Positions 1 through 64,000 of a stretch of DNA of 64,000 nt are shown in pieces. The first letter of the stretch is position 1. Every line of letters starts with the position of its first letter. The DNA is from Nocardiaceae bacterium (GTDB lineage Bacteria > Actinomycetota > Actinomycetes > Mycobacteriales > Mycobacteriaceae). The position numbers were made by a program, and so were the translations under genes. Location of the stretch: positions 1 to 64,000 of the forward strand of contig JAJFUQ010000146.1 in the NCBI GenBank assembly GCA_021372355.1, read 5' to 3'. The notes under the pieces were generated by a model. That model ran no database searches, was not told the DNA's origin, and saw nothing but the letters and a program-made list of their open reading frames with translations.

Positions 1-1
1 C

Positions 2-622
2 CCGCACGCCGCGATCACGACCGACATCATCGTCGGATTCCCGGGCGAGACCGAGGAAGACTTCCAAGAGACGCTCGACGTCGTCCGGCAGGCACGATTT
101 GCCAGCGCGTTCACGTTCCAGTACTCCAAGCGCCCCGGCACGCCTGCGGCGACGATGGACGACCAGATTCCCAAGGAAGTCGTCCAGGAACGGTATGAGC
201 GCCTCATCGCGCTGCAGGAGTCGATCTCGCTCGAGGAGAACGAGAAGCTGATCGGTTCTGAGGTCGAAGTTCTGGTCGCCGAGAACGGCGGCAAGAAGAG
301 CGCGGCAACTGCCCGTATGGGCGGACGCGCGCGCGACGGGCGCCTCGTTCACTTCACGCCGAGCGGTGCTGTCGACGGCCACATTCGTCCGGGTGACATC
401 GTGCGTGTCACGATCACCGAAGCGGCGCCGCACCACCTCATCGCCGGCGAGGTCGCCGCACATCGACGTACTACCGCTGGAGATGCACATGAACTCGGTC
501 GTCGGCCGATGACCTCGGGTGTTGGCGAGGAACCGATCAAGAAGGTTGGCCTCGGGCTCCCCAAACTCGGGGTTCCGCTGATCGCTGAAGCTGGCGACAG
601 CTGCAGCACGGGGTGCTGCTGA
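2..622 (+). CDS. miaB: tRNA-2-methylthio-N6-dimethylallyladenosine synthase MiaB, C-terminal part
   Basis: Radical-SAM methylthiotransferase that adds the 2-methylthio group to i6A37 of tRNAs. The 5' part lies outside the window; frame 2 is open from the first bases. The fragment has 206 residues. It begins with the end of the radical-SAM barrel ([16 protein letters not shown], then [14 protein letters not shown], typical of MiaB/RimO) and continues into a C-terminal TRAM domain (about residues 84-151 of the fragment, with [10 protein letters not shown] and HFTPSG). The catalytic cysteines are outside the window. The stop overlaps the next start (TGATG). miaA, which makes the i6A substrate, lies 2.7 kb downstream. 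Confidence 0.93.
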
Positions 623-1203
623 TGATGAGCGACCAGGACAAATTGCCGAACGACGGCAACGGCTTCGAAGAATTGCGCCGCGACGTCGATGCGGTCGAAC
701 GCAAGATGGCGCGCGAGATCGAGCCGGGCAAACGCGCGGTCTTCATGGCGGTGCTGTTCCTGGCGCTGCTCGCGTCGTTCAGCCTTCCGCACACCGGAAA
801 CGTGCGGGGTTGGGACGTGCTGGCCGGCGCCAGTGACCTGGCCGCGAACAACGTGACCTTCCCGTCGCGCCTGTTCGTGTGGTTCGCACTGATCTTCGGT
901 GTGTTCGCCTCGATGCTCGCGCTCATGACCCGCCGCTGGGGACTCGCCTGGATCGCGTTCACAGGCACGGCGGTGTCGACGGTGCTGGGCATGCTCGCGA
1001 TCTGGAGTCGCCAGACGATCCGCGCCGACCTGGCTGGCGGCGGACCGGGCTACGGCCTGGTCATCGCGTGGATCGCCGTGGGGCTCTTAGCGTTCCAGTG
1101 GCTCAACATCGTGTGGAGCAAGTCCTCGATCCTGCTGGCCGCGGAGGAACGCCGCCGCCAAGAGGAAGAGAACGAGAAGAACCGGGAGAAGGGCGACCAG
1201 TAG
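622..1203 (+). CDS. Four-helix membrane protein translationally coupled to miaB (Rv2732c-like)
   Basis: Predicted inner-membrane protein of 193 residues, function unknown. It has a charged N-terminus ([20 protein letters not shown]), then four hydrophobic segments near residues 38-56, 85-105, 110-130 and 148-167, and a highly charged Glu/Arg/Lys C-terminal tail. The ATG at 622 overlaps the miaB stop by one base, and a second ATG follows at 625; an upstream in-frame GTG at 613 is less likely. The same neighbour follows miaB in mycobacteria (from memory). The coupling suggests co-expression only, not a role in tRNA modification. Confidence 0.85.
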   Translation: MMSDQDKLPNDGNGFEELRRDVDAVERKMAREIEPGKRAVFMAVLFLALLASFSLPHTGNVRGWDVLAGASDLAANNVTFPSRLFVWFALIFGVFASMLALMTRRWGLAWIAFTGTAVSTVLGMLAIWSRQTIRADLAGGGPGYGLVIAWIAVGLLAFQWLNIVWSKSSILLAAEERRRQEEENEKNREKGDQ

Positions 1204-1225
1204 TCGCCCCGTCCGGTCTCATCCG

Positions 1226-2536
1226 CTAGCGGCGGATGACCGCCTGCTCAGCTGCTTCGGCCCATTCGCGCCACTGCTGTGCCTGGGCGAGCGCCTTCTC
1301 CGCGTCCCGCTTGCGCCCGGACGCCTCGGCCTTCGCGGCCTGCTCCTCGAACTGGGCGACGCGGTCGCGGAATTGCGCCGCACGGGCGACGGCCTCCGGG
1401 TCGCTCCGACGCCAGTGCTGGTCCTCGGCGTCGCGAACGCGGCGCTCGATCGCGTGCAGGCGGTCTTCTAGTTCACGAACCCGCTCGCGCGGGACCTTGC
1501 CGATCTCGTCCCACTTGACCTGCAATTCGCGCAGGTGCGCCTTGGCGCCGTCGAGTCCGGTCGACGGGTCGACGATCTTTTCGAAACGTTCGAGCAGAGC
1601 GACCTTCGCCTTGGCGTTCTCGCCGAACTCCGCATCGCGCTCGGATGCATTCGCATTCCGCGCAGCGAAGAAGACATCCTGAGCAGCCTTGAAGCGCTTC
1701 CAAAGGGCGTCGTCGATGTCGCGGGGAGCGCGGCCCGCAGCCTTCCAGTCAGCAAGAAGCCCACGGAAGGCCGACGCCGTCGTCGCCCAGTCGGTGGAGC
1801 TCGAAAGCGCCTCGGCCTGGACACAGAGTTCTTCCTTGCGGGTGCGCGCCGTGGCCCGTTCGCGGTCCATGTCCGCGAAGTGTGCGCCGCGCCGGCGGTT
1901 GAAGGACTCACGAGCCTTGGAGAAGCGCTTCCACAGCGCGTCATCGACCTTGCGGTCCACTCCGCGGATGGTCTTCCACTCTTCGAGAATCTCGTGCAGG
2001 CGGTCGCCCGCGACCTTCCATTGCGTCGAGTTGGAGCTGAGTTCCTCAGCCTCGGCGGCGAGCTGCTCCTTGCGTGCGGTGGCCTCGGTCCGCAGCTTTT
2101 CGCGCTCTTCCTTAGCGTGTGCGCTCGCTTCGTCGGAGTGTTCGATGATCGCCTTGAGCCGGCGGGACAGTCCGTCGACATCACCGATGACGGTCGCCTC
2201 CGGCAGGGACTCGGCGAGTGCTTCGGCCGCGGTCTTCGTCTTGTGCGCGTCGCCTGCGCCACTGGAGAGTCGCGCTTCGAGCAGCGACACCTCGGTGGCG
2301 AGATCTTCGAAGCGGCGGCCGTAGTGGGAGAGTGCCTCTTCCGGCTCGCCGGCCTGCCACGACCCGATGACACGTTCGCCGTCGGCGGTCTTCAGGTAGA
2401 CGGTGCCGTCGGCGTCGACGCGGCCCCATTTGGATGGGTCGCTCGATGCCGCCACGACGGTCGAGGGAGTAGAGGGCTTGACCGGATGCGGCTTGGCGGC
2501 GAGTGCGCTGGGCTTTGCGATGGTGCTATCGGTCAT
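1226..2536 (-). CDS. DUF349 repeat protein (Rv2731-like)
   Basis: Cytosolic, strongly helical protein of 436 residues, rich in Ala, Glu, Arg and Lys. It has an N-terminal segment with a small beta-rich part ([20 protein letters not shown]) followed by repeated DUF349 helical units, recognisable by [31 protein letters not shown] and a third unit near [17 protein letters not shown]. Long coiled-coil stretches are likely. The start at 2536 (MTDSTIAKP) has an AGAGG ribosome site; the frame stays open to 2593 but that extension looks non-native. Divergent from the Rv2728c-like gene. Molecular role unknown; YfgI/DUF349 proteins are not enzymes as far as is known. Confidence 0.85.
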
Positions 2537-2680
2537 GATGTCCTCTTCTCTGCCGCGCGTCTCGGCTGCCACATTACGAACTGCGCTGTTCATTCAACAT
2601 GCTGTGACTTCGCCTGCCAATAGAAGTCGGTGTTGTTGAGACGAGTGCTGTCGTTTGATGCGACGTTACCCCCGCCAGGC

Positions 2681-2686
2681 TACGGT
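2681..2686 (+). promoter_or_regulatory. -10 box of a leaderless promoter
   Basis: TACGGT followed by six bases and then the GTG at 2693. The spacing fits an actinobacterial leaderless transcript and supports that GTG as the true start. Confidence 0.5.
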
Positions 2687-2692
2687 GACGGG

Positions 2693-3361
2693 GTGCTGAC
2701 TGCGGTGGGTCTCGTCCCGAGTGCACCCTTGCTCGTCCCCGAACTGTCCGGCGCGGGCAACCCAGATGTCGATGCGGTTCGTGCCGCGACCGCGGAAGTA
2801 GGGCGCGTTCTGGCGACTCAGGCGGACCGATGGACGGTCCTTTCGTCGGTCGAGTCGACGTCGTCGAAGGGGACCTTCCGCGGGTTCGGCGCAGATGTTC
2901 GCGTCTCGCTGAAACCGGGAGACCTCTCGAACGCTGATCCGGAGATGCCGCTACCGCTGTTGATCGCCGCTTGGCTCCGGACGCAGACTGCGCCGAATAC
3001 GGAGGTGCGGCCGTATCTCCTCGGTTCCGCCACCGAACTGTTCACGGCCCTTGACGAATCTGCCGACCGCGAGGCTCTTCTCGTCGTCGCTGACGGTTCG
3101 ACGATGCTCACGCCCAAGGCGCCAGGGGCGTTCCATCCCGATGCACCGGCTTTCGAGGAGAAGCTCGATACCGCGATCGAAGTCGGGGACTGGGCGACGG
3201 TCCTCGAACTCGACGGGTGGGATGAATTCGGCGCGGGGGAGAGCCGGCCGCTGTTCCAGTTCCTGGCCGAGGTTCTTGCCGCGATGCGGCCGACGGAAAC
3301 GCGCGGCACCCACGCGGCACCCTTCGGCGTCGGCTATCTCATGCGGACGTGGGCCGCGTGA
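2693..3361 (+). CDS. Rv2728c-like protein, class III extradiol dioxygenase-like fold
   Basis: 222-residue protein, first gene of the miaA-dapF-hflX cluster. The N-terminus ([20 protein letters not shown]) matches the conserved family found just upstream of miaA in Mycobacteriales, often described as related to LigB-type extradiol dioxygenases. I see no complete metal-binding set, so enzymatic activity is unproven. The GTG at 2693 is chosen over the upstream TTG at 2630 because a TAnnnT box sits exactly six bases before it. The stop overlaps the miaA GTG by four bases. Confidence 0.8.
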
Positions 3362-4266
3362 GGAAGCCGATCGCGGTCATCGGGCCGACGGCGACGGGGA
3401 AGTCGGACTTGGCGCTCGATCTCGCCGAGCGCGTGGGCGGCCAGATCGTCAACATCGACGCACAACAGATGTACCGCGGCATGGACGTCGGCACCGCAAA
3501 ACTGCCCGTCTCCGAACGGCGCGGAATCACCCACCACATGATCGACGTCCTCGATGTCACGGACGTCGCGACCGTCGCGAACTATCAGCGTGATGCGGGA
3601 CAGATCGTCGACGACCTGCTGTCGAGTTCGATCGTCCCGGTCATCGTGGGCGGATCGATGATGTACATCCAGTCGCTGCTCGATCACTGGACATTCCCGG
3701 CGACCGACCCCACGGTGCGGGCGAAGTGGGAGGCCCTGCTCGAGGCCGAGGGGCTCGGGGCCGTCCACCAAGCGCTGCGTGCGGTCGATCCGGTGGCCGC
3801 AGACACGATCCTGCCGACCGACGGCCGGCGAATGGTGCGCGCGCTTGAAGTTGTCGAGATCACCGGCCGTCCGTTCGCTGCCTCGCAGCCCACGCGTGGC
3901 GAACCCCGTTGGGGCACCACGATCATCGGTCTCGACCGGGAGACCGACGAACTCGATGACCGGATCCTTCGACGCACGGCGTTGATGTTCGAACAGGGTC
4001 TCGTCGAGGAGGTCGAGGCACTCATTCCGCTGGGGTTGCGGGAGGGACAGACCGCCCGCCGCGCGATCGGTTATGCGCAGGTTCTGGCCGCGCTCGACGG
4101 CGAGTACACGATGGCGGAGGCGCAGGAGATCACCGCCCAGGGCACGCGCCGCTATGTCCGGCGACAACGTTCGTGGTTCCGCCGGGACACCCGCGTGACG
4201 TGGCTCGACCCCGCGGACAGTGATGTTGTCGGCCGAGCCGTGCAGGTCGCCGGGCTCGCCGGTTAA
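3358..4266 (+). CDS. miaA: tRNA dimethylallyltransferase MiaA
   Basis: Transfers a dimethylallyl group from DMAPP to A37 of tRNAs reading U-starting codons, the substrate later methylthiolated by MiaB. About 302 residues, normal for the family. A P-loop lies at the N-terminus ([12 protein letters not shown]), followed by [17 protein letters not shown], the HHMID motif and the RRAIGYAQV signature near the C-terminus. GTG 3358 overlaps the preceding stop (GTGA); GTG 3349 is an alternative. Its end overlaps the upstream extension of the dapF frame, consistent with an operon. Confidence 0.96.
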
Positions 4267-4276
4267 AGTCGAGGGC

Positions 4277-5146
4277 GTGGAGTTCAGCAAAGGTCATGGA
4301 ACGGAAAACGATTTCGTCATCCTTCCGGACCCGGAAGTTGAACTCGATCTGAGCGTCTCGCGGGTATCGGCACTGTGCGACCGCCAACGTGGCCTCGGCG
4401 CCGACGGAGTCCTGCGGGTGGCCCGCTCGGGTGACCTGGTTGCCGCGGGCGTCCTCGATGCCCTGCCCGAAGGTGTCTCGGCGGACGACTGGTTCATGGA
4501 CTACCGCAATGGCGACGGCAGCATCGCCGAGATGTGCGGCAACGGCGTCCGGGTGTTCGCGCACTATCTGGTGGCGTCCGGTCTCGAAAATGGCCCCGAG
4601 TTTGTCGTCGGATCGCGCGCCGGCGGCCGGCCTGTGACGGTGCATTACGCCGATGCCCTCAACGCGGATGTCTCCGTAGCGATGGGACCAGTACGTGAGC
4701 TGGGAACGTCGAGCGCCACGGTCGGCGGGATGACTTTCACCGGCATCGGCATCGACGTCGGTAACCCGCACCTCGCCTGTGTGTCGCGCGATCTGACCCC
4801 GGACACGATCAAGAAGATCGACCTGCGCGAGCTCCCCGAGTTCGATCACACGATGTTCCCGCACGGGGTCAACGTCGAGATCCTGACTGCACCCATTCAC
4901 GGCAACGTGACGATGCGTGTCTACGAGCGTGGTGTCGGCGAGACGCGGTCGTGCGGTACCGGCACGGTGGCCGCGGCGGCTGCGGCACTCGCCGAAGATG
5001 GACTCAGCGAAGGTGAAGTGCGGGTCCACGTGCTTGGCGGTGCCGTCGACGTGTCGATCCACAACGGCGAAGCGACATTGCGTGGGCCATCGGTACTTGT
5101 CGCGAACGGAAACCTGCACCAGGTCTGGTGGGCGTCGCTCGGGTGA
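4277..5146 (+). CDS. dapF: Diaminopimelate epimerase DapF
   Basis: Converts LL- to meso-diaminopimelate, precursor of lysine and of peptidoglycan cross-links. 289 residues, as in mycobacteria. Both catalytic cysteines are present in their standard contexts: [10 protein letters not shown] in the first half and [12 protein letters not shown] in the second. The N-terminal [12 protein letters not shown] and the GIDVGNPHL stretch are also typical. The GTG at 4277 is chosen because homology begins there ([11 protein letters not shown]) and it lies 10 bases after the miaA stop; the longer frame from 4220 overlaps miaA. Confidence 0.96.
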
Positions 5147-5204
5147 TTACGCCCGCAGATATAAAAATGCACGTCCGCCCAGATTCTGGGACGATGAATC
5201 TTGT

Positions 5205-6659
5205 ATGAAGAATTCCTCGCAATCGCGTTGGTCCGAGTGGTCAGCTGACTCCCTCGCCGACGAAGACTATCTCCCGTCTGTTGGTGAGTTGCAGCTGGAA
5301 GACCGCAGCGCGTTGCGTCGCGTGGCCGGTCTATCCACTGAGCTCACGGACATCACCGAAGTCGAATACCGGCAGCTGCGCCTGGAACGCGTCGTCCTCG
5401 TGGGCGTGTGGACCGAAGGCACTGCAGCCCAGGCGGAATCGAGCCTCGCCGAGCTCGCCGCCCTCGCCGAGACCGCGGGATCGGAAGTACTCGACGGGCT
5501 CGTCCAACGACGCGACAAGCCGGACCCGTCGACGTACATCGGTTCTGGAAAGGCACTCGAACTGCGCGAGATCGTGCTCAGCTCCGGCGCCGATACCGTC
5601 ATCTGCGATGGTGAGTTGTCTCCGGCTCAGCTGACCGCGCTCGAGAAGGTCGTCAAAGTAAAGGTCGTCGACCGGACCGCGCTCATCCTCGACATTTTCG
5701 CCCAGCATGCGACGTCTCGCGAAGGTAAGGCGCAGGTCGCGCTCGCGCAGATGGAGTACATGCTGCCGCGCCTGCGTGGTTGGGGTGAGTCGATGTCCCG
5801 GCAGGCCGGCGGTCGTGCCGGATCGAACGGTGGTGTCGGTCTGCGCGGACCTGGTGAGACGAAGATCGAGACCGACCGTCGCCGGATTCGCGAGCGGATG
5901 TCCAAGCTGCGCCGCGAGATCAAGGAAATGAAGCGGGCACGCGACACCAAGCGTCAAGGTCGGGTCAGCAACGGCATTCCCTCGGTCGCGATCGTGGGTT
6001 ACACGAATGCCGGAAAGTCGAGCCTGCTCAATGCGCTGACCGGGGCGGGTGTCCTGGTCGAGAACGCGCTGTTCGCCACCCTCGACCCGACGACCCGACG
6101 CGCGCTGCTCGAAGACGGCCGCGAGTTCGTCCTGACCGACACCGTCGGGTTCGTGCGGCACCTGCCGACCCAACTCGTCGAGGCATTCCGCTCGACACTG
6201 GAGGAAGTGACCGGGGCAGACCTGCTCCTGCATGTCGTGGATGGATCGGACCCGCTCCCGCACGAGCAGATCAAGGCTGTTCGTACGGTGATCACCGAGG
6301 TTCTGCAGGAGACCGGTATGCCGGCTCCGCCGGAGATGCTCGTCGTCAACAAGATCGACGCAGCCGACCCGGTCATGCTGACCGAACTGCGGGGAGTGCT
6401 GCGCGGTGCTGCGTTCATCTCCGCGCGTACCGGAGAAGGTCTCGACGAACTTCGGCAGATGGTGTCCGAGGCGATCGGTCGTACCGACGTCGAAGTCAGC
6501 ATTCTGCTTCCGTACTCACGTGGCGACCTGCTCGCGCAGATCCATTCGGACGGCACGATCCTGAAGTCCTCGCACGAAGAGGATGGAACGAAACTGCGTG
6601 CGCGCGTGCCGGCATCGTTGGCGTCGGCGCTCCTCGAGTACGCCTACAGCGGCGCGTAA
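5205..6659 (+). CDS. hflX: Ribosome-associated GTPase HflX
   Basis: GTPase that binds the 50S subunit and splits or rescues stalled ribosomes. 484 residues. The N-terminal HflX domain carries the family signature around DPSTYIGSGKALEL. A coiled-coil linker with GPGETKIETDRRRIRERMSKL follows, then the G domain: G1 GYTNAGKSS near residue 265, G2 DPTTRR, G3 DTVGF near 312, G4 NKID near 382, G5 SARTGEG near 405. The ATG at 5205 is the first good start after dapF; the frame is open further upstream but overlaps dapF. Last recognised gene of the cluster before the exported protein at 6663. Confidence 0.95.
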   Translation: MKNSSQSRWSEWSADSLADEDYLPSVGELQLEDRSALRRVAGLSTELTDITEVEYRQLRLERVVLVGVWTEGTAAQAESSLAELAALAETAGSEVLDGLVQRRDKPDPSTYIGSGKALELREIVLSSGADTVICDGELSPAQLTALEKVVKVKVVDRTALILDIFAQHATSREGKAQVALAQMEYMLPRLRGWGESMSRQAGGRAGSNGGVGLRGPGETKIETDRRRIRERMSKLRREIKEMKRARDTKRQGRVSNGIPSVAIVGYTNAGKSSLLNALTGAGVLVENALFATLDPTTRRALLEDGREFVLTDTVGFVRHLPTQLVEAFRSTLEEVTGADLLLHVVDGSDPLPHEQIKAVRTVITEVLQETGMPAPPEMLVVNKIDAADPVMLTELRGVLRGAAFISARTGEGLDELRQMVSEAIGRTDVEVSILLPYSRGDLLAQIHSDGTILKSSHEEDGTKLRARVPASLASALLEYAYSGA

Positions 6660-6662
6660 GTT

Positions 6663-7646
6663 TTGCCGCATCGTCGTTGGCTCATCGGTCCGTTGACCGC
6701 GGCTCTGGTGTCGATCCCGCTTGCCCATGCGCAGACCACGTTCGAAACCTATTGCACGCCAACTGATCCAGGTCTCACGGAACTGTCCGGGATGACGTGG
6801 GGCGACGGCACGCTCTACGCCATGGGCGACAGCGGTGCCGACGACCGGATCGCGGTACTGGATGAGGACTGCGGGGTGAGTCGGTGGATTCCGAACCCCG
6901 TCGATCCGTTCGATGTCGAGGACCTCACGTTCCATGACGGCTCGTTGTGGCTCGCCGACACGGGAGACAACGACCGTGTTCGTCCGACGATCGCCCTCAC
7001 TCGCGTCGACCCGAAGGACGGCAGCGGCGAGTTGTACCGACTCCGATACCCCGATGGTGCGCACGACGCCGAGGCGGTCGCAATAGCTCCGAACGGCGAC
7101 ATCGCGGTCATCACCAAGGAGTGGAGCGGCCACAGCCGCGTCTACACGCTGTCGAACGGACGTCGGCTGTCCGATCTTGTTTCCCCGGGTCCCGCGCCGC
7201 TCGTATTCGTCGGTGAGCTCGTGATTCCAGCGGGTTCACATGATGACGCACCGCTGGTCACCGGTGCGACGATGCATCCGGACGGCAAGACCGTCGCCAT
7301 TCGAACCTATTGGAACGCCTACCTGTATCCGATCGGTGAAGAGGGTCTCGCACACGCTTTGACCCACGTCGAGCCGAAGCATCTCTCGCTCCCACCTGAG
7401 CCACAGGGCGAGGCGATCGCGTTCAACGACCGCGGTGATGTGTTGATCGCTTCCGAAGCGGGCAATCGCGCGGATGCATCGATTCCGCCGATTCTCATCG
7501 CGCGCAGCGTCGACGTCCCGACGCCGGTTGCGGCCGAAAAGTCCGAGCACCACTTGAATTGGTGGTGGTGGGTGCTGGGCGGAATCGGTGCCGTGGCGGT
7601 GCTCGTGGAGGGCACGTCGATTCTTCGGCCGCGCAAGCGGAAGTAG
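6663..7646 (+). CDS. Exported propeller-like protein with a C-terminal membrane anchor
   Basis: Function not recognised. 327 residues starting at a TTG three bases after the hflX stop, so probably co-transcribed. The N-terminus looks like a cleavable signal peptide (basic start, hydrophobic core, cleavage near AHAQ). The body has repeated short beta motifs such as GDGTLYAMGDSG, HDGSLWLADTGDND, APNGDIAVITKE and NDRGDVLIASEAG, suggesting a beta-propeller-like fold. It ends with a hydrophobic helix (WWWWVLGGIGAVAVLVEG) and a basic RPRKRK tail, that is, an anchor with a cytoplasmic end. The bulk probably faces the cell-wall side. Confidence 0.75.
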   Translation: MPHRRWLIGPLTAALVSIPLAHAQTTFETYCTPTDPGLTELSGMTWGDGTLYAMGDSGADDRIAVLDEDCGVSRWIPNPVDPFDVEDLTFHDGSLWLADTGDNDRVRPTIALTRVDPKDGSGELYRLRYPDGAHDAEAVAIAPNGDIAVITKEWSGHSRVYTLSNGRRLSDLVSPGPAPLVFVGELVIPAGSHDDAPLVTGATMHPDGKTVAIRTYWNAYLYPIGEEGLAHALTHVEPKHLSLPPEPQGEAIAFNDRGDVLIASEAGNRADASIPPILIARSVDVPTPVAAEKSEHHLNWWWWVLGGIGAVAVLVEGTSILRPRKRK

Positions 7647-7656
7647 TCGACCGACT

Positions 7657-8292
7657 TCACTCCGTCGCTGACATGTTCGGCGAGAGCAAGACAGACGCAA
7701 TCGTGGTTCGCGCGAGTCGTGCGACGGCGCTGGGATCACTCACGTCGATGATCAGACTCGGGCTGATCAGGTAGCCGATCATCAGGTGAATCAAGACGTC
7801 GGCCTGCGCGTCGGGATCGCCAGGTGGAATTCTTCCCGCTTTCTGCGCTTTTGCGATGTTCGTACGGACGGCTGAGTGCCCGACCTGCAGCGCCGACGGA
7901 TCGCCATGTCCTAGGGCATGGATGAGGTCAGCACGATGGCTTTCGTCGGTGCCGAACAGAATGTCCTCGCGCAGGCGCATACAGGTCTGAAAAGCGACGA
8001 TGCACTGGTCCGTGGGGTCGGTGACGACCGTGAAGCTCTCGGCGAGAGCAGTGAGAAGCTGCCTGATCGCGCGCACCAGTGCCTGCTCGAACAGTTGGTC
8101 CTTACCGCCGTACCGACGGAACAGCGTCGTGCGGCCGACGCCGGATTCGGCAGCGATGTCGTCCATCGTCGCCTCGCGCGTTCCCTTGTGCGCAAGCACT
8201 CGCAATGCGGCGTCGAGAACTTGGGATTCCTTGGTGTTCGTGGCGTCGACGTCAAGGGCTTGGCCGACTGCTCGCTGCAGCAGCGTCGGCAT
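7657..8292 (-). CDS. TetR-family transcriptional regulator
   Basis: 211-residue repressor-type protein. An N-terminal helix-turn-helix (about residues 25-65) contains VLAHKGTREATMDDIAAES and GVGRTTLFRRYGGKDQLFEQAL, the standard TetR pattern. The C-terminal ligand domain is helical and unspecific. ATG 8292 is preferred; a GTG at 8313 would add a few residues. The reading frame extends far upstream to 9957, but that part is only the mirror of the fusion gene. It is divergent from the acyl-CoA fusion gene, and a perfect 10-bp inverted repeat (8330-8355) lies between them. It most likely represses that gene and itself. The ligand may be an acyl-CoA, but this is inferred only from context. Confidence 0.9.
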   Translation of the reverse strand: MPTLLQRAVGQALDVDATNTKESQVLDAALRVLAHKGTREATMDDIAAESGVGRTTLFRRYGGKDQLFEQALVRAIRQLLTALAESFTVVTDPTDQCIVAFQTCMRLREDILFGTDESHRADLIHALGHGDPSALQVGHSAVRTNIAKAQKAGRIPPGDPDAQADVLIHLMIGYLISPSLIIDVSDPSAVARLARTTIASVLLSPNMSATE

Positions 8293-8322
8293 CGGAGCGC
8301 CCGGTCGTGTCACCTTCCAATC

Positions 8323-8351
8323 TTGACACGGAACTATTACGCGGTTAATAG
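8323..8351 (+). promoter_or_regulatory. Sigma70-type promoter of the acyl-CoA fusion gene
   Basis: A consensus -35 TTGACA (8323-8328) is followed after 17 bases by TAATAG (8346-8351) as a -10-like hexamer. Expected initiation is near 8358. The ribosome site GAGGAG is at 8368-8373. The -10 and the whole spacer lie inside the palindromic operator. Confidence 0.6.
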
Positions 8352-8355
8352 TTCC
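8330..8355. promoter_or_regulatory. Perfect palindromic operator, probable TetR-binding site
   Basis: Arms GGAACTATTA (8330-8339) and TAATAGTTCC (8346-8355) are exact reverse complements separated by six bases (CGCGGT). The AT-rich arms stand out in this GC-rich DNA. The site lies between divergent genes and covers the promoter spacer and -10, as expected for steric repression by the adjacent TetR protein. Confidence 0.75.
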
Positions 8356-8379
8356 AGTAACTTCGGTGAGGAGCTTGCG

Positions 8380-11313
8380 ATGACACCCAGGCCGATTCGA
8401 ATCATTCGCGCGCAGCTGAGGAGCGCTCGGCAGTTCGCCGAGGCGGTTCGTCGGGACCCGCGAATACTCCGCGAAATCGGAGCCGAATTGATGGGCCGGA
8501 AGCACACCGGTCCGGCTCCGGTTCCGGGTTCGGCTGCCGCACCGCCAGAATTGGACGGCTTCGACCGGCAGACTCGGGCCAGCGTTCACCTCGCTGCCGG
8601 GCCCAAAACCGTCGCGGCCTTTGTGAGCGACCTTGGTCGTCTGCCGGACTGGTTGACGGTCCATGCCGGATTCCGGGGCGAGCCACCCGTGGCGGCATAT
8701 CCGGGTCTCGAGTTCATCCAGCAGGCCAAGCTCATGGGAATTCCTGCCGATGTCGCGTGGACTGTCGTTTCGGTCGGCGACGCGGGAGTCGAGATGCGCG
8801 GCAGCGGGCCGATGGGTCTCACGCTGGGGTTCTGGCTGGTCGTCGAGCCTGACGCCCCGGGAGAGTCGACGTTGTCGGTGTTTGTCGGGCTTGCGGGTCA
8901 GCCCGTGGCGGGCCCGCTCGGAGCATCGCTGCTGCGCAGTTTCACCGAAAGTCTCGAGGAGTCGCTTGAGCGGCTCTCGGTGGCCGTCGGGTCGTCGGAC
9001 GGCGCGAAAGCAACTTCGCGTCAGCCGGTTCTGCACGAAGCCACCGGAACCATGCTGCCGCCGAACACCCCGGTCCTCGTCGGCGTCGGGCAAGTCGTCG
9101 ACAGGATGCCGAATCCGGCACGCGATCCGGCGGCAATGGCCGCCCAAGCTCTTCGACAAGCGGCTCGCGACTGCGGTGCCGGTGAGGCGATGCTCCGGTC
9201 CGCCGATGCGGTGTTCGCGGTTGCTTCCGCGTCTTGGCAGTACCGCGATCTCGGTGCGGCCGTCGCTGCTGCGTTGGGTGCAGCGCCCGCCGAAACAGTG
9301 CAATCCGTGCCCTTCGGAGGGGACGCCGGACAAGTGCTCGTGAACGAGGCGGCAGAGTCGGTCGCCACCGGGAAGCACCGAATCGTGCTGGTGGCAGGTG
9401 CCGAAGCGGGTGCCACGCTGGCCAGCCACCCCACGTTGTCCTGGCCCGGGCAGCCGTCGACCGTTCGTCCGACTCGAGTCGTCGGCGTGGACAAGCCGGG
9501 CAACAACGACTCGGAAACCGCGGTCGGACTCGGGGCTCCGATCTATCTCTTCGCGCTCATGGACTCGGCGAATCGCCGCCGCCTCGGTCTGCCGCCGCGC
9601 GAGCATGCGTACGCCAACGCGGCGCTGTGGTCGACGTTGTCGACGATTGCGGCGCAGAACCCGTATGCATGGCAGCCGCAGGAATTCGACGCGGATTCGC
9701 TCCTCGACGTCTCCGACGGCAACCGCATGATCACGTCGCCGTACACCAAGCTGCTGTGCGCGAATTTGCAGGTGGACATGGCCAGCGGTGTCATCGTCTG
9801 CAGCGCGGCAGCGGCGCAGGAGGCGGGAATTCCGCAGGACAAATGGGTCTTCATTCACGCTGGAGCGTCGGCGCACGACGAATGGTTCGCGACCGAGCGC
9901 GCCGATTTGGCGGCGTCTCCGGCGATCCGGACGATCGGCAGGTCTGCGCTCGATCATGCGGGCCTGAGCATCGACGACATCGATGAAGTCGACTTCTACT
10001 CGTGCTTCCCGTCCGCCGTCCAGATCGCGGCGCGCGAGTTAGGGCTGCCGATCAACGATCCTTCTCGACCCTTGTCGGTGACGGGTGGGTTGACGTTCGG
10101 CGGTGGCCCGGGCAACAACTTCGCTGGTCACTCGATATCGACGATGGTCGAGCGACTGCGCAGCCGTCCGGAGTCGTACGGTCTGACGACGTCGCTTGGC
10201 TGGTACCTCACCAAGCACTCGATCGGGGTGTACTCGGCCAAACCGCCGGCGAAGCCATATCAGTACCTCAAGCCGTTCGTCGATCACCCGCCGTCGCGAC
10301 CGGTACGTACCACCTATCGCGGGTCTGCGGTGATCGATGCGTACACCGTGCCGTACGGCCGTGATGGAGAACCGGAAGCGGCGATCGTCAGCGCGATCGC
10401 ACCGGACGGGTCCCGCGTACTCGTGCGCGTCAAGGCACCCGATGTCATCAGTGAACTCCTCGATGACGACGCATTGGGTCTTCCGGTCATGGTGGAAGGG
10501 GATGCCGTCACCATCACCAGTCGCGATCGAACCGATCTGCCTGCGCCACCTGAACCGCCGGTTCTCGTGGAACGTCGTGGACCGGTCATGGTGATCACGT
10601 TGAACCGGCCCGAGGTTCGCAATGCCGTCAACCTCGCCATGGCGACGGCCCTCGAACGAGCCATCGACAGTTTCGAAGCTGACCCCATGGCGCAGGTTGC
10701 GATCCTCACTGGCGCCGGCGGCTACTTCAGCGCGGGCATGGATCTTAAAGCCGCTGCGCGCGGAGAGGTTCCGATGACGGAGCGGCGCGGACCGCTCGGC
10801 CTTGCGGGACGGCCGCCGCGGAAACCGCTCATTGCGGCCGTCGAGGGTCCAGCGCTCGCTGGCGGCTGTGAACTGGCACTCTCGGCTGACCTCATCGTCG
10901 CCGCTTCGAATTCCCAGTTCGGAATTCCGGAACCGAAGCGCGGACTCGTCGCAGCCGGCGGCGGTGTTTATCGGTTGCGAGAGCGACTGCCCCGAAACAT
11001 CGCTATGCAGCTCGCCCTCACCGGCGATCCGATGCCGGCGGCGGCACTGGCTTCGTATGGGCTGGTCAACGAAGTGACCGAACCCGGCCAGGCGCTTGCC
11101 GGGGCTCTGCGGCTGGCCGAACAGATCGCGGTCAATGCACCCCTGAGCTTGCTCGCGAGCAAACAAATCATCGACGAGAGCAGCGATTGGTCGACCGGAG
11201 AAGCGTTCGCGCGGCAGAACGACATCGCGTCTCAGGCGTTGTTCTCGGCCGATGCGACAGAAGGGATCATGGCCTTCGCGGAGAAGCGGGCGCCCGTGTG
11301 GACCGGTCGCTGA
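8380..11313 (+). CDS. SRPBCC / thiolase-like (TLP1-type) / crotonase three-domain fusion
   Basis: One uninterrupted 977-residue frame. Residues about 50-200 resemble an SRPBCC lipid-binding domain (ASVHLAAGPKTVAAFVSDL). About 230-640 is a thiolase-superfamily domain with GGPGNNFAGHSI; the usual nucleophilic cysteine region reads VQSVPFGGDAG, without cysteine. About 640-720 matches the extra C-terminal domain of thiolase-like protein type 1. About 726-977 is a crotonase domain retaining both acid/base glutamates (E831 in GGCELAL, E851 in GIPEPKRG). The ATG at 8380 has GAGGAG six bases upstream. Likely cytosolic acyl-CoA or lipid chemistry with the hydratase part active and the thiolase part non-classical; the substrate is unknown. 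Control by the adjacent TetR is inferred. Confidence 0.88.
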   Translation: MTPRPIRIIRAQLRSARQFAEAVRRDPRILREIGAELMGRKHTGPAPVPGSAAAPPELDGFDRQTRASVHLAAGPKTVAAFVSDLGRLPDWLTVHAGFRGEPPVAAYPGLEFIQQAKLMGIPADVAWTVVSVGDAGVEMRGSGPMGLTLGFWLVVEPDAPGESTLSVFVGLAGQPVAGPLGASLLRSFTESLEESLERLSVAVGSSDGAKATSRQPVLHEATGTMLPPNTPVLVGVGQVVDRMPNPARDPAAMAAQALRQAARDCGAGEAMLRSADAVFAVASASWQYRDLGAAVAAALGAAPAETVQSVPFGGDAGQVLVNEAAESVATGKHRIVLVAGAEAGATLASHPTLSWPGQPSTVRPTRVVGVDKPGNNDSETAVGLGAPIYLFALMDSANRRRLGLPPREHAYANAALWSTLSTIAAQNPYAWQPQEFDADSLLDVSDGNRMITSPYTKLLCANLQVDMASGVIVCSAAAAQEAGIPQDKWVFIHAGASAHDEWFATERADLAASPAIRTIGRSALDHAGLSIDDIDEVDFYSCFPSAVQIAARELGLPINDPSRPLSVTGGLTFGGGPGNNFAGHSISTMVERLRSRPESYGLTTSLGWYLTKHSIGVYSAKPPAKPYQYLKPFVDHPPSRPVRTTYRGSAVIDAYTVPYGRDGEPEAAIVSAIAPDGSRVLVRVKAPDVISELLDDDALGLPVMVEGDAVTITSRDRTDLPAPPEPPVLVERRGPVMVITLNRPEVRNAVNLAMATALERAIDSFEADPMAQVAILTGAGGYFSAGMDLKAAARGEVPMTERRGPLGLAGRPPRKPLIAAVEGPALAGGCELALSADLIVAASNSQFGIPEPKRGLVAAGGGVYRLRERLPRNIAMQLALTGDPMPAAALASYGLVNEVTEPGQALAGALRLAEQIAVNAPLSLLASKQIIDESSDWSTGEAFARQNDIASQALFSADATEGIMAFAEKRAPVWTGR

Positions 11314-11332
11314 GGGGGCGCCGCGGCCCCGG

Positions 11333-11728
11333 TCATTCACCGCTGAGCGTCTCCAGCGCTTTCGCCAACCGCGCGGCCGCTTGTTCCGCGACAGGCTTCA
11401 AGCCTGGTGCGGAGGTGACCTCTGCGAGCAGTAGCGGGTTCATGGCCTCGACGAGCACTCGGCCCGAATCAAGAGCACGTACCACCACGTTGCAGGGCAG
11501 CAGCACTCCGACCTGCCGGTTCGCACTCAAAGCCTGGTAGGCCAGCGGCGGGTTGCACGCCCCAAGGATGAGGTAGTCCTCGATGTCGTGACCGAGCTTG
11601 GCTTTGATCGTGGTTTTCATGTCGATCTCGGTGAGGACTCCGAATCCCTGTTCGGCCAGTGCTGCCCTGGTACGAGCCACCGTGTCTTCGAACGGGGCTG
11701 TGACGGTCGTCGTCAACGCAAGTTCCAT
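11333..11728 (-). CDS. DUF302 family protein
   Basis: 131-residue cytosolic protein of the DUF302 family: an N-terminal ELALTTTVTAPFEDTVARTRAALAEQ, the central ILGACNPPLAYQAL and LLPCNVVVRAL (the two family cysteine motifs), then a helical tail. DUF302 folds are small alpha/beta domains of uncertain function. The ATG at 11728 is preceded by GGAGGGAA. Convergent with the fusion gene, 19 bases apart. Confidence 0.85.
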   Translation of the reverse strand: MELALTTTVTAPFEDTVARTRAALAEQGFGVLTEIDMKTTIKAKLGHDIEDYLILGACNPPLAYQALSANRQVGVLLPCNVVVRALDSGRVLVEAMNPLLLAEVTSAPGLKPVAEQAAARLAKALETLSGE

Positions 11729-11849
11729 GGCAATTCCCTCCTCAGCGGTTGACTTGACGTTATGCCGCGGCCGGTCGGGCCCGGCAGGGAGGAAAGTCCC
11801 TGATCGTCACCAAGAATGAAGATCCCGGTCAATGCGGTCGCGAACCAAG

Positions 11850-11884
11850 AAATGGCCTGGCCCCTCGTTGGGGCCAGGCCATTT
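11850..11884 (-). terminator. Terminator of lexA
   Basis: Perfect 15-bp stem (11850-11864 with 11870-11884) around a 5-base loop, starting 10 bases after the lexA stop on the minus strand. The stem ends ATTT followed by a short T-rich tail. Confidence 0.85.
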
Positions 11885-11893
11885 GTCGAACGT

Positions 11894-12604
11894 TTATACG
11901 CGGCGCATGACCGTGACGACCTTGCCGAGGATCGTCGCGTCGTTGCCCGGGATGGGTTCGAACAGCGCGTTGTGCGGCATGAGCCAGACGTTTCCGTCTT
12001 TGCGTTTGAACGTCTTGACCGTCGCCTCGCCGTCGATCATGGCTGCGACGATTTCGCCGTTGTCGGCGACGTTCTGCTGCCGTACGACGACCCAGTCGCC
12101 GTCGCAGATCGCGGCGTCGATCATCGACTCACCGACGACCTTGAGCAGGAAGAGCGAGCCTTCACCGACCAGTTCGCGGGGCAGCGGGAAGATCTCTTCG
12201 ACAGCTTCTTCGGCGAGGATCGGACCACCGGCGGCGATGCGGCCGAGGACCGGTACATAAGCCGGCGCAGGAAGTGACGCGCCACCCGGTTCGGGCGATC
12301 GAGGTGTGTCGTCGAGGTTTCGAACATCAACGGCGCGTGGACGATTCGCGTCCCGACGAAGGAAGCCCTTGCGTTCGAGCGTGCGTAATTGGTGCGCGAC
12401 GGACGACGTCGAGGTGAGGCCGACGGCATCGCCGATTTCGCGGATGCTCGGCGGATAGCCCCGCTCCGAGACGGACGAGCGAATGACTTCGAGAACCTTT
12501 CGCTGGCGCTCGGTGAGAACCGACGGATCGACGTCCACCCGATCGATCGAGTCCAGCGAATCGACATCTGAGCCGCCGGTACCGCTGCGGTCTCTCCCAG
12601 CCAT
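11894..12604 (-). CDS. lexA: SOS repressor LexA
   Basis: Represses DNA-damage genes and self-cleaves when RecA is activated. 236 residues. An N-terminal winged helix-turn-helix ([24 protein letters not shown], about residues 45-75) precedes the S24 peptidase domain. The Ala-Gly cleavage site is in GRIAAGGPI, the nucleophile serine in VVGESMIDA and the general-base lysine in [11 protein letters not shown] 12604 has an AGGGAGA ribosome site; the frame runs upstream to 12706 through the promoter. An SOS box lies 62 bases upstream, so it is autoregulated. Divergent from the ChiZ-like gene. Confidence 0.97.
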
Positions 12605-12665
12605 GAGATGTCTCCCTTCACTGCTTCTCTGTCGGACCTGAATGTAGCGCAGCGGCACACCGTTA

Positions 12666-12681
12666 TCAAACATCTGTTCGA
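12666..12681. promoter_or_regulatory. SOS box upstream of lexA
   Basis: TCAAAC-N4-GTTCGA, one mismatch from the mycobacterial consensus TCGAAC-N4-GTTCGA. It lies 62 bases from the lexA start. Confidence 0.75.
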
Positions 12682-12731
12682 TGTTTTTCCGAATCTGTCG
12701 TGACACTTGTCAGAGGGGGGTGCTACAAAAT

Positions 12732-12747
12732 TCGAACAGGCGTTCAT
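12732..12747. promoter_or_regulatory. SOS box upstream of the ChiZ-like gene
   Basis: TCGAAC-N4-GTTCAT, two mismatches in the right half. It lies 61 bases before the ATG at 12808. Additional TCGAAC half-sites follow within 40 bases (12748 onward, near 12759 and near 12772). Confidence 0.6.
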
Positions 12748-12807
12748 CGAACGCAATTTCGAACACCCGCGGTCGAACGGCCGCAACGCATGACAGGGGA
12801 GACAGAG

Positions 12808-13155
12808 ATGACCATCGCAATCGACACTCACAACTTCCGCTCGAGCACCCCGTTCGACCCGGAGCGCTGGCGCCGCACCTACTCGGGGGGTTCGCGTCAG
12901 GTCGCGCACAGCGCGCGTTCGGGCCGAGCACCTCGGCGAGAGTTTAGCTACGGCAACGCATTCCGCTACACCGAGCAGTCTCACCAGGACTTGCCGGAGC
13001 AGACGATCAACGTCGTGACGCTCATCGTCGCGGCTCTGCTCACGGCTCTGGTCGTCGTGGGTCTCGTCGCGATTGCAGACTTCGCCTCAGGTGGCGGCAT
13101 GCCGGGTGGGTTTCCGGTGGCAGCGGCCGTCGCCGGCACCGAGGGCGGTAGGTAA
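12808..13155 (+). CDS. ChiZ/YneA-like SOS-induced membrane protein lacking LysM
   Basis: 115-residue protein in the position of mycobacterial chiZ (Rv2719c): divergent from lexA and followed by nrdR. It has a positively charged cytoplasmic N-terminal region of about 65 residues and one transmembrane helix ([25 protein letters not shown]). A short Gly/Ala-rich extracytoplasmic tail follows. Mtb ChiZ carries a C-terminal LysM domain; none is visible here. ATG 12808 has AGGGGAG upstream, and the SOS box predicts damage induction. Probably delays cell division during SOS, by analogy only. Confidence 0.75.
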
Positions 13156-13325
13156 TGGCATCGCCGGAACGGGCGCCGATGTGGCTTCCGCTCGCGGACG
13201 AGGCCGGCGGCGTGCCGGGGACCGTGCGGGTATTGTTTGGAAAGGTTGGCCATGCACGGCCGAGCGCGCTGGGAACGGTTCCCTTTCTCGACCCGCAGCG
13301 CCACGGTCTCGACAAAGGACGTGAT

Positions 13326-13784
13326 ATGCACTGCCCTTTCTGCCGGAATCCCGACTCTCGCGTCGTGGACTCTCGTGAGGCGGAGGAAGGTTCTGCAATT
13401 CGTCGTCGCCGAGCGTGTCCGTCCTGTGGCCGCCGATTCACAACCGTCGAAACCGCAGTTCTTGCCGTGGTGAAACGGAGCGGCGTCACCGAACCGTTCA
13501 GTCGCGAGAAGGTCATTCGCGGCGTTCGCCGGGCCTGCCAGGGGCGCGATGTCGACGACGACGCCTTGATGCAGCTCGCCCAGAAGGTCGAAGACGCGGT
13601 TCGGGCTTCGGGCTCTGCCGAGATTCCCTCGCACGAAGTGGGTTTGGCGATCCTTGGGCCGCTGCGCGACCTCGACGAGGTGGCCTACCTGCGCTTTGCG
13701 TCGGTGTACCGGTCGTTTTCGTCGGCTGATGATTTCGAACGCGAGATCCAGGATCTTCGCCAACACCGCACGAAGGCGAAGTAG
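13326..13784 (+). CDS. nrdR: Transcriptional repressor NrdR
   Basis: Represses ribonucleotide reductase genes when (d)ATP is bound. 152 residues. The N-terminal zinc ribbon is complete (CPFC near residues 3-6 and CPSCGRRF near 31-38), followed by TVE and an ATP-cone domain ([22 protein letters not shown]). ATG 13326 has AAGGA upstream; the frame is open back to 13155 but homology starts at MHCPFC. A 170-base gap separates it from the ChiZ-like gene, so it may have its own promoter. Confidence 0.96.
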
Positions 13785-13799
13785 GGGCACGCCGCACTT

Positions 13800-16700
13800 T
13801 CAGTGCCGCGCCTCGGCGATCGCGGTTCGCACGCGCTTCTCCGAGATCGGATACGCCGTGCCGACTCGCTGAGCGAACAGACTGACCCTCAACTCCTCGA
13901 GCATCCATCGGATGTTGTCGACGGCCGCGCCGTCGCGTCGATCCGCGGGGAGTGAGTCCTTGAGATCTTCATATTCCGCCTCGAGCTGTTCGAGGACGAC
14001 CTGGTGCTGCGCGTCCCGAGCAGCGTTCGATGCATAATTCTGTGCCCGGACAGCCGCCGCTTCGACATAGCGCGGCAGTGCACGCAACCGCTCCGCGCCG
14101 AACTCAGTGGCGAACCCGTCGAACACCAACGCGCGCAGGTGCGTTTCCAGTACCTGTCGAATTGGTCCCGGCGTCGCCGCCGCAGATTCCAGCGCATTCC
14201 GCCACTCATTGAGCACCGCCACGGCCGCGTGGACGGTGGAAACCACTTCGTCGGGCAGCTCTGCCGCGACTCGTTTCCGCAGCTCGACGTACTCAGTCGG
14301 CGTCCACGCGAAGCCTCCGCACCGCGGAACCAGGGCATCGATCGCGGCCCGCCGACAGTCGTCGATGAAGGCCTCGGCAGTGCCGGACGGATTGTGGCCC
14401 AATGCGAGACGTTCAACGGTCGACATCGAACCCAGGACGTACTTCGTACTTGCCGGCAATTCCGCATGAAGAAGTTCTCGCGTACCGATACGCATCGCGT
14501 CCGCCTGCTGCGATGCCGTCGAATACACACGGACTGCAACGCCGCCGGGTTCGGCGGTCAGCGCAGGATAGGCGTTGACGCGGTGCCCGCCGATCGTGCC
14601 GCTGATCTTGCGCGGAACGTCGCCGAGGGCGTCCGCGGTCCACGCCTTCGCCGGCGCGCGCTCGAACCGAGCCGTCGCGCGCGACACCTGCCGTTCGACC
14701 CGTGGCGCGACGTTCTGCCTCAGGTCATCGAGGTTCTTCGACCGCGCGGTGATCGAGCCGTCTTCGGCGATGGCCGCGAAGTTCATTCGCAGGTGACCGG
14801 GCAGTTCGCCGAGGTCGAAGTCGGACGGATGGATCTGCGTTCCGCCCAATCTCGATAGTTCCGGCGCCAATGCCTCGATGATCGGCTTCGAGCGCGGAGT
14901 CATCGCGGCCAAGGCTGCCTGCGCGAAGTCGGGCGCGGGGACGACGAGGCGACGCAGGTGCTTCGGCAGCGACTTGATGAGTGCCGTCACGAGTTCTTCC
15001 CGCATTCCGGGCACAAGCCAATCGAATCCCGTGTTCGAGACCTGCGCGATGAGCGGTGCCGGAATCCGGACGGTGACGCCGTCGGTGTCGCTGCCCGGTT
15101 CGAACGAGTACGTCAGGTCGAACTGCATCTCACCCTGACGCCACGCGCCGGGATAGTCGGTGCGCGAAACGTCGTCGGCGCCGTCGTTGATGACCGATTC
15201 GAGCGTGAAGTCGAGAAGGTCTGGCTGCTTCTTGCGTGCGTCCCGCCACCATCGGTCGAAATGCCGTCCGCTGACGACGTCCTTCGGAATTCGCTTGTCG
15301 TAGAAGGCGAACAGCGAATCCTCATCGACGACGAGGCCTCGACGGCGCGCACGATCCTCGATCGACGAGGCCTGCTCGAGAATCGAATCGTTGTGCGTGA
15401 GGAATGCGTGTTTCGACTCCCACTCCCGGTTGACGAGCGCGTGCCGGATGAACAATTCGCGGCTGTGTTCGGGGTCGATGCGCGCGAAGTTAACCGCTCG
15501 TCGCGCCACGATCGGCACGCCGTACAAGGACACGCGCTCGTACGCCATGGCCGCGGCATTGCGCGTCGACCAGTGCGGTTCGCTGTAACTGCGCTTCACG
15601 AGATGCTCGGCGAACTCTTCGGCCCACTCGGGCTCGATGCGGGCGACCGTTCGGCCCCACAAGCGTGATGTCTCCACGAGTTCGACAGCCATCACGCACG
15701 CCGGAGTCTTCTTGCCGAGCGACGAGCTGGGGAAGATCGCGAACTTCGCGCCGCGGGCGCCGAGGTACTCGCGATCGTTGGCGTCAGCGCTGCGGACGCC
15801 GATGTGCGACAGCAGACCGGACACGACCGCTCGATGGACGGCGTCCGGTGCCGCGGCTGCCGTATTCGGCGTCCACCCGAGGTCCTTGGCGATCGTAGAG
15901 AGCTGTCCGTGCAGGTCCTGCCATTCGCGAATACGCAACCAGTGCAGGAACTCTGCGCGACACATCCGACGGAACGCGCTCGACGACAGGTCGCGGCGCT
16001 GCTCGGTGAGGTACTCCCACAGCTTCAAGTACGACAGCACGTCAGAGCCGTCGACGCGGAATCGGGCGTGGGCGGTGTCCGCGGCCTGCTGATGCTCGGT
16101 CGGGCGTTCCCGGACGTCCTGGATCGACAGTCCGGAAACGATGATCAGAGTTTCGGCGAGGCAGCCCGACGCATGGCCTTGCGCGAGAATTCGTGCCATT
16201 CGCGGGTCGACCGGGAGGCGGGCGAGCTGCCGTCCCATGGGTGTGAGTCGCGGGATGTGGTCTTCCTCCGGAGCGGAGATCGCACCCAATTCGTGCAGGA
16301 GGGCGAGGCCGTCCCGGATGTTGCGCTCATCCGGCGGATCGACGAACGGGAAGATCGACACGTCGCCGAGGCCGAGGTTCGCCATCTGCAGAATGACCGA
16401 AGCCAAGTTGGTGCGCAGGATCTCCGGCTCGGTGAATGCCGGCCGATCCTCGAAGTCCTGCTCCGAATAGAGGCGGATGGAGATGCCGTCCGCGACACGT
16501 CCGCATCGGCCGGATCGCTGCCGTGCAGAGGCCTGGGAGATTTCCTCGATGGGCAGACGCTGGACCTTGGTTCGCTTGGAGTACCGCGAGATTCGCGCCG
16601 TGCCGGGGTCGATCACGTAACGAATACCGGGAACGGTCAGCGAGGTTTCGGCGACATTCGTCGCGAGAACGACGCGTCGGCCGGTGTGCGCCGAGAACAC

Positions 16701-17732
16701 GCGATGCTGCTCGGCGATCGACAGTCGCGCGTAGAGCGGCAGGATCTCGGTGCGTGGCAGATTGAGGTCGCGGAGGGCATCGGCCGTATCGCGGATCTCG
16801 CGCTCACCGGACAGGAAGACCAGCACGTCGCCGTCGCCGGCCGCGAACAGTTCTTGTACTGCGGTACCGATTGCATCGACCGCGTCGAGTTCGATGATCT
16901 CGTCGTCCGTCTCCACGGTCAGCGGTCGATAGCGGATCTCGACCGGATACGTGCGCCCGGACACTTCCACGATCGGCGCCGGAACGCCGTCGACCGCAAA
17001 GTGATTCGCGAAGCGTTCGGGATCGATCGTCGCCGAGGTGATGATGACCTTGAGTTCCGGGCGGCGGGGGAGCAGTTGCTTGAGGTAGCCGAGCAGGAAG
17101 TCGATGTTGAGGCTACGTTCGTGCGCCTCGTCGATGATGATCGTGTCGTAGCGGCGAAGCATGCGATCGCGCTGGATCTCGTTGAGCAGGATGCCGTCCG
17201 TCATGAGCCGCACCAGCGTCGTATCCGACATGTGGTCGGTGAAGCGGACGGAATATCCGACGACCCCGCCGATTTCGCCGCCCAGTTCTTCGGCGATGCG
17301 CTCGGCCACGGTTCGCGCTGCCAGTCGGCGGGGCTGCGTGTGGCCGATGACCCCGCGTACTCCACGGCCGAGCTCGAGGCAGATCTTGGGAATCTGAGTG
17401 GTTTTTCCGGAGCCGGTCTCGCCCGCGACAATGACGACCTGGTGGGCCTTGATCGCCGCCGCGATGTCATCGCGGCGTTCGCTCACCGGAAGCTGTGGTG
17501 GGAAGGTGATCTCGGGGACTGCTGCGTGGCGGGCTGCCACACGTGCCTCCGCCTGCGCCAACGCCTTCTCGACGGACGCGACGTCGTGATCGTTCGCGAT
17601 ACGTTCAATCCGGCGCGAGAGACGATGGGCGTCCGCGTACGTTAAGGCGGAGAGGCGTCCTCCGTAGCGAGGATCAGATCGGCGGGAGGGCCGCCTTGGA
17701 TGGTGGCCTGGCACCTGGCGATCGGAAGACAT
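13800..17732 (-). CDS. hrpA: ATP-dependent RNA helicase HrpA
   Basis: DEAH-box RNA helicase of 1310 residues, full length for HrpA. Motif I is GETGSGKTTQ (about residue 104), motif II DEAH in IIDEAHERSL, motif III SAT in IITSATID and motif VI QRSGRCGRVADG. The HA2/OB and DUF3418 regions follow through the long C-terminal half. It acts in the cytosol on mRNA and ribosome-linked RNA. The ATG at 17732 is used; shorter starts around residue 29 are possible. Convergent with nrdR (15-base gap) and divergent from the aminotransferase at 17808. Confidence 0.95.
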   Translation of the reverse strand: MSSDRQVPGHHPRRPSRRSDPRYGGRLSALTYADAHRLSRRIERIANDHDVASVEKALAQAEARVAARHAAVPEITFPPQLPVSERRDDIAAAIKAHQVVIVAGETGSGKTTQIPKICLELGRGVRGVIGHTQPRRLAARTVAERIAEELGGEIGGVVGYSVRFTDHMSDTTLVRLMTDGILLNEIQRDRMLRRYDTIIIDEAHERSLNIDFLLGYLKQLLPRRPELKVIITSATIDPERFANHFAVDGVPAPIVEVSGRTYPVEIRYRPLTVETDDEIIELDAVDAIGTAVQELFAAGDGDVLVFLSGEREIRDTADALRDLNLPRTEILPLYARLSIAEQHRVFSAHTGRRVVLATNVAETSLTVPGIRYVIDPGTARISRYSKRTKVQRLPIEEISQASARQRSGRCGRVADGISIRLYSEQDFEDRPAFTEPEILRTNLASVILQMANLGLGDVSIFPFVDPPDERNIRDGLALLHELGAISAPEEDHIPRLTPMGRQLARLPVDPRMARILAQGHASGCLAETLIIVSGLSIQDVRERPTEHQQAADTAHARFRVDGSDVLSYLKLWEYLTEQRRDLSSSAFRRMCRAEFLHWLRIREWQDLHGQLSTIAKDLGWTPNTAAAAPDAVHRAVVSGLLSHIGVRSADANDREYLGARGAKFAIFPSSSLGKKTPACVMAVELVETSRLWGRTVARIEPEWAEEFAEHLVKRSYSEPHWSTRNAAAMAYERVSLYGVPIVARRAVNFARIDPEHSRELFIRHALVNREWESKHAFLTHNDSILEQASSIEDRARRRGLVVDEDSLFAFYDKRIPKDVVSGRHFDRWWRDARKKQPDLLDFTLESVINDGADDVSRTDYPGAWRQGEMQFDLTYSFEPGSDTDGVTVRIPAPLIAQVSNTGFDWLVPGMREELVTALIKSLPKHLRRLVVPAPDFAQAALAAMTPRSKPIIEALAPELSRLGGTQIHPSDFDLGELPGHLRMNFAAIAEDGSITARSKNLDDLRQNVAPRVERQVSRATARFERAPAKAWTADALGDVPRKISGTIGGHRVNAYPALTAEPGGVAVRVYSTASQQADAMRIGTRELLHAELPASTKYVLGSMSTVERLALGHNPSGTAEAFIDDCRRAAIDALVPRCGGFAWTPTEYVELRKRVAAELPDEVVSTVHAAVAVLNEWRNALESAAATPGPIRQVLETHLRALVFDGFATEFGAERLRALPRYVEAAAVRAQNYASNAARDAQHQVVLEQLEAEYEDLKDSLPADRRDGAAVDNIRWMLEELRVSLFAQRVGTAYPISEKRVRTAIAEARH

Positions 17733-17807
17733 ACTGAATACAGGTTATCGAAGTGCGGGACTGGGGTGGACCGCACAATTGCTCGAAAGACGATGGGGGA
17801 GTTTCTG

Positions 17808-19037
17808 ATGGGTGCGCTGTGGCACGGTTTCGCAGATATGGGTGCGGTCGAGCGGGACGGGGCGTTCGTCGTCACGCGTGGTGAAGGCGTTAGCATCTAC
17901 GACGACAAGGGCAACGAGTATCTCGACGCGACGGCCGGACTGTGGTTCACCAACGTGGGCTACGGCCGCACCGAGATCGCCGATGCGGTCGCGAAACAGT
18001 TGACCAAGATCGGCCACTACTCGAACTTCGGCGACCTGGCGACGGATACCGCCATCGAGCTCGCCGAGCGACTGGCCACTATCGCGCCCGTTCAAAACTC
18101 CAAGATCCTGTTCACACTCGGTGGTTCGGACTCGATCGACACCGCAGCCAAGATGGCGCGTCGCTATTGGGTCGTCATGGGCAAGCCGGAGAAGAATCTC
18201 ATCGTCGGCCGCCAGAAGGCCTACCACGGGATGCACTGGGCGGGCACGTCGCTGTCGGGCCTGCCGCTCAATCGCGAGGGGTACGGCGACCTGATGCCGG
18301 AAGCCCGCACGGTCACGTGGGACGACGCTTCCGCGCTGCGTGCTCTCATCGAGACCGAGGGGGCCGACCGTATCGCGGCGTTCTTCGTCGAGCCGATCAT
18401 CGGCGCCGGTGGTGTTTATCTGCCTCCAGAGAACTACCTCACCGAGGTTCGCCAGATCTGCCGGGAGAACGACATCCTCTTCGTGGCCGATGAGGTCGTG
18501 ACAGGCTTCGGTCGGATCGGCGGATCGTGGTTCGCGTCGTCCCGGTTCGGGCTCGAGCCTGACCTCATGACGACGGCCAAGGGACTGACCTCGGGATATG
18601 TGCCGATGGGTGCGGTGTTCGCTGCTCCGAAAGTGTCGGAGCCGTTCTTCGCCGGCGGCACCTGGTTGCGCCACGGCTACACGTACGGCGCCCACGCCGC
18701 ATCGGCGGCGGCGGCACTCGCGAACCTCGACATCATCGAGCGCGAAGGCCTGCTCGTCGAGTCGAAGCGCCTCGAGTCGACACTGCACGAGAAGCTGTCA
18801 CCGCTTGCCGAGCACCCGGCGATCGCAGAGGTCCGCAGCGGTCTTGGTGCCGTCGCGGGCGTGCAGCTCGCGGACGCGTCGAAGGCGATGGGATTCGTGA
18901 AGACGCTTCGCCGCCACGGTGTTTCGACACGCGCGTGCGGTGCGGGGGCGCTGCAGATCTCGCCGGCGTTCGTGATGACCGACGCCGAGGTCGAGGAGTT
19001 GGCGACCCGGATCCGCGCGGCGCTCGACGAGATCTAG
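17808..19037 (+). CDS. Class III pyridoxal-phosphate aminotransferase
   Basis: 409-residue PLP enzyme, fold type I. Recognisable parts are DKGNEYLDATAGLWFTNVGYG near the N-terminus, GGSDSIDTAAKMARRYW, the aspartate binding the pyridine nitrogen in FVADEVVTGFGR and the Schiff-base lysine in TTAKGLTSGYVPMGAV. It resembles beta-alanine/omega-amino acid:pyruvate transaminases, but the exact amine donor cannot be set from sequence. ATG 17808 has GGGGGAG six bases upstream, better than the ATG at 17793. Its end overlaps the PhzF-like gene by four bases, tail to tail. Confidence 0.93.
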   Translation: MGALWHGFADMGAVERDGAFVVTRGEGVSIYDDKGNEYLDATAGLWFTNVGYGRTEIADAVAKQLTKIGHYSNFGDLATDTAIELAERLATIAPVQNSKILFTLGGSDSIDTAAKMARRYWVVMGKPEKNLIVGRQKAYHGMHWAGTSLSGLPLNREGYGDLMPEARTVTWDDASALRALIETEGADRIAAFFVEPIIGAGGVYLPPENYLTEVRQICRENDILFVADEVVTGFGRIGGSWFASSRFGLEPDLMTTAKGLTSGYVPMGAVFAAPKVSEPFFAGGTWLRHGYTYGAHAASAAAALANLDIIEREGLLVESKRLESTLHEKLSPLAEHPAIAEVRSGLGAVAGVQLADASKAMGFVKTLRRHGVSTRACGAGALQISPAFVMTDAEVEELATRIRAALDEI

Positions 19038-19699
19038 ACCGGAATCGTCCGGTCGTACACCGTGCGGCCGCCGAGTTCGACCCAGCCGTCGTCCAAGCAC
19101 TTGGTGAAGATCTGCGATCCGCGTCCCTGCGTGATGGTCAGATTCTTGCGCGTGAGTGACGTCAGTCGAACCGCGGCGGCGCCGGTGGCTTCGTCCTCCG
19201 CGACGCCCAGTCCCGGTGCGAACATCCGCGAACGCACGTTCCCGGGACTGGTCCACGCCCAGGCGTAATGCTCGCCTTCGGTGAAGTCATCCGGATTCAG
19301 CTCGTCGATGTCGCTGGCGTCGGACTTCGGATGGAACGTGAAATCCGGTGCCCACTCGGCCCGCGCCCGAACCCAGGTCAGGCCATTCTCGGACTCGAAT
19401 TCGACCTCACCCGCCGCGAGGGCGATACTCGTCGCGTTGCTGCCCGTCTGACTAAGCCACCAGGCAAGGCCGACACTCGGGTGACCGGCGAAGGGAAGTT
19501 CGACCGTCGGGGTGTGAATGCGGGCGACAGCGGCGTCTCCGATATCGACGTAGAAGATCGTCTCGCTGAAGCCGAGAGCAGCTGCCAACGCCTGCCGTTG
19601 GATCGGCTCAAAGCCTTCGCCCGCAACGATTCCCAGCTCGTTGCCATGCTTCCCATGCGCTGCGGTGAAGACCCGAACAACGGTCACCTCGATTGCCAC
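19034..19699 (-). CDS. PhzF-family isomerase-like protein (Rv2716-like)
   Basis: 221 residues, shorter than typical PhzF enzymes of about 280. It has the family landmarks FTAAHGKHGNELGIV at the N-terminus, SETIFYV, TPTVELPFAGHPSVGLAW and the C-terminal GVAEDEATGAAAVRL. The usual catalytic glutamate follows the N-terminal GN motif (here NELG). PhzF relatives isomerise small acids; the substrate here is unknown. Four bases separate it from the downstream end of the helicase gene, so it may be the first gene after an operon end. Confidence 0.85.
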   Translation of the reverse strand: MAIEVTVVRVFTAAHGKHGNELGIVAGEGFEPIQRQALAAALGFSETIFYVDIGDAAVARIHTPTVELPFAGHPSVGLAWWLSQTGSNATSIALAAGEVEFESENGLTWVRARAEWAPDFTFHPKSDASDIDELNPDDFTEGEHYAWAWTSPGNVRSRMFAPGLGVAEDEATGAAAVRLTSLTRKNLTITQGRGSQIFTKCLDDGWVELGGRTVYDRTIPV

Positions 19700-19703
19700 G
19701 GCG

Positions 19704-22196
19704 TCAGCCTACGGCGACTGTGATGCCTTCGAATACGACTTCTTCGCTCTCGGCCGACGCCTCGAGATCGATCACGGCATCGATCGACCAACCGTGGTCG
19801 CCATCCGGGTCCGCGAGCACCTGACGGACATTCCACACACCTTCGGCCTCGGTGACCTGGAACAGTTTCGGGCCGCGTGCCGCGCCGTCGGTCCCGAGCT
19901 CGCCGTACTCGTCGAAATAGGGCGTGAGAAGTTCTTCCCACCCCTCGGCGTCGAGCCCGCTCTGCAGGTCTTCGAGCGCGGCCCAGTCCTTGCGCGCCGC
20001 CAGCAGGATGTGCCGGAACATCGCATTCCGTACTGCGACGCGGAACGCCTTGGGATTGGCCGTCATCGGGCGGGATTCGGCGGGGACGGCGGGAGCCGTC
20101 GGATCGGTCAGCCGCTCCCATTCGTCGATGAGGCTCGAATCCACACCGCGGATCAGTTCACCGAGCCATTCGGTGTATTCCTCGAGTTCGTCGGTGCGAA
20201 CCTGGTCCGGCACGGTGCGGCGCAACGCGCGGTAGGCATCGGCGAGGTAGCGCAGAACGAGGCCCTCTGAGCGTGCGAGTCCGTAGCGACTCACGACGTC
20301 GCTGAACGTCATCGACTGCTCGATCATTTCGCGCAGTACCGACTTCGGCGAGGGCGAGAACTCGCTCATCCACGGGTGTCCGCCGACGAACATGGCAAAT
20401 GCGGGTTCGAGCAGGTCGTGGAGTGGCTTGGGCCAGGTGATGTCCTCGATGAGCGCCATCCGCTGGTCGTAGTCGAGCCCATCGGCCTTCATCTCGGCGA
20501 CCGCTTCGCCGCGAGCGACGTTCTGTTGTGCCATGAGAAGTTGGCGTGGGTCTTCGAGGATCGACTCGACGACCGAGATGACGTCGAGCGTGAAGTCGTG
20601 AGAATGCGCGTCGAGGAGTTCGAACACCGCCAAGGCGAATGGCGCGAGCGGCTGATCGAGTGCGAAGTCTCGTTGGAGATCGACCGTCAGCCGAGCCCAC
20701 CGGCCGTTTTCGTCAGGCTCGTTCAGCCGTTCCACGACGCCGCTGTTGAGGAGCGCGCGGTAGAGCCGGATTGCGTGCCGAATGTGGCGGCGTTGAGCAG
20801 GCCGCGCCTCGTGGTTGTCCTCGAGCAGTTTGCGCATCGCCGTAAAGCAGTTGCCGGGCCGCGAAATGACGTTCAGGAGAAGGGAATTGGTCACGCGGAA
20901 GCGCGACACGAGGGGTTCGGGCGAGGCTGCGACGAGGCGGTTGAAGGTGCCTTCGCTCCACGACACGAATCCCTCGGGCGCGGGCTTGCGCTTGATCTTC
21001 TTCAGCTTCTTCGGATCGTCTCCGGCCTTCGCGATCGCCTTGGCGTTCTCGACCTCATGATCGGGCGCCTGGACGACGACGTTGCCCATGGTGTCGAATC
21101 CCGCCCGGCCCGCCCGACCGGCGATCTGATGGAATTCGCGCGCGCGTAGATGCCGGGTGCGCTGGCCGTCGTACTTGGCGAGCCCGGTGAGCAACACCGT
21201 GCGAATCGGGACGTTGATGCCGACACCGAGGGTGTCGGTGCCGCAGATGATCTTGAGCAGGCCTTGTTGCGCCAAGCGTTCGACGAGTCGCCGGTACTTC
21301 GGCAGCATCCCCGCGTGATGGACGCCGATGCCGTGCCGGACCAGCCGCGACAGCGTCGCTCCGAATCCCTTGGCGAAACGGAAGTCTCCGATCGCCGCAG
21401 CGATCGCGTCCTTCTCGGCCCGGGTCGCGAGGTTGAGACTCGTCAGCGCCTGCGCCCGTTCGATCGCCGCTGCCTGCGTGAAGTGAACGATGTAGACCGG
21501 TGACTGATTGCCCTCGAGGAGGTTCTCGATGGTCTCGGTGATCGGGACGAGCGAGTAGCTGAAATAGAGCGGCACCGGGCGGTCACCGCCGGTGACGTTT
21601 GCGGTCGAGCGTCCGGTTCGGCGCGTGAGATCGTCCACGAAGAAGTCGACGTCGCCGAGCGTCGCCGACATCAGGAGAAATTGCGCTTTCGGCAGTTCGA
21701 GGAGCGGAATCTGCCAGGCCCAGCCGCGGTCCGGTTCGGCGTAGTAGTGGAACTCGTCCATCACCACCTGCCCGACGTCGGCATCGGAGCCTTCGCGAAG
21801 CGCCAGGTTCGCCAGGATCTCGGCGGTCGCGCAGATGATCGGTGCGCCCGGGTTGACCGCGGCGTCGCCGGTCATCATTCCGACTCGGTCCGCACCGAAG
21901 ACATCGCACAACGCGAAGAACTTCTCGCTCACCAGTGCCTTGATCGGCGCAGTGTAGAACGTGCGCTGTCCGGCGGCGGCAGCGCTGAAATGCGCGGCCA
22001 GCGCGACGAGCGACTTCCCTGACCCAGTCGGCGTCGAGAGGATGACGTTCGAGCCGGACGCCAGCTCGAGGATCGCCTCCTCCTGCGCCGGGTAGAGCGT
22101 CATGCCCTGCGCGGTCACCCACGTGAGGAACTGATCGAAAATCCAATCGGGATCCGGAGACTCCGGCAAGTGGTCGAGAGTCTGGCCCAGATTCAC
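19704..22196 (-). CDS. DEAD/DEAH-box helicase with DUF3516 C-terminal domain
   Basis: About 830 residues. Superfamily 2 helicase core: motif I STPTGSGKSLVA, motif Ia TAPIKALVSEKFF, motif II as DEFH in VVMDEFHYYAEPDRG, motif III SATLG, motif VI HQIAGRAGRAGFD. The C-terminal half is the actinobacterial DUF3516 region. Probably an RNA helicase of the Ski2/HelY group, exact target unknown. GTG 22196 (VNLGQTL) is chosen because homology begins there; ATG 22232 overlaps the PAC2 gene by 26 bases and is an alternative. Co-directional and tightly packed with the PAC2 gene. Confidence 0.92.
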   Translation of the reverse strand: MNLGQTLDHLPESPDPDWIFDQFLTWVTAQGMTLYPAQEEAILELASGSNVILSTPTGSGKSLVALAAHFSAAAAGQRTFYTAPIKALVSEKFFALCDVFGADRVGMMTGDAAVNPGAPIICATAEILANLALREGSDADVGQVVMDEFHYYAEPDRGWAWQIPLLELPKAQFLLMSATLGDVDFFVDDLTRRTGRSTANVTGGDRPVPLYFSYSLVPITETIENLLEGNQSPVYIVHFTQAAAIERAQALTSLNLATRAEKDAIAAAIGDFRFAKGFGATLSRLVRHGIGVHHAGMLPKYRRLVERLAQQGLLKIICGTDTLGVGINVPIRTVLLTGLAKYDGQRTRHLRAREFHQIAGRAGRAGFDTMGNVVVQAPDHEVENAKAIAKAGDDPKKLKKIKRKPAPEGFVSWSEGTFNRLVAASPEPLVSRFRVTNSLLLNVISRPGNCFTAMRKLLEDNHEARPAQRRHIRHAIRLYRALLNSGVVERLNEPDENGRWARLTVDLQRDFALDQPLAPFALAVFELLDAHSHDFTLDVISVVESILEDPRQLLMAQQNVARGEAVAEMKADGLDYDQRMALIEDITWPKPLHDLLEPAFAMFVGGHPWMSEFSPSPKSVLREMIEQSMTFSDVVSRYGLARSEGLVLRYLADAYRALRRTVPDQVRTDELEEYTEWLGELIRGVDSSLIDEWERLTDPTAPAVPAESRPMTANPKAFRVAVRNAMFRHILLAARKDWAALEDLQSGLDAEGWEELLTPYFDEYGELGTDGAARGPKLFQVTEAEGVWNVRQVLADPDGDHGWSIDAVIDLEASAESEEVVFEGITVAVG

Positions 22197-22206
22197 CGGT
22201 CCAACG

Positions 22207-23157
22207 CTACTTCTTGGGCTTATCGTCGCCATCCGAAAGTCCCCAACCGCCCTGTTCGGCGAGGAACCGTTCGAATTCTGCTCCCAGTTCGTCACCGCTC
22301 GGCAGCTCGACTCCCTCGGCCAGGAGCGATGAACGACGTTCCTGCGCCTGGATGAACGTGTCGTACTGACGCTCGAGCGCGGCGACCACCGAAGCGACCT
22401 CGGAATTCGACTCGAGGTGCTCGGCCACCTGTTCCCGGACACGGGCAGCCGCGTCCGCCAGGGCGGCGAGTGGCAGATCCAGGCCGGCGTTGTCCGCCAC
22501 GTGCTCCAGGAGCGTCTGTGCCGCCTCGGGGTAGTCGGTCTGCGCCAGGTAGTGCGGAACGTGGACGGAGAAGCCCACGGACTCGGCGCCGGCTTGCCCG
22601 GTCCGGTATTCGAGGAGGGCCGATGCGCTACCCGGCACCTGCACCTCACCGATCCACGGTTGGTAGTCGCCGATCAATTCGGGGTCGCTGGCGTGGGCCG
22701 TCATTCCGAGCGGACGCGTGTGCGGGATCGCCATCGGAATCGCACTAAGTCCGATGGTCCGGCGAACTCCGAGGCGCTCGGCCAATCCGCGAACCGCAAC
22801 GACGAATCGCTCCCACCGCAGGTCCGGTTCGAGACCGGTGAGCAGCAGGAACGGGGTTCCCCCGAGGTCCTTCAGTGCATAGAGCGTGAGTTCCGGCTCT
22901 GCGTAGGACTCGAAGTGATCGGTCTTGAAGGTCATCATCGGCCGGCGCGAGCGGTAATCGAGCAGCTCATCGATGTCGAACGACGCGACAGGCTCGGACT
23001 CGAGGCTGTCGCGAAGATGGGTCGAGGCGAGGCGAACAGCGTGCCCGGCGTCGGTAAAACCTTCGAGCGCATGAATCAGCACCGGGCCATCGCCGTCCTC
23101 GCCGGCGAGTTCCGGTACCGGGAAATGCAACTCGAACAGGTTGTCTCGGGGCTCCAT
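22207..23157 (-). CDS. PAC2-family protein (Rv2714-like)
   Basis: 316 residues. PAC2 proteins share a fold with proteasome-assembly chaperones; the bacterial members have no settled role. Visible family features are LIHALEGFTDAGHAVRLA, the central FLLLTGLEPDLRWERF, TIGLSAIPMAIPHTRP and a helical C-terminal segment with VVAALERQYDTFIQAQERR. ATG 23157 is preceded by AAAGGAACG. Divergent from the lipoprotein gene. In M. tuberculosis the counterpart also sits near ideR/sigB (from memory). Confidence 0.9.
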   Translation of the reverse strand: MEPRDNLFELHFPVPELAGEDGDGPVLIHALEGFTDAGHAVRLASTHLRDSLESEPVASFDIDELLDYRSRRPMMTFKTDHFESYAEPELTLYALKDLGGTPFLLLTGLEPDLRWERFVVAVRGLAERLGVRRTIGLSAIPMAIPHTRPLGMTAHASDPELIGDYQPWIGEVQVPGSASALLEYRTGQAGAESVGFSVHVPHYLAQTDYPEAAQTLLEHVADNAGLDLPLAALADAAARVREQVAEHLESNSEVASVVAALERQYDTFIQAQERRSSLLAEGVELPSGDELGAEFERFLAEQGGWGLSDGDDKPKK

Positions 23158-23247
23158 CGTTCCTTTTCCTCTACTGGTTCGACTCCAGTGTCCCCTACCG
23201 TGGCGTCGGCCGTGCGTTTGAGGTCACGGCTGGCACACTGGGGTGCG

Positions 23248-23940
23248 ATGACGGAATCTGACATGCGCAAATGGCGGCTGGCAGCGACAGCGGCGGCTGC
23301 CGCACTCCTCGTCGGCGGATGTTCCGAGGGAGTTGTCGGAACCGCGCGTCCCCTCCCGCAGATCACTCCGGCGAATGTTCAGACAGTGTTGCTGGACACT
23401 TCTCAATTTCCCAACACATATCCGGCCGTGGTTCTTCCGCCGCAGGTCGCGGTCCAGGCGGCGGGCGACATGTCCGGCCTTCCGGACGCCGCGGAGAACA
23501 TCTCTCCCTCCGATTGCAGGCCCGATGCGCCGCCGTCGACGGTGGGCGCGCTCGCGGTCGCGGTCGGCACCAACGAGAGCGATCGATCCACGCTCACCCT
23601 GATCGTCGAAAACGTCGGCAGTTCGTCGATCGAGACGTTGCACAGGTACGTCACGCACTGCGCGGATATCACTGCGAAGAACCGGGCGGCCGAAATCTCG
23701 GTACACACCGAGGTCTTGCCGTCGCCCGCCGACCTGAAGCCACCGTCGTTCGTGTGGCGTCGGGTCGTCCGGTCGGGGAGTGCCCAGGCATCTCTCCACG
23801 AGACGATGGTGACGATGGCCGGCCAGGTCGGGGCGATCAGAGTTTTGGTCACTTATATGACCTTTGGGTCGCCAGCGCCGGATCTCGACGCCATGAAAAC
23901 CGTCCTGAACAGCCAGTTGTCGAAGATCAAGCATTCCTGA
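23248..23940 (+). CDS. Secreted lipoprotein of unknown function
   Basis: 230 residues. A lipoprotein signal peptide is clear: MRKWRLAATAAAAALLVGGC with the lipobox LVGGC and modification cysteine about residue 25 from the ATG at 23248. If ATG 23263 is used, five residues are lost. The mature part is rich in Ser/Thr/Pro and contains two further cysteines (SPSDCRPD and VTHCADI), possibly a disulfide. It resembles mycobacterial DUF5642/LppX-size lipoproteins only loosely. Located outside the membrane; function unknown. Confidence 0.8.
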   Translation: MTESDMRKWRLAATAAAAALLVGGCSEGVVGTARPLPQITPANVQTVLLDTSQFPNTYPAVVLPPQVAVQAAGDMSGLPDAAENISPSDCRPDAPPSTVGALAVAVGTNESDRSTLTLIVENVGSSSIETLHRYVTHCADITAKNRAAEISVHTEVLPSPADLKPPSFVWRRVVRSGSAQASLHETMVTMAGQVGAIRVLVTYMTFGSPAPDLDAMKTVLNSQLSKIKHS

Positions 23941-23983
23941 TCCATCCACAGGCCTGGTCCGATCTCCGGCCTGAAGCCGGGGT

Positions 23984-25051
23984 GTGGTCGTCGGTCACGA
24001 CGAACCTGAGTCGGTGCCTTCCGAATTCGACCTCACACCCATCCGCTGCAGCGTCACGTCACCTGCTGACTTGATCGCCGCGGTTCCGGCGATGCTCGGC
24101 TTCTTTCCGACCACATCCATCGTTCTCATGTTCGTCGGTGGGCCGTCCGGCCGACGGATCGGACCGATCGTTCGGTACGACATGATTCCCGCCGGCTTCT
24201 CCGAATCTGACGTGGAGCACATCATCGGATCGATCTGCGAGCGCGCGGTGTCCGTCCAGGATCTATCGATCCAGTCAGTGATCTGCCTGTTCGTCGACGC
24301 CTGGCCGACGACCGTGCACGACATGGTTCTCCGCGTCCTCGACCGGCAGGTACACGACTACGGTTTGCGCGTCTCTGACGCCTACTGGACCCCGGAAATC
24401 GCACCTGGCAAGCCGTACCGGTCGATGCTCGCCGATCGCAAGCATGGCCGGTTGCCGGACCCGACCACATCTGAGGTGGCGGCGGCCTCGGTGCTATCCG
24501 GACGACGGATCTTTGGCAGCCGCGACGATCTCGCGGCGGTCTTCGCATCGACACCGTGCCCCGAGGCGGACGAGGTCGCCAGACGCCTGCGGCGACCGTC
24601 GAAGCCACCGAAGCCTCGCCTGGGGCTTCAAAGGGTCCTGCGGGCGGTGTGGGCCGTCGGGGCGGGGGAGTCCGTCAGTGTGGAGACGGTCGTCGTGGTC
24701 AGCCGCGCGCTCGGTGACAAGAAGGTCCGCGACGCTGCCCTTGCCTTGGCCGCAACCAACCACGCAAAGGCCGCCGAGTGTCTATGGACGGCCATGGCCC
24801 GCCTCGTTCCGGCTCCACATCGCGCGGAGCCCCTGACGCTGCTCGGGCACATGGCCTACCTCGACGGTGACGGCGCAATGGCGAGTTCGGCGTTCGGCGC
24901 CGCACTGGAGTGCGACCCCCAGCATGTCCTCGCGGGCCTACTCGACGAATCACTCCAGTCGGGAATCGCGCCCGCCGAGATCCGTGCGTTCACCGCATGC
25001 GGGTTCGACTGCGCCGCTCAACTTGGCGTCGAACTCTCGCCGGCCGGATGA
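23984..25051 (+). CDS. DUF4192 family protein
   Basis: 355-residue cytosolic protein, recognised by the DUF4192 start CSVTSPADLIAAVPAMLGFFP followed by SIVLMFVGG, and by the C-terminal TPR-like section GHMAYLDGDGAMASSAFGAALE with NPxH-like spacing. The family is widespread in actinobacteria and has no known function. GTG 23984 is used; GTG 24014 (VPSEFDL) is equally possible. It ends nine bases before the convergent galE end. Confidence 0.85.
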   Translation: MVVGHDEPESVPSEFDLTPIRCSVTSPADLIAAVPAMLGFFPTTSIVLMFVGGPSGRRIGPIVRYDMIPAGFSESDVEHIIGSICERAVSVQDLSIQSVICLFVDAWPTTVHDMVLRVLDRQVHDYGLRVSDAYWTPEIAPGKPYRSMLADRKHGRLPDPTTSEVAAASVLSGRRIFGSRDDLAAVFASTPCPEADEVARRLRRPSKPPKPRLGLQRVLRAVWAVGAGESVSVETVVVVSRALGDKKVRDAALALAATNHAKAAECLWTAMARLVPAPHRAEPLTLLGHMAYLDGDGAMASSAFGAALECDPQHVLAGLLDESLQSGIAPAEIRAFTACGFDCAAQLGVELSPAG

Positions 25052-25059
25052 AGACGGTG

Positions 25060-26043
25060 TCAGCGTGCGGCGTGGGCCCGGTCGCCCAGATCGCGGAGGA
25101 ACTCCCAGGCATCCGAAACGATCTCGTGCAGCGACGTGTGCTGCGGTTTCCAGCCGAGTTCGGTGATCGCCCGCTCGCTCGAGGCGATGAGCACCGCCGG
25201 GTCGCCCGGCCGGCGCGGCGAGTCGACCGACTTGATCGGCTTGCCGACCACTTCCTCGCACGCGGCGATGACTTCACGAACGCTGAAGCCCTCGCCGGAG
25301 CCGAGGTTGTAGATGCGGTGCTTACCGGGCTCCGACGACTGCAACGCGAGCATGTGGGCTTCGGCGAGGTCGCGGATGTGGATGTAGTCGCGGACCGCCG
25401 TGCCGTCCTTGGTGGGCCAGTCGGTGCCGAACACCGCGATCTGCTCGCGGTAGCCCAGAGCAACCTGCAGAACGAGAGGAATCAGATGCGTCTCGATGAC
25501 GCGGTTCTCGCCGAGGCCGCCGTAAGCGCCGGCGACGTTGAAGTACCGAAGGCTCGTGGCGGCGAGCCCGTGCGCGACCGCGTACGACGTGATCGCGTGG
25601 TCGATCGCCAGCTTCGAGGCGCCGTACGGGTTGGTCGGGCGCGTCGGCATGGCTTCGGTGATGGGGGTGACTTCCGGCTCGCCGTACGTCGCTGCCGTCG
25701 AGGAGAACACCAAGCGCGGAACGCCGGCGTTGCGCATTGCTTCGATCAACTGAAGCGACTTCACGACATTGCCGAACCAGTACTTCTCTGGATACTCGAC
25801 AGACTCGCCGACCAGCGACATCGCGGCGAAGTGGAGCACACCGTCGAACGGGGCACCGCTCGACAGCAGCGACGGAGCCAGTTCGGCGACGTCCCCTTCG
25901 ACGAATTCGGCACCAGCGGGGACCAGGTCCCGGTTGCCGGTCGACAGGTCGTCGACGACGACGACCTCGTGTCCATTTTCGAGCAGCACCTGCGCACAGA
26001 CGCTACCCACATAACCGGCGCCGCCGGTGACCAGAAGCCTCAT
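25060..26043 (-). CDS. galE: UDP-glucose 4-epimerase GalE
   Basis: Interconverts UDP-glucose and UDP-galactose, supplying galactose for arabinogalactan. 327 residues, extended SDR: NAD-binding GGAGYVGS at residues 7-14, catalytic serine in FSSTAATYG and the Tyr/Lys pair in NPYGASKLA. It lies directly downstream of ideR on the same strand, 21 bases apart, the dtxR-galE order known from corynebacteria, so it is probably co-transcribed with the iron regulator. Confidence 0.95.
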
Positions 26044-26064
26044 TCCTCGCCTCCCGAAAAGCCC

Positions 26065-26748
26065 TCAGACAGTGCGGACAGATACCGCGTGAGCGAGGTC
26101 CTCGGCAAGTTCGAAACTGTCGTGACCGCCAACGCTGATGGTCACCGTACCCGGCTGCACTTCGACCGTGACGCGCGCGTCCGGCACGATGCCGTTGTCC
26201 CGCAGATGGCGGATGACGTCCGGTTCCGACTGGATGTATTCGGCGAGGCGACGAATGACGACAGGGGTCGGCTGACCGATGGGAAGGTCGCTCAGGCGAA
26301 TGAGCTTCTCGCTGTCCGCGACCGTCGTGATGCCCAGCTCGTCGAGGCCCGGAATCGGGTTTCCATACGGCGAGGTCGTCGGGTGGTTGAGCACCTCGAC
26401 GAGCTTTCGCTCGACTTCTTCGCTCATGACGTGCTCCCAGCGGCACGCTTCGGCGTGAACATCTTCCCAGTCCATGCCGATGATGTCGACCAAGAGACGC
26501 TCGGCCAGGCGGTGCTTGCGCATGACTGCGATGGCCAGGCCACGACCCTTTTCGGTCAGCTCGAGATGGCGGTCGCCGGCGACCAGAAGAAGACCGTCGC
26601 GCTCCATGCGGGCAACCGTCTGGCTCACTGTCGGGCCACTCTGCTCGAGGCGCTCGGCAATACGGGCGCGCAATGGAACCACGCCCTCCTCTTCGAGGTC
26701 GTAGATCGTCCGGAGATACATCTCCGTGGTATCGACCAGATCTTTCAC
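26065..26748 (-). CDS. ideR: Iron-dependent repressor IdeR/DtxR
   Basis: Fe(II)-activated repressor of siderophore and iron-uptake genes. 227 residues. The helix-turn-helix lies in [26 protein letters not shown]. All metal-1 and metal-2 ligands visible in this numbering are kept: M10, H79, E83, H98, C102, E105, H106. The C-terminal SH3-like domain contains [23 protein letters not shown] 26748 is chosen because homology starts at [10 protein letters not shown]; a TTG two codons upstream is possible. Followed by galE in the same direction; sigB lies upstream beyond a terminator. Confidence 0.96.
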
Positions 26749-26808
26749 CCTCAACACCCTTCTCCCGACCCGGAGTTTACAAGGCGCAACGGGTCCTTTG
26801 CGCACTCG

Positions 26809-26849
26809 AAGCGCTGGTCAGCCGCTGAACAATCGGCTAACCAGCGCTT
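26809..26849 (-). terminator. Terminator of sigB
   Basis: A 16-bp stem (26809-26824 with 26834-26849) with one mismatch and a 9-base loop. It lies between the sigB stop and the ideR start on the minus strand. Confidence 0.75.
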
Positions 26850-26895
26850 CTTATGTCAACGAAACGCCAGGACAGATACTTCCCGGCGTGTTCGC

Positions 26896-27861
26896 TCAGC
26901 TGGCGTAGGCGCGCAGGCGGTCTGCGCGATCACCCTTTCGAAGCTTCGTCATGACCTCGCGCTCGATCTGGCGAACCCGCTCGCGCGACAGTCCGAACAG
27001 GCGTCCGATCTGGTCGAGCGTGCGTGGTTGGCCGTCATCGAGGCCGAACCGCAGGCGGATGACCTGCTGCTCCCGCTCGTCGAGGGTGCCGAGAACCGTG
27101 CGGATGTCGTTGTGCAGAAGTCCGGCGATGACGACGGCCTCGGCGGAGGTCGATTCGGTGTCCTCGATGAAGTCACCGAGGGGCGCTTCCTCGTCGCTTC
27201 CGACCGGCATGTCGAGGCTGACCGGGTCGCGGCTGTGGTCGAGGAGATCGTTGATCTTCTCCGCCGGGATGCCGGATTCAGCTGCCAGTTCCGCGTCGGT
27301 GGCCTCGCGTCCGAGTTGCTGATGCAGCTCACGTTTGATCCGAGCGAGCTTGTTGACCTGCTCGACCAAGTGGACTGGGAGGCGGATCGTGCGGCTCTGG
27401 TCCGCCATACCGCGCGTGATCGCCTGGCGAATCCACCAGGTGGCGTACGTCGAGAACTTGAATCCCTTGGCGTAGTCGAACTTCTCCATCGCGCGAATCA
27501 GACCGAGGTTGCCTTCCTGGATGAGGTCCAGAAGCGGCATGCCACGGCCGGTGTAGCGCTTGGCGAGCGACACGACGAGGCGAAGGTTCGCTTCGAGCAG
27601 ATGCGCTCGAGCGGACTGGCCATCTTTGACGATGGCCTGAAGATCGCGCTTCTTGGCCGGCGTCGGTGACGTCGTGTTCAGGAGGTAATCGGCGTACAGC
27701 CCCGCCTCGATCCGCTTTGCCAACTCGACCTCGTCGGCGGCGGTCAGCAGCGCAGTACGTCCGATCCCGTTCAAGTACACACGTACGAGATCCGCTGCGG
27801 GGCTCTGTGCGTCCAGGTCGGCATCTGTCAGCCGGGGTCGAATCGTGCTGGGGCTTGTCAT
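26896..27861 (-). CDS. sigB: Principal-like (group 2) sigma factor SigB
   Basis: General-stress sigma factor, 321 residues, without the long acidic N-terminus of SigA. Region 1.2 is near [16 protein letters not shown], region 2 includes [36 protein letters not shown] and [13 protein letters not shown], and region 4 has the helix-turn-helix [24 protein letters not shown] 27861 has GAGGAGG upstream. A GGAAC-N17-CGTT element 60-85 bases upstream suggests transcription by an ECF sigma such as SigE or SigH, as in mycobacteria. Confidence 0.96.
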
Positions 27862-27920
27862 TACCTGCCTCCTCGTGAGGGTGCGCGATCGGCGCCGCGT
27901 TTGGCAGCGTCATAGTGATC

Positions 27921-27946
27921 AACGTCGAACCCATCTAAAAGGTTCC
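27921..27946 (-). promoter_or_regulatory. Probable SigE/SigH-type promoter of sigB
   Basis: On the minus strand GGAAC (27946-27942) is followed after 17 bases by CGTT (27924-27921), matching the ECF consensus GGAAC-N16-18-cGTT. Predicted initiation near 27914 gives a leader of about 50 bases. Confidence 0.6.
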
Positions 27947-28042
27947 CGTTTCAGAAGAAGGTGAAACAGGCCTTGACGTGGGGCGATGGTAGCGAGCGAC
28001 TGAGAAGTTGCTGAGAATGCGCTCGGGTGGGAACCCGCGTGG

Positions 28043-28411
28043 TCAGCCGTCGACCGTGTGAGGCTCCCCGAGCGGGAGTGCCGGGGCGTTGGACGCAGGT
28101 GGCATCTTGCGCTGGGGCTTTGGCCGCTTGATCGGCGGACGATCATTGGCAATGAGCACGGCCATCCAGGGGAGCGGGACCGAGATCAGGATGATCGACA
28201 GCGAGATCCAGGCGGTTTCCCAGATCGAGTACGTGTAGCCGGCGATCAGCAGACAGGGAATTCGACATCCCATGAGCAGCGAGTATTTGACGATGCGCTC
28301 GTGCTGTTCCTCGGCCAATGATTTCCGGGCAGCGGTGATGAGGACCGGGTGGCGCGAGCTGCCCAGGTCATCCGGCAGATCCGTCCACGACGGATCCGGG
28401 TGGTTCGCCAT
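28043..28411 (-). CDS. DUF3099 membrane protein (Rv2709-like)
   Basis: 122 residues. The N-terminal cytosolic part contains the family signature PVLITAARKSLAEEQHERIVKY. Two transmembrane helices follow (SLLMGCRIPCLLIAGYTYS and AWISLSIILISVPLPWMAV), then a basic, proline-rich tail. Function unknown. It sits next to sigB as in other Mycobacteriales and is divergent from the DUF3039 gene. Confidence 0.85.
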   Translation of the reverse strand: MANHPDPSWTDLPDDLGSSRHPVLITAARKSLAEEQHERIVKYSLLMGCRIPCLLIAGYTYSIWETAWISLSIILISVPLPWMAVLIANDRPPIKRPKPQRKMPPASNAPALPLGEPHTVDG

Positions 28412-28524
28412 ACCTCAACTGTGTCACTTGCCTGTGAGCAATGCACCCCTGGGGACGAAATGCGCGGGATGCTTTCGCGCAGAGCCTGCAAGGCGGCCGT
28501 TGTGCACTGCGGCATGATAGAGGG

Positions 28525-28761
28525 GTGAGTACGCAAACCGAGGTCCGGCCGGACGAGACCACCCGGGACCAGACCAGTGAAGACACCCCGAAGTTCTTTC
28601 ACTATGTGAAGAAGGACAAGGTCGCCGAGAGCGCGGTCATGGGTACCTACGTCGTGGCGCTGTGCGGCGAAGTCTTTCCCGTGACGCGTGCACCCAAGCC
28701 GGGCTCGCCCGTCTGCGAGGAGTGCAAGCGCATATACGAGTCGCTGCCCTCGGGGCGCTGA
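28525..28761 (+). CDS. DUF3039 protein, putative zinc-binding
   Basis: 78 residues, Rv2708c-like. A conserved core FFHYVKKDKVAESAVMGTYVVALCGEVFPVTR is followed by CEEC, so four metal-ligand candidates (CGEV cysteine, CEEC pair and a histidine) form a small zinc-ribbon-like unit. The GTG at 28525 follows AGGGG directly. Its 3' half is overlapped on the other strand by the end of the YihY/BrkB gene. Function unknown; conserved in actinobacteria. Confidence 0.85.
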   Translation: MSTQTEVRPDETTRDQTSEDTPKFFHYVKKDKVAESAVMGTYVVALCGEVFPVTRAPKPGSPVCEECKRIYESLPSGR

Positions 28762-29954
28762 TCGCCTGATTCCTTCGCCGGCTCCGGAGCCTCTTCGCCA
28801 GAGGCACCGGAGTCGTCTGCGTCTTCGGGGGAGGACTCGTCCTCACTGGCTGCGCGGGCCTTCTCCGCGGCCACGCGCAGCGGACCCGTTGCAATGCGAA
28901 CTGTCTGCACCGTCGTCTGGGCAAGCAGTCCGACGATGGCCACCGAACCGGAGGTCACCTGGCCCGCGAGCCTTTCCAACGATTGCGCGACTCGAGTCTC
29001 CTTCGCGGGCCAGAACTCCTGGATCGTGGCATTGAACTCCGCGCCGATGACGATGGCGAATCCGAGCATGAACGTGAACAGCAGGAACGCGATAGGTGTC
29101 GCGAGCGCGCCGTAGCTGCTGCCTTCTTGCAGTGCCCAGGACAGATAGACCCGCAGCACCTTGCTCGCGACGAGGAAGACGAGTCCGGCCAGGAGAGCAC
29201 CGCCGAGCAGTCGATGCCAGGGCAACGACTTGTGGAGCGCGAGCTTGTAGAGGGTCGTCAGCGCGACGATCAGCAACAAACCGACAACCGGGTAGTAGAG
29301 CGTTCGGATGAGTTGGGAACCGAGGTCGAACCATCGAGGCGGAAGCCAGCCTTCGACGACCTCCGGTCCTACCGCGACGATCGGCAGCACGAAGACGCCG
29401 ACGATGAGACCCAGCACGTAGAGCCAGATCGCATAGAGGCGTTGCACCACGGGATGCCGCGCCTCGGCCTGGTCATGTGCGGCCGTGATGGCATCGACAA
29501 ATGTCGAGCACGCCGACGAACCGGCCCAGAACGACAGCAGGAAGCTGACCGACATGATGTCAGCGCGTCCGTTCTGGATGACGTCGGTGACCGTGGGTGC
29601 GATGAGTTGGTCGACGACGTTGGTGCTGAACACGTTCCGGCTGAACGAGATGATTCGCGACTGAAGCAGTTCGAGGGTGTTCGGCCCGAACCACCCGGCG
29701 ACGTAGCCGATACTGCCGAGCAATCCGAGCATCAGCGGTGGCAGGGAAAGCGTCTGGTAGAACGCTGCCGTTGCCGATTTGGCGAAGATCGAGTGATCCC
29801 ACGCCCGGGAGATTGTGCGGGTCATGACATGCCCGGTACGCCGCAGTGCCGAGACGGTGGGAAGTGGGCACGTTTCGAGTTCATCGGTCGGCCCGGCATA
29901 AACCACGCCGAAGGGCGCGGTCTTAGCACCACTGCTAAACACCGATTCGCTCAT
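28647..29954 (-). CDS. YihY/virulence-factor BrkB family membrane protein
   Basis: 435-residue inner-membrane protein (Rv2707-like). Family features are the N-terminal RAWDHSIFAKSATAAFYQTL, about six hydrophobic segments between residues 55 and 310, FLLSFWAGSSACSTFVDAI and the last membrane pair around SSYGALATPIAFLLFTFMLGFAIVIGAEFNA. A long charged, Glu/Ser-rich tail of about 90 residues follows. The last 37 residues are antisense to the DUF3039 gene (115-base convergent overlap). ATG 29954 (MSESVFSSG) is used; the frame continues to 30002. Transport role unproven. Confidence 0.88.
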   Translation of the reverse strand: MSESVFSSGAKTAPFGVVYAGPTDELETCPLPTVSALRRTGHVMTRTISRAWDHSIFAKSATAAFYQTLSLPPLMLGLLGSIGYVAGWFGPNTLELLQSRIISFSRNVFSTNVVDQLIAPTVTDVIQNGRADIMSVSFLLSFWAGSSACSTFVDAITAAHDQAEARHPVVQRLYAIWLYVLGLIVGVFVLPIVAVGPEVVEGWLPPRWFDLGSQLIRTLYYPVVGLLLIVALTTLYKLALHKSLPWHRLLGGALLAGLVFLVASKVLRVYLSWALQEGSSYGALATPIAFLLFTFMLGFAIVIGAEFNATIQEFWPAKETRVAQSLERLAGQVTSGSVAIVGLLAQTTVQTVRIATGPLRVAAEKARAASEDESSPEDADDSGASGEEAPEPAKESGDQRPEGSDSYMRLHSSQTGEPGLGARVTGKTSPHSATT

Positions 29955-30149
29955 TTGTCCCAAGCATCCCTCACGTAACGGGGTAGTCCGTAGCTCCTCC
30001 ACCGCGTGTCGTGGCCACTACCTGCAAGTTGAAGTCTGCCACTGTCTGGCATTTCGCGAAGGGGATGCGATCGCCGCTAAGCTGCCATTCGCCGAACAAT
30101 TCATCGCGTCTTCACCGCTAACTCAACTGCACGAGGAGCCGCACCGAGC

Positions 30150-31871
30150 GTGCCCACCACTACGAAACCTGCGCCGACAAGCTCGCTGCGGGCATGGCAG
30201 CGCCGCGCTCTCACCCGGTACCTGGCGTCGAAACCGCGCGACTTCCTCGCGGTCGCGACTCCCGGGGCTGGTAAGACGACCTTCGCCCTGCGAGTTGCCG
30301 CCGAGTTGCTTGCCGACCGAACCGTCGATCAGGTGACCGTCGTCGCACCGACGGAGCACCTCAAACACCAGTGGGCGGAATCGGCCGCGCGCAACGGCAT
30401 CGCGCTGGATTCGAACTTCTCGAACTCGACGGGGCAGACGTCGGGCGACTATCACGGCGTGTGCGTCACCTATGCGCAGGTCGCCGCCCACCCGACGAAG
30501 CACCGCGTCCGGACCGAGAACCGCAAGACCCTCGTGATCCTCGACGAGATCCACCATGGCGGTGACGCGAAAAGTTGGGGAGACGCGATCCGCGAGGCCT
30601 ACGGCGACGCGACCCGCCGCCTGGCGTTGACCGGAACACCATTCCGATCCGATGACTCGCCGATCCCGTTCGTCACCTATGAACCCGACGGTCAGGGCTT
30701 CCAGCGGTCCAAGGCTGATCACACGTACGGCTACTCCGAGGCGCTCGCCGACGGCGTCGTCCGGCCGGTGGTGTTTCTTGCCTATAGCGGCGACGCACGT
30801 TGGCGCGACAGCGCGGGCGAAGAGCATGAGGCGCGCCTGGGCGAGCCGATGTCGGCAGAACAGATCACGAGGGCCTGGCGTACTGCGCTCGATCCGCACG
30901 GTGACTGGATGGCTGCAGTTCTGCACGCGGCGAATCTGCGTCTGAATCAGGTGCGTGCTGGAGGCGTCCCGGATGCGGGCGGTCTCGTGATCGCCACGGA
31001 CCAGACCTCTGCTCGCGGTTACGCCGATCTTCTCGAGGCGATCACCGGTGAGCGTCCATGCGTCGTTCTCTCCGACGACCCGACGGCATCGAGCCGAATC
31101 GCTGAGTTCTCCAAGAGCACCCAGCCGTGGATGGTTGCGGTCCGAATGGTGTCCGAGGGCGTCGACGTTCCGCGACTGACGGTCGGCGTCTACGCGACCA
31201 GCGCCTCGACGCCACTGTTCTTCGCGCAGGCGATCGGTCGATTCGTGCGTAGCCGTCGCCCCGGCGAAACGGCCAGCGTGTTCCTGCCGTCGGTGCCGGT
31301 TCTGCTCGGGCTGGCCAGTGAGCTCGAAACCGCACGCGACCACGTGCTCGGAAAGCCGCATCGCGAGTCCAACGGGCTCGATGACGAACTGATCGCGGAG
31401 GCGAACAAGCAGAAGGACCCCAACGACGAGCCGGAGAAATCATTCGTCTCGCTCGGTGCCGACGCCGAACTCGACCAGGTCATCTTCGACGGATCGTCGT
31501 TCGGTACGGCGACTTTCGCCGGCAGCGACGAGGAGGCCGACTACCTCGGTCTGCCCGGACTGCTCGACCCTGATCAGATGCGTGCGCTCCTCCGCGAGCA
31601 CCAGCAACGCCAGGTGACGCGTCGCTCGGCGGCGCCCGCGGTGGCCACCGCTGATTCCGAGCAGGCCGCGAGCGAGCGCGTCGCCAAGGCCGGCAAGCTG
31701 TCGGACCTGCGCAAGGAGCTGAACACTCTCGTGGCGCTGCATCACCAGCGGACCGGAAAGCCGCATGGCGTCATCCACGGAGCGCTGCGCACTCAGTGCG
31801 GCGGCCCGCCGACGGCGGTTGCCACCGCGGAACAACTCGAAGAGCGGATCGCCACCCTGCGCAAGTGGTGA
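30150..31871 (+). CDS. Superfamily 2 DEAD/DEAH-box helicase
   Basis: 573 residues. Helicase core: Q-type start LRAWQRRALTRYLA, motif I ATPGAGKTTFA, motif II DEIH in VILDEIHHGGDAKSWGDA, motif III TGTP, motif V near VRMVSEGVDVPRL and motif VI QAIGRFVRSRRPGE. This arrangement is closest to XPB/RecG-like DNA translocases with a C-terminal tail rich in charged residues. GTG 30150 has GAGGAG about 12 bases upstream. I do not recall a counterpart at this place in M. tuberculosis, so it looks like an insertion in the conserved block. Substrate unknown. Confidence 0.9.
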   Translation: MPTTTKPAPTSSLRAWQRRALTRYLASKPRDFLAVATPGAGKTTFALRVAAELLADRTVDQVTVVAPTEHLKHQWAESAARNGIALDSNFSNSTGQTSGDYHGVCVTYAQVAAHPTKHRVRTENRKTLVILDEIHHGGDAKSWGDAIREAYGDATRRLALTGTPFRSDDSPIPFVTYEPDGQGFQRSKADHTYGYSEALADGVVRPVVFLAYSGDARWRDSAGEEHEARLGEPMSAEQITRAWRTALDPHGDWMAAVLHAANLRLNQVRAGGVPDAGGLVIATDQTSARGYADLLEAITGERPCVVLSDDPTASSRIAEFSKSTQPWMVAVRMVSEGVDVPRLTVGVYATSASTPLFFAQAIGRFVRSRRPGETASVFLPSVPVLLGLASELETARDHVLGKPHRESNGLDDELIAEANKQKDPNDEPEKSFVSLGADAELDQVIFDGSSFGTATFAGSDEEADYLGLPGLLDPDQMRALLREHQQRQVTRRSAAPAVATADSEQAASERVAKAGKLSDLRKELNTLVALHHQRTGKPHGVIHGALRTQCGGPPTAVATAEQLEERIATLRKW

Positions 31872-31890
31872 CGATCCGTTTCATCGCACT

Positions 31891-32925
31891 TCAGTCGGAC
31901 GAGGTGGTGCGCGGTAGAACCACGATCGCCAACAACAGTGCGATCGCACTCGCGACGAACGGCGTACCGGTCCACAGTTCGACGATCGCGGGAACGCCTG
32001 CCTCGATCATCGCGGCGGTGAGGTAGAGAATCCAGAACAACCCGGCGGCGGTCGCGGCGAAGCCATAGAACGCGAGATGGCGAGTCGGCGCCGGACGCCA
32101 GAAGTGCAACAGCACATCGATCCCGAGAAGTGCCAGAACCGCGGCACCGAGGATCGCCGGATTGCGACCCGCGGTCTGTGCTCCAGAAATGGCGACCATC
32201 GGCAGACCGCAGAGCAGCGCGGTACCCGCCGGCGGCTGCCAGCGCTTGATCACCAACAGCAGCGGCAGGATGAGCACGGCAGTGGTTATCAGAATGCGTG
32301 CGGCCAGCGTCGATGCGAGGTGGTTCTCGGTCGTGGACATTCTCTCCACCACCTGTGCGGGAGTTTCTCCGATCGCATCGCCATACGCGACGAACAGAAA
32401 GACGAGGGCGCCAGCCAGCCCGGTCGACAGCAGAGCGGGCCACAGCTGACCCATCGTCTGCCGCCGTTCCGGGGACCGGCTCCACGCGGCACGCAACGGA
32501 CTCGTGACGATGACCAACATCGACGCCGCGAGCCCGAGGTGAGTCGGGCTGAAGAGAATGTTGATCGTCGTTTCCACGCCGAAGATGATGTGCCACAACA
32601 TGTCACCGATGCCGAAGACCGCGAACGCCGGAATCGCGACGGCCGCGCCGCGATAACCGAGCGGAATGGACTCGACGATGCCGTGGCCCATCCGAACGTT
32701 CCGGAAGACGCTGTAGCTCACCCATCCCGAGACGGCCGCGAAACCGCTGTAGAACACGGCATGCCACGGCGTGAAGAACGATTCCAGTCCCTTGAGATTG
32801 GAGTGAGCCCACGCATCGAGCATGAGTCCGACCATGAACCACGTCGACAGACCAGTCATGATCGCGTCGTAGCGAAGTGAGGATTGGCGAGGGCGGGTGG
32901 TGTGCGCCCGAGCAGCTAGAGTCAC
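31891..32925 (-). CDS. Polytopic membrane protein of unknown function
   Basis: About 344 residues with eight or nine hydrophobic segments, for example STWFMVGLMLDAWAHSNL, FFTPWHAVFYSGFAAVSGW, AVAIPAFAVFGIGDMLWHI, AALLSTGLAGALVFLFVAYG and FVASAIALLLAIVVLP. Histidines recur near the membrane surface (AHSNL, TPWHAVFY, DMLWHIIFG, SPTHLG), which could bind a metal or heme, but no known family is recognised. GTG 32925 is tentative; ATG 32859 (MTGLSTWF) is an alternative. Downstream of the 81-residue gene on the same strand. Confidence 0.75.
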   Translation of the reverse strand: MTLAARAHTTRPRQSSLRYDAIMTGLSTWFMVGLMLDAWAHSNLKGLESFFTPWHAVFYSGFAAVSGWVSYSVFRNVRMGHGIVESIPLGYRGAAVAIPAFAVFGIGDMLWHIIFGVETTINILFSPTHLGLAASMLVIVTSPLRAAWSRSPERRQTMGQLWPALLSTGLAGALVFLFVAYGDAIGETPAQVVERMSTTENHLASTLAARILITTAVLILPLLLVIKRWQPPAGTALLCGLPMVAISGAQTAGRNPAILGAAVLALLGIDVLLHFWRPAPTRHLAFYGFAATAAGLFWILYLTAAMIEAGVPAIVELWTGTPFVASAIALLLAIVVLPRTTSSD

Positions 32926-32972
32926 CTTCCCAGCACACACCAAGCAAATCGCGGTGACAACCCCGTTTAGCG

Positions 32973-33218
32973 CTAGCCGAGGTGGTGCGCGAGGTACTCG
33001 ACGGACTGGGGTCCGAGTCCGGGGTTCGTCTGCCGGAGTACCGAGACGATGGCGCGTTCGTCCGCGGGCCGGACCCCGTGTCGGACGGTGGTGGTGAGTG
33101 CCCACCGTTTGGCGTTGGCTACTGCTTCATCCGCGGTCGCACCGCCAAACGTCTGTCGGATCTCTTCGACCGCGTCGAGGTCGAGACTGTCGCCGGCGGA
33201 CAGGTTGCCGTCGAGCAT
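32973..33218 (-). CDS. Small hypothetical protein
   Basis: 81 residues with a good ribosome site (GGGAGG, nine bases before ATG 33218). The pattern LDLDAVEEIRQTFGGATADEAVANAKRWAL is reminiscent of ribbon-helix-helix or VapB-like antitoxins. No toxin gene lies beside it, and the next gene is the membrane protein 47 bases on, probably in the same transcript. Function unknown. Confidence 0.65.
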   Translation of the reverse strand: MLDGNLSAGDSLDLDAVEEIRQTFGGATADEAVANAKRWALTTTVRHGVRPADERAIVSVLRQTNPGLGPQSVEYLAHHLG

Positions 33219-33340
33219 GTGGTTCCACCTCCCAAGCTGACGTTCGATCGCTACTTCATCAAGATCTGAGGTACCCCGCCCGGGCCGAAAACAATTCAGT
33301 TTGTGGTCGTCATCTCAGCTCGGGTAGGGACAAATAAAAA

Positions 33341-33352
33341 GCGCCCCTCGCC
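33341..33352 (-). terminator. Distal arm of an IS-split terminator
   Basis: These 12 bases are the exact reverse complement of 34798-34809. On the minus strand they are followed by TTTTT (33340-33336). Before the IS insertion the two arms formed a 12-bp hairpin with a 5-base loop and a T tract, that is, an intrinsic terminator for the gene at 34823-35005. Confidence 0.8.
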
Positions 33353-33356
33353 GGGC

Positions 33357-33381
33357 TGAACTGCTCCCCGATAGTTGGACT
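33357..33381. repeat. IS terminal inverted repeat, orfB end
   Basis: Matches the reverse complement of 34769-34793 at 23 of 25 positions. Confidence 0.9.
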
Positions 33382-33396
33382 GGATAACTGAAGAGG

Positions 33397-34209
33397 CTAA
33401 GCCGCGAGGGCCTGAGCCCGGTACTGAACCGGACTCAGGCCCTTGAGCTTTGTCGAGATTCGAGTGGTGTTGTACCAATCGATGTACTCATCACCAGCAG
33501 CGATCAGGTGCTCAATCGAGTCGAATCTGGTGTTGTGGAACATCTCGGACTTCATGTGTCCGAAGAAGTTCTCCATGACGGCGTTGTCGTAGCAGTTGGC
33601 CTTGCGGGACATCGATTGCGTGGCACCGATCTCGTTGAGCAACGCCCGCCACGACCGATGTTGGTATTGAAATCCCTGGTCAGAGTGCACGACTAAACCG
33701 GGGTCAGGTGCTGCACACCCGATCGCAGTAGATAACGAACGATTGGTGAAGTCCACCGTCGGCGAGATGCTCCACGAATGCGCGATGATCCCGCGATCGA
33801 ACAAGTCCAGAATCGGTGACAGATACGCCTTGCGATCACCAACTCGGAACTCGGTCACATCGGTGACCCACTTCTGATTGGGCTCTGCGGCAACGAAGTC
33901 ACGGGCCAGCACGTTGGCAGCGATCTTTCCGACCTCGCCCTGGAAGGAGTCGTAGCGGCGACGACGACGCACTCGGCATTTCAAGCCGAGCTCACGCATC
34001 AGCTTGAGCACCGTCTTTTTCGCTAATCGCCACCCCTGGCTGATCAGCACGCGATGAATTCGGCGGTGCCCGTACCGACCGCGTGAGTCTTCGAATGCCA
34101 ACCGGATCGCATCCTTCAACTCGGCCATCGGGTCGGCTTGACCCTGTCTTGCCTGGTGATAGAAGAAGGTTGATCTGGCCAGATCAGCGGCTTCAAGCAG
34201 GTCTGCCAA
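33397..34209 (-). CDS. IS150-type transposase orfB (DDE domain)
   Basis: 270 residues counted from a TTG at 34209; in practice it is expected as the C-terminal part of an OrfAB fusion. The N-terminal HTH_21-like region (GRYGHRRIHRVLISQGW) precedes an rve integrase core with a complete DDE triad: D in WVTDVTEFRVG, D in VVHSDQGFQYQ, E in NAVMENFFGHMKSE. The open frame extends upstream without stop to the slippery site, supporting frameshift expression. Ends 40 bases inside the left IR side. Confidence 0.93.
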   Translation of the reverse strand: MADLLEAADLARSTFFYHQARQGQADPMAELKDAIRLAFEDSRGRYGHRRIHRVLISQGWRLAKKTVLKLMRELGLKCRVRRRRRYDSFQGEVGKIAANVLARDFVAAEPNQKWVTDVTEFRVGDRKAYLSPILDLFDRGIIAHSWSISPTVDFTNRSLSTAIGCAAPDPGLVVHSDQGFQYQHRSWRALLNEIGATQSMSRKANCYDNAVMENFFGHMKSEMFHNTRFDSIEHLIAAGDEYIDWYNTTRISTKLKGLSPVQYRAQALAA

Positions 34210-34247
34210 TGGGAATTCAGCCTTGAGAGAGGCGACGGCCTGGGCTT

Positions 34248-34775
34248 TTACCGTCGTCCTTGTTGCTTCAAGGCCCGCAATTTTTTTAGGTACGCGTTCT
34301 CGGCGCGCAGCCTCAGGTTCTCCCGCTGCAACTGCTCGAGATCGGTGAGCTCTCGAGGAACCGAACTGTCCTTCGGTGGCCGGCCTTTGGGCTTGGGTCT
34401 GAGACCGTCCTCGCCGTCACGACGGTACTTCTGCACCCAGACCTCAAGCAGGCGCCGAGACGACAGTTGGTTCTGTTCGACGAGTTCCTCAGCGGACGTG
34501 CCAGCGAGAAAGCGTTGAACAATGTCGAGTTTGACCTCGAAGGAGTACTGCGTTTTCGTTGGTTTCTCCACCAGCACTTCCGCTCCGTGCACTCGCCACC
34601 GCCGATACAGGGATCGGACCGCCCAGCGCCCAACACCCAACTGGCTGGAGACGGCTTTGTACGCCATGGCCTTACCGAATAACGCTACAGCGGCGCTGCG
34701 CTGCTCTTCGGTCAGTGAACTCGCTGCACGCAAAGAAATACTCCCCGGAAGTAGGAACTCGATTTCCGAGTCCAA
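34248..34775 (-). CDS. IS150-type orfA (DNA-binding helix-turn-helix protein)
   Basis: Up to 175 residues, the size of IS150 InsJ. It contains two helix-turn-helix units (around VALFGKAMAYKAVSSQLGVGRW and AGTSAEELVEQNQLSSRRLLEVWVQKY) and a leucine-zipper-like C-terminus (LEQLQRENLRLRAENAYLKKL). The listed TTG start at 34775 lies in the hairpin loop at the IS end; a later TTG near 34730 is equally plausible. The frame ends just after the A7 shift site. Confidence 0.88.
   Translation of the reverse strand: MDSEIEFLLPGSISLRAASSLTEEQRSAAVALFGKAMAYKAVSSQLGVGRWAVRSLYRRWRVHGAEVLVEKPTKTQYSFEVKLDIVQRFLAGTSAEELVEQNQLSSRRLLEVWVQKYRRDGEDGLRPKPKGRPPKDSSVPRELTDLEQLQRENLRLRAENAYLKKLRALKQQGRR
34281..34287 (-). 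other. Programmed -1 ribosomal frameshift site (A7)
   Basis: On the minus strand CTA AAA AAA TTG in the orfA frame gives the canonical A_AAA_AAA heptamer. A -1 slip leads into ATT GCG GGC and the open orfB frame without stop. This yields the OrfAB transposase, as known for IS150. Confidence 0.85.
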
Positions 34776-34786
34776 CTTCCGGGGAG
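34741..34786 (-). terminator. Hairpin at the orfA end of the IS
   Basis: Arms 34741-34751 and 34776-34786 are exact 11-bp complements with a 24-base loop that holds the first orfA start codon. On the minus strand it would form in read-through RNA entering from outside. It could terminate that RNA or hide the start, a known IS self-protection. Confidence 0.5.
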
Positions 34787-34793
34787 CAGTTCA
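34769..34793. repeat. IS terminal inverted repeat, orfA end
   Basis: Partner of 33357-33381; two mismatches in 25 bases. Confidence 0.9.
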
Positions 34794-34797
34794 GGCA

Positions 34798-34809
34798 GGC
34801 GAGGGGCGC
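34798..34809 (-). terminator. Proximal arm of the IS-split terminator
   Basis: Exact complement of 33341-33352, located 13 bases after the stop of the 34823-35005 gene. The IS now separates the arms by 1.4 kb, so the original hairpin can no longer form locally. Confidence 0.8.
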
Positions 34810-34822
34810 AGTGGACGAGGGA

Positions 34823-35005
34823 CTATTCCGCAGGGGCGGCGTCGATGACAGCAGAGAGCTGAGCGAGTCGAGGCGCGTGCTCATTCGCGTGATGCTGGCA
34901 GAACAATAGTTCGCTGCCAGAGGCGAGAGTGGCACGTACGCGCGCACGGGCACCACAGCGATCGCAGCGATCTGCAGCGGTCAACGGTGTCATGGTGGCT
35001 TGCAT
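34823..35005 (-). CDS. Small zinc-finger-like protein (DUF7455-type)
   Basis: 60 residues. CDRCGARARVR and LLFCQHHANEH give a Cys-x2-Cys plus Cys-x-x-His set typical of a small zinc ribbon. ATG 35005 has GAGGAG seven bases upstream; the frame continues upstream to 35110 without support. Conserved in actinobacteria, function unknown. Its terminator is the one split by the IS. Divergent from the KhtT-like gene. Confidence 0.85.
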   Translation of the reverse strand: MQATMTPLTAADRCDRCGARARVRATLASGSELLFCQHHANEHAPRLAQLSAVIDAAPAE

Positions 35006-35170
35006 TGGCAGCTCCTCACTGTCTGACGGCCCTTTTGTGGGTCGTGCCCATAAAAGCGCTCGATATGCATCGGATGTTCCCGAAAATCGGACAACTGTGT
35101 CTGCGATCACATCGGATAGTGACCCGAATGCAACATCGAGATCTTCCTAACGTCTGTGTACCCACGGGGA

Positions 35171-35176
35171 TACGCT
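35171..35176 (+). promoter_or_regulatory. -10 box of a leaderless promoter (khtT-like gene)
   Basis: TACGCT, then six bases, then GTG 35183. Confidence 0.55.
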
Positions 35177-35182
35177 CAAATC

Positions 35183-35665
35183 GTGAACGTCGAAGTCACG
35201 CCGCTTCCGGGTATCGGTGTGCGTAAAGATTTCGAGTCCGGTTCGGGCCGCCGGATCGGCGTCGTCGTGCGCCGCGACGGTAGCACCGACCTCATTGCGT
35301 CGCGGGCCGACGATCCCGACACCTGTGAGTTGCAGGTCGCGTTGACTCAGGATGAGGCGGCTGTTCTCGGGAACCTCCTCGGAACTCCGCAACTCGTCGC
35401 GCAACTCCAAGAAGAGCACCGCGATCTTCCGGGAGTCTCAACGCGCCAATTCGAACTCGAAGCGGACTCTCCCTTCGACGGCCGAACGCTCGGCGCGACC
35501 GGCATGCGTACCCGGACGAAGACCTCGATCGTCGCCGTGATGCGCGCCGGGCAGGTTCTCGCGTCACCCGGACCGGACTTCGTATTCACCGCCGGGGATG
35601 TCCTGGTGGTTGTCGGCACCTCAGATGGTCTGGACTCGGCCGCCAAAATCCTCGCCCACGGATGA
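35183..35665 (+). CDS. KhtT-like regulatory subunit of a cation/proton antiporter (TrkA-C domain)
   Basis: 160 residues. The N-terminal part (VNVEVTPLPGIGVRKDFESGSGRRIGVV) is the KhtT-type domain. The C-terminal part (about residues 90-160, ADSPFDGRTLGATGMRTRT, IVAVMRAGQVLASPGPDFVFTAGDVLVVVGTSDGL) is a TrkA-C/RCK_C ligand-binding domain. In B. subtilis KhtT gates the K+/H+ antiporter KhtU. Here it directly precedes such an antiporter (46-base gap). GTG 35183 is set by the leaderless -10 box. Confidence 0.88.
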   Translation: MNVEVTPLPGIGVRKDFESGSGRRIGVVVRRDGSTDLIASRADDPDTCELQVALTQDEAAVLGNLLGTPQLVAQLQEEHRDLPGVSTRQFELEADSPFDGRTLGATGMRTRTKTSIVAVMRAGQVLASPGPDFVFTAGDVLVVVGTSDGLDSAAKILAHG

Positions 35666-35711
35666 TCGCCATGAAGTCCGGTCCGCCCCGTAAGCGGGCG
35701 TAGGTGCAGCG

Positions 35712-36881
35712 ATGAATCAGACCGCGTTGGCGTTGTTGGAGCTCGGCGCGGTGTTTGTGGGTCTTGGCGCGCTCGGGTCCGTCGCGGGTCGATTCGGGTT
35801 GTCGCCGATTCCGCTGTACCTGTTGGGCGGACTGGCATTCGGCCACGGGGGAGTGGTCCCGCTCGGGTCTGCGGAACAGTTCAGCCATCTCGCGGCCGAG
35901 ATCGGCGTCGTCCTGCTGCTGCTGATGCTCGGCCTGGAATACACCGCGGGCGAGCTCACCACCGGCCTGCGGCGTACCTGGGTCGCCGGTGTGCTGGACC
36001 TCGTCTTGAACGCGACACCAGGCGCAATCGCCGCACTACTGCTCGGCTGGGGACCGGTGGGCGCCCTGGTCCTGGGAGGCGTGACATACATATCCTCCTC
36101 CGGGATCGTGGCCAAAGTACTCACCGACCTGAAGCGGCTCGGTAACCGCGAAACCCCGACGGTCCTGTCGATCCTCGTGTTCGAAGACCTGGCGATGGCG
36201 CTCTATCTGCCGATTCTCACCGCGACTCTCGCCGGCGTGGGCTTCTGGGGTGGCGCCAAAGCATTGGGCATCGCCCTCGTCGTCATCACGTTCGTGTTGG
36301 TCGTCGCGTTGCGGCTCGGGCATCTTGTCTCGGCGGTCCTGGACAGCGAGCACAAAGAGGTGTTCCTGCTCAAGATCCTGGGTGCCGCGCTGTTGGTCGC
36401 CGGACTTGCGCAGGCCCTCCAGGTGTCCGCCGCAGTCGGTGCGTTCATGCTCGGCATCGCGATCTCAGGTTCGACGGCCCGCAAGGCAGCCAAGCTTCTC
36501 GAACCCCTGCGCGACCTGTTCGCCGCGATGTTCTTCGTCGTGGTCGGGTTGAACACCGACCCGTCCGCCTTGCCGCCGGTCATCGGCTGGGCCATCCTCC
36601 TCGCGATCTTCTCCTCGGCAACCAAGGTGTACACCGGGTGGTGGGCCGCCGGCCGTGCCGGAATCGGTGTCATGGGACGCGTGCGTGCCGGTACCGCTCT
36701 CGTGGCGCGCGGAGAGTTCTCCATCGTCATCGCGGGACTAGCCGTCACCGCAGGGGCCGCAGACGCGCAGATGGCGGCCTTTACGACCGGTTATGTGCTC
36801 ATCATGGCCGTGCTCGGCCCGATCTCGGCTCGCCTGGCGGAGCCGGCTGTGACGGCCGTGCGCAAACGCCAGCAGGCGTGA
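35712..36881 (+). CDS. CPA2-family cation/proton antiporter, KhtU/KefB-like
   Basis: 389-residue integral membrane protein with about 12 hydrophobic segments covering nearly the whole length. Family signatures are LLLLMLGLEYTAGELTTGLR, the SSSGIVAKVL stretch of the ion-binding region and LVFEDLAMALYLPIL, where the aspartate of the ED pair is the likely proton/cation site. GTALVARGEFSIVIAGLAV lies near the C-terminus. It lacks a cytosolic TrkA-N domain, so regulation must come from the separate KhtT-like subunit upstream. The ion is probably K+, possibly also Na+. Confidence 0.9.
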   Translation: MNQTALALLELGAVFVGLGALGSVAGRFGLSPIPLYLLGGLAFGHGGVVPLGSAEQFSHLAAEIGVVLLLLMLGLEYTAGELTTGLRRTWVAGVLDLVLNATPGAIAALLLGWGPVGALVLGGVTYISSSGIVAKVLTDLKRLGNRETPTVLSILVFEDLAMALYLPILTATLAGVGFWGGAKALGIALVVITFVLVVALRLGHLVSAVLDSEHKEVFLLKILGAALLVAGLAQALQVSAAVGAFMLGIAISGSTARKAAKLLEPLRDLFAAMFFVVVGLNTDPSALPPVIGWAILLAIFSSATKVYTGWWAAGRAGIGVMGRVRAGTALVARGEFSIVIAGLAVTAGAADAQMAAFTTGYVLIMAVLGPISARLAEPAVTAVRKRQQA

Positions 36882-36971
36882 CGCAGGCGACAGCGGTCGC
36901 GCCCATCTGCTGCGGCATTGTCTTCGAACTACGCCATGAAGGTTCTCGAACATCATGGAAGGAAGAACCAC

Positions 36972-37391
36972 ATGACGACTCAAACGATCACTCGGTCGAA
37001 AGAGCTCAACCGTATTGCCGCAGGCCTGTTCGGCGCTGTTTTCACGCTCCTCGGTCTGCTCGGCTTCACCGTCTCGGGCGGTCACGATGCACTGGGCCAC
37101 GAAGGCGGCCACCTGCTCGGCCTGTTCGAAGTCAACGTCTCCCACAACCTCGTTCACCTCGCGGTGGGCGTCGTCCTGATTGCCGCGGCTCTGGCCGGCG
37201 AGGCGATCGCTCGGTTCGCCAACATCGCGGTGGGCGTGGTTTACCTACTGGTCGGTGTCGTCGGTCTCGCCATCATCGGCACGGACCTGAACCTCATCGC
37301 GCTCAACGGCTTGGACAACGGTCTGCACATCGTCGTCGGTGGCGCAATGGTCGCGGCCGGCGTGGTTCTCGGTCGCCAGGCTGCCAAGTAA
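36972..37391 (+). CDS. DUF4383 membrane protein
   Basis: 139 residues with four transmembrane helices: LNRIAAGLFGAVFTLLGLLGF, VSHNLVHLAVGVVLIAAAL, FANIAVGVVYLLVGVVGLA and LHIVVGGAMVAAGVVLG. It has the family signature NLVHLAVGVVL. Function unknown. ATG 36972 has GGAAGGAAG upstream; a longer frame from 36918 is unsupported. It follows the antiporter by 90 bases and ends before a strong terminator, so it may share that transcript. Confidence 0.88.
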   Translation: MTTQTITRSKELNRIAAGLFGAVFTLLGLLGFTVSGGHDALGHEGGHLLGLFEVNVSHNLVHLAVGVVLIAAALAGEAIARFANIAVGVVYLLVGVVGLAIIGTDLNLIALNGLDNGLHIVVGGAMVAAGVVLGRQAAK

Positions 37392-37400
37392 TCTCCAGCA

Positions 37401-37436
37401 CGACAACCTCCCCGTCCACCGGCGGGGAGGTTGTCG
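37401..37436 (+). terminator. Terminator after the DUF4383 gene
   Basis: 14-bp perfect stem (37401-37414 with 37423-37436) around an 8-base loop, nine bases after the stop. Only a weak T-rich tail (CATTTCT) follows. Confidence 0.8.
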
Positions 37437-37529
37437 CATTTCTGGGCGATTTCCCACCATTGCCCAATTGCGTTCGGGCGCGCGAGAATTTGATTCAGAC
37501 ATATCCGCCACCGCTCCCTAGGAGGCCTG

Positions 37530-38171
37530 GTGCGAAACCGCGGCCCGATACTGACGCTCGGAATAATCGGCGTCCTGATCATTGGAATCCTCACGGCCAA
37601 CGCCCTGGTCGGCTCAGACAAGGATTCGAACAAGACGGGTGCGACTTCGTCGAAGGCGACTGTCGCAGCCAGCACGACGGCAACCACTGCGGCGCCCGTC
37701 CAGAGCGGGTTCCCGGCGCAAGCGGACTACTCCGGTTATGCCGGCGATTCGATCGCTATGAACATCGCCGTGACGGGCACCAAAGCCACCGTCTACGCGT
37801 GTGACGGCAACTCCGTCGAGTCCTGGCTGCGCGGCCCGGCCGAGAACGGAAAGCTCAATCTCACGAGCAAGTCGGGCGACAAGCTCACCGGTCAACTCAA
37901 CGGCACGACGGTCACCGGCACGCTCACCATCGGTGGCCGGAGCTGGGATTTCTCCGCCAACCAAACCGAACCACCAGCGGGTATGTACCGGTACAACGAC
38001 AACGGGTATCGCTACAGCTGGGTGTACAAGAACCCTGACGACAACACCGGAGTCGTGCGTGCCCCGGATGGGTCGACGAGCCCAGCCCCACCGCTTGACG
38101 AGAACCAGAACTTCTACATCGCCGACCGTCAGGTGCACGCGGAGAAGGTGAATGGCGATGACGCAGGCTAA
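37530..38171 (+). CDS. Membrane-anchored exported protein, first gene of the Rieske operon
   Basis: 213 residues, function unknown. A single N-terminal helix (GPILTLGIIGVLIIGILTANALVG) anchors it. A Thr/Ala/Ser-rich linker (about 30-60) is followed by a beta-rich extracytoplasmic domain with GTKATVYACDGNSVESWLRG, LTGQLNGTTVTGTLTIGG and PPAGMYRYNDNGYRYSW. The GTG start follows TAGGAGG. It overlaps the DUF6529 gene by 20 bases, so the two are co-translated. It may be a periplasmic-side partner of the electron-transfer pair downstream. Confidence 0.82.
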   Translation: MRNRGPILTLGIIGVLIIGILTANALVGSDKDSNKTGATSSKATVAASTTATTAAPVQSGFPAQADYSGYAGDSIAMNIAVTGTKATVYACDGNSVESWLRGPAENGKLNLTSKSGDKLTGQLNGTTVTGTLTIGGRSWDFSANQTEPPAGMYRYNDNGYRYSWVYKNPDDNTGVVRAPDGSTSPAPPLDENQNFYIADRQVHAEKVNGDDAG

Positions 38172-38715
38172 CCTTCCCGCTAAGAACACGGGTGCGATGG
38201 TCATCCTCGTCCCGCTCGTCGCGGGACTGTTGACCTCACTTGCGCTCGGGGTCTACTCGGTCGCACATGATCCGCAGTTCTTCTCCGTGAACGTCCCCGG
38301 TTTCGCGAGCTTCGGCGCGGTGAAGTCAACTCTCGCGAGTGTGGCGTTCCTGCTGGCGTTGGTGCAGGTCGGTTCGGCGCTCGTGATGTACGGGAAGGTA
38401 CCGATCACCGCGCCGAGCTGGATCGGCAGACTGCACGTGTGGTCAGGTCGATTGGCGGTCCTCACGACGGTCCCGGTAGCGGTGCACTGCCTCTACGCCT
38501 TCGGGATGGCGACCGGCAGCAGCCGAGTCTTCATCCACTCCCTCGCCGGGTGCTTTTTCTACGGGGTGTTCGTCACGAAGATGCTGCTGCTCCTCAAGAA
38601 GGGGGTTCCTGGATGGTGCCTTCCGGTTTTCGGCGGTCTCGTCTTCACGAGTCTGACCGTCCTCTGGCTGACATCGTCGCTATGGTTCTTCCAAAGTGGC
38701 AAGCCGATCTTCTGA
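38152..38715 (+). CDS. DUF6529 membrane protein, b-type heme candidate
   Basis: 187 residues with five or six transmembrane segments. Three histidines lie in or at hydrophobic helices at residues 95 (IGRLHVWSGR), 112 (VAVHCLYAFG) and 129 (VFIHSLAGC), spaced exactly 17 apart, an arrangement reminiscent of cytochrome b561/ferric-reductase folds. Heme binding is inferred from that pattern and from the Rieske gene 13 bases downstream; it is not proven. ATG 38152 or 38158 (MTQANLP) could be used. Confidence 0.82.
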   Translation: MAMTQANLPAKNTGAMVILVPLVAGLLTSLALGVYSVAHDPQFFSVNVPGFASFGAVKSTLASVAFLLALVQVGSALVMYGKVPITAPSWIGRLHVWSGRLAVLTTVPVAVHCLYAFGMATGSSRVFIHSLAGCFFYGVFVTKMLLLLKKGVPGWCLPVFGGLVFTSLTVLWLTSSLWFFQSGKPIF

Positions 38716-38728
38716 CACGGGGGAATTC

Positions 38729-39160
38729 ATGGAGGAGCTGTCGAGGCGACAGGTCATCGCTGCTAGCGGCGCAGTCGTGGCTGTCGGAGCCGTCGCCGGG
38801 TGCTCGGTGTACGGAAAGAAGAAGACCGAAGAACCATCCGTCACGGTTGCCACCAGCGCAGGGCAGTCGGCCCCGGCGAACGCCGTGGCCTCGAAGTCAC
38901 AGGTTCCGGTTGGTTCTGGCCTGATCGTCGGTGACAAGGGCGTCGTCGTCACGCAGCTGACGGAAGGCGACTTCAAGGGCCTGTCCTCGACGTGCACGCA
39001 CGCCGGATGCACAGTCTCCGAGATCTCGGACAACCTCATTCACTGCCCGTGCCACGGCAGTGCGTTCAACCTCGACGGCACGGTCGCCAACGGGCCGGCG
39101 GCCAAGCCGCTCCCGGCGAAGAAGGTCTCCGTCAGCGGGGACTTCGTCGTCCTCGACTGA
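38729..39160 (+). CDS. Tat-exported Rieske [2Fe-2S] lipoprotein
   Basis: 143 residues. The signal has twin arginines (residues 6-7 in LSRRQVIAASG) and a lipobox ending at C25 (AVAGC). The Rieske cluster set is complete: ligands C89, H91, C106 and H109 (CTHAGC and CPCHGSAF), with C94 and C108 able to form the stabilising disulfide. The rest folds as a standard Rieske beta domain (NLDGTVANGPAAKPLPAKKV). It would act as a one-electron carrier on the outer face of the membrane. ATG 38729 has GGGGGAA upstream. Third gene of the operon. Confidence 0.93.
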   Translation: MEELSRRQVIAASGAVVAVGAVAGCSVYGKKKTEEPSVTVATSAGQSAPANAVASKSQVPVGSGLIVGDKGVVVTQLTEGDFKGLSSTCTHAGCTVSEISDNLIHCPCHGSAFNLDGTVANGPAAKPLPAKKVSVSGDFVVLD

Positions 39161-39165
39161 CTCGG

Positions 39166-39187
39166 GGACTGGGCGTGGCCCTAGTCC
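39166..39187. terminator. Weak convergent hairpin
   Basis: A nine-base arm pairs with a bulged arm over a 3-base loop, between the Rieske gene end and the converging ABC gene end. No T tract on the plus strand. Confidence 0.35.
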
Positions 39188-41535
39188 TTGCGCGCAGTGG
39201 TTCGGAACTCCAGACGCCAGAATGTCAGCGCGCCCAACACCAGGGCGATGAGTGCGAGCGCCTCGATCGATAGGAGCCAATGGGCAACGTTGTGTTGCCA
39301 CAGCGTGTCCGCCTCCGTTGCGGGGCTCAAGTCGCGCAGGTTGATCGTCACCGCGCCCGCCGAGAATCCCCACCTCGACGGGAAGATCCACGACAACTGG
39401 TTGATGGGGACTCGGTCGTTGATTTCGATCAACCCGGCGGACATCACGAGTTGCGCCATGATCGACACCACCAGCAATGGCATCACCTGATCGGCGGTGC
39501 GAGCCAGTGTCGACAGGAAGAGACCGACGACCACACAGCAGCACGCAGTCAGCGCGATGTCGACGGTGAGCTCCACGCCTCCGTTAGAGAAGAAGGCGCT
39601 GTTCTTCGGACTTGGCTTGGCCGTCAGGGTGATCGTCATGAGGACGATCGACTGGATGATTGCGGTGGTGAAAAAGACCAGGATCTTCGAGGTCAGGTAC
39701 GCCAACGGGCGCAGTCCGACCGCACGCTCGCGGAGGTAGATCGAACGCTCGCCCACCAGGTCGCGCGCCGTGAGGGTGGTGCCCATGAAGCACGCGCCGA
39801 GGACCAGGAGGACCAGCATCGATCGGGGTTCCTCATTGGTATCGCCGATGGGTGGTTGATCGAACCCGTGCGAGCCTGGAACGACGAGGGTCAGCGCTCC
39901 GAGAACGAAGGGCATGACCGCGAGGAATATGAAGTAGCCGCGATCGGCAAGGATGAGGCGAACCTGTCGGCGGACGAGCGTGGAGACCTGACGTCGGAGC
40001 TTTGGCTGCACCGGCTTGACCGGTGGTGCGGCCGGGGCGGGCGGGGGAGCCGAACCAGACGGATGACGCTGGGCGTAGCGCGCGGCGACGCCTTCGTGGT
40101 CATCCGCGACGGTAGAGAAGATGTCTGCCCAGTCCGTGGAGCCGTTGACTTCAGTGACGTCAGCGGGAGCCCCGGAGAATGCTGTCTTGCCCCCAGGGGC
40201 GAGCAGCAGAACGTGATTGCAGATGTCGAGGTGGGTCAACGAGTGGGTGATGACGAGAACCGTGCGTCCGCGGTCGGCCAACCCGCGAAGCATCGTCATG
40301 ACCTGACGATCCAGAGCCGGGTCGAGACCGGACGTGGGTTCGTCGAGGATCAACAACGACGGGCTCGTCAAGAGCTCCAGCGCGACCGAGGCGCGCTTGC
40401 GTTGACCGCCGGACAGTTTGTCGACTCGCGAATCAGCATGGTTGGTCAGGGACAACTCTTCGAGCACACCCGCGATGACGGCGTCGCGGTCCGCCTTCGA
40501 GGTGTCGGGAGGCAGACGGAGCTCGGCGGCGAAAGACAGTGCCTGCCGCACCGTCAGCTGGCGGTGTAGTACATCGTCCTGGGGGACGAGGCCGATTCGG
40601 TTCCGCAGGGCGTCGTACTCGGTGTGCAGGTTGTGGCCGTCGAAGGTGACACCACCGGCCGTGGGCGACGTCGTCCCGGCGATGAGCTTCGCGAGCGTCG
40701 ATTTACCCGCGCCGGACGGTCCGATGATTGCGGTGAGGGTTCCCGGCGGGGCGGCGAACGAGATTCCCTCAAGAAGTGACTTTTTCCCGCCGTCGACGGC
40801 GAAGCCGACTCCGAAAAGAGCCAATCCGATCTCGTCTGGCGGCGGCTCCCGATGAATGAGGGTCTCGTTGCGCACGATGAAGTCGGTGTTTCCGACTGTC
40901 ACCACGTCGTTGGGGCGCAGCAGTGCCGCGGTCTTGCACCGCTGTCCGTTGACGTAGGTGCCGTTGGCGCTCCCGAGGTCTTCGATCGTGAATCCGCCGG
41001 TCGATTGGAACAACTGCGCGTGGTGCCGCGATACCAGGACGTCGTCGACGCGGATTGCATTGTCGGCCGCGCGCCCCAATGTCTGCACCTGACCCGAAAC
41101 GGGGAAAGGGCGCGGTCCGGTGGGTATGTCGGGTTGGGCTGCGGCGGGTGGCCCGGCGGCGCGGTTGCCGATGGCCGGAGCAATCCTGGTCGCGTCGTCA
41201 CCTGACTGTGGCTCGATCTGTTCGGACTGCCCGCTCTGTTCGAACTCGACGATCGGGCCGGTTCGGGGGTCGCCAAGGCGGATCTCGACGGGGCCGCTGA
41301 CGCGCAGTTCTTGGATTCGTTGGCCCGACAGCCAGGTTCCGTTGCGGCTGCCGACGTCCACTATGAGCCAACCGCCATCCCAGCGCACGACGGCGTGTGC
41401 GCGAGACACCAGATCGGACGGGACACAGATGTCGGAATCAGGCGAGCGGCCGATGGTCAGCGACTCTGTGGCAACGACCGTGTGGGCATTGCCATCCTGT
41501 CGGACGACCAGCGTCTCACGCTTGTTGGCGGTCAT
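39181..41535 (-). CDS. FHA-FHA-ABC transporter (Rv1747-like)
   Basis: 784-residue half-transporter. FHA domain 1 (about 25-95, IGRSPDSDICVPSDLVSRAHA and DVGSRNGTWLSG) and FHA domain 2 (about 145-225, LGRAADNAIRVDDVLVSRHHA, DLGSANGTYVNG) bind phosphothreonine. The ABC domain follows with Walker A GPSGAGKST, signature LSGGQRKR, Walker B LLILDEPTSGLD. An ABC-2 membrane part of about six helices ends the protein. In M. tuberculosis the homologue exports cell-wall lipid/glycan precursors and is phosphorylated by PknF. Not in this position there, so it was relocated or inserted. ATG 41535 has AGGAG. Confidence 0.94.
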   Translation of the reverse strand: MTANKRETLVVRQDGNAHTVVATESLTIGRSPDSDICVPSDLVSRAHAVVRWDGGWLIVDVGSRNGTWLSGQRIQELRVSGPVEIRLGDPRTGPIVEFEQSGQSEQIEPQSGDDATRIAPAIGNRAAGPPAAAQPDIPTGPRPFPVSGQVQTLGRAADNAIRVDDVLVSRHHAQLFQSTGGFTIEDLGSANGTYVNGQRCKTAALLRPNDVVTVGNTDFIVRNETLIHREPPPDEIGLALFGVGFAVDGGKKSLLEGISFAAPPGTLTAIIGPSGAGKSTLAKLIAGTTSPTAGGVTFDGHNLHTEYDALRNRIGLVPQDDVLHRQLTVRQALSFAAELRLPPDTSKADRDAVIAGVLEELSLTNHADSRVDKLSGGQRKRASVALELLTSPSLLILDEPTSGLDPALDRQVMTMLRGLADRGRTVLVITHSLTHLDICNHVLLLAPGGKTAFSGAPADVTEVNGSTDWADIFSTVADDHEGVAARYAQRHPSGSAPPPAPAAPPVKPVQPKLRRQVSTLVRRQVRLILADRGYFIFLAVMPFVLGALTLVVPGSHGFDQPPIGDTNEEPRSMLVLLVLGACFMGTTLTARDLVGERSIYLRERAVGLRPLAYLTSKILVFFTTAIIQSIVLMTITLTAKPSPKNSAFFSNGGVELTVDIALTACCCVVVGLFLSTLARTADQVMPLLVVSIMAQLVMSAGLIEINDRVPINQLSWIFPSRWGFSAGAVTINLRDLSPATEADTLWQHNVAHWLLSIEALALIALVLGALTFWRLEFRTTARKD

Positions 41536-41729
41536 GTAGGCCTGCTCCTCGGTGGGTGGGTCTGGCCTGGCTAACGCCCATATGTGCAGCGTACGCAGGA
41601 AAGCTGGGTGCGAGAAGGCAATGATTCCAGACGTCGGCAGTCCCGGTCCGGGAGATGCCTGTCGAGTCAGCGGCGAGTCCCCTAGGCTCGTACCTGGCCG
41701 CCCGACCGCACGACCGATTGGTATTTCTC

Positions 41730-42371
41730 ATGACCAGTTCGGACACCGCCACAGGCGAAAGGTCCTCCGACAGTTCGCTGGTGCGAAATATCGGAACGAT
41801 CGTGGCGCTCGCGATCGTGCTCGGGCTCGCAATCCAGCTCGCGATGATCGTGACTCGAGCCATTGGCGCCGACTCGATCGACAACGTGCTGTCCGAGACC
41901 GTGGGAAACGTCAGTTGGTCGGTCATTGTCTGCTTCGGCGTGACCGCGGGAACGACGATTCGGAAGTCGACCGCACCCGTCGCTGCGGCGATCGCCTTCG
42001 TGTGCGCGCCGATCGCGCTCGGGGTCGCGAAGGGCGCACAACGCGGTGTCAACGAATTGTCCGGGGTCGAGCCCGAGGCGATGACGTCATCCCTGCTGCT
42101 GATCGCCGCGGTCAAGGCCGTTCAGTACGGCTTCTTGGCCTTCATGCTGAATCGGCTGTCAGGTCGCGGGGTCGATCAGTTGCTGACCTACATGGCCGTC
42201 GGCGCGGGCGCGGGTGCGACGTTCGGTCTGCTGAACGTCCTGATCCGTTCGCTGACCAGCTCGCTCACCGTGAGTGACCTCGCACCGATCGCCATCAACG
42301 AACTGCTCTTTCCGATGGGCTGCGCGATCGCGGTGTACGTAGCGGCATCGGTGGCCAAGGCCGCCCGCTAG
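41730..42371 (+). CDS. Multi-pass membrane protein of unknown function
   Basis: About 213 residues. A short polar N-terminus (MTSSDTATGERSSDSS) precedes five or six hydrophobic segments, among them TIVALAIVLGLAIQLAMIV, VAAAIAFVCAPIALGVA and LLTYMAVGAGAGATFGLL. No domain recognised. The frame is open from 41655 and the start is uncertain, with no strong ribosome site before either. Its end overlaps the cyclase gene by four bases, tail to tail. Confidence 0.7.
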   Translation: MTSSDTATGERSSDSSLVRNIGTIVALAIVLGLAIQLAMIVTRAIGADSIDNVLSETVGNVSWSVIVCFGVTAGTTIRKSTAPVAAAIAFVCAPIALGVAKGAQRGVNELSGVEPEAMTSSLLLIAAVKAVQYGFLAFMLNRLSGRGVDQLLTYMAVGAGAGATFGLLNVLIRSLTSSLTVSDLAPIAINELLFPMGCAIAVYVAASVAKAAR

Positions 42372-43018
42372 TCGACCTTCGCGAAGGCGCGAACGGACAC
42401 CGTCCCGAACCCGGCGATCCGCAGCGGAACAGCGGTGAAGAGCGCCCCGGAAGCCGGTACCTGATCGAGGTTCGTCAGGTGTTCGACGATCGGAATGCCA
42501 GCGGCGAGCAGGAGAGTATGCGCTGGTCGGGCGCCGTGCGGTGTCACGTGATCGATGTTGATGGCGTCGATACCCACCAATACCGCTCCGCGGTCGATGA
42601 GCGCCGCAGCACCCGCTTCGGTGAGGTAGTGCGCGTCCGCCGAGTAGTCCGGAGTGCCGAAACGTGCATCGTCTCCGGTGTGGAGCAGGACGGCCTTCCC
42701 GGTGACGTCGATCGACTTCAGGAGGTCGGGCCCGATCGCCAGGTCGTCTCGGACTCGGACGACGACGGCGGGCACATCGACCGTCTTCTCGAGGCTGACC
42801 GTCGTGAGATCGCCGCCGTCGGGGTACCGGTGGAAGGGCGAGTCGAGGTAGGTGCCAGTGTTGCCGCACATCGTGATGACGTCGATCGCGAACTCGGTTC
42901 CAGCCGCGTAATGCGAGCGCGAGTCATCGCGGGTCAGGTGCGGCGTGATCGCCGGCTCGGGAAGTCCCGGGTAGGTGACCATGCCGGCGCGGATCACGTG
43001 ACTCAGTTCGACGAACAT
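42368..43018 (-). CDS. Cyclase-family protein (kynurenine-formamidase fold)
   Basis: 216 residues, metal-dependent hydrolase family PF04199. The metal motif of the family (H-x-G-T-H-x-D-x-P) is modified to N53-T-G-T-Y57-L-D59-S-P61, with H63 following: the two first histidines are replaced. Other parts are typical (LSHVIRAGMVTYPG, VGIDAINIDHV). It therefore belongs to the variant subgroup, and activity is uncertain. ATG 43018 has GGAGG upstream; the frame beyond it runs into the sigA terminator. Confidence 0.85.
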   Translation of the reverse strand: MFVELSHVIRAGMVTYPGLPEPAITPHLTRDDSRSHYAAGTEFAIDVITMCGNTGTYLDSPFHRYPDGGDLTTVSLEKTVDVPAVVVRVRDDLAIGPDLLKSIDVTGKAVLLHTGDDARFGTPDYSADAHYLTEAGAAALIDRGAVLVGIDAINIDHVTPHGARPAHTLLLAAGIPIVEHLTNLDQVPASGALFTAVPLRIAGFGTVSVRAFAKVD

Positions 43019-43033
43019 GCATCCTCCAGAACG

Positions 43034-43070
43034 AACAAGTGCCTTGCAGAAACTCTGCAAGGCACTTGTT
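43034..43070 (-). terminator. Terminator of sigA
   Basis: Perfect 17-bp stem (43034-43050 with 43054-43070), 3-base loop, starting nine bases after the sigA stop and followed by a T-rich stretch. It separates sigA from the co-directional cyclase gene. Confidence 0.9.
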
Positions 43071-43078
43071 GGTTGGTC

Positions 43079-44503
43079 TTAGTCGAGGTAGTCCCGAAGA
43101 ACCTGGGACCGGCTCGGGTGACGCAGCTTCGACATCGTCTTCGACTCGATCTGGCGGATGCGCTCACGCGTGACGCCGTAGACCTGGCCGATCTCGTCGA
43201 GCGTGCGCGGCTGGCCGTCGGTCAGACCGAAGCGCAGACGAACGACGCCGGCTTCGCGCTCGGACAGCGTCTCGAGGACCGACTGCAGCTGGTCCTGGAG
43301 AAGCGTGAACGACACCGCATCCACGGCCACGACGGCTTCGCTGTCTTCGATGAAGTCACCGAGCTGGCTGTCACCCTCGTCACCGATGGTCTGGTCGAGC
43401 GAAATGGGCTCCCGGGCGTACTGCTGGATCTCCAGCACCTTCTCCGGGGTGATGTCCATTTCCTTGGCGAGCTCTTCCGGCGTCGGCTCACGGCCGAGGT
43501 CCTGAAGGAGTTCACGCTGGATACGGCCGAGCTTGTTGATGACCTCGACCATGTGAACCGGGATACGGATCGTACGGGCCTGGTCGGCCATGGCGCGGGT
43601 GATGGCCTGGCGGATCCACCACGTCGCGTAGGTCGAGAACTTGTAGCCCTTGGTGTAGTCGAACTTCTCGACGGCGCGGATCAGACCGAGGTTGCCTTCC
43701 TGGATGAGGTCCAGGAACGCCATGCCACTGCCCGTGTAGCGCTTGGCGAGCGACACGACGAGTCGGAGGTTGGCCTCGAGCAGGTGGTTCTTCGCGCGGT
43801 TACCGTCGCGGATGATCCAGTTCATGTCGCGCTTGATCTGCATCGGCAGGACACCGTCGGTGTCCTCGATGAGTTCACGCAGCTTCTCGACCGCGAAGAG
43901 ACCGGCCTCGATTCGCTTGGCGAGCTCGACCTCCTCTTCGGCGTTGAGGAGGGCGACCTTACCGATCTGCTTCAGGTACGCACGGACCGAGTCGGCCGAA
44001 GCGGTGAGCTCGGCGTCCTTGCGGGCCTGGCGAAGGGCCTCGGACTCTTCCTCGTCCCACACGAAGTCGCCAGAGGTCTTGTCCTCGGCTGCCTCAGCGG
44101 CCACCGTGGCAGGGCCCTTGACCGCCGCAGGAACGACGGCCACTACCTCTTCGTCGGCTTCCTCATCGTCGTCGGCTTCGATTTCTTCGACGTCCTCCGG
44201 AATTTCGAGGTCGGCGATGTCTTCGATGTCGTCGTCAGCGAGATCCTCGGCGACGACGTCCTCGGTCTCGAGATCGTCGCTTGCGGTGTCTTCGTCGGCG
44301 GTCGCCGGGGCTGCAGGAGTCGCAGCCTTGGCGACGGCGACCTTTTTCGGCGCTGCCTTCGTAGCGGGCGCCTTGGTGGCGCGGGCTTTCGTCGCGGTTG
44401 CGCCACCCGCGGCGGTCGCACGGGTCCGGCGCGCTGGCGCTGCGTCAGCGTTGTCGGCAGCGAGTTCCGTGTCCGTCGCTTTACGGGGTTTCGCGGCTAC
44501 CAC
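43079..44503 (-). CDS. sigA: Principal RNA polymerase sigma factor SigA
   Basis: 474 residues. The first 160 residues are an Ala/Lys-rich then acidic extension ([20 protein letters not shown]), as in Mycobacteriales. Region 1.2 is around [16 protein letters not shown] and region 2 has [22 protein letters not shown] and [19 protein letters not shown]. Region 3 spans [20 protein letters not shown] and region 4 [21 protein letters not shown] near residues 435-460. The start is GTG 44503 (VVAAKPRKA). ppgK lies upstream on the same strand, 237 bases away. A -10 box TACAAT is at 44633-44638. Confidence 0.97.
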
Positions 44504-44632
44504 TTACGCCCTTTCGGTCATGTCGATGCGCACAAGGCCGGGGGCTATCCGGCACAGCAGCACCCGCCGGAGTTGGTTCCGACGTTGGAAGTCTTCGGGT
44601 TGCGGCGGTACTAACCGCCAAGCACACCGACC

Positions 44633-44638
44633 ATTGTA
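44633..44638 (-). promoter_or_regulatory. -10 box of a sigA promoter
   Basis: TACAAT on the minus strand, about 130 bases before the sigA start. No clear -35 at 17 bases. The leader contains a small hairpin (44604-44619, 6-bp stem). Confidence 0.45.
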
Positions 44639-44740
44639 ACGACCGGAATTGCACAAGCACCCTCGACGGTGTGTTCTGCGCGCGCCGCGCCGCCGAATTA
44701 TGGCCTGGGGCGCGAGGTGAACTTTGTGAGAATTCGACAA

Positions 44741-45502
44741 TCAGGGCGTCACGCCGGTCGCTGCCGCCATCGCGGCGCCGACAATTCCGGCCGTATTACG
44801 CAGCTGAGCTGGGACAACGGGCGACCGTGCGGTCAGCAGTGGAATCCACTTCTCATGTTCGGCACTGATTCCACCGCCCGCGATAAAAAGATCGGGCCAC
44901 AGGAGTGCCTCGATCCGTTTGAGGACCAGATCGACTTCTGCCGCCCAGTCCTCGAAGTACAACTGCTCGCGTGTCTTCACCGAAGCCGCGGCGCGATGTT
45001 CGGCCTGGCGCCCGTCGATTTCAAGGTGGCCGAGTTCGCTGTTCGGGAGCAGCACGCCGTTGTGCAGTAGCGCCGATCCGATTCCCGTGCCGAACGTGAG
45101 CATGAGAACGAAGCCCGCAGTGCCTTTACCGGCGCCGAAGTGAGCTTCGGCGAGGCCCGCGGCGTCGGCGTCGTTGAGGACACTGACGTCCCGGCCGTCG
45201 AGCGCGGCGCTGAACAGCTTGCGGGCGTCCGTGCCGATCCATGCGGGGTCCACGTTCGCCGCACTCTGCGCTTGACCGCCCGTCACGACACAGGGGAGTG
45301 TCACTCCGACCGGCCCGTCCCAGCCGGCGTCGTTGACAAGCTGTGCCACGGTCGCCGCGACCGCTTCCGGAGTGGCGGGCTGCGGCGTGGGGATCGTGAC
45401 GGCAGCGGCGAGGAGTGCGCCCGTGGTCAGATCGACCGGTGCACCCTTGACGCCGCTACCGCCGATGTCGACACCGAATGCGCGTCGGTTCCCTTCGTTC
45501 AT
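44741..45502 (-). CDS. ppgK: Polyphosphate glucokinase PpgK
   Basis: Phosphorylates glucose using polyphosphate (or ATP). 253 residues, ROK family: FGVDIGGSGVKGAPVD (phosphate-1) at the N-terminus, VLNDADAAGLAEAHFG with the catalytic aspartate, LTFGTGIGSALLHNG and SELGHLEIDG. The position between sigA and the IMPase gene is conserved in Mycobacteriales. ATG 45502 is divergent from the IMPase gene. Confidence 0.95.
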   Translation of the reverse strand: MNEGNRRAFGVDIGGSGVKGAPVDLTTGALLAAAVTIPTPQPATPEAVAATVAQLVNDAGWDGPVGVTLPCVVTGGQAQSAANVDPAWIGTDARKLFSAALDGRDVSVLNDADAAGLAEAHFGAGKGTAGFVLMLTFGTGIGSALLHNGVLLPNSELGHLEIDGRQAEHRAAASVKTREQLYFEDWAAEVDLVLKRIEALLWPDLFIAGGGISAEHEKWIPLLTARSPVVPAQLRNTAGIVGAAMAAATGVTP

Positions 45503-45516
45503 AGGCGCGAACCGTA

Positions 45517-46449
45517 GTGCGAAGAGCTGTGATCATGTGGTGCGATCGATTGGTGTTCACCTCGAATCCGCTGACTGGTCGACTTTCCTCCGTTGCGACG
45601 TCCCGAGAACTTGCTCTTGACCTGCAGCGCGTCGCCATCGAGGTGGGCCTCGAAGCGGCGGCCCACGTTCGTCGCCGACGCGTTGAGTTGTATTCGCGCC
45701 CAAGGGAACAGGACTTCGCCGCGACCAAGTCATCGCCGACCGATCCGGTGACGATCGTCGACACGGAGTCAGAGGAAGTCATCCGGCGGGCGTTGAGCAG
45801 TCGTCGCCCGGGAGATTCGGTACTCGGCGAAGAAGGCGGCGGGCCGGCGCGCACCGATGCCGCGGTCCAGTGGGTCGTCGACCCGATCGACGGGACCGTG
45901 AACTTCATGTACGGATTGCCGGCGTACGCGGTTTCGGTCGCCGCGGCGCACGCGGGCGTCTTCGTCGCGGGCGCGGTGGCCGACGTGAACTCTGGAGACA
46001 CCTACACGGCCGCCTTGGGCGCGGGTGCACATCGAATCTCGCCCTCCGGCGAATGGACGCCGCTCCGCGTCAATGCGCCGTCGTCGTTACAGCTCTCCCT
46101 GGTGGCGACCGGATTCGGATACGCCGCCTCCAGGCGTGCAGAACAGGGACGAATCGTGGCCGGGCTGCTGCCGCACGTGCGCGATATCCGGCGCCTGGGT
46201 TCGGCGGCGATCGATTTGTGTTTGCTCGCTTCGGGACAGGTCGACGCCTATTACGAGCACGGCCTGAACGTCTGGGACTGGGCGGCGGGGGCCCTGATCG
46301 CACAGGAAGCCGGTGCCGTCGTGGAATTGCCGGCCGCTGATGCTCCGGGAAGTGCCGGCCACATCGTGGCGGCCTCCGCGCCGAGCGTCGCGGAGGCCTT
46401 TGCCGATGCCCTCCGCGAACTCAATGCGGTGGGCGCTATTCCGGTTTGA
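45517..46449 (+). CDS. suhB: Inositol monophosphatase family protein (SuhB-like)
   Basis: Up to 310 residues; Mg-dependent phosphatase for myo-inositol-1-phosphate, needed for phosphatidylinositol and mycothiol supply. Motifs in order: DPVTIVDTESEE, GEEGG with the first metal-binding glutamate, WVVDPIDGTVNFMYGLP with the Asp pair, and the C-terminal NVWDWAAGALIAQEAGA. The start is uncertain: GTG 45517, ATG 45535 or GTG 45553. Divergent from ppgK with 14 bases between. Confidence 0.93.
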   Translation: MRRAVIMWCDRLVFTSNPLTGRLSSVATSRELALDLQRVAIEVGLEAAAHVRRRRVELYSRPREQDFAATKSSPTDPVTIVDTESEEVIRRALSSRRPGDSVLGEEGGGPARTDAAVQWVVDPIDGTVNFMYGLPAYAVSVAAAHAGVFVAGAVADVNSGDTYTAALGAGAHRISPSGEWTPLRVNAPSSLQLSLVATGFGYAASRRAEQGRIVAGLLPHVRDIRRLGSAAIDLCLLASGQVDAYYEHGLNVWDWAAGALIAQEAGAVVELPAADAPGSAGHIVAASAPSVAEAFADALRELNAVGAIPV

Positions 46450-46458
46450 TGCCGTGAA

Positions 46459-46638
46459 TCAGCAGTAGTAGGCGGTGTCGGTGTAACCGTCGCAGTCGGT
46501 GTCCGTCTCGGCGTAGTCGAAGTAGCCGTCCACGTTCGTGTCGACCGCGATGGTGTCGAGATAGCCGTCGCCGTTGGTGTCGAGCTCTGCGGTCTCGTAG
46601 TAGCCGTCTGCGTTCGTGTCGTACCAGTAGCCGTTCAT
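46459..46638 (-). CDS. 59-residue EF-hand-like calcium-binding repeat protein
   Basis: Short gene easily missed by length filters. Almost the entire protein is four tandem 13-residue repeats of the form DTNxDGYxxTxxx, with loops beginning at residues 7, 20, 33 and 46. Each has D1, N/D3, D5 and G6 of an EF-hand/dockerin loop, and the first and third also have E12. Cysteines at 49 and 59 (last residue). ATG 46638 has AGAGGGA five bases upstream. No signal peptide or membrane segment. It lies between suhB (convergent) and cei. Ca2+ binding is inferred from the motif. Confidence 0.8.
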   Translation of the reverse strand: MNGYWYDTNADGYYETAELDTNGDGYLDTIAVDTNVDGYFDYAETDTDCDGYTDTAYYC

Positions 46639-46750
46639 GGTTTCCCTCTCTGCGTTCCGTTCGCTCTTCGGCGATTCAGAACGTCAGATGTGGGAAGTGC
46701 GGCAAAGGTTCCCGCGGATTCCAAAATTCTTTTTGGAGGTTGCGACCTCG

Positions 46751-47434
46751 TCAGCAGTCGGAGCTTCGCGCAGCCTTCAGGAGAGCGGAGTCGAGCGGCG
46801 GTGCGGCCTGGCCCGGCGTGGCTTCCTTGAGAGTGCGCAGTACCTCGTCCGCGTCGGAGTTCGGCGACAGGTCGTTTCCGATGTAGGAGCCGAGCGCGAC
46901 GTCGACGACGTCATCGCTGCGGCTGTCCGAGATGAGCTCGGCGCAGGGGATCAGGAGTTGGAGCGCCGATGCGGTCGCCTTGCCCTTGGTGCCGTAGCGA
47001 ATCTGCCCGGTGCACTCCAAGTCCTGCTTGGTGTAGACCGGGTCGTTGCCGACGCCGTCGGCAGCGATGTTGAAGCCGTAGTCCGAGAGCTGTGACGCGA
47101 TGTGCGTGGCTTGGCCGCGCACACCGTTGCCGTTGAACACGCGGACCTTGGTGCTCACGAGGGCGGCCGGCTGGACGTCCTCGAGCGCGTCCTGACCGAC
47201 GCGTTGACCGAGTTTCTCGGGTGCCGGATCACCCGGTTGAGCGTTGGCAGCCCCCGGACTGTTGCACGTTGCCGGAGCCCGGTTCGTGTCCTGTTTCGTG
47301 AGTGCGGAGATCCACACACCGACGCAGAGTAATGAAAGACACACCACGAGAATCCCCCACGGACGGACCCGTCGACGTTTGTACGGTCGACCGGTTCGAT
47401 CGTTGGCGGAACCATCGGTGATCAGCGAAACCAC
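46751..47434 (-). CDS. cei: Envelope integrity protein Cei (LytR C-terminal domain)
   Basis: 227 residues, Rv2700-like. A basic cytoplasmic start (GRPYKRRRVRP) precedes one helix (WGILVVCLSLLCVGVWISAL), then an extracytoplasmic domain with STKVRVFNGNGVRGQATHIA, typical of LytR_C. It has paired cysteines (DLECTGQ, LLIPCAE and the final C). Needed for envelope integrity in mycobacteria. The GTG at 47434 follows a TAGAGT box by six bases (leaderless). The EF-hand-like gene is downstream on the same strand. Confidence 0.92.
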   Translation of the reverse strand: MVSLITDGSANDRTGRPYKRRRVRPWGILVVCLSLLCVGVWISALTKQDTNRAPATCNSPGAANAQPGDPAPEKLGQRVGQDALEDVQPAALVSTKVRVFNGNGVRGQATHIASQLSDYGFNIAADGVGNDPVYTKQDLECTGQIRYGTKGKATASALQLLIPCAELISDSRSDDVVDVALGSYIGNDLSPNSDADEVLRTLKEATPGQAAPPLDSALLKAARSSDC

Positions 47435-47835
47435 GTCGTCACTCTAGAGCGTTGGAGCTGCGATTCCGCACAAGGCGCGCGCCCGATCACGGGTCCGATT
47501 GGCCCATGTGGAGGCCATGTGTCCACATTCTAGGAAACTCACCGAGATTGATTCCCGCTTGTGCGTCCGAATCAGTTATTGTCTGCGCCGCCTGCTTCCA
47601 ACGTTTCCAATGTGTTGTCGGCTGTAACACCAGCCGCTGGCGCAACGAGATTGTGGCGTTGCGACGGGTTCACGGGAACAAACCGGCATGCCGGTGCGTT
47701 CAGTGAGCGCGACCATGGGTCCCTCCGGGTACCCGAGCGTTGGGCAAGACATAGGGGGATGGCGGCGCCGCTCCCGGCCGGGAGACAACGGCCCAGCCCG
47801 CCGCCATGATTTGGATGAGTGTGAGGGGAACCAAG
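47435..47835. other. 400-base gap between cei and the DUF4193 gene
   Basis: Divergent promoter region. It holds the leaderless -10 of cei (47441-47446, minus strand) and the ribosome site AGGGGAA of the DUF4193 gene at the other end. Short open frames here lack ribosome sites and family features. I see no convincing gene or RNA. Confidence 0.6.
47441..47446 (-). promoter_or_regulatory. -10 box of a leaderless promoter (cei)
   Basis: TAGAGT on the minus strand, six bases, then GTG 47434. Confidence 0.55.
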
Positions 47836-48138
47836 ATGGCTACCGACTACGACGCACCGCGACGGGGAGACGCCGACGAACTCGCGGAGGACTCGCTCGA
47901 GGAGCTGAAGGCGCGCCGCAGTGAGGCGCAGTCTTCTTCGGTCGATATTGATGAGGTGGATACCGCGGAGTCGTTTGAGCTCCCGGGTGCGGATCTCTCG
48001 GGGGAAGAGCTCTCCGTGCGCGTCATCCCCAAGCAGGCCGACGAATTCACCTGCTCCAGCTGCTTCTTGGTGCATCACCGCAGCCGTCTCGCCAGCAGCG
48101 AGAATGGCGAGTTGATCTGCACCGACTGCGCAGCCTGA
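47836..48138 (+). CDS. DUF4193 protein (Rv2699c-like)
   Basis: 100 residues, exactly the size of the mycobacterial protein. The N-terminal half is acidic and disordered-looking (ADELAEDSLEELKARR, SVDIDEVDTAESFELPG). The C-terminal half is a zinc ribbon with two Cys pairs: FTCSSCFLVHHRSRL and LICTDCAA. It resembles small transcription/RNA-associated zinc proteins; function unknown. ATG 47836 has AGGGGAACC upstream; the frame from 47806 is an extension. Confidence 0.93.
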   Translation: MATDYDAPRRGDADELAEDSLEELKARRSEAQSSSVDIDEVDTAESFELPGADLSGEELSVRVIPKQADEFTCSSCFLVHHRSRLASSENGELICTDCAA

Positions 48139-48148
48139 TCGAACGACC

Positions 48149-48184
48149 AAACGGGCCGGGGATGATGTCATCCCCGGCCCGTTT
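48149..48184 (+). terminator. Terminator after DUF4193
   Basis: Perfect 17-bp stem (48149-48165 with 48168-48184) with a 2-base apical loop, ten bases after the stop. It ends in GTTT and is the longest perfect stem, with that after sigA, in the window. Confidence 0.9.
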
Positions 48185-48260
48185 GCGTGTCCGGACGGCC
48201 CCGCGCGGGCTTTCGTCCGAATGATCACGAATCAAGAAGCGAATCCCGGCGATCCGCCAC

Positions 48261-48266
48261 TAGCGT
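48261..48266 (+). promoter_or_regulatory. -10 box of a leaderless promoter (UvrA-like gene)
   Basis: TAGCGT, seven bases, then ATG 48274. Confidence 0.5.
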
Positions 48267-48273
48267 GATTCGC

Positions 48274-50625
48274 ATGGACAGCACCATTCACGGCTCTATC
48301 CGCGTCACCGGCGCCCGCGAGAACAACCTCAAGGACGTCAGCGTCGAGATTCCCAAGCGGCAACTCACGGTGTTCACCGGTGTCTCGGGCTCGGGCAAGA
48401 GCTCGCTCGTCTTCGACACCATCGCCGCCGAATCGCAGCGGCTCATCAACGAGACCTATAGCTCCTTCGTGCAAGGGTTCATGCCGACCCTGGCTCGTCC
48501 CGACGTCGATGTCCTCGAGGGACTCACGACCGCGATCATCGTGGATCAGGAACGGATGGGCGCGAACATCCGGTCGACGGTCGGAACCGCGACCGACGCG
48601 AACGCCATGCTGCGAATACTGTTCAGCCGCCTCGGTGAACCGCATATCGGCGGGCCCAACGCGTTCGCCTTCAACGTGCCCTCCGTCCGCGCGAGCGGCG
48701 CGATCACCGTCGACCGCGGCGAGGGCAAAACGAAGACCGAGAGGGCGACCTTCAACCGTCTCGGCGGCATGTGCTCGCGCTGTGAGGGCACGGGATCGGT
48801 GTCTGATTTCGACCTCGGTGCCCTGTACGACGCGTCCAAGTCCCTCAACGAGGGCGCGTTGACGATCCCGGGCTACAGCATGGAGGGCTGGTACGGCCGG
48901 ATATTCCGCGGTTGCGGATTCTTCGACCCGGACAAGCCGATCAGCAAGTTCAACAAGCGTGAGCTGCACGACCTGCTGTATAAGGAAGCCACGAAAATCA
49001 AGGTCGACGGCATCAACCTCACCTACCTGGGGCTGATTCCGCAGATCCAGAAGTCCTTCCTGTCGAAGGACGTCGATGCGATGCAGCCACACATCCGGGC
49101 GTTCGTCGAGCGCGCGGTCGTCTTCCAGACGTGCCCGGAGTGCCACGGCACGCGGCTCGCCGCGCCGGCGCGTTCCTCGAAGATCAAGGGCGTCAACATC
49201 GCTGACGTCTGCTCGATGCAGATCAGCGACTTGGCGGCGTGGGTTCGGGAGATCGACGAGCCGTCTGTCGCGCCGCTGCTGAAGGTGCTGGGCGAGACCC
49301 TCGACTCGTTCGTCGAGATCGGACTGGGCTACCTGTCGCTCGACCGACCCTCGGGCACGCTGTCCGGCGGCGAAGCGCAGCGCACCAAGATGATCCGCCA
49401 CCTCGGTTCGGCGCTGACCGACGTCACCTACGTATTCGACGAGCCCACGATCGGGTTGCACCCGCACGACATTCAGCGCATGAACGAACTGCTTCTGCAG
49501 TTGCGCGACAAGGGCAACACCGTCCTCGTGGTCGAGCACAAGCCGGAAGCGATCGCGATCGCCGATCACGTCGTCGACCTCGGGCCAGGCGCCGGTATCG
49601 GCGGCGGCCAGGTCGTCTTCGAGGGCACTGTCGACGGGTTGCGATCGAGCGGGACATTGACGGGCAAGCACCTCGACGATCGCGCACACCTCAAGCCCGA
49701 TGTGCGGTCGGCGACCGGAAAGCTCGAAATCCGTGGTGCCGATGCGCACAACCTCCAGAACGTGGACGTCGATATCCCACTCGGCGTGCTGGTCGTCCTG
49801 ACGGGAGTCGCCGGATCGGGCAAGAGTTCGCTCATCCAGGGTTCGGTCGCGAGCCGTGACGGCGTCGTCACTGTCGACCAGGGCGCGATCAAGGGGTCAC
49901 GCCGGAGCAACCCGGCGACGTACACCGGCTTACTCGAGCCGATCCGCAAGGCGTTCGCGAAGGTCAACGGAGTGAAGCCGGCGTTGTTCAGTGCCAACTC
50001 CGAGGGTGCGTGCCCGGCGTGCAACGGCGCCGGGGTCATCTATACCGATCTCGGCATCATGGCCAGCGTCACCACCGTGTGCGATGAATGTGAAGGCAAG
50101 CGTTTCGATGCCTCGGTACTCGACTACAAGTTCGCCGGTCGCGATATCGCCGAAGTGCTCGACATGCCGGTCTCGGAGGCCTTCGAATTCTTCTCGAACG
50201 GAGAATCGAAGATTCCGGCGGCGTCCGCCATCCTGGGTCGGCTTTCCGACGTCGGGCTGGGATACCTCACCATCGGGCAGCCGCTGACCACGCTCTCCGG
50301 CGGTGAGCGACAGCGGCTCAAGCTCGCGACGCACCTCGCCGAGAAGGGCGGGATCTACGTTCTCGACGAGCCGACGACCGGTCTGCACCTCGCCGACGTG
50401 CAGCAGCTTCTCGGTCTTCTCGACAGACTGGTCGAGTCCGGAAAGTCCGTCATCGTCATCGAGCACCACCAGGCCGTCATGGCGCATGCGGACTGGATCA
50501 TCGACCTCGGTCCCGGAGCCGGTCACGACGGCGGTCGGATCGTGTTCGAGGGCACGCCCGCCGACCTCGTCGCCGGGAAATCGACGCTGACGGGTCAGCA
50601 TCTGGCCGAGTACGTGGGGGCGTAG
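48274..50625 (+). CDS. UvrA-like ABC ATPase (UvrA2/DrrC class, lacks full UvrA insertions)
   Basis: 783 residues, versus about 960 for UvrA. Two ABC modules: Walker [10 protein letters not shown] near residue 36 and GVAGSGKSS near 510, signatures LSGGEAQR near 363 and LSGGERQR near 673, Walker [11 protein letters not shown] and [10 protein letters not shown]. Zinc-binding pairs [24 protein letters not shown] and CDECEGK are kept. The UvrB-binding region between Walker A and the signature is shortened, which marks the class II proteins linked to drug resistance or damage tolerance rather than core excision repair. It sits between DUF4193 and DUF3093, where M. tuberculosis has no such gene as far as I recall. 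Confidence 0.93.
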
Positions 50626-50631
50626 GTCCTC

Positions 50632-50678
50632 GATCGTGGACGCAATGCTTCGCCAGGCGAAGCGTTCCGTCCACGATC
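50632..50678. terminator. Bidirectional terminator between convergent genes
   Basis: Long, nearly symmetric stem with a few mismatches (50632-50653 with 50657-50678) and a 3-base loop. It lies between the ends of the UvrA-like and DUF3093 genes. Confidence 0.7.
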
Positions 50679-50684
50679 ACCGGG

Positions 50685-51152
50685 TCAAGACTTGTTGCTC
50701 GTCACGCCCAGCGCGGCGACGACAGCTTCCGGTTTCTTGGCGCTGAACAGCCAGTAGGGCGTCGGGTCGTCCGGGTCGTCGAGGACGACGAGGACCATGT
50801 GCTTGACCCACGGGCGGTGGACGAGGAATGCGGCGGGGTCGAACTGTCTGCCCATCGCAGCGCTCTTGGCGGACTGCGGCACGACAGCAGCCTTGCTGAT
50901 GAAGTGCACCGGAAGGTGCGCACGACCGACGACGAGTTCGGGCTCATCACCACCGGTGACCTCGACGCGCGAGCGGCTCATCGCGACCAGAAGAATCACG
51001 GGGATCGGCAGCAGCAGTCCGAACGAAATCCAGGGCGGCACGTCGACACCCATGACGAACTCCGCAGCCAGAACCGCCGCCACGCCGAGGCCGATGAGAT
51101 ACCACCACCACGGCACGGGCTGGGTTTCCCGGTATCGCGCAACATCGCTCAC
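50685..51152 (-). CDS. DUF3093 membrane protein (Rv2698-like)
   Basis: 155 residues. After YRETQPVPWWWYLIGLG there are two hydrophobic helices (WWWYLIGLGVAAVLAAEFVMG and WISFGLLLPIPVILLVAM). A cytosolic beta-rich PH-like domain follows, with FDPAAFLVHRPWVKHMVLVVLDDPDDPTPYWLFSAKKPE. Function unknown; neighbour of dut in Mycobacteriales. GTG 51152 is set by a TAGTCT box seven bases upstream. Confidence 0.88.
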   Translation of the reverse strand: MSDVARYRETQPVPWWWYLIGLGVAAVLAAEFVMGVDVPPWISFGLLLPIPVILLVAMSRSRVEVTGGDEPELVVGRAHLPVHFISKAAVVPQSAKSAAMGRQFDPAAFLVHRPWVKHMVLVVLDDPDDPTPYWLFSAKKPEAVVAALGVTSNKS

Positions 51153-51159
51153 GCGCTCA

Positions 51160-51165
51160 AGACTA
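51160..51165 (-). promoter_or_regulatory. -10 box of a leaderless promoter (DUF3093 gene)
   Basis: TAGTCT on the minus strand, seven bases, then GTG 51152. Confidence 0.5.
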
Positions 51166-51179
51166 ATCACGTCGTACCT

Positions 51180-51341
51180 AGGGCATGTCTCCCGACTCCT
51201 TGTCCTACTGCGCGGCGCCCAGGCACGCAGCCTGCTGCGTTGTCCTCGTCGCATGTAGCTCCGCTATGTGCTCCTCGTCCGCCTTGCATCCCGCGCACCC
51301 GAACACCGCTCGCTACGGCCAGGAGTCAGGAGACACGCCCT
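51180..51341. repeat. 162-bp inverted-repeat element between DUF3093 and dut
   Basis: Outer arms 51180-51200 and 51321-51341 are 21-base inverted repeats with two mismatches (AGGGCATGTCTCC... and its counterpart). The interior has further partial symmetry (around GCATGTAG and CTATGTGC). It contains no credible gene: the open frame through it lacks a ribosome site. It fills the space between the two divergent promoters. It looks like a MITE or other dispersed palindromic element; only one copy is in the window. Confidence 0.6.
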
Positions 51342-51368
51342 TACGCTGCTGCGGCCTCGGGGTGCGCG

Positions 51369-51374
51369 TAGGCT
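51369..51374 (+). promoter_or_regulatory. -10 box of a leaderless promoter (dut)
   Basis: TAGGCT, eight bases, then GTG 51383. Confidence 0.5.
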
Positions 51375-51382
51375 CTGCCACC

Positions 51383-51862
51383 GTGAGCGGACTGAACGCG
51401 GTGCCGATCGTGCGGCTTGATCCTGACCTTCCGGTCCCGACGCGAGCGCACCCCGGTGACGCTGGCGTGGACCTGCAATCGACCGTCGACGTGACGATTC
51501 CGCCAGGAGAGCGGGTGCTCGTCGGGACGGGAATCTCGATGGCCCTGCCGTTCGGGACGGTCGGACTGATCCATCCGCGCTCCGGTCTGGCCGCGCGTTC
51601 GGGTCTGTCGGTCGTGAACACGCCGGGAACTGTGGACGCGGGCTACCGGGGCGAGATCAAGGTGTGCCTCATCAACCACGATCTGCGCGAACCGATCCAT
51701 ATCAAGCGTGGCGACCGTATCGCTCAGCTGCTTGTCCAGCGGGTCGAGCTCGTCGACTTCGTCGAGGTCGATGAACTGACCGACTCCTCGCGCGGTGAGG
51801 GCGGCTATGGGTCGAGCGGCGGGCATGCGAGTCTCGTGAGCACGAACGGATCGGGGGAATAA
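51383..51862 (+). CDS. dut: dUTP diphosphatase Dut
   Basis: Hydrolyses dUTP to dUMP, preventing uracil incorporation and feeding dTMP synthesis. 159 residues, trimeric dUTPase family. All five motifs are present: [40 protein letters not shown] and [10 protein letters not shown] near the C-terminus. GTG 51383 begins homology ([13 protein letters not shown]); the frame upstream runs through the repeat element. The DUF3710 gene starts at the base after the stop. Confidence 0.96.
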
Positions 51863-52564
51863 GTGTTCGGCTTGGGTCGTAAGAAGGCCGCCCCGCAACC
51901 GGTCGTCGAGGAAACCACCGACACCGTCGAGGAAGCGCCGATCGAGGCGCCGGAGCCCCAGGGTTTCCAACCGGAACTGACCGGTGGACCGTTCAGCGCC
52001 GATGAAGTCGACAAGGACGTCCTCGAGGGCGATCAGCGTCTCGACCTCGGCTCGGTGAATGTGCCGATTCCGCCGGGCGGTCAGCTCCAGGTCGAGATGG
52101 CACCCGACGGCTCGCCGCAGGCTGTGCATCTGATGCTGCCGTATGGCCGCGTCACCGTCGCCGCCTACGCGGCCCCGAAGAGCCCGGGTACCTGGGAATC
52201 GGTCATCGGTGATCTGTCGAACTCGATGGAAGCGCAGTCGGCGGCGTTGTCGCTCGAAGCTGGACCGTGGGGCAACGAGCTGGTCGCGCTGACTCAGCAG
52301 GCGGAGCTCCGGTTCATCGGCGTCGATGGTTACCGCTGGATGATCCGCCTCGTGGCCGCCGGTCCCGCTGGCTCGTCTGCCGCGGACAGCGAACTGACCG
52401 CCGCGTCGCGCGCGATCCTGGCGTCGACTGTCGTACGCCGGGGGACCGACCCGCACCCGCCGAAGTCGCCGCTGCCGATCACACTGCCGGCGCCCATGGC
52501 CGAGCAGTTGGCGCAGGCGCACCAGATGCGGCTCCAGCAGCAGTCGGAGCAGCAGGAAGCCTGA
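51863..52564 (+). CDS. DUF3710 protein (Rv2696c-like)
   Basis: 233-residue cytosolic protein abutting dut (GTG right after the TAA), so co-translated. An acidic N-terminal linker (VVEETTDTVEEAPIEAPEP) precedes the family domain with RLDLGSVNVPIPPGGQLQVEM, YRWMIRLVAAGPA and a Gln-rich tail (MRLQQQSEQQEA). Function unknown. It converges on the hydrolase gene, whose stop begins at the next base. Confidence 0.92.
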   Translation: MFGLGRKKAAPQPVVEETTDTVEEAPIEAPEPQGFQPELTGGPFSADEVDKDVLEGDQRLDLGSVNVPIPPGGQLQVEMAPDGSPQAVHLMLPYGRVTVAAYAAPKSPGTWESVIGDLSNSMEAQSAALSLEAGPWGNELVALTQQAELRFIGVDGYRWMIRLVAAGPAGSSAADSELTAASRAILASTVVRRGTDPHPPKSPLPITLPAPMAEQLAQAHQMRLQQQSEQQEA

Positions 52565-53281
52565 TCAGAATCTGACGCCGAGGGATTCCAATGCGCGAAT
52601 CCCGGCGTGACCGATCAGCCCGACGTCGAGGCCGATGTCGGACAGCGGCACCTTGGCGACCGCGCTTCGCGGGATGAGCGCAGCCCAGTCGTCGCACACG
52701 CGATCTGGATGGACGAGATCGTCGATCGCGCCCACAAGCGCCACCGGAACATCGAGGTGCGCAAGTTCCGCGCTCGTCGGGTGCGCGTAAGTCGAGACGG
52801 ATTCCATCGCGACGGGAAGGTCGGGCCACTGTGCGCGCCACGCGGGCTCGACAAGGTCCGCAAGCCACGGCGGACTCGACGCGCGCATGGCGGCCACCAC
52901 CGGCTCGAGTCCGTCGGTTCGCAACGCCTGTGCGGTGTACGCGGCGCTCAATGCGGCGGGCGCATCGGCCGGACTGTCGGTCCATGGCGGCAACGCGGCT
53001 ATGACGGCCGCCACACGAGTCGGATGCGTGAGCGCCCACTGCACCGACACCACCGCACCAATCGAAATCCCGGTCAGGACAAGACGTTCGGCGGTCTCTG
53101 CGGCCTTTTCGATGGCCTCGAAGTAGCCCTCGATCAAACGCGCGGGCTCGGGAGTGATAGCGATCACATCAAGGCCCCTGGAAGCGAACGCCGGCGCGAA
53201 TGCGGACCGGGTAAGGTGTTCGTCCATCCCGGTGCCGGGCAACGAAATAGCTTTCAATGCAACGGATTTCGGAGACGTCAC
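52565..53281 (-). CDS. Alpha/beta hydrolase-like protein (Rv2695-like)
   Basis: 238 residues. It has the oxyanion/N-terminal pattern ISLPGTGMDEHL and a nucleophile elbow LTGISIGAVVS (GxSxG form), an acid in VGAIDDLVHPD and a histidine near the C-terminus (LIGHAGIRALE). These could complete a Ser-Asp-His triad. Substrate unknown. GTG 53281 has AAGGAG 11 bases upstream. Divergent from the OB-fold gene. Confidence 0.83.
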   Translation of the reverse strand: MTSPKSVALKAISLPGTGMDEHLTRSAFAPAFASRGLDVIAITPEPARLIEGYFEAIEKAAETAERLVLTGISIGAVVSVQWALTHPTRVAAVIAALPPWTDSPADAPAALSAAYTAQALRTDGLEPVVAAMRASSPPWLADLVEPAWRAQWPDLPVAMESVSTYAHPTSAELAHLDVPVALVGAIDDLVHPDRVCDDWAALIPRSAVAKVPLSDIGLDVGLIGHAGIRALESLGVRF

Positions 53282-53433
53282 CGAAAAGTATCTCCTTTGT
53301 GTCACGAAGCGCCAACAACTTGATCGCGGCCGACATTGCAAACTTGACTTGCTCGCAAGGAGTGCTCGGCAGGTCTAGAGTTTGGGTAGAGGGCAAGACC
53401 AAAATCTGGGCTCACCGTCTCAAGGAGCGTGCA

Positions 53434-53808
53434 ATGGCTGCACACGCAGGATACCTGCGCCGGCTTGGCCGTCGGCTGACAGAAGATCTTGATCGGCTTG
53501 ATGCGGAGGAGATGGCGGAGACTGCTGACGCCTCTGGCGCGTGTCGAGCTTCCGAATGTTGCCGTGGTGATGAAGTCACGATGCTGGGTCGTCTGCGGAG
53601 CGTCGAAATGGCGCCGCGATGCGCTGGCGCATCGCTGGAAGCCGAGTTCTTCGATGGCACCGACACCGTGACACTGGTGTGGATGGGCCAGCGCCGCATC
53701 CCGGGTATCGAACCCGGCAAGCGCGTCATGGTCCGTGGCCGCGTCGGCGAGCGTGCCGGCGAGAAGGTCATCTACAACCCTTATTACGAGCTGCGAGAAG
53801 CGCTCTAG
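53434..53808 (+). CDS. OB-fold nucleic-acid-binding protein (Rv2694c-like)
   Basis: 124 residues. The second half is an OB fold (EVTMLGRLRSVEMAP, ASLEAEFFDGTDTVTLVWMG, RVMVRGRVGERAGEKVIYNPYYEL). The N-terminal part is a helical leader with a CRASECC cysteine cluster of unknown purpose. Probably RNA or DNA binding. ATG 53434 has AAGGAG. It is followed by DUF3159. Confidence 0.9.
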   Translation: MAAHAGYLRRLGRRLTEDLDRLDAEEMAETADASGACRASECCRGDEVTMLGRLRSVEMAPRCAGASLEAEFFDGTDTVTLVWMGQRRIPGIEPGKRVMVRGRVGERAGEKVIYNPYYELREAL

Positions 53809-53829
53809 GGGCGCTCTCTGCCCACGCTG

Positions 53830-53835
53830 TACCCT
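53830..53835 (+). promoter_or_regulatory. -10 box of a leaderless promoter (DUF3159 gene)
   Basis: TACCCT, six bases, then GTG 53842; another GTG is at 53839. Confidence 0.5.
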
Positions 53836-53841
53836 CGTGTG

Positions 53842-54489
53842 GTGACTGACCAAGGCGAACCCACGCTGATGGAACAGATGGGCGGCGTCAGCGGCCTCGT
53901 CTACTCCTCGCTGCCGGTGGCGGTGTTCATTCCCGTCAACCTGCTGTCGACGTTGAACGTCGCGCTGATCTCGGCGCTCGGTGTGGCCGCCGCGATCATG
54001 CTGTGGCGCCTTGTGCGCCGCGAGAACCTCACTCCCGCGATCTCCGGGTTCATCGGGGTCGGAATCTCGGCACTGATCGCGCACCTCCTGGGTGAGGCCA
54101 GGGGCTTCTACCTGTACGGGATCGTGCTGAACCTGTTCTGGGGCGTCGCGTTCACCGTCTCGATCCTCGTGCGCCGCCCGCTGGCGGGTGTCATGTGGAC
54201 GTTCGTCAAGGGGATGAGCCAGGACTGGCGTCACGATCGTCGAGCGCTCCGTGCCTACGACATCGCCACCGCGGTATGGGCGGTCTCTTTCCTTGCGCGC
54301 GGCGGCGTGCAGTCGTGGCTTTATGTCACAAACCAGGCGACCCTGCTCGGCATCGTGAAGATGACGGGGTGGGTCATCACCGCGCTCGCGACCCTCGTGA
54401 CGATCTGGGCCGTTCGCCGGGCCGGCCACACCGAGCCCAAGCCGCAGGACGAAGACCAGACGACAGAGAGTCAACCGTCCGTCGGCTGA
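53842..54489 (+). CDS. DUF3159 membrane protein (Rv2693c-like)
   Basis: 215 residues with about five hydrophobic segments. Family features are EQMGGVSGLVYSSLPVAVFIPVN at the N-terminus, ISGFIGVGISALIAHLLGEARGFYLYGI and SILVRRPLAGVMW. Conserved next to ceoC in Mycobacteriales; function unknown. The second GTG at 53842 is preferred over 53839 because of the -10 spacing. It converges on ceoC with three bases between. Confidence 0.9.
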   Translation: MTDQGEPTLMEQMGGVSGLVYSSLPVAVFIPVNLLSTLNVALISALGVAAAIMLWRLVRRENLTPAISGFIGVGISALIAHLLGEARGFYLYGIVLNLFWGVAFTVSILVRRPLAGVMWTFVKGMSQDWRHDRRALRAYDIATAVWAVSFLARGGVQSWLYVTNQATLLGIVKMTGWVITALATLVTIWAVRRAGHTEPKPQDEDQTTESQPSVG

Positions 54490-54492
54490 GCC

Positions 54493-55173
54493 TTATCCGT
54501 CCGACTTCGATTCGTGTGCGAGTCCCACCGCGGACCGCAGTTCGTCCTCGACCTCGCCGGACGCCACGAACAACAATTCGTCGCCGCCTTCGAGCGGATC
54601 GTCGCTCTGCGGCACGATGACGCGTCCGCCACGCAGAATGGTCACCAGCGCGGCATCACGTGGCAGTTGGAGCTTCCGGACCGGCTTTCCGGCCAGGGGA
54701 GTGTTGGGCGGCAGGGTGAACTCGACGAGGTTCGCCTGGCCCTGACGAAGCGTCATGAGCCGGACGAGATCGCCGACCGACACAGCTTCTTCAACGAGTG
54801 AGGCGATGATCCGTGGCGTCGACACCGCGACGTCCACACCCCACTGCGCATCGAAGAGCCACTCGTTGCGGGGATCGTTGACTCGGGCCACGACCCGGCG
54901 GACGCCGAACTCGGTCTTGGCGAGCAGGCTCACCACCACATTGACCTTGTCGTCACCCGTCGCGGCGATGACGGTGTCGAACGTTTCAAGATGCGCGCCC
55001 TCGAGAAGTGCTAACTCGCACGCGTCTGCGAGCACCCAGTTGGCCTCGGGGATCGCGGCGCGGTCAACGTGCTCGACCAGGCGCTCGATGAGCGTGACTT
55101 CGTGGTTGTTCCGGAGGAGCTCGCGGGCGATTGAACGTCCGACCGCACCGGCGCCTGCAATTGCGACTCGCAT
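54493..55173 (-). CDS. ceoC: TrkA-family K+ uptake subunit CeoC
   Basis: 226 residues: NAD-binding TrkA-N Rossmann domain (MRVAIAGAGAVGRSIA at the start, ATGDDKVNVVVSLLAK) and a TrkA-C domain (NLVEFTLPPNTPLAGKPVRKL, GGDELLFVASGEVED). It regulates a Trk/Ktr-type potassium channel on the cytosolic side. No membrane channel gene is next to it, only the APC permease. It is second after ceoB on the minus strand, 38 bases apart. Confidence 0.94.
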   Translation of the reverse strand: MRVAIAGAGAVGRSIARELLRNNHEVTLIERLVEHVDRAAIPEANWVLADACELALLEGAHLETFDTVIAATGDDKVNVVVSLLAKTEFGVRRVVARVNDPRNEWLFDAQWGVDVAVSTPRIIASLVEEAVSVGDLVRLMTLRQGQANLVEFTLPPNTPLAGKPVRKLQLPRDAALVTILRGGRVIVPQSDDPLEGGDELLFVASGEVEDELRSAVGLAHESKSDG

Positions 55174-55211
55174 TGTCGTGGTGCCTTTCCTTGGCGTGTT
55201 GGAAGGACGGC

Positions 55212-55877
55212 TCAGCTTTCCGAAGGGGGAGCGTTGCGGGCCAGCGCGACGGCTTCACCCACGGTGCCCGACACCGCGGCGATGTAGACGATATCGCCGG
55301 ACTGAATGAGCGTTTTCCGGTCGGGGAGCACTCCGTCGCCGAATCGGATGATGAACGCGACGCGGGCGTGCAGTGCGGACTCGAGATCGCGGACCGCGTG
55401 ACCGATCCAGCCCTCGTGAAGTGTGAGCTCTGCCACTGCGACTGCACCCGATGGATCGCGCCATTTCGTGGGCTGTCCGTCGTGGATAAGCGTGTGGAGG
55501 AAGCGGTCGGTGGTCCACGGAACGGTCGCGACGGTCGGGATTCCGAGCCGTTCGTAGACCGCCGCGCGCTTGGCGTCGTAGATACGGGCGACCACTCGCT
55601 CGACGCCGAAGATCTCGCGGGCGACGCGTGCGGAGATGATGTTCGAGTTATCCCCGGACGACACTGCAGCGAACGCGTTTGCCTTCTCGATTCCTGCCTT
55701 GACCAGCACGTCTCGGTCGAACCCCATGCCGACGACAGTGCGCCCGGGGAAGTTGTCGCCCAGCCGCAGGAAGGCGTTCCCGTCCCGGTCGATCACTGCC
55801 ACCTCATGGCCGACGCGCACGAGCGCCTTGGCCAGCGATGCGCCGACGCGACCGCATCCCATCACCACCACATACAT
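55212..55877 (-). CDS. ceoB: TrkA-family K+ uptake subunit CeoB
   Basis: 221 residues, paralog of CeoC: Rossmann start MYVVVMGCGRVGASLAKALV, SSGDNSNIISARVAREIFG and TrkA-C at AVAELTLHEGWIGHAVRDLE. The two probably form heteromeric RCK rings that bind nucleotides and gate K+ transport. ATG 55877 follows a TAGCGT box by seven bases. Divergent from the APC permease gene (127-base gap). Confidence 0.94.
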   Translation of the reverse strand: MYVVVMGCGRVGASLAKALVRVGHEVAVIDRDGNAFLRLGDNFPGRTVVGMGFDRDVLVKAGIEKANAFAAVSSGDNSNIISARVAREIFGVERVVARIYDAKRAAVYERLGIPTVATVPWTTDRFLHTLIHDGQPTKWRDPSGAVAVAELTLHEGWIGHAVRDLESALHARVAFIIRFGDGVLPDRKTLIQSGDIVYIAAVSGTVGEAVALARNAPPSES

Positions 55878-55884
55878 GAAACGA

Positions 55885-55890
55885 ACGCTA
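55885..55890 (-). promoter_or_regulatory. -10 box of a leaderless promoter (ceoB)
   Basis: TAGCGT on the minus strand, seven bases, then ATG 55877. Confidence 0.5.
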
Positions 55891-55991
55891 CCGGCCCCTC
55901 CGGCAACATTTCGCCCCTTCCTTTATTGCCGATTGGTGGAGCTTGGTCGTCGATTGTCTACAGGCGTCTGCGCGCAAGATCGTCGACGGCT

Positions 55992-55997
55992 TACAGT
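55992..55997 (+). promoter_or_regulatory. -10 box of a leaderless promoter (APC permease)
   Basis: TACAGT, seven bases, then GTG 56005. Confidence 0.55.
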
Positions 55998-56004
55998 TTT
56001 CTCC

Positions 56005-57993
56005 GTGGCTCGGCTGATGACTGCGACGAAGCGACTCCTCGTGGGACGCCCCTTCCGCAGCGACACGCTCGGACACGCACTGCTGCCGAAGCGCATCGCC
56101 CTTCCGGTTTTCGCCTCCGATGCGCTGTCCTCAGTGGCGTATGCGCCGGAGGAGATCTTCCTGGTGCTCTCGGTCGCGGGGCTCACGTCGTACGTCTACT
56201 CGGTCTGGGTCGGTCTCGCGGTCGCACTCGTCATGGCGATCGTCGTCGCGAGTTACCGGCAGAACGTGCATGCGTATCCGTCGGGCGGTGGTGACTACGA
56301 GGTCGCCACGACGAACCTCGGACGGACCGCCGGCCTGACCGTCGCCAGCGCACTTCTCGTCGACTACGTCCTGACCGTGGCCGTGTCGATCGCTTCTGCG
56401 GCATCGACAATCGGATCGGCGTTTCCGTTCATCGCCGATCACAAGGTCGCCTTTGCGGTCAGCGCGATCGTCATCCTCACCACGATCAACCTGCGCGGTA
56501 TTCGTGAGTCCGGTGTCGTGTTCGCAATCCCGACCTATGCCTTCATGTTCGGCATGATCGCGATGCTGATCTGGGGAATGTTCCGGATCTACGCGCTCGG
56601 CGACAACGTGCGCGCCGAGTCGGCCGGATTCGGGCTCATTCCGGAGCACGCCGACCATCTCGTCGGCTTCGCGTTCGCGATGCTTCTCGCTCGTGCGTTC
56701 TCCTCCGGTTGCGCGGCCCTGACCGGTGTCGAGGCGATCAGCAACGGTGTTCCGGCCTTCAAGAAGCCGAAGTCGAAGAACGCGGCGACCACCCTCCTGA
56801 TCCTCGGCGTCATCGCCATCACGCTGTTCATGGGAATCCTGTTCCTCGCTCGCAAGATCGGTGTCGTGCAGGCGCACGATCCGTCACACCTCATCGGTGC
56901 ACCGGAGGGCTACCAGCAGAAGACCCTCGTGGCGCAGGTCGCCAATGCCGTCTTCAGCGGTTTCCCGGTCGGGTTCTACTTCATCGCCGGGATCACCGCG
57001 CTCATCCTCGTGCTCGCCGCGAACACCGCGTTCAACGGCTTCCCGGTGCTGGGTTCGGTGCTGGCGCAGGACCGGTTCCTCCCGCGCCAATTGCACACCC
57101 GCGGTGACCGCCTGGCGTTCAGCAACGGCATCATCTTCCTGGCGGCCGGTGCCATCGCCTTCGTCATCGCCTACGACGCCGAGGTCACCCGGCTCATCCA
57201 TCTGTACATCGTGGGTGTGTTCGTCTCGTTCGTCCTCAGTCAGACGGGTATGACGATCCACTGGACGCGGCTCCTCAAGACCGAGACGGATCGTGCGGCG
57301 CGGCTCCGGATGATGCGCTCGCGGGTCATCAACGTGATCGGCCTGACGTGCACTGCCGTGGTGCTGGTGATTGTGCTCGTGACGAAGTTCGCCGAAGGTG
57401 CGAAGTACGCGATCCTCGTCATGATCATCATTTTCGTGATCATGACGCTGATCCGGAAGCACTACGACTCCGTCTCCCGCGAGCTCGAAGAGCACGAATG
57501 GGAAGGTGTCCTCCCGAGCCGGACGCACTCGATCGTGCTGGTGTCGAAGCTGCACCTCCCGACGCTGCGCGCCCTCGCGTATGCGCGGGCTACCCGGCCA
57601 GACAACCTCGAGGCCATCACCGTCAATGTCGACGAACCGGATACGCGCCGGCTTGTCCGCGAATGGGAGAAGGCCGAGATCTCGGTGCCGCTCAAGGTCG
57701 TCGAGTCGCCGTACCGCGAAGTCACCAAGCCGGTCCTGGACTATGTGAAGCGCGTCCGCAAGGACGCCCCGCGCGACGTCGTGACGGTGTTCATCCCGGA
57801 GTACGTCGTCGGCCACTGGTGGGAGCAGATTCTGCACAACCAGAGCGCGCTTCGACTCAAGGGACGCCTGCTCTTCGAACCCGGCGTCATGGTGACGAGC
57901 GTGCCGTGGCAGCTTCGCTCGTCGTCGCGCGTGAAGGCCAACGACATGGAGGCCGCTGCGGGTGCGGTTCGCCGCGGCTACGAAGACGCCTAG
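56005..57993 (+). CDS. APC-superfamily permease with a C-terminal cytosolic domain (Rv2690c-like)
   Basis: 662 residues. The first 470 form about 12 transmembrane segments of the amino acid-polyamine-organocation fold, beginning with KRIALPVFASDALSSVAYAPEEI and SGGGDYEVATTNLGRTAG. The last 170 residues are a cytosolic UspA/KUP-like domain (SIVLVSKLHLPTLRALAYAR, VNVDEPDTRRLVREWE). The family is related to KUP/KimA-type K+ uptake and amino acid transporters. With ceoB/ceoC adjacent, potassium is a fair guess. GTG 56005 is set by the -10 box. It precedes the RNA methyltransferase by two bases. Confidence 0.93.
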   Translation: MARLMTATKRLLVGRPFRSDTLGHALLPKRIALPVFASDALSSVAYAPEEIFLVLSVAGLTSYVYSVWVGLAVALVMAIVVASYRQNVHAYPSGGGDYEVATTNLGRTAGLTVASALLVDYVLTVAVSIASAASTIGSAFPFIADHKVAFAVSAIVILTTINLRGIRESGVVFAIPTYAFMFGMIAMLIWGMFRIYALGDNVRAESAGFGLIPEHADHLVGFAFAMLLARAFSSGCAALTGVEAISNGVPAFKKPKSKNAATTLLILGVIAITLFMGILFLARKIGVVQAHDPSHLIGAPEGYQQKTLVAQVANAVFSGFPVGFYFIAGITALILVLAANTAFNGFPVLGSVLAQDRFLPRQLHTRGDRLAFSNGIIFLAAGAIAFVIAYDAEVTRLIHLYIVGVFVSFVLSQTGMTIHWTRLLKTETDRAARLRMMRSRVINVIGLTCTAVVLVIVLVTKFAEGAKYAILVMIIIFVIMTLIRKHYDSVSRELEEHEWEGVLPSRTHSIVLVSKLHLPTLRALAYARATRPDNLEAITVNVDEPDTRRLVREWEKAEISVPLKVVESPYREVTKPVLDYVKRVRKDAPRDVVTVFIPEYVVGHWWEQILHNQSALRLKGRLLFEPGVMVTSVPWQLRSSSRVKANDMEAAAGAVRRGYEDA

Positions 57994-57995
57994 GT

Positions 57996-59192
57996 ATGAC
58001 TGAGTTCACGTCGCGCCGCAGGCCAATTTCTGGCGACTGGTACGGCCAACGATTCGAGGTCGAGCTCGGAAATCCCGCGCATGGTGGGCTGTGCGTGGCG
58101 CGCCACGAAGGGCGCGTGGTCTTCGTGCATGGCGGACTCCCCGGTGAGCGGGTCGTCGTCGAAATCACCGAAGACCGGGCGAAGTCCTTCTGCCGCGCTG
58201 ATGTCGTCGAGGTCATCGAGGCGTCGAAGGATCGCGTCGCATCGGTATGTGCCGCCGCGGCAGCCGGGTCGGGATGTTGTGACCTCGCGCATGTGGAGAT
58301 CGGGGCTTCGCGCTCGATCAAGGCCCTCGTCGTCGCGGAGCAACTTCGCCGACTGGCACACCTCGATTGGACCGGACAGGTCGAGGCACTGCCCGGCCGA
58401 TCAGACGGCACCGGATACCGAACGCGCGTGCGCCTTGCAGTAGGCGCGGACGGCCGTGCCGGTTTTCGCAAGTACCGCGGAAACGAGGTCGTTTCCGGTG
58501 CCGCTTGTGCGCAGCCGGTCGCCGGGCTGCTCGACGGGATCGCGGATCGGCGGTTCGCCGTCGACACCGAGGTGGTCGCCGCCTTCGACGACGACGCCAC
58601 CCAACACGTCATCGCAGACCAGCGCGTGATCAAAGGCAGCGGCCGTGCGGTGCAACGCGTCGCCGGGCGTCGGTGGGAGGTATCCGCGAGCGGGTTCTGG
58701 CAGGCGCATAGTGCGGCGGCCGAGACCTATTCGGACATCGTCGCGGGCTGGTCGGGGAGTCCTGCAACCGCGTGGGATCTGTACGCAGGTGTCGGCGTAT
58801 TCGCTGCGCGACTTGCCGAAGCAGGCGCCGAGGTCGTCGCGATCGAAGCCGGTCAGCAAGCGGTGCGCGACGGCGCGATCGCGCTCGAAGACCTGCCGAT
58901 CAGGTTCATCACTGCGCGAACCGACCTGGGAATCCGCAAGGCTCAGGGAACGCCGGACGTCGTGGTGTTGGATCCGCCGCGAAAAGGAACCGGCAAGGAA
59001 GTCGCCCGTCTCGTGACGGCACGCCAGCCCGGGCGGATCATTCAGATCGGCTGTGATCCGGCGTCGTTCGCGCGTGACCTGGGATTGTTCCAAGAACTCG
59101 GCTACCGAATCGAGGAGATTCGCGCCTTCGACGCGTTCCCGCTCACGCATCACATGGAGTGCCTGGCGTTGTTGACGCCCACTCCTCGGTGA
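57996..59192 (+). CDS. TRAM-domain 23S rRNA/tRNA uracil-C5 methyltransferase (TrmA/RlmD family)
   Basis: 398 residues. An N-terminal TRAM domain (FEVELGNPAHGGLCVARHEGR, FVHGGLPGERVVVEI) is followed by a cysteine-rich stretch (SVCAAAAAGSGCCDLAH) that may be the remnant of a 4Fe-4S site. The Rossmann methyltransferase has the SAM motif DLYAGVGVFAARLAEAG, DPPRKGTGKE, catalytic cysteine in IQIGCDPASFARD and glutamate in HHMECLALL. Modifies uracil-54 of tRNA or 23S uracils; the exact target cannot be set. ATG 57996, two bases after the permease stop. Confidence 0.92.
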   Translation: MTEFTSRRRPISGDWYGQRFEVELGNPAHGGLCVARHEGRVVFVHGGLPGERVVVEITEDRAKSFCRADVVEVIEASKDRVASVCAAAAAGSGCCDLAHVEIGASRSIKALVVAEQLRRLAHLDWTGQVEALPGRSDGTGYRTRVRLAVGADGRAGFRKYRGNEVVSGAACAQPVAGLLDGIADRRFAVDTEVVAAFDDDATQHVIADQRVIKGSGRAVQRVAGRRWEVSASGFWQAHSAAAETYSDIVAGWSGSPATAWDLYAGVGVFAARLAEAGAEVVAIEAGQQAVRDGAIALEDLPIRFITARTDLGIRKAQGTPDVVVLDPPRKGTGKEVARLVTARQPGRIIQIGCDPASFARDLGLFQELGYRIEEIRAFDAFPLTHHMECLALLTPTPR

Positions 59193-59265
59193 CGTGATCT
59201 GCGCCAACGGCTTAGAGGGAAATGTGGCTTTCACCCCTAATGTGGGACAAAGTCCGCTGGCTCCG

Positions 59266-59271
59266 TAAACT
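59266..59271 (+). promoter_or_regulatory. Possible -10 box for dxs
   Basis: TAAACT about 116 bases before the dxs start. The -35 (TGGGAC) is weak. Confidence 0.3.
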
Positions 59272-59386
59272 TGCCTCTAGCCATGGAGCCGTGCCGGGTA
59301 GCGCACCGGGTACGGTGTCCACACAGCGTCGTCGCCGGAACATGGCCCGCGGAGCGACGTCAACTCGACCGGGAGGGAGTTTCGGT

Positions 59387-61267
59387 TTGGGAATTCTTTC
59401 CCGGATCAACCGGCCGGAGGATCTCCGTGAACTGAGCGGCGATGAGCTCACCGACCTGGCGAACGAGATTCGCGACTTCCTGGTTGCGAAGGTCTCGGCG
59501 ACAGGCGGTCATCTCGGACCGAACCTCGGTGTCGTGGAGCTGACTCTGGGTCTTCACCGGGTGTTCGACTCTCCCACCGATGCGATCCTCTTCGACACCG
59601 GTCACCAGTCGTACGTGCACAAGATCCTGACGGGACGTAAGGACCAGTTCGACTCGCTGCGCCAGCGCGGTGGCCTGTCCGGCTACCCGAGCCGCGCGGA
59701 GAGCGAGCACGACTGGGTCGAGTCGTCGCACGCGTCCGCGGCGTTGTCGTACGCCGACGGTCTGGCCAAAGCCTTCGAGCTCACCGGCCAGGAACGTCAC
59801 GTCGTCGCCGTCGTCGGCGACGGGGCACTGACCGGCGGGATGTGCTGGGAGGCCCTCAACAACATCGCGGCGTCCAAGCACCGTCCAGTGGTCGTCGTGG
59901 TCAACGACAACGGCCGCTCCTACGCGCCGACGATCGGCGGAGTCGCGGATCGGCTGTCGTCGCTGCGACTCAAGCCTGGCTACGAGCGGGTGCTCGCGAG
60001 CGGCAAGAAGCAACTGCAGCAGCTCGGCCCCGCCGGGGATACCGCCTACAAGTTCTTGCACGGGGTGAAAGCCGGCGTCAAAGACATGATGAGCCCGCAG
60101 GAGCTCTTCAGCGACCTCGGTCTCAAGTACCTCGGCCCCGTGGACGGCCACGACCTCCCGGCGGTCGAGGCGGCGCTGCAGCGTGCCAAGGACTTCGGCG
60201 AATCCGTCATCGTTCACGCCGTCACCCGTAAGGGCATGGGCTACGAGCCCGCCGAGCACGATGAGGCCGAGAAGATGCACGCGTGCGTCATCATCGACCC
60301 GCTGACCGGCCGCGCCAAGAGCACGCCGGCCGTGGACTGGACGTCGGTGTTCTCCCAGGCCCTCATCGAACACGGTGAGCAGCGCGAAGACATCGTGGCG
60401 ATCACCGCGGCGATGCCCGGCCCGACAGGCCTGGCCCCGTTCGGGCAGCGCTTCCCGAATCGGATGGTCGACGTCGGTATCGCCGAACAACATGCTCTGA
60501 CTTCGGCTGCGGGTCTGGCGATCGGCGGCCTGCACCCGGTCGTCGCCGTGTACTCGACGTTCCTGAACCGCGCGTTCGATCAGCTCCTCATGGATGTCGC
60601 GCTGCTCAAGCTGCCGGTCACGCTCGTGCTCGACCGTGCGGGAATCACCGGCAACGACGGTGCGAGCCACAACGGTATGTGGGATCTTTCGCTCCTGGGC
60701 ATCGTGCCCGGAATGCGCGTTGCCGCACCGCGTGATGCCGCGACGCTGCGAGCGGAGCTTTCGGAGGCGCTGGCCATCTCCGACGGCCCCACCGCGCTGC
60801 GCTTCCCCAAGGGAGCGATAGGTGCGGACGTCGAAGCTATCGATCACCTCGACGGTGTCGACATCCTGTACGCCGCAGCACGCAAGGATGTGCTCGTCGT
60901 CGCCGTCGGTGCGATGGCGCCGATTGCCCTCGAGGCGGCTCGGCAGCTCACCGATCAGGGCGTGGGTGTGACCGTCGTCGATCCGCGCTGGATCATTCCG
61001 GTGTCCGATTCGCTCCTGAAGTTCGCTGAGGAATTCCGCCTGGTCGTCACGGTCGAAGACAGCGGCCTGCACGGTGGCGTGGGGTCGTCGGTGTCGGCTG
61101 CGCTGCGCACTGCGGGCGTCGACGTCGCCTGCCGAAGCCTCGGTGTGCCGCAACGGTTCCTCGACCATGCGACGCGAGGCGAGATCCTCAAGGAATTGGG
61201 TCTGACCGGCGCCGGTGTGGCCAAGTCGGTCACTGACTGGCTTGCCGGAGTGAACGTCAGCCGATAG
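59387..61267 (+). CDS. dxs: 1-deoxy-D-xylulose-5-phosphate synthase
   Basis: First enzyme of the MEP isoprenoid pathway (pyruvate + glyceraldehyde-3-phosphate), TPP-dependent. 626 residues. Landmarks are [63 protein letters not shown], the TPP motif [16 protein letters not shown] (GDG...NN) and the transketolase central domain ([34 protein letters not shown]). The start is TTG 59387, seven bases after GGGAGGGAG. It provides IPP/DMAPP, the substrate of MiaA at the far end of the window. Confidence 0.96.
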
Positions 61268-62465
61268 CCGCGGCCAGGCGTGGCACCGTCAGCTGACGCT
61301 GCCACTGCCGTGCGCCACCGGCGGCGAAGGTCTCGTCGATGTACTGGGCGGCATCCGAGGTGGGCGACCAGTCCCAGCACAGTCGTCGAACCAACTCCGG
61401 TGACACGAGGTTCTCGAGCGGCACCCGAACTTCTTCGCTCAGGGCCGTCAGTTCGGATCGGGCAACGGCGAGTCTTTCGGCCGCCTCGGGATTGCGGCGG
61501 GCCCAGCGGTTGGCCGGCGGCGGCCCGAGTTGGGGGAGCGAGACGGGTGGCAGGTCATCCTCGTCCAGGGCACGTGCGCGGTTGAGCGCCTGCAGCCAGG
61601 TGACGGTGTTCCGGCGCTGCCGTGGGCTGCCGAACACGGGAAGCTGGCGCAGATCGTTGGCCGACTGCGGGTCCTGGACCGCGGCTTGGATGATCGCCGA
61701 ATCGGGAAGAATACGGCCCGGTGCGATATCCCGGGTGCGTGCGATCTCGTCGCGGGTCAGCCACAGTTCGCGCACCGCGGCCAGCTGCCGCGGCTTGCGC
61801 AGAGTGTGGATCTGCGAGGTTCGACGCCAGCGTTCCGGGTTGTGGCGTGGCGGGGGCTTCTGCCGTTCGTAATCGAATTCCTCGGCCGCCCAATCGGTCT
61901 TGCCCTGTTCTTCGAGTTCGGCGGCGATCTGGTCGCGGAGTTCGATGAGCAACTCGACGTCGAGCGCGGCATAGACGAGCCATTCGTGCGGAAGCGGACG
62001 CTGCGACCAGTCGGCAGCGCCGTGCCCCTTCTTCAGCTCGAACCCGAGCGTGTTCGCCACCATCGCGGCGAGCCCGACGCGTTCGTGTCCGCACAGGCGT
62101 CCGGCGAGTTCGGTATCGAAGATGCGGGCCGGCACTAGACCGAGCTCGGCGAGTCCGGGCAGATCCTGATCGGCCGAATGCAGAATCCACTCGGGCTCGC
62201 GCAGCGTTTCGGCGAGTGGTGCGAACTCCTCGGTGCTGATGCCGATCGGGTCGATGAGGAACGTCCCGGCGCCCGTGCGACGCAATTGGATCAGGTAGGC
62301 ACGCGCCGAGTAGCGGTAGCCGGAAGCCCGCTCGGCGTCGACCGCCACCGGCCCGCTTCCCGCAGCGAGTGCCTGAGCTGCCTCAGCCACGCCGGCCGCG
62401 GTGGTGACGACATCAGGAACGCCCTCACTCGGGTGATCGAGCGAGCGCAACTCGGGTTCGGTCAT
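61257..62465 (-). CDS. rnd: Ribonuclease D-family 3'-5' exonuclease with HRDC domain
   Basis: 402 residues. DEDDy nuclease: D43 and E45 in [12 protein letters not shown]101 in SADQDLPGL, Tyr165 and D169 in [10 protein letters not shown]. An HRDC domain follows (around [24 protein letters not shown]), with a helical C-terminal region. It processes structured RNA 3' ends. Its end overlaps the dxs end by 11 bases. Its ATG overlaps the stop of the WS/DGAT gene (ATGA), so translation is coupled. Confidence 0.95.
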
Positions 62466-63823
62466 GGGGTGGCGTCGGCCGCCGCCGCGAGTTCGTCAAG
62501 CGCGTCGGAGAACGCATCGGCCAAGGACCACAGATCTGGCACCAACTCGGCAGACGCGATGAGCGCGACGTTGAGTTTGTCCTCGAGCGAGGTGACGGTG
62601 ATCGTGAGACCCGCCCCTTGCAACACCGGACCGAGCGCGTAGTAGCCGACCATGCGCGCCCCGAGCAGATACATCGGCTGCTGGGGGCCCGGGACGTTGG
62701 CGACGAGCAGGTTGTACGAACCGCGAGAACCGCCCAGCCGCAGCTGCGTGTAGGCGCGCATCGCGTCGGCGACATAGCCGGGACTCGTGAACGGTTCTGC
62801 AGAGCGCAGTTCGCTGGCCGGCACTGCCGTCAGCGGGATCGACGACTCATGCGCGGCAACCGTCGCGCTGAGCTGCTCGATCGGATCATCGATCTCCGAA
62901 TGGAGGGTCGTCACCGCTTCCTGCAGACGCACTTTGGCGTTCTTTTTCTTCTTGTCGCGAATGGCGACGGTCTCGAGCGCGCCAAGTGCCTTCGACGGAA
63001 GTTCGCCGCGGTCTTCGAGGTACATCCGGAGAGCACGCGCGACAAGCGTGATGATGACGTCGTTCACCCGAACGCCGAACGCATTCGTGATGACGTCGAC
63101 CTCTTTGAGGCCGAGCTGCAAGTAGGCGACATTGCGCCGGCCGGTGATCGTCCGGTTGAACGGAGTCAGCGGAACCGAGCGGCGGCGGACGCTGCCGATG
63201 AGCTGGCCGGGAATCTGGGGAATCGACAGTGCGAACTCACCCAAGGCGCGCACCGGGCGCTGCGAGGCGCCGAACAGCCCGCCGAGAGCAAGGCCAAGCG
63301 GATTGGGGTGCTGTTCCCGAACGACCGGCTCAGGCGGGTCGGCATCGGCCGTCGCGCGGCAGAGGCGCCCGAATATGTTCAGGTCCGGGTCGCCGGACAG
63401 GACCGTCAGATGAATCTTCATCAGCAGAACGATGTGACCTGACGTCGAACCTTCGATGACCCAGGCTTCCCACAATGCGCGCGAACGGTCGAGCGGCTGG
63501 CCCGCGATGTGTGCGATCGCTTCCGAAATCTGCTCGGGCTCACCAGGAGCCGGAACCGTGATGCGGTGGCAATGGCGGTCGATATCGAAGTTGTCGTCGT
63601 CCGCGAGAACTGGGTTGTCGAGATTGAACAGCGAATCGAAAACCTTGCTGCGGGCTCCGGGAATTGCACGGATGTATGAACCGAGAGCGGGCTGGAACGC
63701 TGCGAAGGAATATCCACCGGTAATGGTCGCGGGGTCGAGCTCGGCGACGTAGCAAACGTGGAGGAGCTGCGCAGGAGTCTCCAGCTTCAAAAAGCCAGAT
63801 TGGAGTTCGCTCAGCCGCGCCAT
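62462..63823 (-). CDS. Wax ester synthase/diacylglycerol acyltransferase family protein, degenerate active site
   Basis: 453 residues, full length. The N-terminal LQSGFLKLETPAQLLHV, ITGRRNVAYLQLGLKEVD and the C-terminal NLLVANVPGPQQPMYLLGARM are standard for WS/DGAT. The catalytic HHxxxDG is replaced by H138-L-T-V-L-S143-G144: the second His and the Asp are lost. Acyltransferase activity in the usual way is therefore doubtful. The stop overlaps the RNase D start. Upstream on the same strand is the unidentified 3' fragment, so these form one operon. Confidence 0.92.
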   Translation of the reverse strand: MARLSELQSGFLKLETPAQLLHVCYVAELDPATITGGYSFAAFQPALGSYIRAIPGARSKVFDSLFNLDNPVLADDDNFDIDRHCHRITVPAPGEPEQISEAIAHIAGQPLDRSRALWEAWVIEGSTSGHIVLLMKIHLTVLSGDPDLNIFGRLCRATADADPPEPVVREQHPNPLGLALGGLFGASQRPVRALGEFALSIPQIPGQLIGSVRRRSVPLTPFNRTITGRRNVAYLQLGLKEVDVITNAFGVRVNDVIITLVARALRMYLEDRGELPSKALGALETVAIRDKKKKNAKVRLQEAVTTLHSEIDDPIEQLSATVAAHESSIPLTAVPASELRSAEPFTSPGYVADAMRAYTQLRLGGSRGSYNLLVANVPGPQQPMYLLGARMVGYYALGPVLQGAGLTITVTSLEDKLNVALIASAELVPDLWSLADAFSDALDELAAAADATP

Positions 63824-63863
63824 ATCGAGTGATACTAGTGAGCCGCCACTCGATCAAGGTCTG

Positions 63864-63998
63864 TTAGTGAGGAATTCCGAATTTCGTTGTCGTTCCGCGT
63901 TGTTTCGGAAGCGCAATCGACGTAATTCCCTCTGGCGGAAGGCCGGCGGCCGATGCGAGGACCTCGCAAAAGGCCTCGACATGAGCACCGAGTTGGTC
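63864..63998 (-). CDS. C-terminal 44 residues of an unidentified protein (cut by the window end)
   Basis: Open frame running in from the right edge and ending TAA at 63864-63866, 40 bases before the WS/DGAT start. The sequence begins DQLGAHVEAFCEVLASAAGL and ends FGIPH. No family is recognised. Spacing and strand suggest it is the gene before the WS/DGAT-family gene in the same operon. Confidence 0.5.
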   Translation of the reverse strand, partial: DQLGAHVEAFCEVLASAAGLPPEGITSIALPKQRGTTTKFGIPH

Positions 63999-64000
63999 TG

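Follow-up and report, generated by a model that had tools for sequence, protein, structure and literature searches.

The nearest characterised analogue of the protein described here was the CtShy-CtSal pair, which worked without channelling and released 93% of the intermediate (PMC12329534). In the same report, Tyr302 and Cys304 were essential in the steroid aldolase CtSal, the backbone of a glycine (Gly89 in CtSal and its equivalent in TcLtp2) contacted the hydroxyl in these aldolases, and an HDCF motif was equated with Y302-D-C304-Y of CtSal and YDHF of TcLtp2. The ChsH1/ChsH2-Ltp2 and Shy-Sal systems both combined an enoyl-CoA hydratase with a thiolase-fold unit that had a glycine near the former nucleophile site and carried an OB-like domain. 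Ltp2 and Sal shared a tyrosine (Sal also a cysteine) in the same motif.

Two other groups of proteins were relevant. MsTLP1 (PDB 4egv) had neither thiolase activity nor the thiolase catalytic residues (PMC3406046), and an Rv0910-type protein bound acyl-AcpM in mycobacteria, for which Trp30 was required (PMC9014085). The TLP1 family occurred in actinobacteria and proteobacteria under the public label acetyl-CoA acetyltransferase. We know of no TLP1 with an established activity, MsTLP1 having been shown only not to be a thiolase. Eukaryotic SCPx and MFE-2 fuse a thiolase or a hydratase to a lipid-carrier domain; they have an SCP2 carrier, a thiolase with its active-site cysteine and another set of domains than the chain considered below.

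A three-domain gene in a single frame

We analysed a window of 64,000 nucleotides from a Nocardiaceae bacterium. At positions 8380-11313 of the forward strand, it contained an uninterrupted frame of 977 amino acids in which Pfam, NCBIfam and PDB matches placed an SRPBCC domain, a TLP1 thiolase-like domain and a crotonase domain, in agreement with the first-pass annotation. The start at 8380 was backed by a Shine-Dalgarno-like GAGGAG (8368-8373) and by an identical ATG start in Smaragdicoccus niigatensis. A longer frame from 7918 was an unlikely alternative and was rejected because the extension would run antisense to the neighbouring TetR gene. Separate expression of the parts from internal starts, which had been suggested earlier, found no support, as the domain-boundary sequences compared had no start in common: residue 225 was methionine in 6 of the 39 three-domain rows of our alignment and residue 736 in none.

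The first-pass annotation had also named a frameshift or an assembly error joining separate genes as the result that would overturn it, and related genomes did have split forms. Nevertheless, the fusion was found in 34 of the 401 sampled genomes of the source's family (33 uninterrupted, one with an in-frame stop) and in three genomes of another family; it was kept in ten genera of the genome sample and was also present in named Nocardia and Thermocrispum records. The window and S. niigatensis genes were 90% identical across 975 aligned codons, and dN/dS was 0.17 for the SRPBCC domain, 0.10 for TLP1, 0.20 for the extra domain of TLP1 and 0.05 for the crotonase, indicating that each domain is under purifying selection. 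With this recurrence and these ratios, an artefactual origin was rejected. The three parts usually occur as separate proteins, as had been stated. The remaining objection, that the architecture might be a common annotated family, was half right: it is a conserved family, but among the matched NCBIfam and Pfam models none covered the whole fusion. A search of titles and abstract openings in the open-licence PMC literature found no paper on an SRPBCC-TLP1-crotonase fusion.

The TLP1 domain and its conserved motif

NCBIfam and PDB matches assigned residues 226-709 to the TLP1 family (4egv, 4.1e-69, about 480 residues). The thiolase-like domain covered residues 226-629 (9055-10266, forward strand), and the extra C-terminal domain of TLP1, also noted previously, covered residues 630-708 (10267-10503; TLP1_add_C, PF18313, 1.9e-12, 47.4 bits with a cut-off of 26.1). 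The latter is a six-stranded barrel according to PMC3406046. Thiolase C-terminal matches in the chain were sub-threshold only, and the window copy fell below the cut-offs of all four PRK08257 models (NF006103, 436.8 bits against 757). Since the predicted structures were of low confidence (mean pLDDT 64.1, with TLP1 the worst part, and 63.9 for the prediction from 8 sequences), we set residue geometry aside and used the match of the model to the 4egv fold (Foldseek 1.6e-30). The window domain shared with MsTLP1 the thiolase fold, the glycine at the nucleophile site, the YSCF and GGL motifs and the extra barrel, whereas MsTLP1 stands alone with no SRPBCC or crotonase domain attached.

Our TLP1 alignment comprised 58 rows, of which 39 came from three-domain proteins, 10 from two-domain proteins, 4 from operons and 5 from stand-alone proteins. 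The site of the thiolase nucleophilic cysteine, located by the equivalence in PMC3406046, was occupied by Gly313-Gly314 (9316-9321) and was glycine in all rows; the cysteine of canonical thiolases was therefore absent, as the first reading of the sequence had claimed. Both glycines were invariant in the 58 rows together with D538, Y540, C542, F543, N579, N580, H584 and K612. The motif Y540-S541-C542-F543 (9997-10008), with serine or alanine between Tyr540 and Cys542 in the alignment, aligned with HDCF of SCP2-type thiolases. Through this alignment and PMC12329534, Tyr540 and Cys542 fell on the motif of CtSal Tyr302 and Cys304, and we propose them as an aldolase acid/base pair. Against an aldolase, the aspartate of CtSal YDCY was serine or alanine in TLP1, and the motif cysteine, which is common to true SCP2-type thiolases, may be ancestral.

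The lack of a nucleophile in every TLP1 row and the results on MsTLP1 agreed with TLP1 being a non-catalytic CoA-binding scaffold or carrier, in which case the crotonase, whose dN/dS of 0.05 was the lowest found in the chain, would be the sole enzyme and the SRPBCC domain would feed it acyl-CoA. We considered this reading, which is near to that of the first-pass annotation, unlikely. A block of polar residues, including Tyr540 and Cys542, that was invariant in 58 of 58 domains was unexpected for a dead scaffold, and TLP1 persisted without a crotonase at other loci. Because the invariant Y-x-C-F motif resembles that of thiolase-fold aldolases, TLP1 is probably not a dead carrier.

The crotonase domain and its linkage to TLP1

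The crotonase domain (residues 727-977; 10558-11310, forward strand) matched ECH_1 (PF00378) at residues 734-976 with 1.1e-49 and scored 356.6 bits against NF006100, a general enoyl-CoA hydratase subfamily with a cut-off of 282. Both catalytic glutamates were exactly where they had been annotated, Glu831 at 10870-10872 and Glu851 at 10930-10932, and both were retained in 39 of 39 three-domain and 10 of 10 two-domain fused rows. Crotonases of the feruloyl-CoA hydratase-lyase type run both steps in one site. The domain might accordingly be such an enzyme, with TLP1 only assisting; its place in the general hydratase subfamily and the invariant TLP1 residues, which would be left unexplained, made this very unlikely.

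TLP1 and crotonase genes were linked repeatedly. At all four operon-type loci, TLP1 was directly followed by a crotonase that shared 61-63% identity with the fused domain, and a crotonase likewise came next in Nocardia farcinica. The two also adjoined as overlapping genes, were separate adjacent genes in Methylobacterium and Sinorhizobium, and were fused in Novosphingobium. The two-domain proteins (family f14, a few of family f1 and Novosphingobium) had TLP1 and then crotonase in one chain like the window protein; however, they lacked the SRPBCC domain and belonged to another TLP1 subfamily (NF006105) and another crotonase branch, pointing to an independent joining. In trees, the crotonases of the three-domain and two-domain fusions fell apart, and one clade for both was rejected with a p-AU of 0.0014, a value to be taken as a guide since the constrained group was framed after an earlier tree. 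The TLP1 tree, with weak deep branches, agreed with separate joinings. These trees indicate that TLP1 and crotonase were joined at least twice, and a single ancient joining behind both fused forms was rejected for the crotonase. At eight stand-alone TLP1 loci (L005, L007, L039, L098, L100 and L135-L137), no crotonase was found in the DNA searched, L005 and L007 being on short contigs and L136 nearly identical to L007. The recurrent pairing of TLP1 and crotonase, fused or separate, predicts a working partnership.

Gene neighbours of the fusion copies differed widely between loci; several copies were near acyl-CoA dehydrogenase, acyl-CoA synthetase, SDR, aldehyde dehydrogenase, flavin monooxygenase or AtuA/carboxyltransferase genes. 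Part of these contexts, including those of the stand-alone TLP1 loci, came from a simple gene finder and not from annotation. Elsewhere, TLP1 adjoined CoA transferase genes. The Methylobacterium operon also contained an OB-fold gene and a thiolase gene of the ordinary kind, and chain shortening therefore need not fall to TLP1. Such surroundings would suit a TLP1 that works in sequence with the crotonase but by another cysteine-free reaction on CoA thioesters, namely a carbon-carbon condensation, a decarboxylation or a retro-Claisen hydrolysis. A precedent is the thiolase-like TbSLP, whose motif reads YDCF and which slowly decarboxylated malonyl-CoA (PMC12329534). We regarded such a reaction as improbable, as the recurrent pairing with a hydratase would best fit a beta-hydroxy substrate.

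The SRPBCC domain

The putative lipid-binding domain of the first-pass annotation was present and was probably of the Rv0910 type. It covered residues ~61-205 (8560-8994, forward strand), with a match to Polyketide_cyc2/SRPBCC (PF10604) at residues 65-199 (1.5e-7). Against NF047960, the family of Rv0910 and MSMEG_5634, the window copy scored 94.9 bits with a cut-off of 100, the S. niigatensis copy 101.5 and the copy at locus L120 131.7. By equal spans, Trp91 (8650-8652), a tryptophan in 38 of the 39 three-domain rows, corresponded to profile position 30 and hence lined up with Trp30 of the acyl-AcpM-binding relative, in favour of our explanation. Rv0910 and MSMEG_5634 are single-domain acyl-AcpM binders, whereas the window copy sits ahead of TLP1. 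An Rv0910-type gene may lie a few genes from TLP1 in M. tuberculosis, but a positional link between the two in mycobacteria was dropped, as coordinates in the sampled genomes showed no adjacency.

A divergent TetR gene and its predicted operator

A TetR-family gene (7657-8313, reverse strand; TetR_N, 1.5e-14 on 7657-8244) was divergent from the fusion gene, and its GTG start at 8313 was chosen by the likeness of the N-terminus to orthologues. An orthologue was divergent in 8 of the 27 loci examined, with the matched end 135-196 bp upstream of the fusion gene. The interval in the window contained a candidate -35 box TTGACA (8323-8328) and a weak candidate -10 box TAATAG (8346-8351) of a putative forward-strand promoter, as well as a 26-bp palindrome, GGAACTATTACGCGGTTAATAGTTCC (8330-8355), which was likely the TetR site. 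With up to three mismatches, this predicted operator was found in 6 of 8 genomes searched, only upstream of the fusion gene, and the backward control gave 0; no wider TetR regulon was seen in the six genomes having it. TetR would, on our reading, repress the fusion gene.

Proposed function and implications

We propose, with a probability of about 0.42, that the window protein is a single-chain hydratase and CoA-dependent retro-aldolase preceded by an Rv0910-type acyl-chain-binding domain. The SRPBCC pocket would accommodate an acyl-CoA by its long hydrophobic portion, and the crotonase would hydrate the 2-enoyl-CoA form of this acyl-CoA. TLP1, with the Tyr540/Cys542 pair, would then cleave the beta-hydroxyacyl-CoA by a retro-aldol step, giving an aldehyde or ketone and an acyl-CoA of reduced length (for example acetyl- or propionyl-CoA). 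Channelling along the single chain, which the first-pass annotation had suggested, would set the protein apart from CtShy-CtSal. The dedicated TetR would turn on the single fusion gene once its ligand appears. The extra barrel may act like the OB-fold DUF35 domain that is bound to Ltp2 and Sal. The Ltp2 and Sal systems are separate proteins without an SRPBCC domain and with a known substrate, their hydratase is of the MaoC type and a zinc-finger DUF35 is on the hydratase; in contrast, the window protein is one chain with a crotonase. Its residues 630-708 contain no cysteine, so the extra TLP1 domain would have no DUF35-like zinc finger.

By analogy, the substrate may be very long or mycolate-like beta-hydroxy lipids, which is possible because the SRPBCC relative binds C36-52 acyl chains. 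A doubtful extension is that the whole TLP1 family would be CoA-dependent aldolases, often with a crotonase, and that the window protein would be the most integrated member, with its own acyl-chain-binding domain and TetR switch. The fusion ties the Rv0910 family, labelled as a toxin, to acyl-CoA chemistry, and the dedicated TetR with its operator offers a direct route to the substrate through inducer screening. If TLP1 is an aldolase, the single chain would be a handle on the coupling of hydratase and aldolase and on substrate hand-over, which is absent in the separate CtShy-CtSal, and a family labelled acetyl-CoA acetyltransferase would be misnamed.

Domain architecture and distribution

The gene at 8380-11313 (+) encoded a single open chain of 977 residues. 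Pfam and NCBIfam searches matched an SRPBCC domain (residues 65-199), a thiolase-like protein type 1 (TLP1) domain with PF18313 at residues 630-708, and a crotonase domain (residues 734-976). This bore out the first-pass annotation, which had read three domains in one frame, and the crotonase glutamates E831 and E851 lay exactly where it had placed them. The nearest solved structure for residues 219-705 was 4egv (MsTLP1), and those for the C-terminal part were EchA1-type crotonases. The start at 8380, with GAGGAG 5' of it (8368-8373), was common to the window chain and its copy in Smaragdicoccus niigatensis DSM 44881, the single other genome of the genus. The two chains were 90% identical over 975 aligned codons, with dN/dS of 0.12 for the whole chain, 0.05-0.20 across the domains and 0.51 over the first 60 residues. 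A convergent 131-aa frame (11333-11728, -) lay directly 3' of the fusion gene.

Within the family, 42 of 401 sampled genomes matched (E <= 1e-150). The three-domain form was found in 34 of these, SRPBCC-TLP1 without crotonase in one (G026) and a TLP1-only match in seven. The three-domain copy of G360 (locus L068) had one in-frame stop (TAG), and for G320, counted as three-domain, the survey match began at residue 270 and the SRPBCC region was aligned in a separate comparison. An order-wide sample of 397 genomes, overlapping the family sample, gave 22 matches at 1e-120: ten three-domain (three from family f14, Thermocrispum agreste among them), eight two-domain TLP1-crotonase and four TLP1-only. 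Across the phylum, six of 396 genomes matched at 1e-110, namely two three-domain and one TLP1-only genome, all repeats from the earlier samples, one two-domain genome (G037), and two TLP1-only genomes from outside the order. Of the 18 relatives returned by a scan of named genomes, six were full-length, four of them from Nocardia species and the others from S. niigatensis and T. agreste. A search of 72,556 plasmid records gave 17 matches at 1e-60, all of which covered less than 80% of the chain.

Separately, the window's assembly included a 6.3-kb contig (G000:C136; locus L132, 1-5390) with 99.93% identity over 5,390 bp to locus L136 from another genus of the same family. This was probably due to contamination of the window's assembly or very recent transfer.

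Conserved residues of the TLP1 domain

We compared 58 TLP1 rows, among which the same species may recur: 39 three-domain, 10 two-domain, 4 operon and 5 stand-alone, excluding L068 for its in-frame stop, the duplicates L001, L002, L004 and L079, and later-added loci. Gly313-314, Asp538, Tyr540, Cys542, Phe543, Asn579, Asn580, His584 and Lys612 were invariant in all 58 rows, and position 541 was either Ser or Ala. According to PMC3406046, MsTLP1 has Gly in place of the nucleophilic cysteine, YSCF in place of NEAF and GGL in place of GHP, carries an additional six-stranded barrel and lacks thiolase activity. A profile from 20 TLP1 domains matched TcLtp2 (6ok1) at 4e-6 and aligned YSCF to HDCF of SCP2-type thiolases. 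PMC12329534 equates the motifs HDCF, YDCF, YDHF and YDCY, and shows that CtSal requires Tyr302 and Cys304 for retro-aldol cleavage. Thus, by alignment rather than from a structure of this protein, Tyr540 and Cys542 would be the counterparts of the acid-base pair of a thiolase-fold aldolase.

Linkage of TLP1 and crotonase

Crotonase directly followed TLP1 in all four operon-type loci with flanks from genus g22 (L085-L088), with identities to the fused domains of 50-51% for TLP1 and 61-63% for crotonase. Adjacent TLP1 and crotonase genes were also present in records of Nocardia farcinica, Methylobacterium aquaticum and Sinorhizobium fredii, and Novosphingobium had a two-domain fusion. In the TLP1 tree, three-domain, SRPBCC-TLP1 and operon rows formed one group (SH-aLRT 96), separate from the two-domain rows. 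In the crotonase tree, operon and three-domain rows clustered (98), and stand-alone crotonases clustered with the two-domain rows. A single clade of all fused and operon crotonases was rejected (p-AU 0.0014). TLP1 thus gained a crotonase partner at least twice.

Counting against the linkage, crotonase was not detected in the flanking DNA covered at eight stand-alone TLP1 loci, two of them nearly identical and one of those copies on a suspect contig. Neighbours at three of the eight (L135-L137) were CoA-transferase, alcohol dehydrogenase or succinyl-CoA-ligase-like genes.

One gene row of a Methylobacterium plasmid (L178, 5734-10547) combined TLP1 and crotonase with an SDR, a protein with an ordinary thiolase domain and a protein with an OB fold, so TLP1 also occurred alongside another thiolase-fold protein.

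The SRPBCC domain

NF047960 (Rv0910 family) was the sole NCBIfam match of the window's SRPBCC domain, at 94.9 bits, below the cut-off of 100, whereas the copies in S. niigatensis and G026 reached 101.5 and 131.7. The family bears a toxin name, yet in PMC9014085, MSMEG_5634 had no inhibitory effect on M. smegmatis growth and bound acyl-AcpM (C36-52), for which Trp30 was required. Trp91 of the window chain corresponded to NF047960 profile position 30 and was kept in 38 of 39 three-domain rows. The 'type II toxin' label fitted poorly with that account and with fusion to acyl-CoA enzymes in the window and in the SRPBCC-TLP1 copy of G026 (L120).

Both genomes of the window's genus also had a lipid-transfer/SCP2-type thiolase gene followed by an Rv0910-type SRPBCC gene (L129, 8059-12350; L130, about 8764-11326). 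HadAB/MaoC-like, SDR and crotonase genes came next in L129. These gene sets resembled a split version echoing the fusion's domains.

Regulation and gene neighbourhood

A TetR gene (7657-8313) was divergent from the fusion gene, and a 26-bp palindrome (8330-8355) lay upstream of the latter. TetR orthologues were likewise placed in 8 of 27 loci examined; L107 and L114 had divergent TetR genes of other kinds. Allowing up to three mismatches, the palindrome occurred, single or in tandem, in six of eight genomes searched, only upstream of the fusion gene. No TetR orthologue was seen beside the gene in the two genomes lacking it (G202, G041). The TetR-bearing loci L106 and L113, left out of this search, had related but different sequences at its place. 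This arrangement read as a one-gene regulon, presumably repressed by TetR.

Other neighbours varied from locus to locus. Besides TetR, some loci had acyl-CoA dehydrogenase (L034, L101) or acyl-CoA synthetase and SDR (L101), and a flavin monooxygenase cluster (c2) was found in 7 of 27 loci, adjacent up to about 7 kb off. Locus L115 had aldehyde dehydrogenase and a second crotonase nearby, L119 had AtuA with a carboxyltransferase, and at L120 there was a meta-cleavage aldolase set. Cluster c1, found in several Nocardia loci, appeared to be the core gene mshC; its name and those of c6 (acyl-CoA dehydrogenase) and c30 (acyl-CoA synthetase) came from sequences read by eye, not from family search.

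Discussion

The component parts were already known. A literature search limited to open-licence papers found neither the three-domain chain, nor its dedicated switch, nor the double recruitment of crotonase by TLP1.

From the observed parts and their conservation we inferred every chemical step of a hydration/retro-aldol scheme. The crotonase would hydrate an enoyl-CoA, and TLP1 would then perform retro-aldol cleavage, with Tyr540 as the base toward the hydroxyl and Cys542 as the acid toward the enolate. The SRPBCC pocket may hold the hydrophobic tail. On this hydratase-aldolase reading, the mode of action would be like that of Ltp2/Sal, the aldolase units of steroid side-chain hydratase-aldolases. 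However, the window chain had neither their zinc finger nor their MaoC partner and was therefore not a member of that group. Channelling should not be assumed, since CtShy-CtSal leaks 93% of its intermediate (PMC12329534). Without fixing the substrate, the gene neighbourhood was compatible with a role of the fusion in branched or terpenoid acyl-CoA catabolism.

Follow-up and report, generated by a model that had tools for sequence, protein, structure and literature searches.

Regulons of ECF sigma factors are governed by sigma proteins with Sigma70_r2 and r4_2 domains and share a GGGAAC-type -35 element upstream of several genes; SigM-type promoters carry CGTC at -10. Mycobacterial iniBAC, which is reported to be under HpoR repression (PMC13413693), includes two adjacent dynamin-like GTPases, IniA and IniC; IniA remodels and severs membranes, and its proposed role is in plasma membrane integrity (PMC6715688). 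Among calcium-binding loops, the pattern Dx[DNST]x[DN][GADN]xx[DE] defines the strand-turn-strand calcium blades (PMC3123361) of integrin-like/VCBS/FG-GAP beta-propellers (PMC3123361, PMC8023676), and DUF6802 (PF20615) groups proteins of actinobacteria that contain D.[DN].DG segments. Here we analyzed a 64,000-nt stretch of DNA (the window) from a genome assigned to Smaragdicoccus and found a tiny gene that combines features of these systems: acidic repeats of predicted metal-loop type behind an ECF-type promoter, with relatives beside a sigma factor and IniA-like dynamins.

The original prediction placed a four-repeat reading frame at 46459-46638. The coordinates are real, but the strand was missed: the frame lies on the minus strand, and the plus-strand reading of the interval contains no repeats. 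Translation of the minus-strand ORF gives MNGYWYDTNADGYYETAELDTNGDGYLDTIAVDTNVDGYFDYAETDTDCDGYTDTAYYC, with units at residues 7, 20, 33 and 46 as predicted, each an exact 13-residue DxNxDGxx[DE] unit; not one of 1,000,000 composition-matched shuffles produced three units in register. As DNA, the four units are only 62-74% identical. Hence, they are no fresh tandem duplication, and the repeat is maintained at the protein level. Fifteen of the 59 residues are Asp or Glu and none is basic, and the absence of a signal peptide was borne out (maximum Kyte-Doolittle 19-mer -0.03). No Pfam or NCBIfam model matched the protein above its cut-off. The location between the IMPase gene and cei was likewise confirmed (Table 1), whereas the idea that the ORF is too small for normal gene calling was mistaken, since the lower size limit of Prodigal is about 30 aa and 59 aa is not below the usual limits. 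Besides the strand, the original prediction had missed two things: that the ORF has many relatives and that an ECF-type promoter precedes it.

Table 1. Features at the repeat locus of the window
Feature	Coordinates	Strand	Details
Inositol monophosphatase gene (suhB), flanking the repeat ORF	45517-46449	+	PF00459 8.6e-58
Repeat ORF, 59 aa	46459..46638	-	ATG at 46638, stop 46461-46459; Lys/Arg/His = 0
Repeat 4, DTDCDGYTDTAYY	46465..46503	-	residues 46-58
Repeat 3, DTNVDGYFDYAET	46504..46542	-	residues 33-45
Repeat 2, DTNGDGYLDTIAV	46543..46581	-	residues 20-32
Repeat 1, DTNADGYYETAEL	46582..46620	-	residues 7-19
Conserved 5' leader with AGAGAGGG ribosome site	46639..46683	-	from S. niigatensis alignment; putative transcription start
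ECF-type promoter GGGAACCTT-N14-CATCTGA	46684..46713	-	-35 46713-46705, 14-nt spacer, -10 46690-46684
cei, flanking the repeat ORF on the other side	47434-46751	-	NCBIfam integrity_Cei 3.9e-76

Selection on the ORF was assessed with one other Smaragdicoccus genome, S. niigatensis DSM 44881 (L009/L106), which has a 93-95% identical orthologue in identical synteny, between suhB and cei. The two ORFs differ at 11 of 177 bases, and half of these differences are synonymous compared with one-fifth of the sites (pS 0.156, pN 0.039, dN/dS about 0.23, Fisher p 0.017); the synonymous excess is restricted to the repeat frame, and the other frames have no such excess. A ratio near 1, which the original prediction had named as evidence against the frame, was not found. 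The start, the stop, the 5' leader and the predicted ribosome site are all kept in S. niigatensis, and identity drops sharply immediately 3' of the stop. In the orthologue, Gly and Ser replace the two cysteines from which an oligomerising unit had been proposed, and most relatives contain no cysteine at all, so this suggestion does not stand. Purifying selection is supported, and the repeat ORF is a genuine gene.

Relatives at E <= 0.001 were found in 93 of the 301 genomes of the GTDB family. Further ones occur among other actinobacteria, such as Glycomyces and Virgisporangium, and on plasmids of Rhodococcus, Gordonia and Prescottella (including Prescottella equi). In a set of 23 members, the interval between successive motifs is exactly 13 residues in 125 of 161 cases. 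The family unit is D1 x [DN]3 x D5 G6 x x D9; the acidic ligand positions of the predicted metal loop are conserved throughout, with D/E at position 9 in 94% of units, positions 1, 3, 5 and 6 being fixed by the search pattern. The relatives are acidic, many extremely so, the translated ones have no obvious signal peptide, and they range from 59-72 aa in Smaragdicoccus and Williamsia to about 400 aa, with widely varying repeat number. The window ORF belongs to a Mycobacteriales family of leaderless, acidic proteins built from 13-residue Dx[DN]xDGxx[DE] repeats, and no shorter member was seen. Outside the genus, the relatives have neither cei nor suhB in the flanks examined; hence, a functional tie to these two genes was rejected, and the site of the window ORF looks incidental. 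A phage origin was also rejected, as tblastn against 50,697 phage records gave zero matches. Separately, the Glycomyces repeat genes (L111, L118, L117) have in common the upstream block GTTGGCACACTCTGGGGATTCACGGC, which is unlike the GGGAAC promoter described below, so control of the repeat genes may differ there.

The promoter sits 75 nt 5' of the repeat ATG. The weight matrix used for scoring was derived almost entirely from sites in other genera; with it, the promoter reaches 26.8 bits, the top value in the 64 kb, compared with 12.0 for the next separate site on either strand and maxima of 10.6-17.6 bits in simulated sequence. Upstream regions of the relatives share GGGAAC[ACT]TT followed by a CATC-type -10, consensus CATC[TC][AC]A, in contrast to the CGTC of SigM-type promoters. 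The pattern by which genes were assigned to the regulon, GGGAACNTT-N14/15-CATC upstream of the start, is present before the window ORF. In S. niigatensis, the -35 is kept and the -10 is the variant CTCTTA, also found in Williamsia, because of which the site scores only 14.3 bits; the longer Smaragdicoccus repeat gene near the sigma factor has the one-base -35 variant CGGAAC.

In 19 clusters of 11-20 kb each, we found the promoter 5' of 11/18 sampled repeat genes compared with 8/267 other genes (p 1e-10, shared ancestry ignored), as well as 6/20 genes for a small acidic protein and 3/6 DUF7373 genes; genes in the fetched loci were called by a heuristic, and some start sites may be off. Most of the eight 'other' genes look like further members, encoding a GrpE-like protein, lipoproteins and Gly-rich proteins. 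None of 18 sigma genes has the promoter directly upstream, although in several genera the acidic-protein gene next to sigma does. Only 1/24 dynamin genes and 1/14 Hsp70 genes have their own copy; hence, their regulon membership leans on clustering more than on promoters. Across the 301 genomes, the strict pattern occurs 129 times, compared with once for the reversed pattern.

Similar elements were seen at other small genes. A 75-aa Tyr/Ser/Asp-rich protein, MDDYGYDYGYMDYSGSS... (L069:1717-1944, minus strand, G000:C144), is encoded about 64 nt 3' of a like promoter, has no family match and is a possible further tiny regulon member. In both Smaragdicoccus species, GGGAACTTT...CTCC stands directly before the start of a 155-aa lipoprotein gene (L067:2040-2507, plus strand; L073:1506-1973, minus strand). 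Gly-rich proteins of 172-190 aa bear a regulon-type promoter in L154:5644-6216 (minus strand), where the gene is divergent from dynamin genes, and in L166:13911-14429 (plus strand); these are possible counterparts of IniB.

A longer Smaragdicoccus paralogue (186 aa, L066) adjoins an ECF sigma factor gene. The candidate sigma gene is at G000:C181, and the window repeat gene is on another contig. The sigma protein has Sigma70_r2 and r4_2 domains, and its best NCBIfam match is SigM PRK09643 (1.4e-38, under the cut-off of that model). This sigma lineage is present in 72 of the 301 genomes, 62 of which also carry repeats (Fisher p 3e-30, phylogeny ignored), and 50 of 78 sigma matches have a listed repeat gene no more than 20 kb away. 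Corroborating the linkage, 113 of the 129 promoter sites fall in the 72 sigma-bearing genomes and 16 in the other 229, shared ancestry again ignored. Orphan repeat genes fit the same picture as the window copy: in genome G078, a promoter at C1:1316670 stands just before the repeat gene at 1316845 and the sigma gene is at 10116, and other promoter-bearing orphans also lie far from the sigma cluster. A sigma-repeat-promoter regulon across Mycobacteriales is strongly supported, and, going by this genomic association, a sigma factor of the G000:C181 type would read the GGGAAC/CATC promoter. In three Gordonia genomes (genus g8; G116:C62, G128:C50, G281:C71), the ECF sigma match beside repeat genes contains one in-frame stop.

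The recurrent cluster includes the ECF sigma factor, IniA-like dynamin GTPases, Hsp70-, GrpE-, DUF7373- and C39-like peptidase genes and a small acidic protein. It is also present on Rhodococcus plasmids, on one of which the order is dynamin, GTPase, Hsp70, repeat protein, C39 peptidase, small protein and sigma-70, annotated piecemeal. As in iniBAC, two dynamin-like GTPases are adjacent (phmmer to M. smegmatis IniA 2.9e-6 and 9.3e-9), but here an ECF sigma factor and repeat proteins accompany them. A response to envelope or membrane stress is suggested by the make-up of the cluster, given that IniA severs membranes and is proposed to serve plasma membrane integrity (PMC6715688). The gene beside sigma in most clusters encodes the small acidic protein (100-158 aa; L066:6023-6322 and L066:11072-11377, both minus strand), a soluble protein with a conserved VWxxALxxAxDPxxPxxDxxLVPxxDD and then an Asp/His-rich tail, without a match in Pfam or NCBIfam; it may regulate the sigma factor and is a candidate for that role. 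Among the clusters examined, none showed a recognisable anti-sigma factor of the typical kind. The regulon is apparently undescribed: the open-access literature covered holds no account of a sigma/repeat/dynamin module, the main ECF classification paper, in which an earlier mention is possible, being outside that coverage.

AlphaFold2 modelled the window protein as all beta with no helix (mean pLDDT 90.8, which the input of a 40-row alignment built from gapless repeat segments may inflate), with strands at residues 2-6, 16-20, 29-32, 42-45 and 55-58 and the DxNxDG loops between them. The model of a 9-repeat Gordonia protein (124 aa) was too poor for use (pLDDT 63.8), and Foldseek found no significant fold match in the PDB for either model (best E 1.6 for the window protein). 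All four repeats fit the calcium-blade pattern Dx[DNST]x[DN][GADN]xx[DE], and the motif is conserved family-wide; as in the blades (PMC3123361, PMC8023676), it stands between beta strands, but the unit here is only 13 residues, in direct tandem, and the four-stranded blade is absent. VCBS/FG-GAP propeller membership was rejected because a propeller needs more than 59 aa, and the FG-GAP_3 profile gave a single weak match (0.0048) among 23 members. At the level of the loop, the protein would thus work like a calcium blade; it belongs with neither EF-hands nor propellers, and Ca2+ is presumably the ion bound. DUF6802 membership was also rejected (10.5 bits, E 0.62, cut-off 27 bits), although 7/23 repeat members match DUF6802 at E <= 0.1. 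The best DUF6802 match is another protein of the same genome (1.1e-18, 67.5 bits), which has two DxDxDG loops and is encoded at L071:1913-2239 (plus strand, G000:C203) beside GTPase-like and phosphoenolpyruvate carboxykinase-like genes.

The original prediction had called the repeats EF-hand-like, and a miniature EF-hand protein, that is, a calmodulin-like helix-loop-helix Ca2+ sensor, would explain why loop positions 1, 3, 5, 6 and 9 agree with EF-hands (PF13202, PF00036) and why PDB profile matches are mostly EF-hand loops. However, the EF-hand HMMs stay under their cut-offs (17.7 bits where 25.9 is required, and 16.8 where 25.4 is), the EF-hand combination of a hydrophobic residue at 8 and Glu/Asp at 12 is lacking (position 12 is variable, A/L/E/V, rather than Glu), a 13-residue period is too tight for helices, and the helix-free model offers no helix-loop-helix; we consider this identity very unlikely. 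Even harder to credit is a chance open frame or a decayed piece of a longer repeat gene. Such an origin would suit the small size of the ORF and its position alone between two conserved genes, but not its purifying selection, its conserved start, leader, stop and promoter, or the comparably short stand-alone members in Williamsia (71-72 aa).

The identity of the ligand leaves more room. The concentration of free Ca2+ in the cytosol normally stays below the micromolar range, at which loops that lack Glu12 may be empty in resting cells, and with so acidic a composition, shared by many relatives, the repeats might bind Mg2+/Mn2+ or no ion and the protein might act as an osmotic, charge or crowding protein or as a DNA-mimic inhibitor. 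Loops of the VCBS superfamily may indeed recognise metal cations besides Ca2+ (PMC8023676). We regard this account as possible but unlikely, and for charge alone the loop geometry is too strict and Gly6 and position 9 are too well conserved. Another reading puts the proteins in the signal path, with Ca2+-loaded repeats or the small acidic protein holding or releasing the ECF sigma factor; it draws on the tight linkage of the repeat, acidic-protein and sigma genes and on the lack of a recognised anti-sigma factor in those clusters, and is made improbable by the distance of the window copy from the sigma gene and by a repeat number that varies unlike that of a specific protein partner.

The window gene is probably a satellite target of an ECF regulon for envelope/membrane stress, and its product is probably an acidic protein of the cytosol that takes on its fold when Ca2+ binds. 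When the envelope or membrane is stressed, the sigma factor would transcribe the repeat gene from its GGGAAC/CATC promoter, and a highly acidic, largely unfolded repeat protein would build up in the cytosol. Ca2+ leaking in would then fill the loops, one ion per loop, and the loaded chain would fold into a small beta sheet whose strands are linked by the calcium loops. The folded protein may buffer Ca2+, or may be a Ca2+-triggered structural partner or scaffold near the dynamin/Hsp70 membrane-maintenance machinery. A further, speculative step, which we think rather unlikely, is a response to membrane damage under ECF control in Mycobacteriales: Ca2+ coming in where the membrane is breached would fold the tandem 13-residue loop proteins, the 59-aa one among them, and these would act with IniA-like dynamins and the Hsp70-like chaperone; if true, such a response would be a bacterial counterpart of Ca2+-triggered membrane repair.

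An isolated tiny ORF thus gives entry to an ECF regulon that recurs in Smaragdicoccus, Gordonia, Williamsia and Dietzia, on Rhodococcus plasmids and in other Mycobacteriales. The regulon comes with a defined promoter, a candidate sigma factor and associated genes, and it connects IniA-like dynamins to an Hsp70-like protein and to leaderless proteins of the calcium-loop type. Since trypsin would not cut a protein without Lys or Arg, such proteins may escape tryptic proteomics. For the study of Ca2+ function inside bacterial cells, this family offers a minimal protein with four predicted sites, which is accessible to chemical synthesis.
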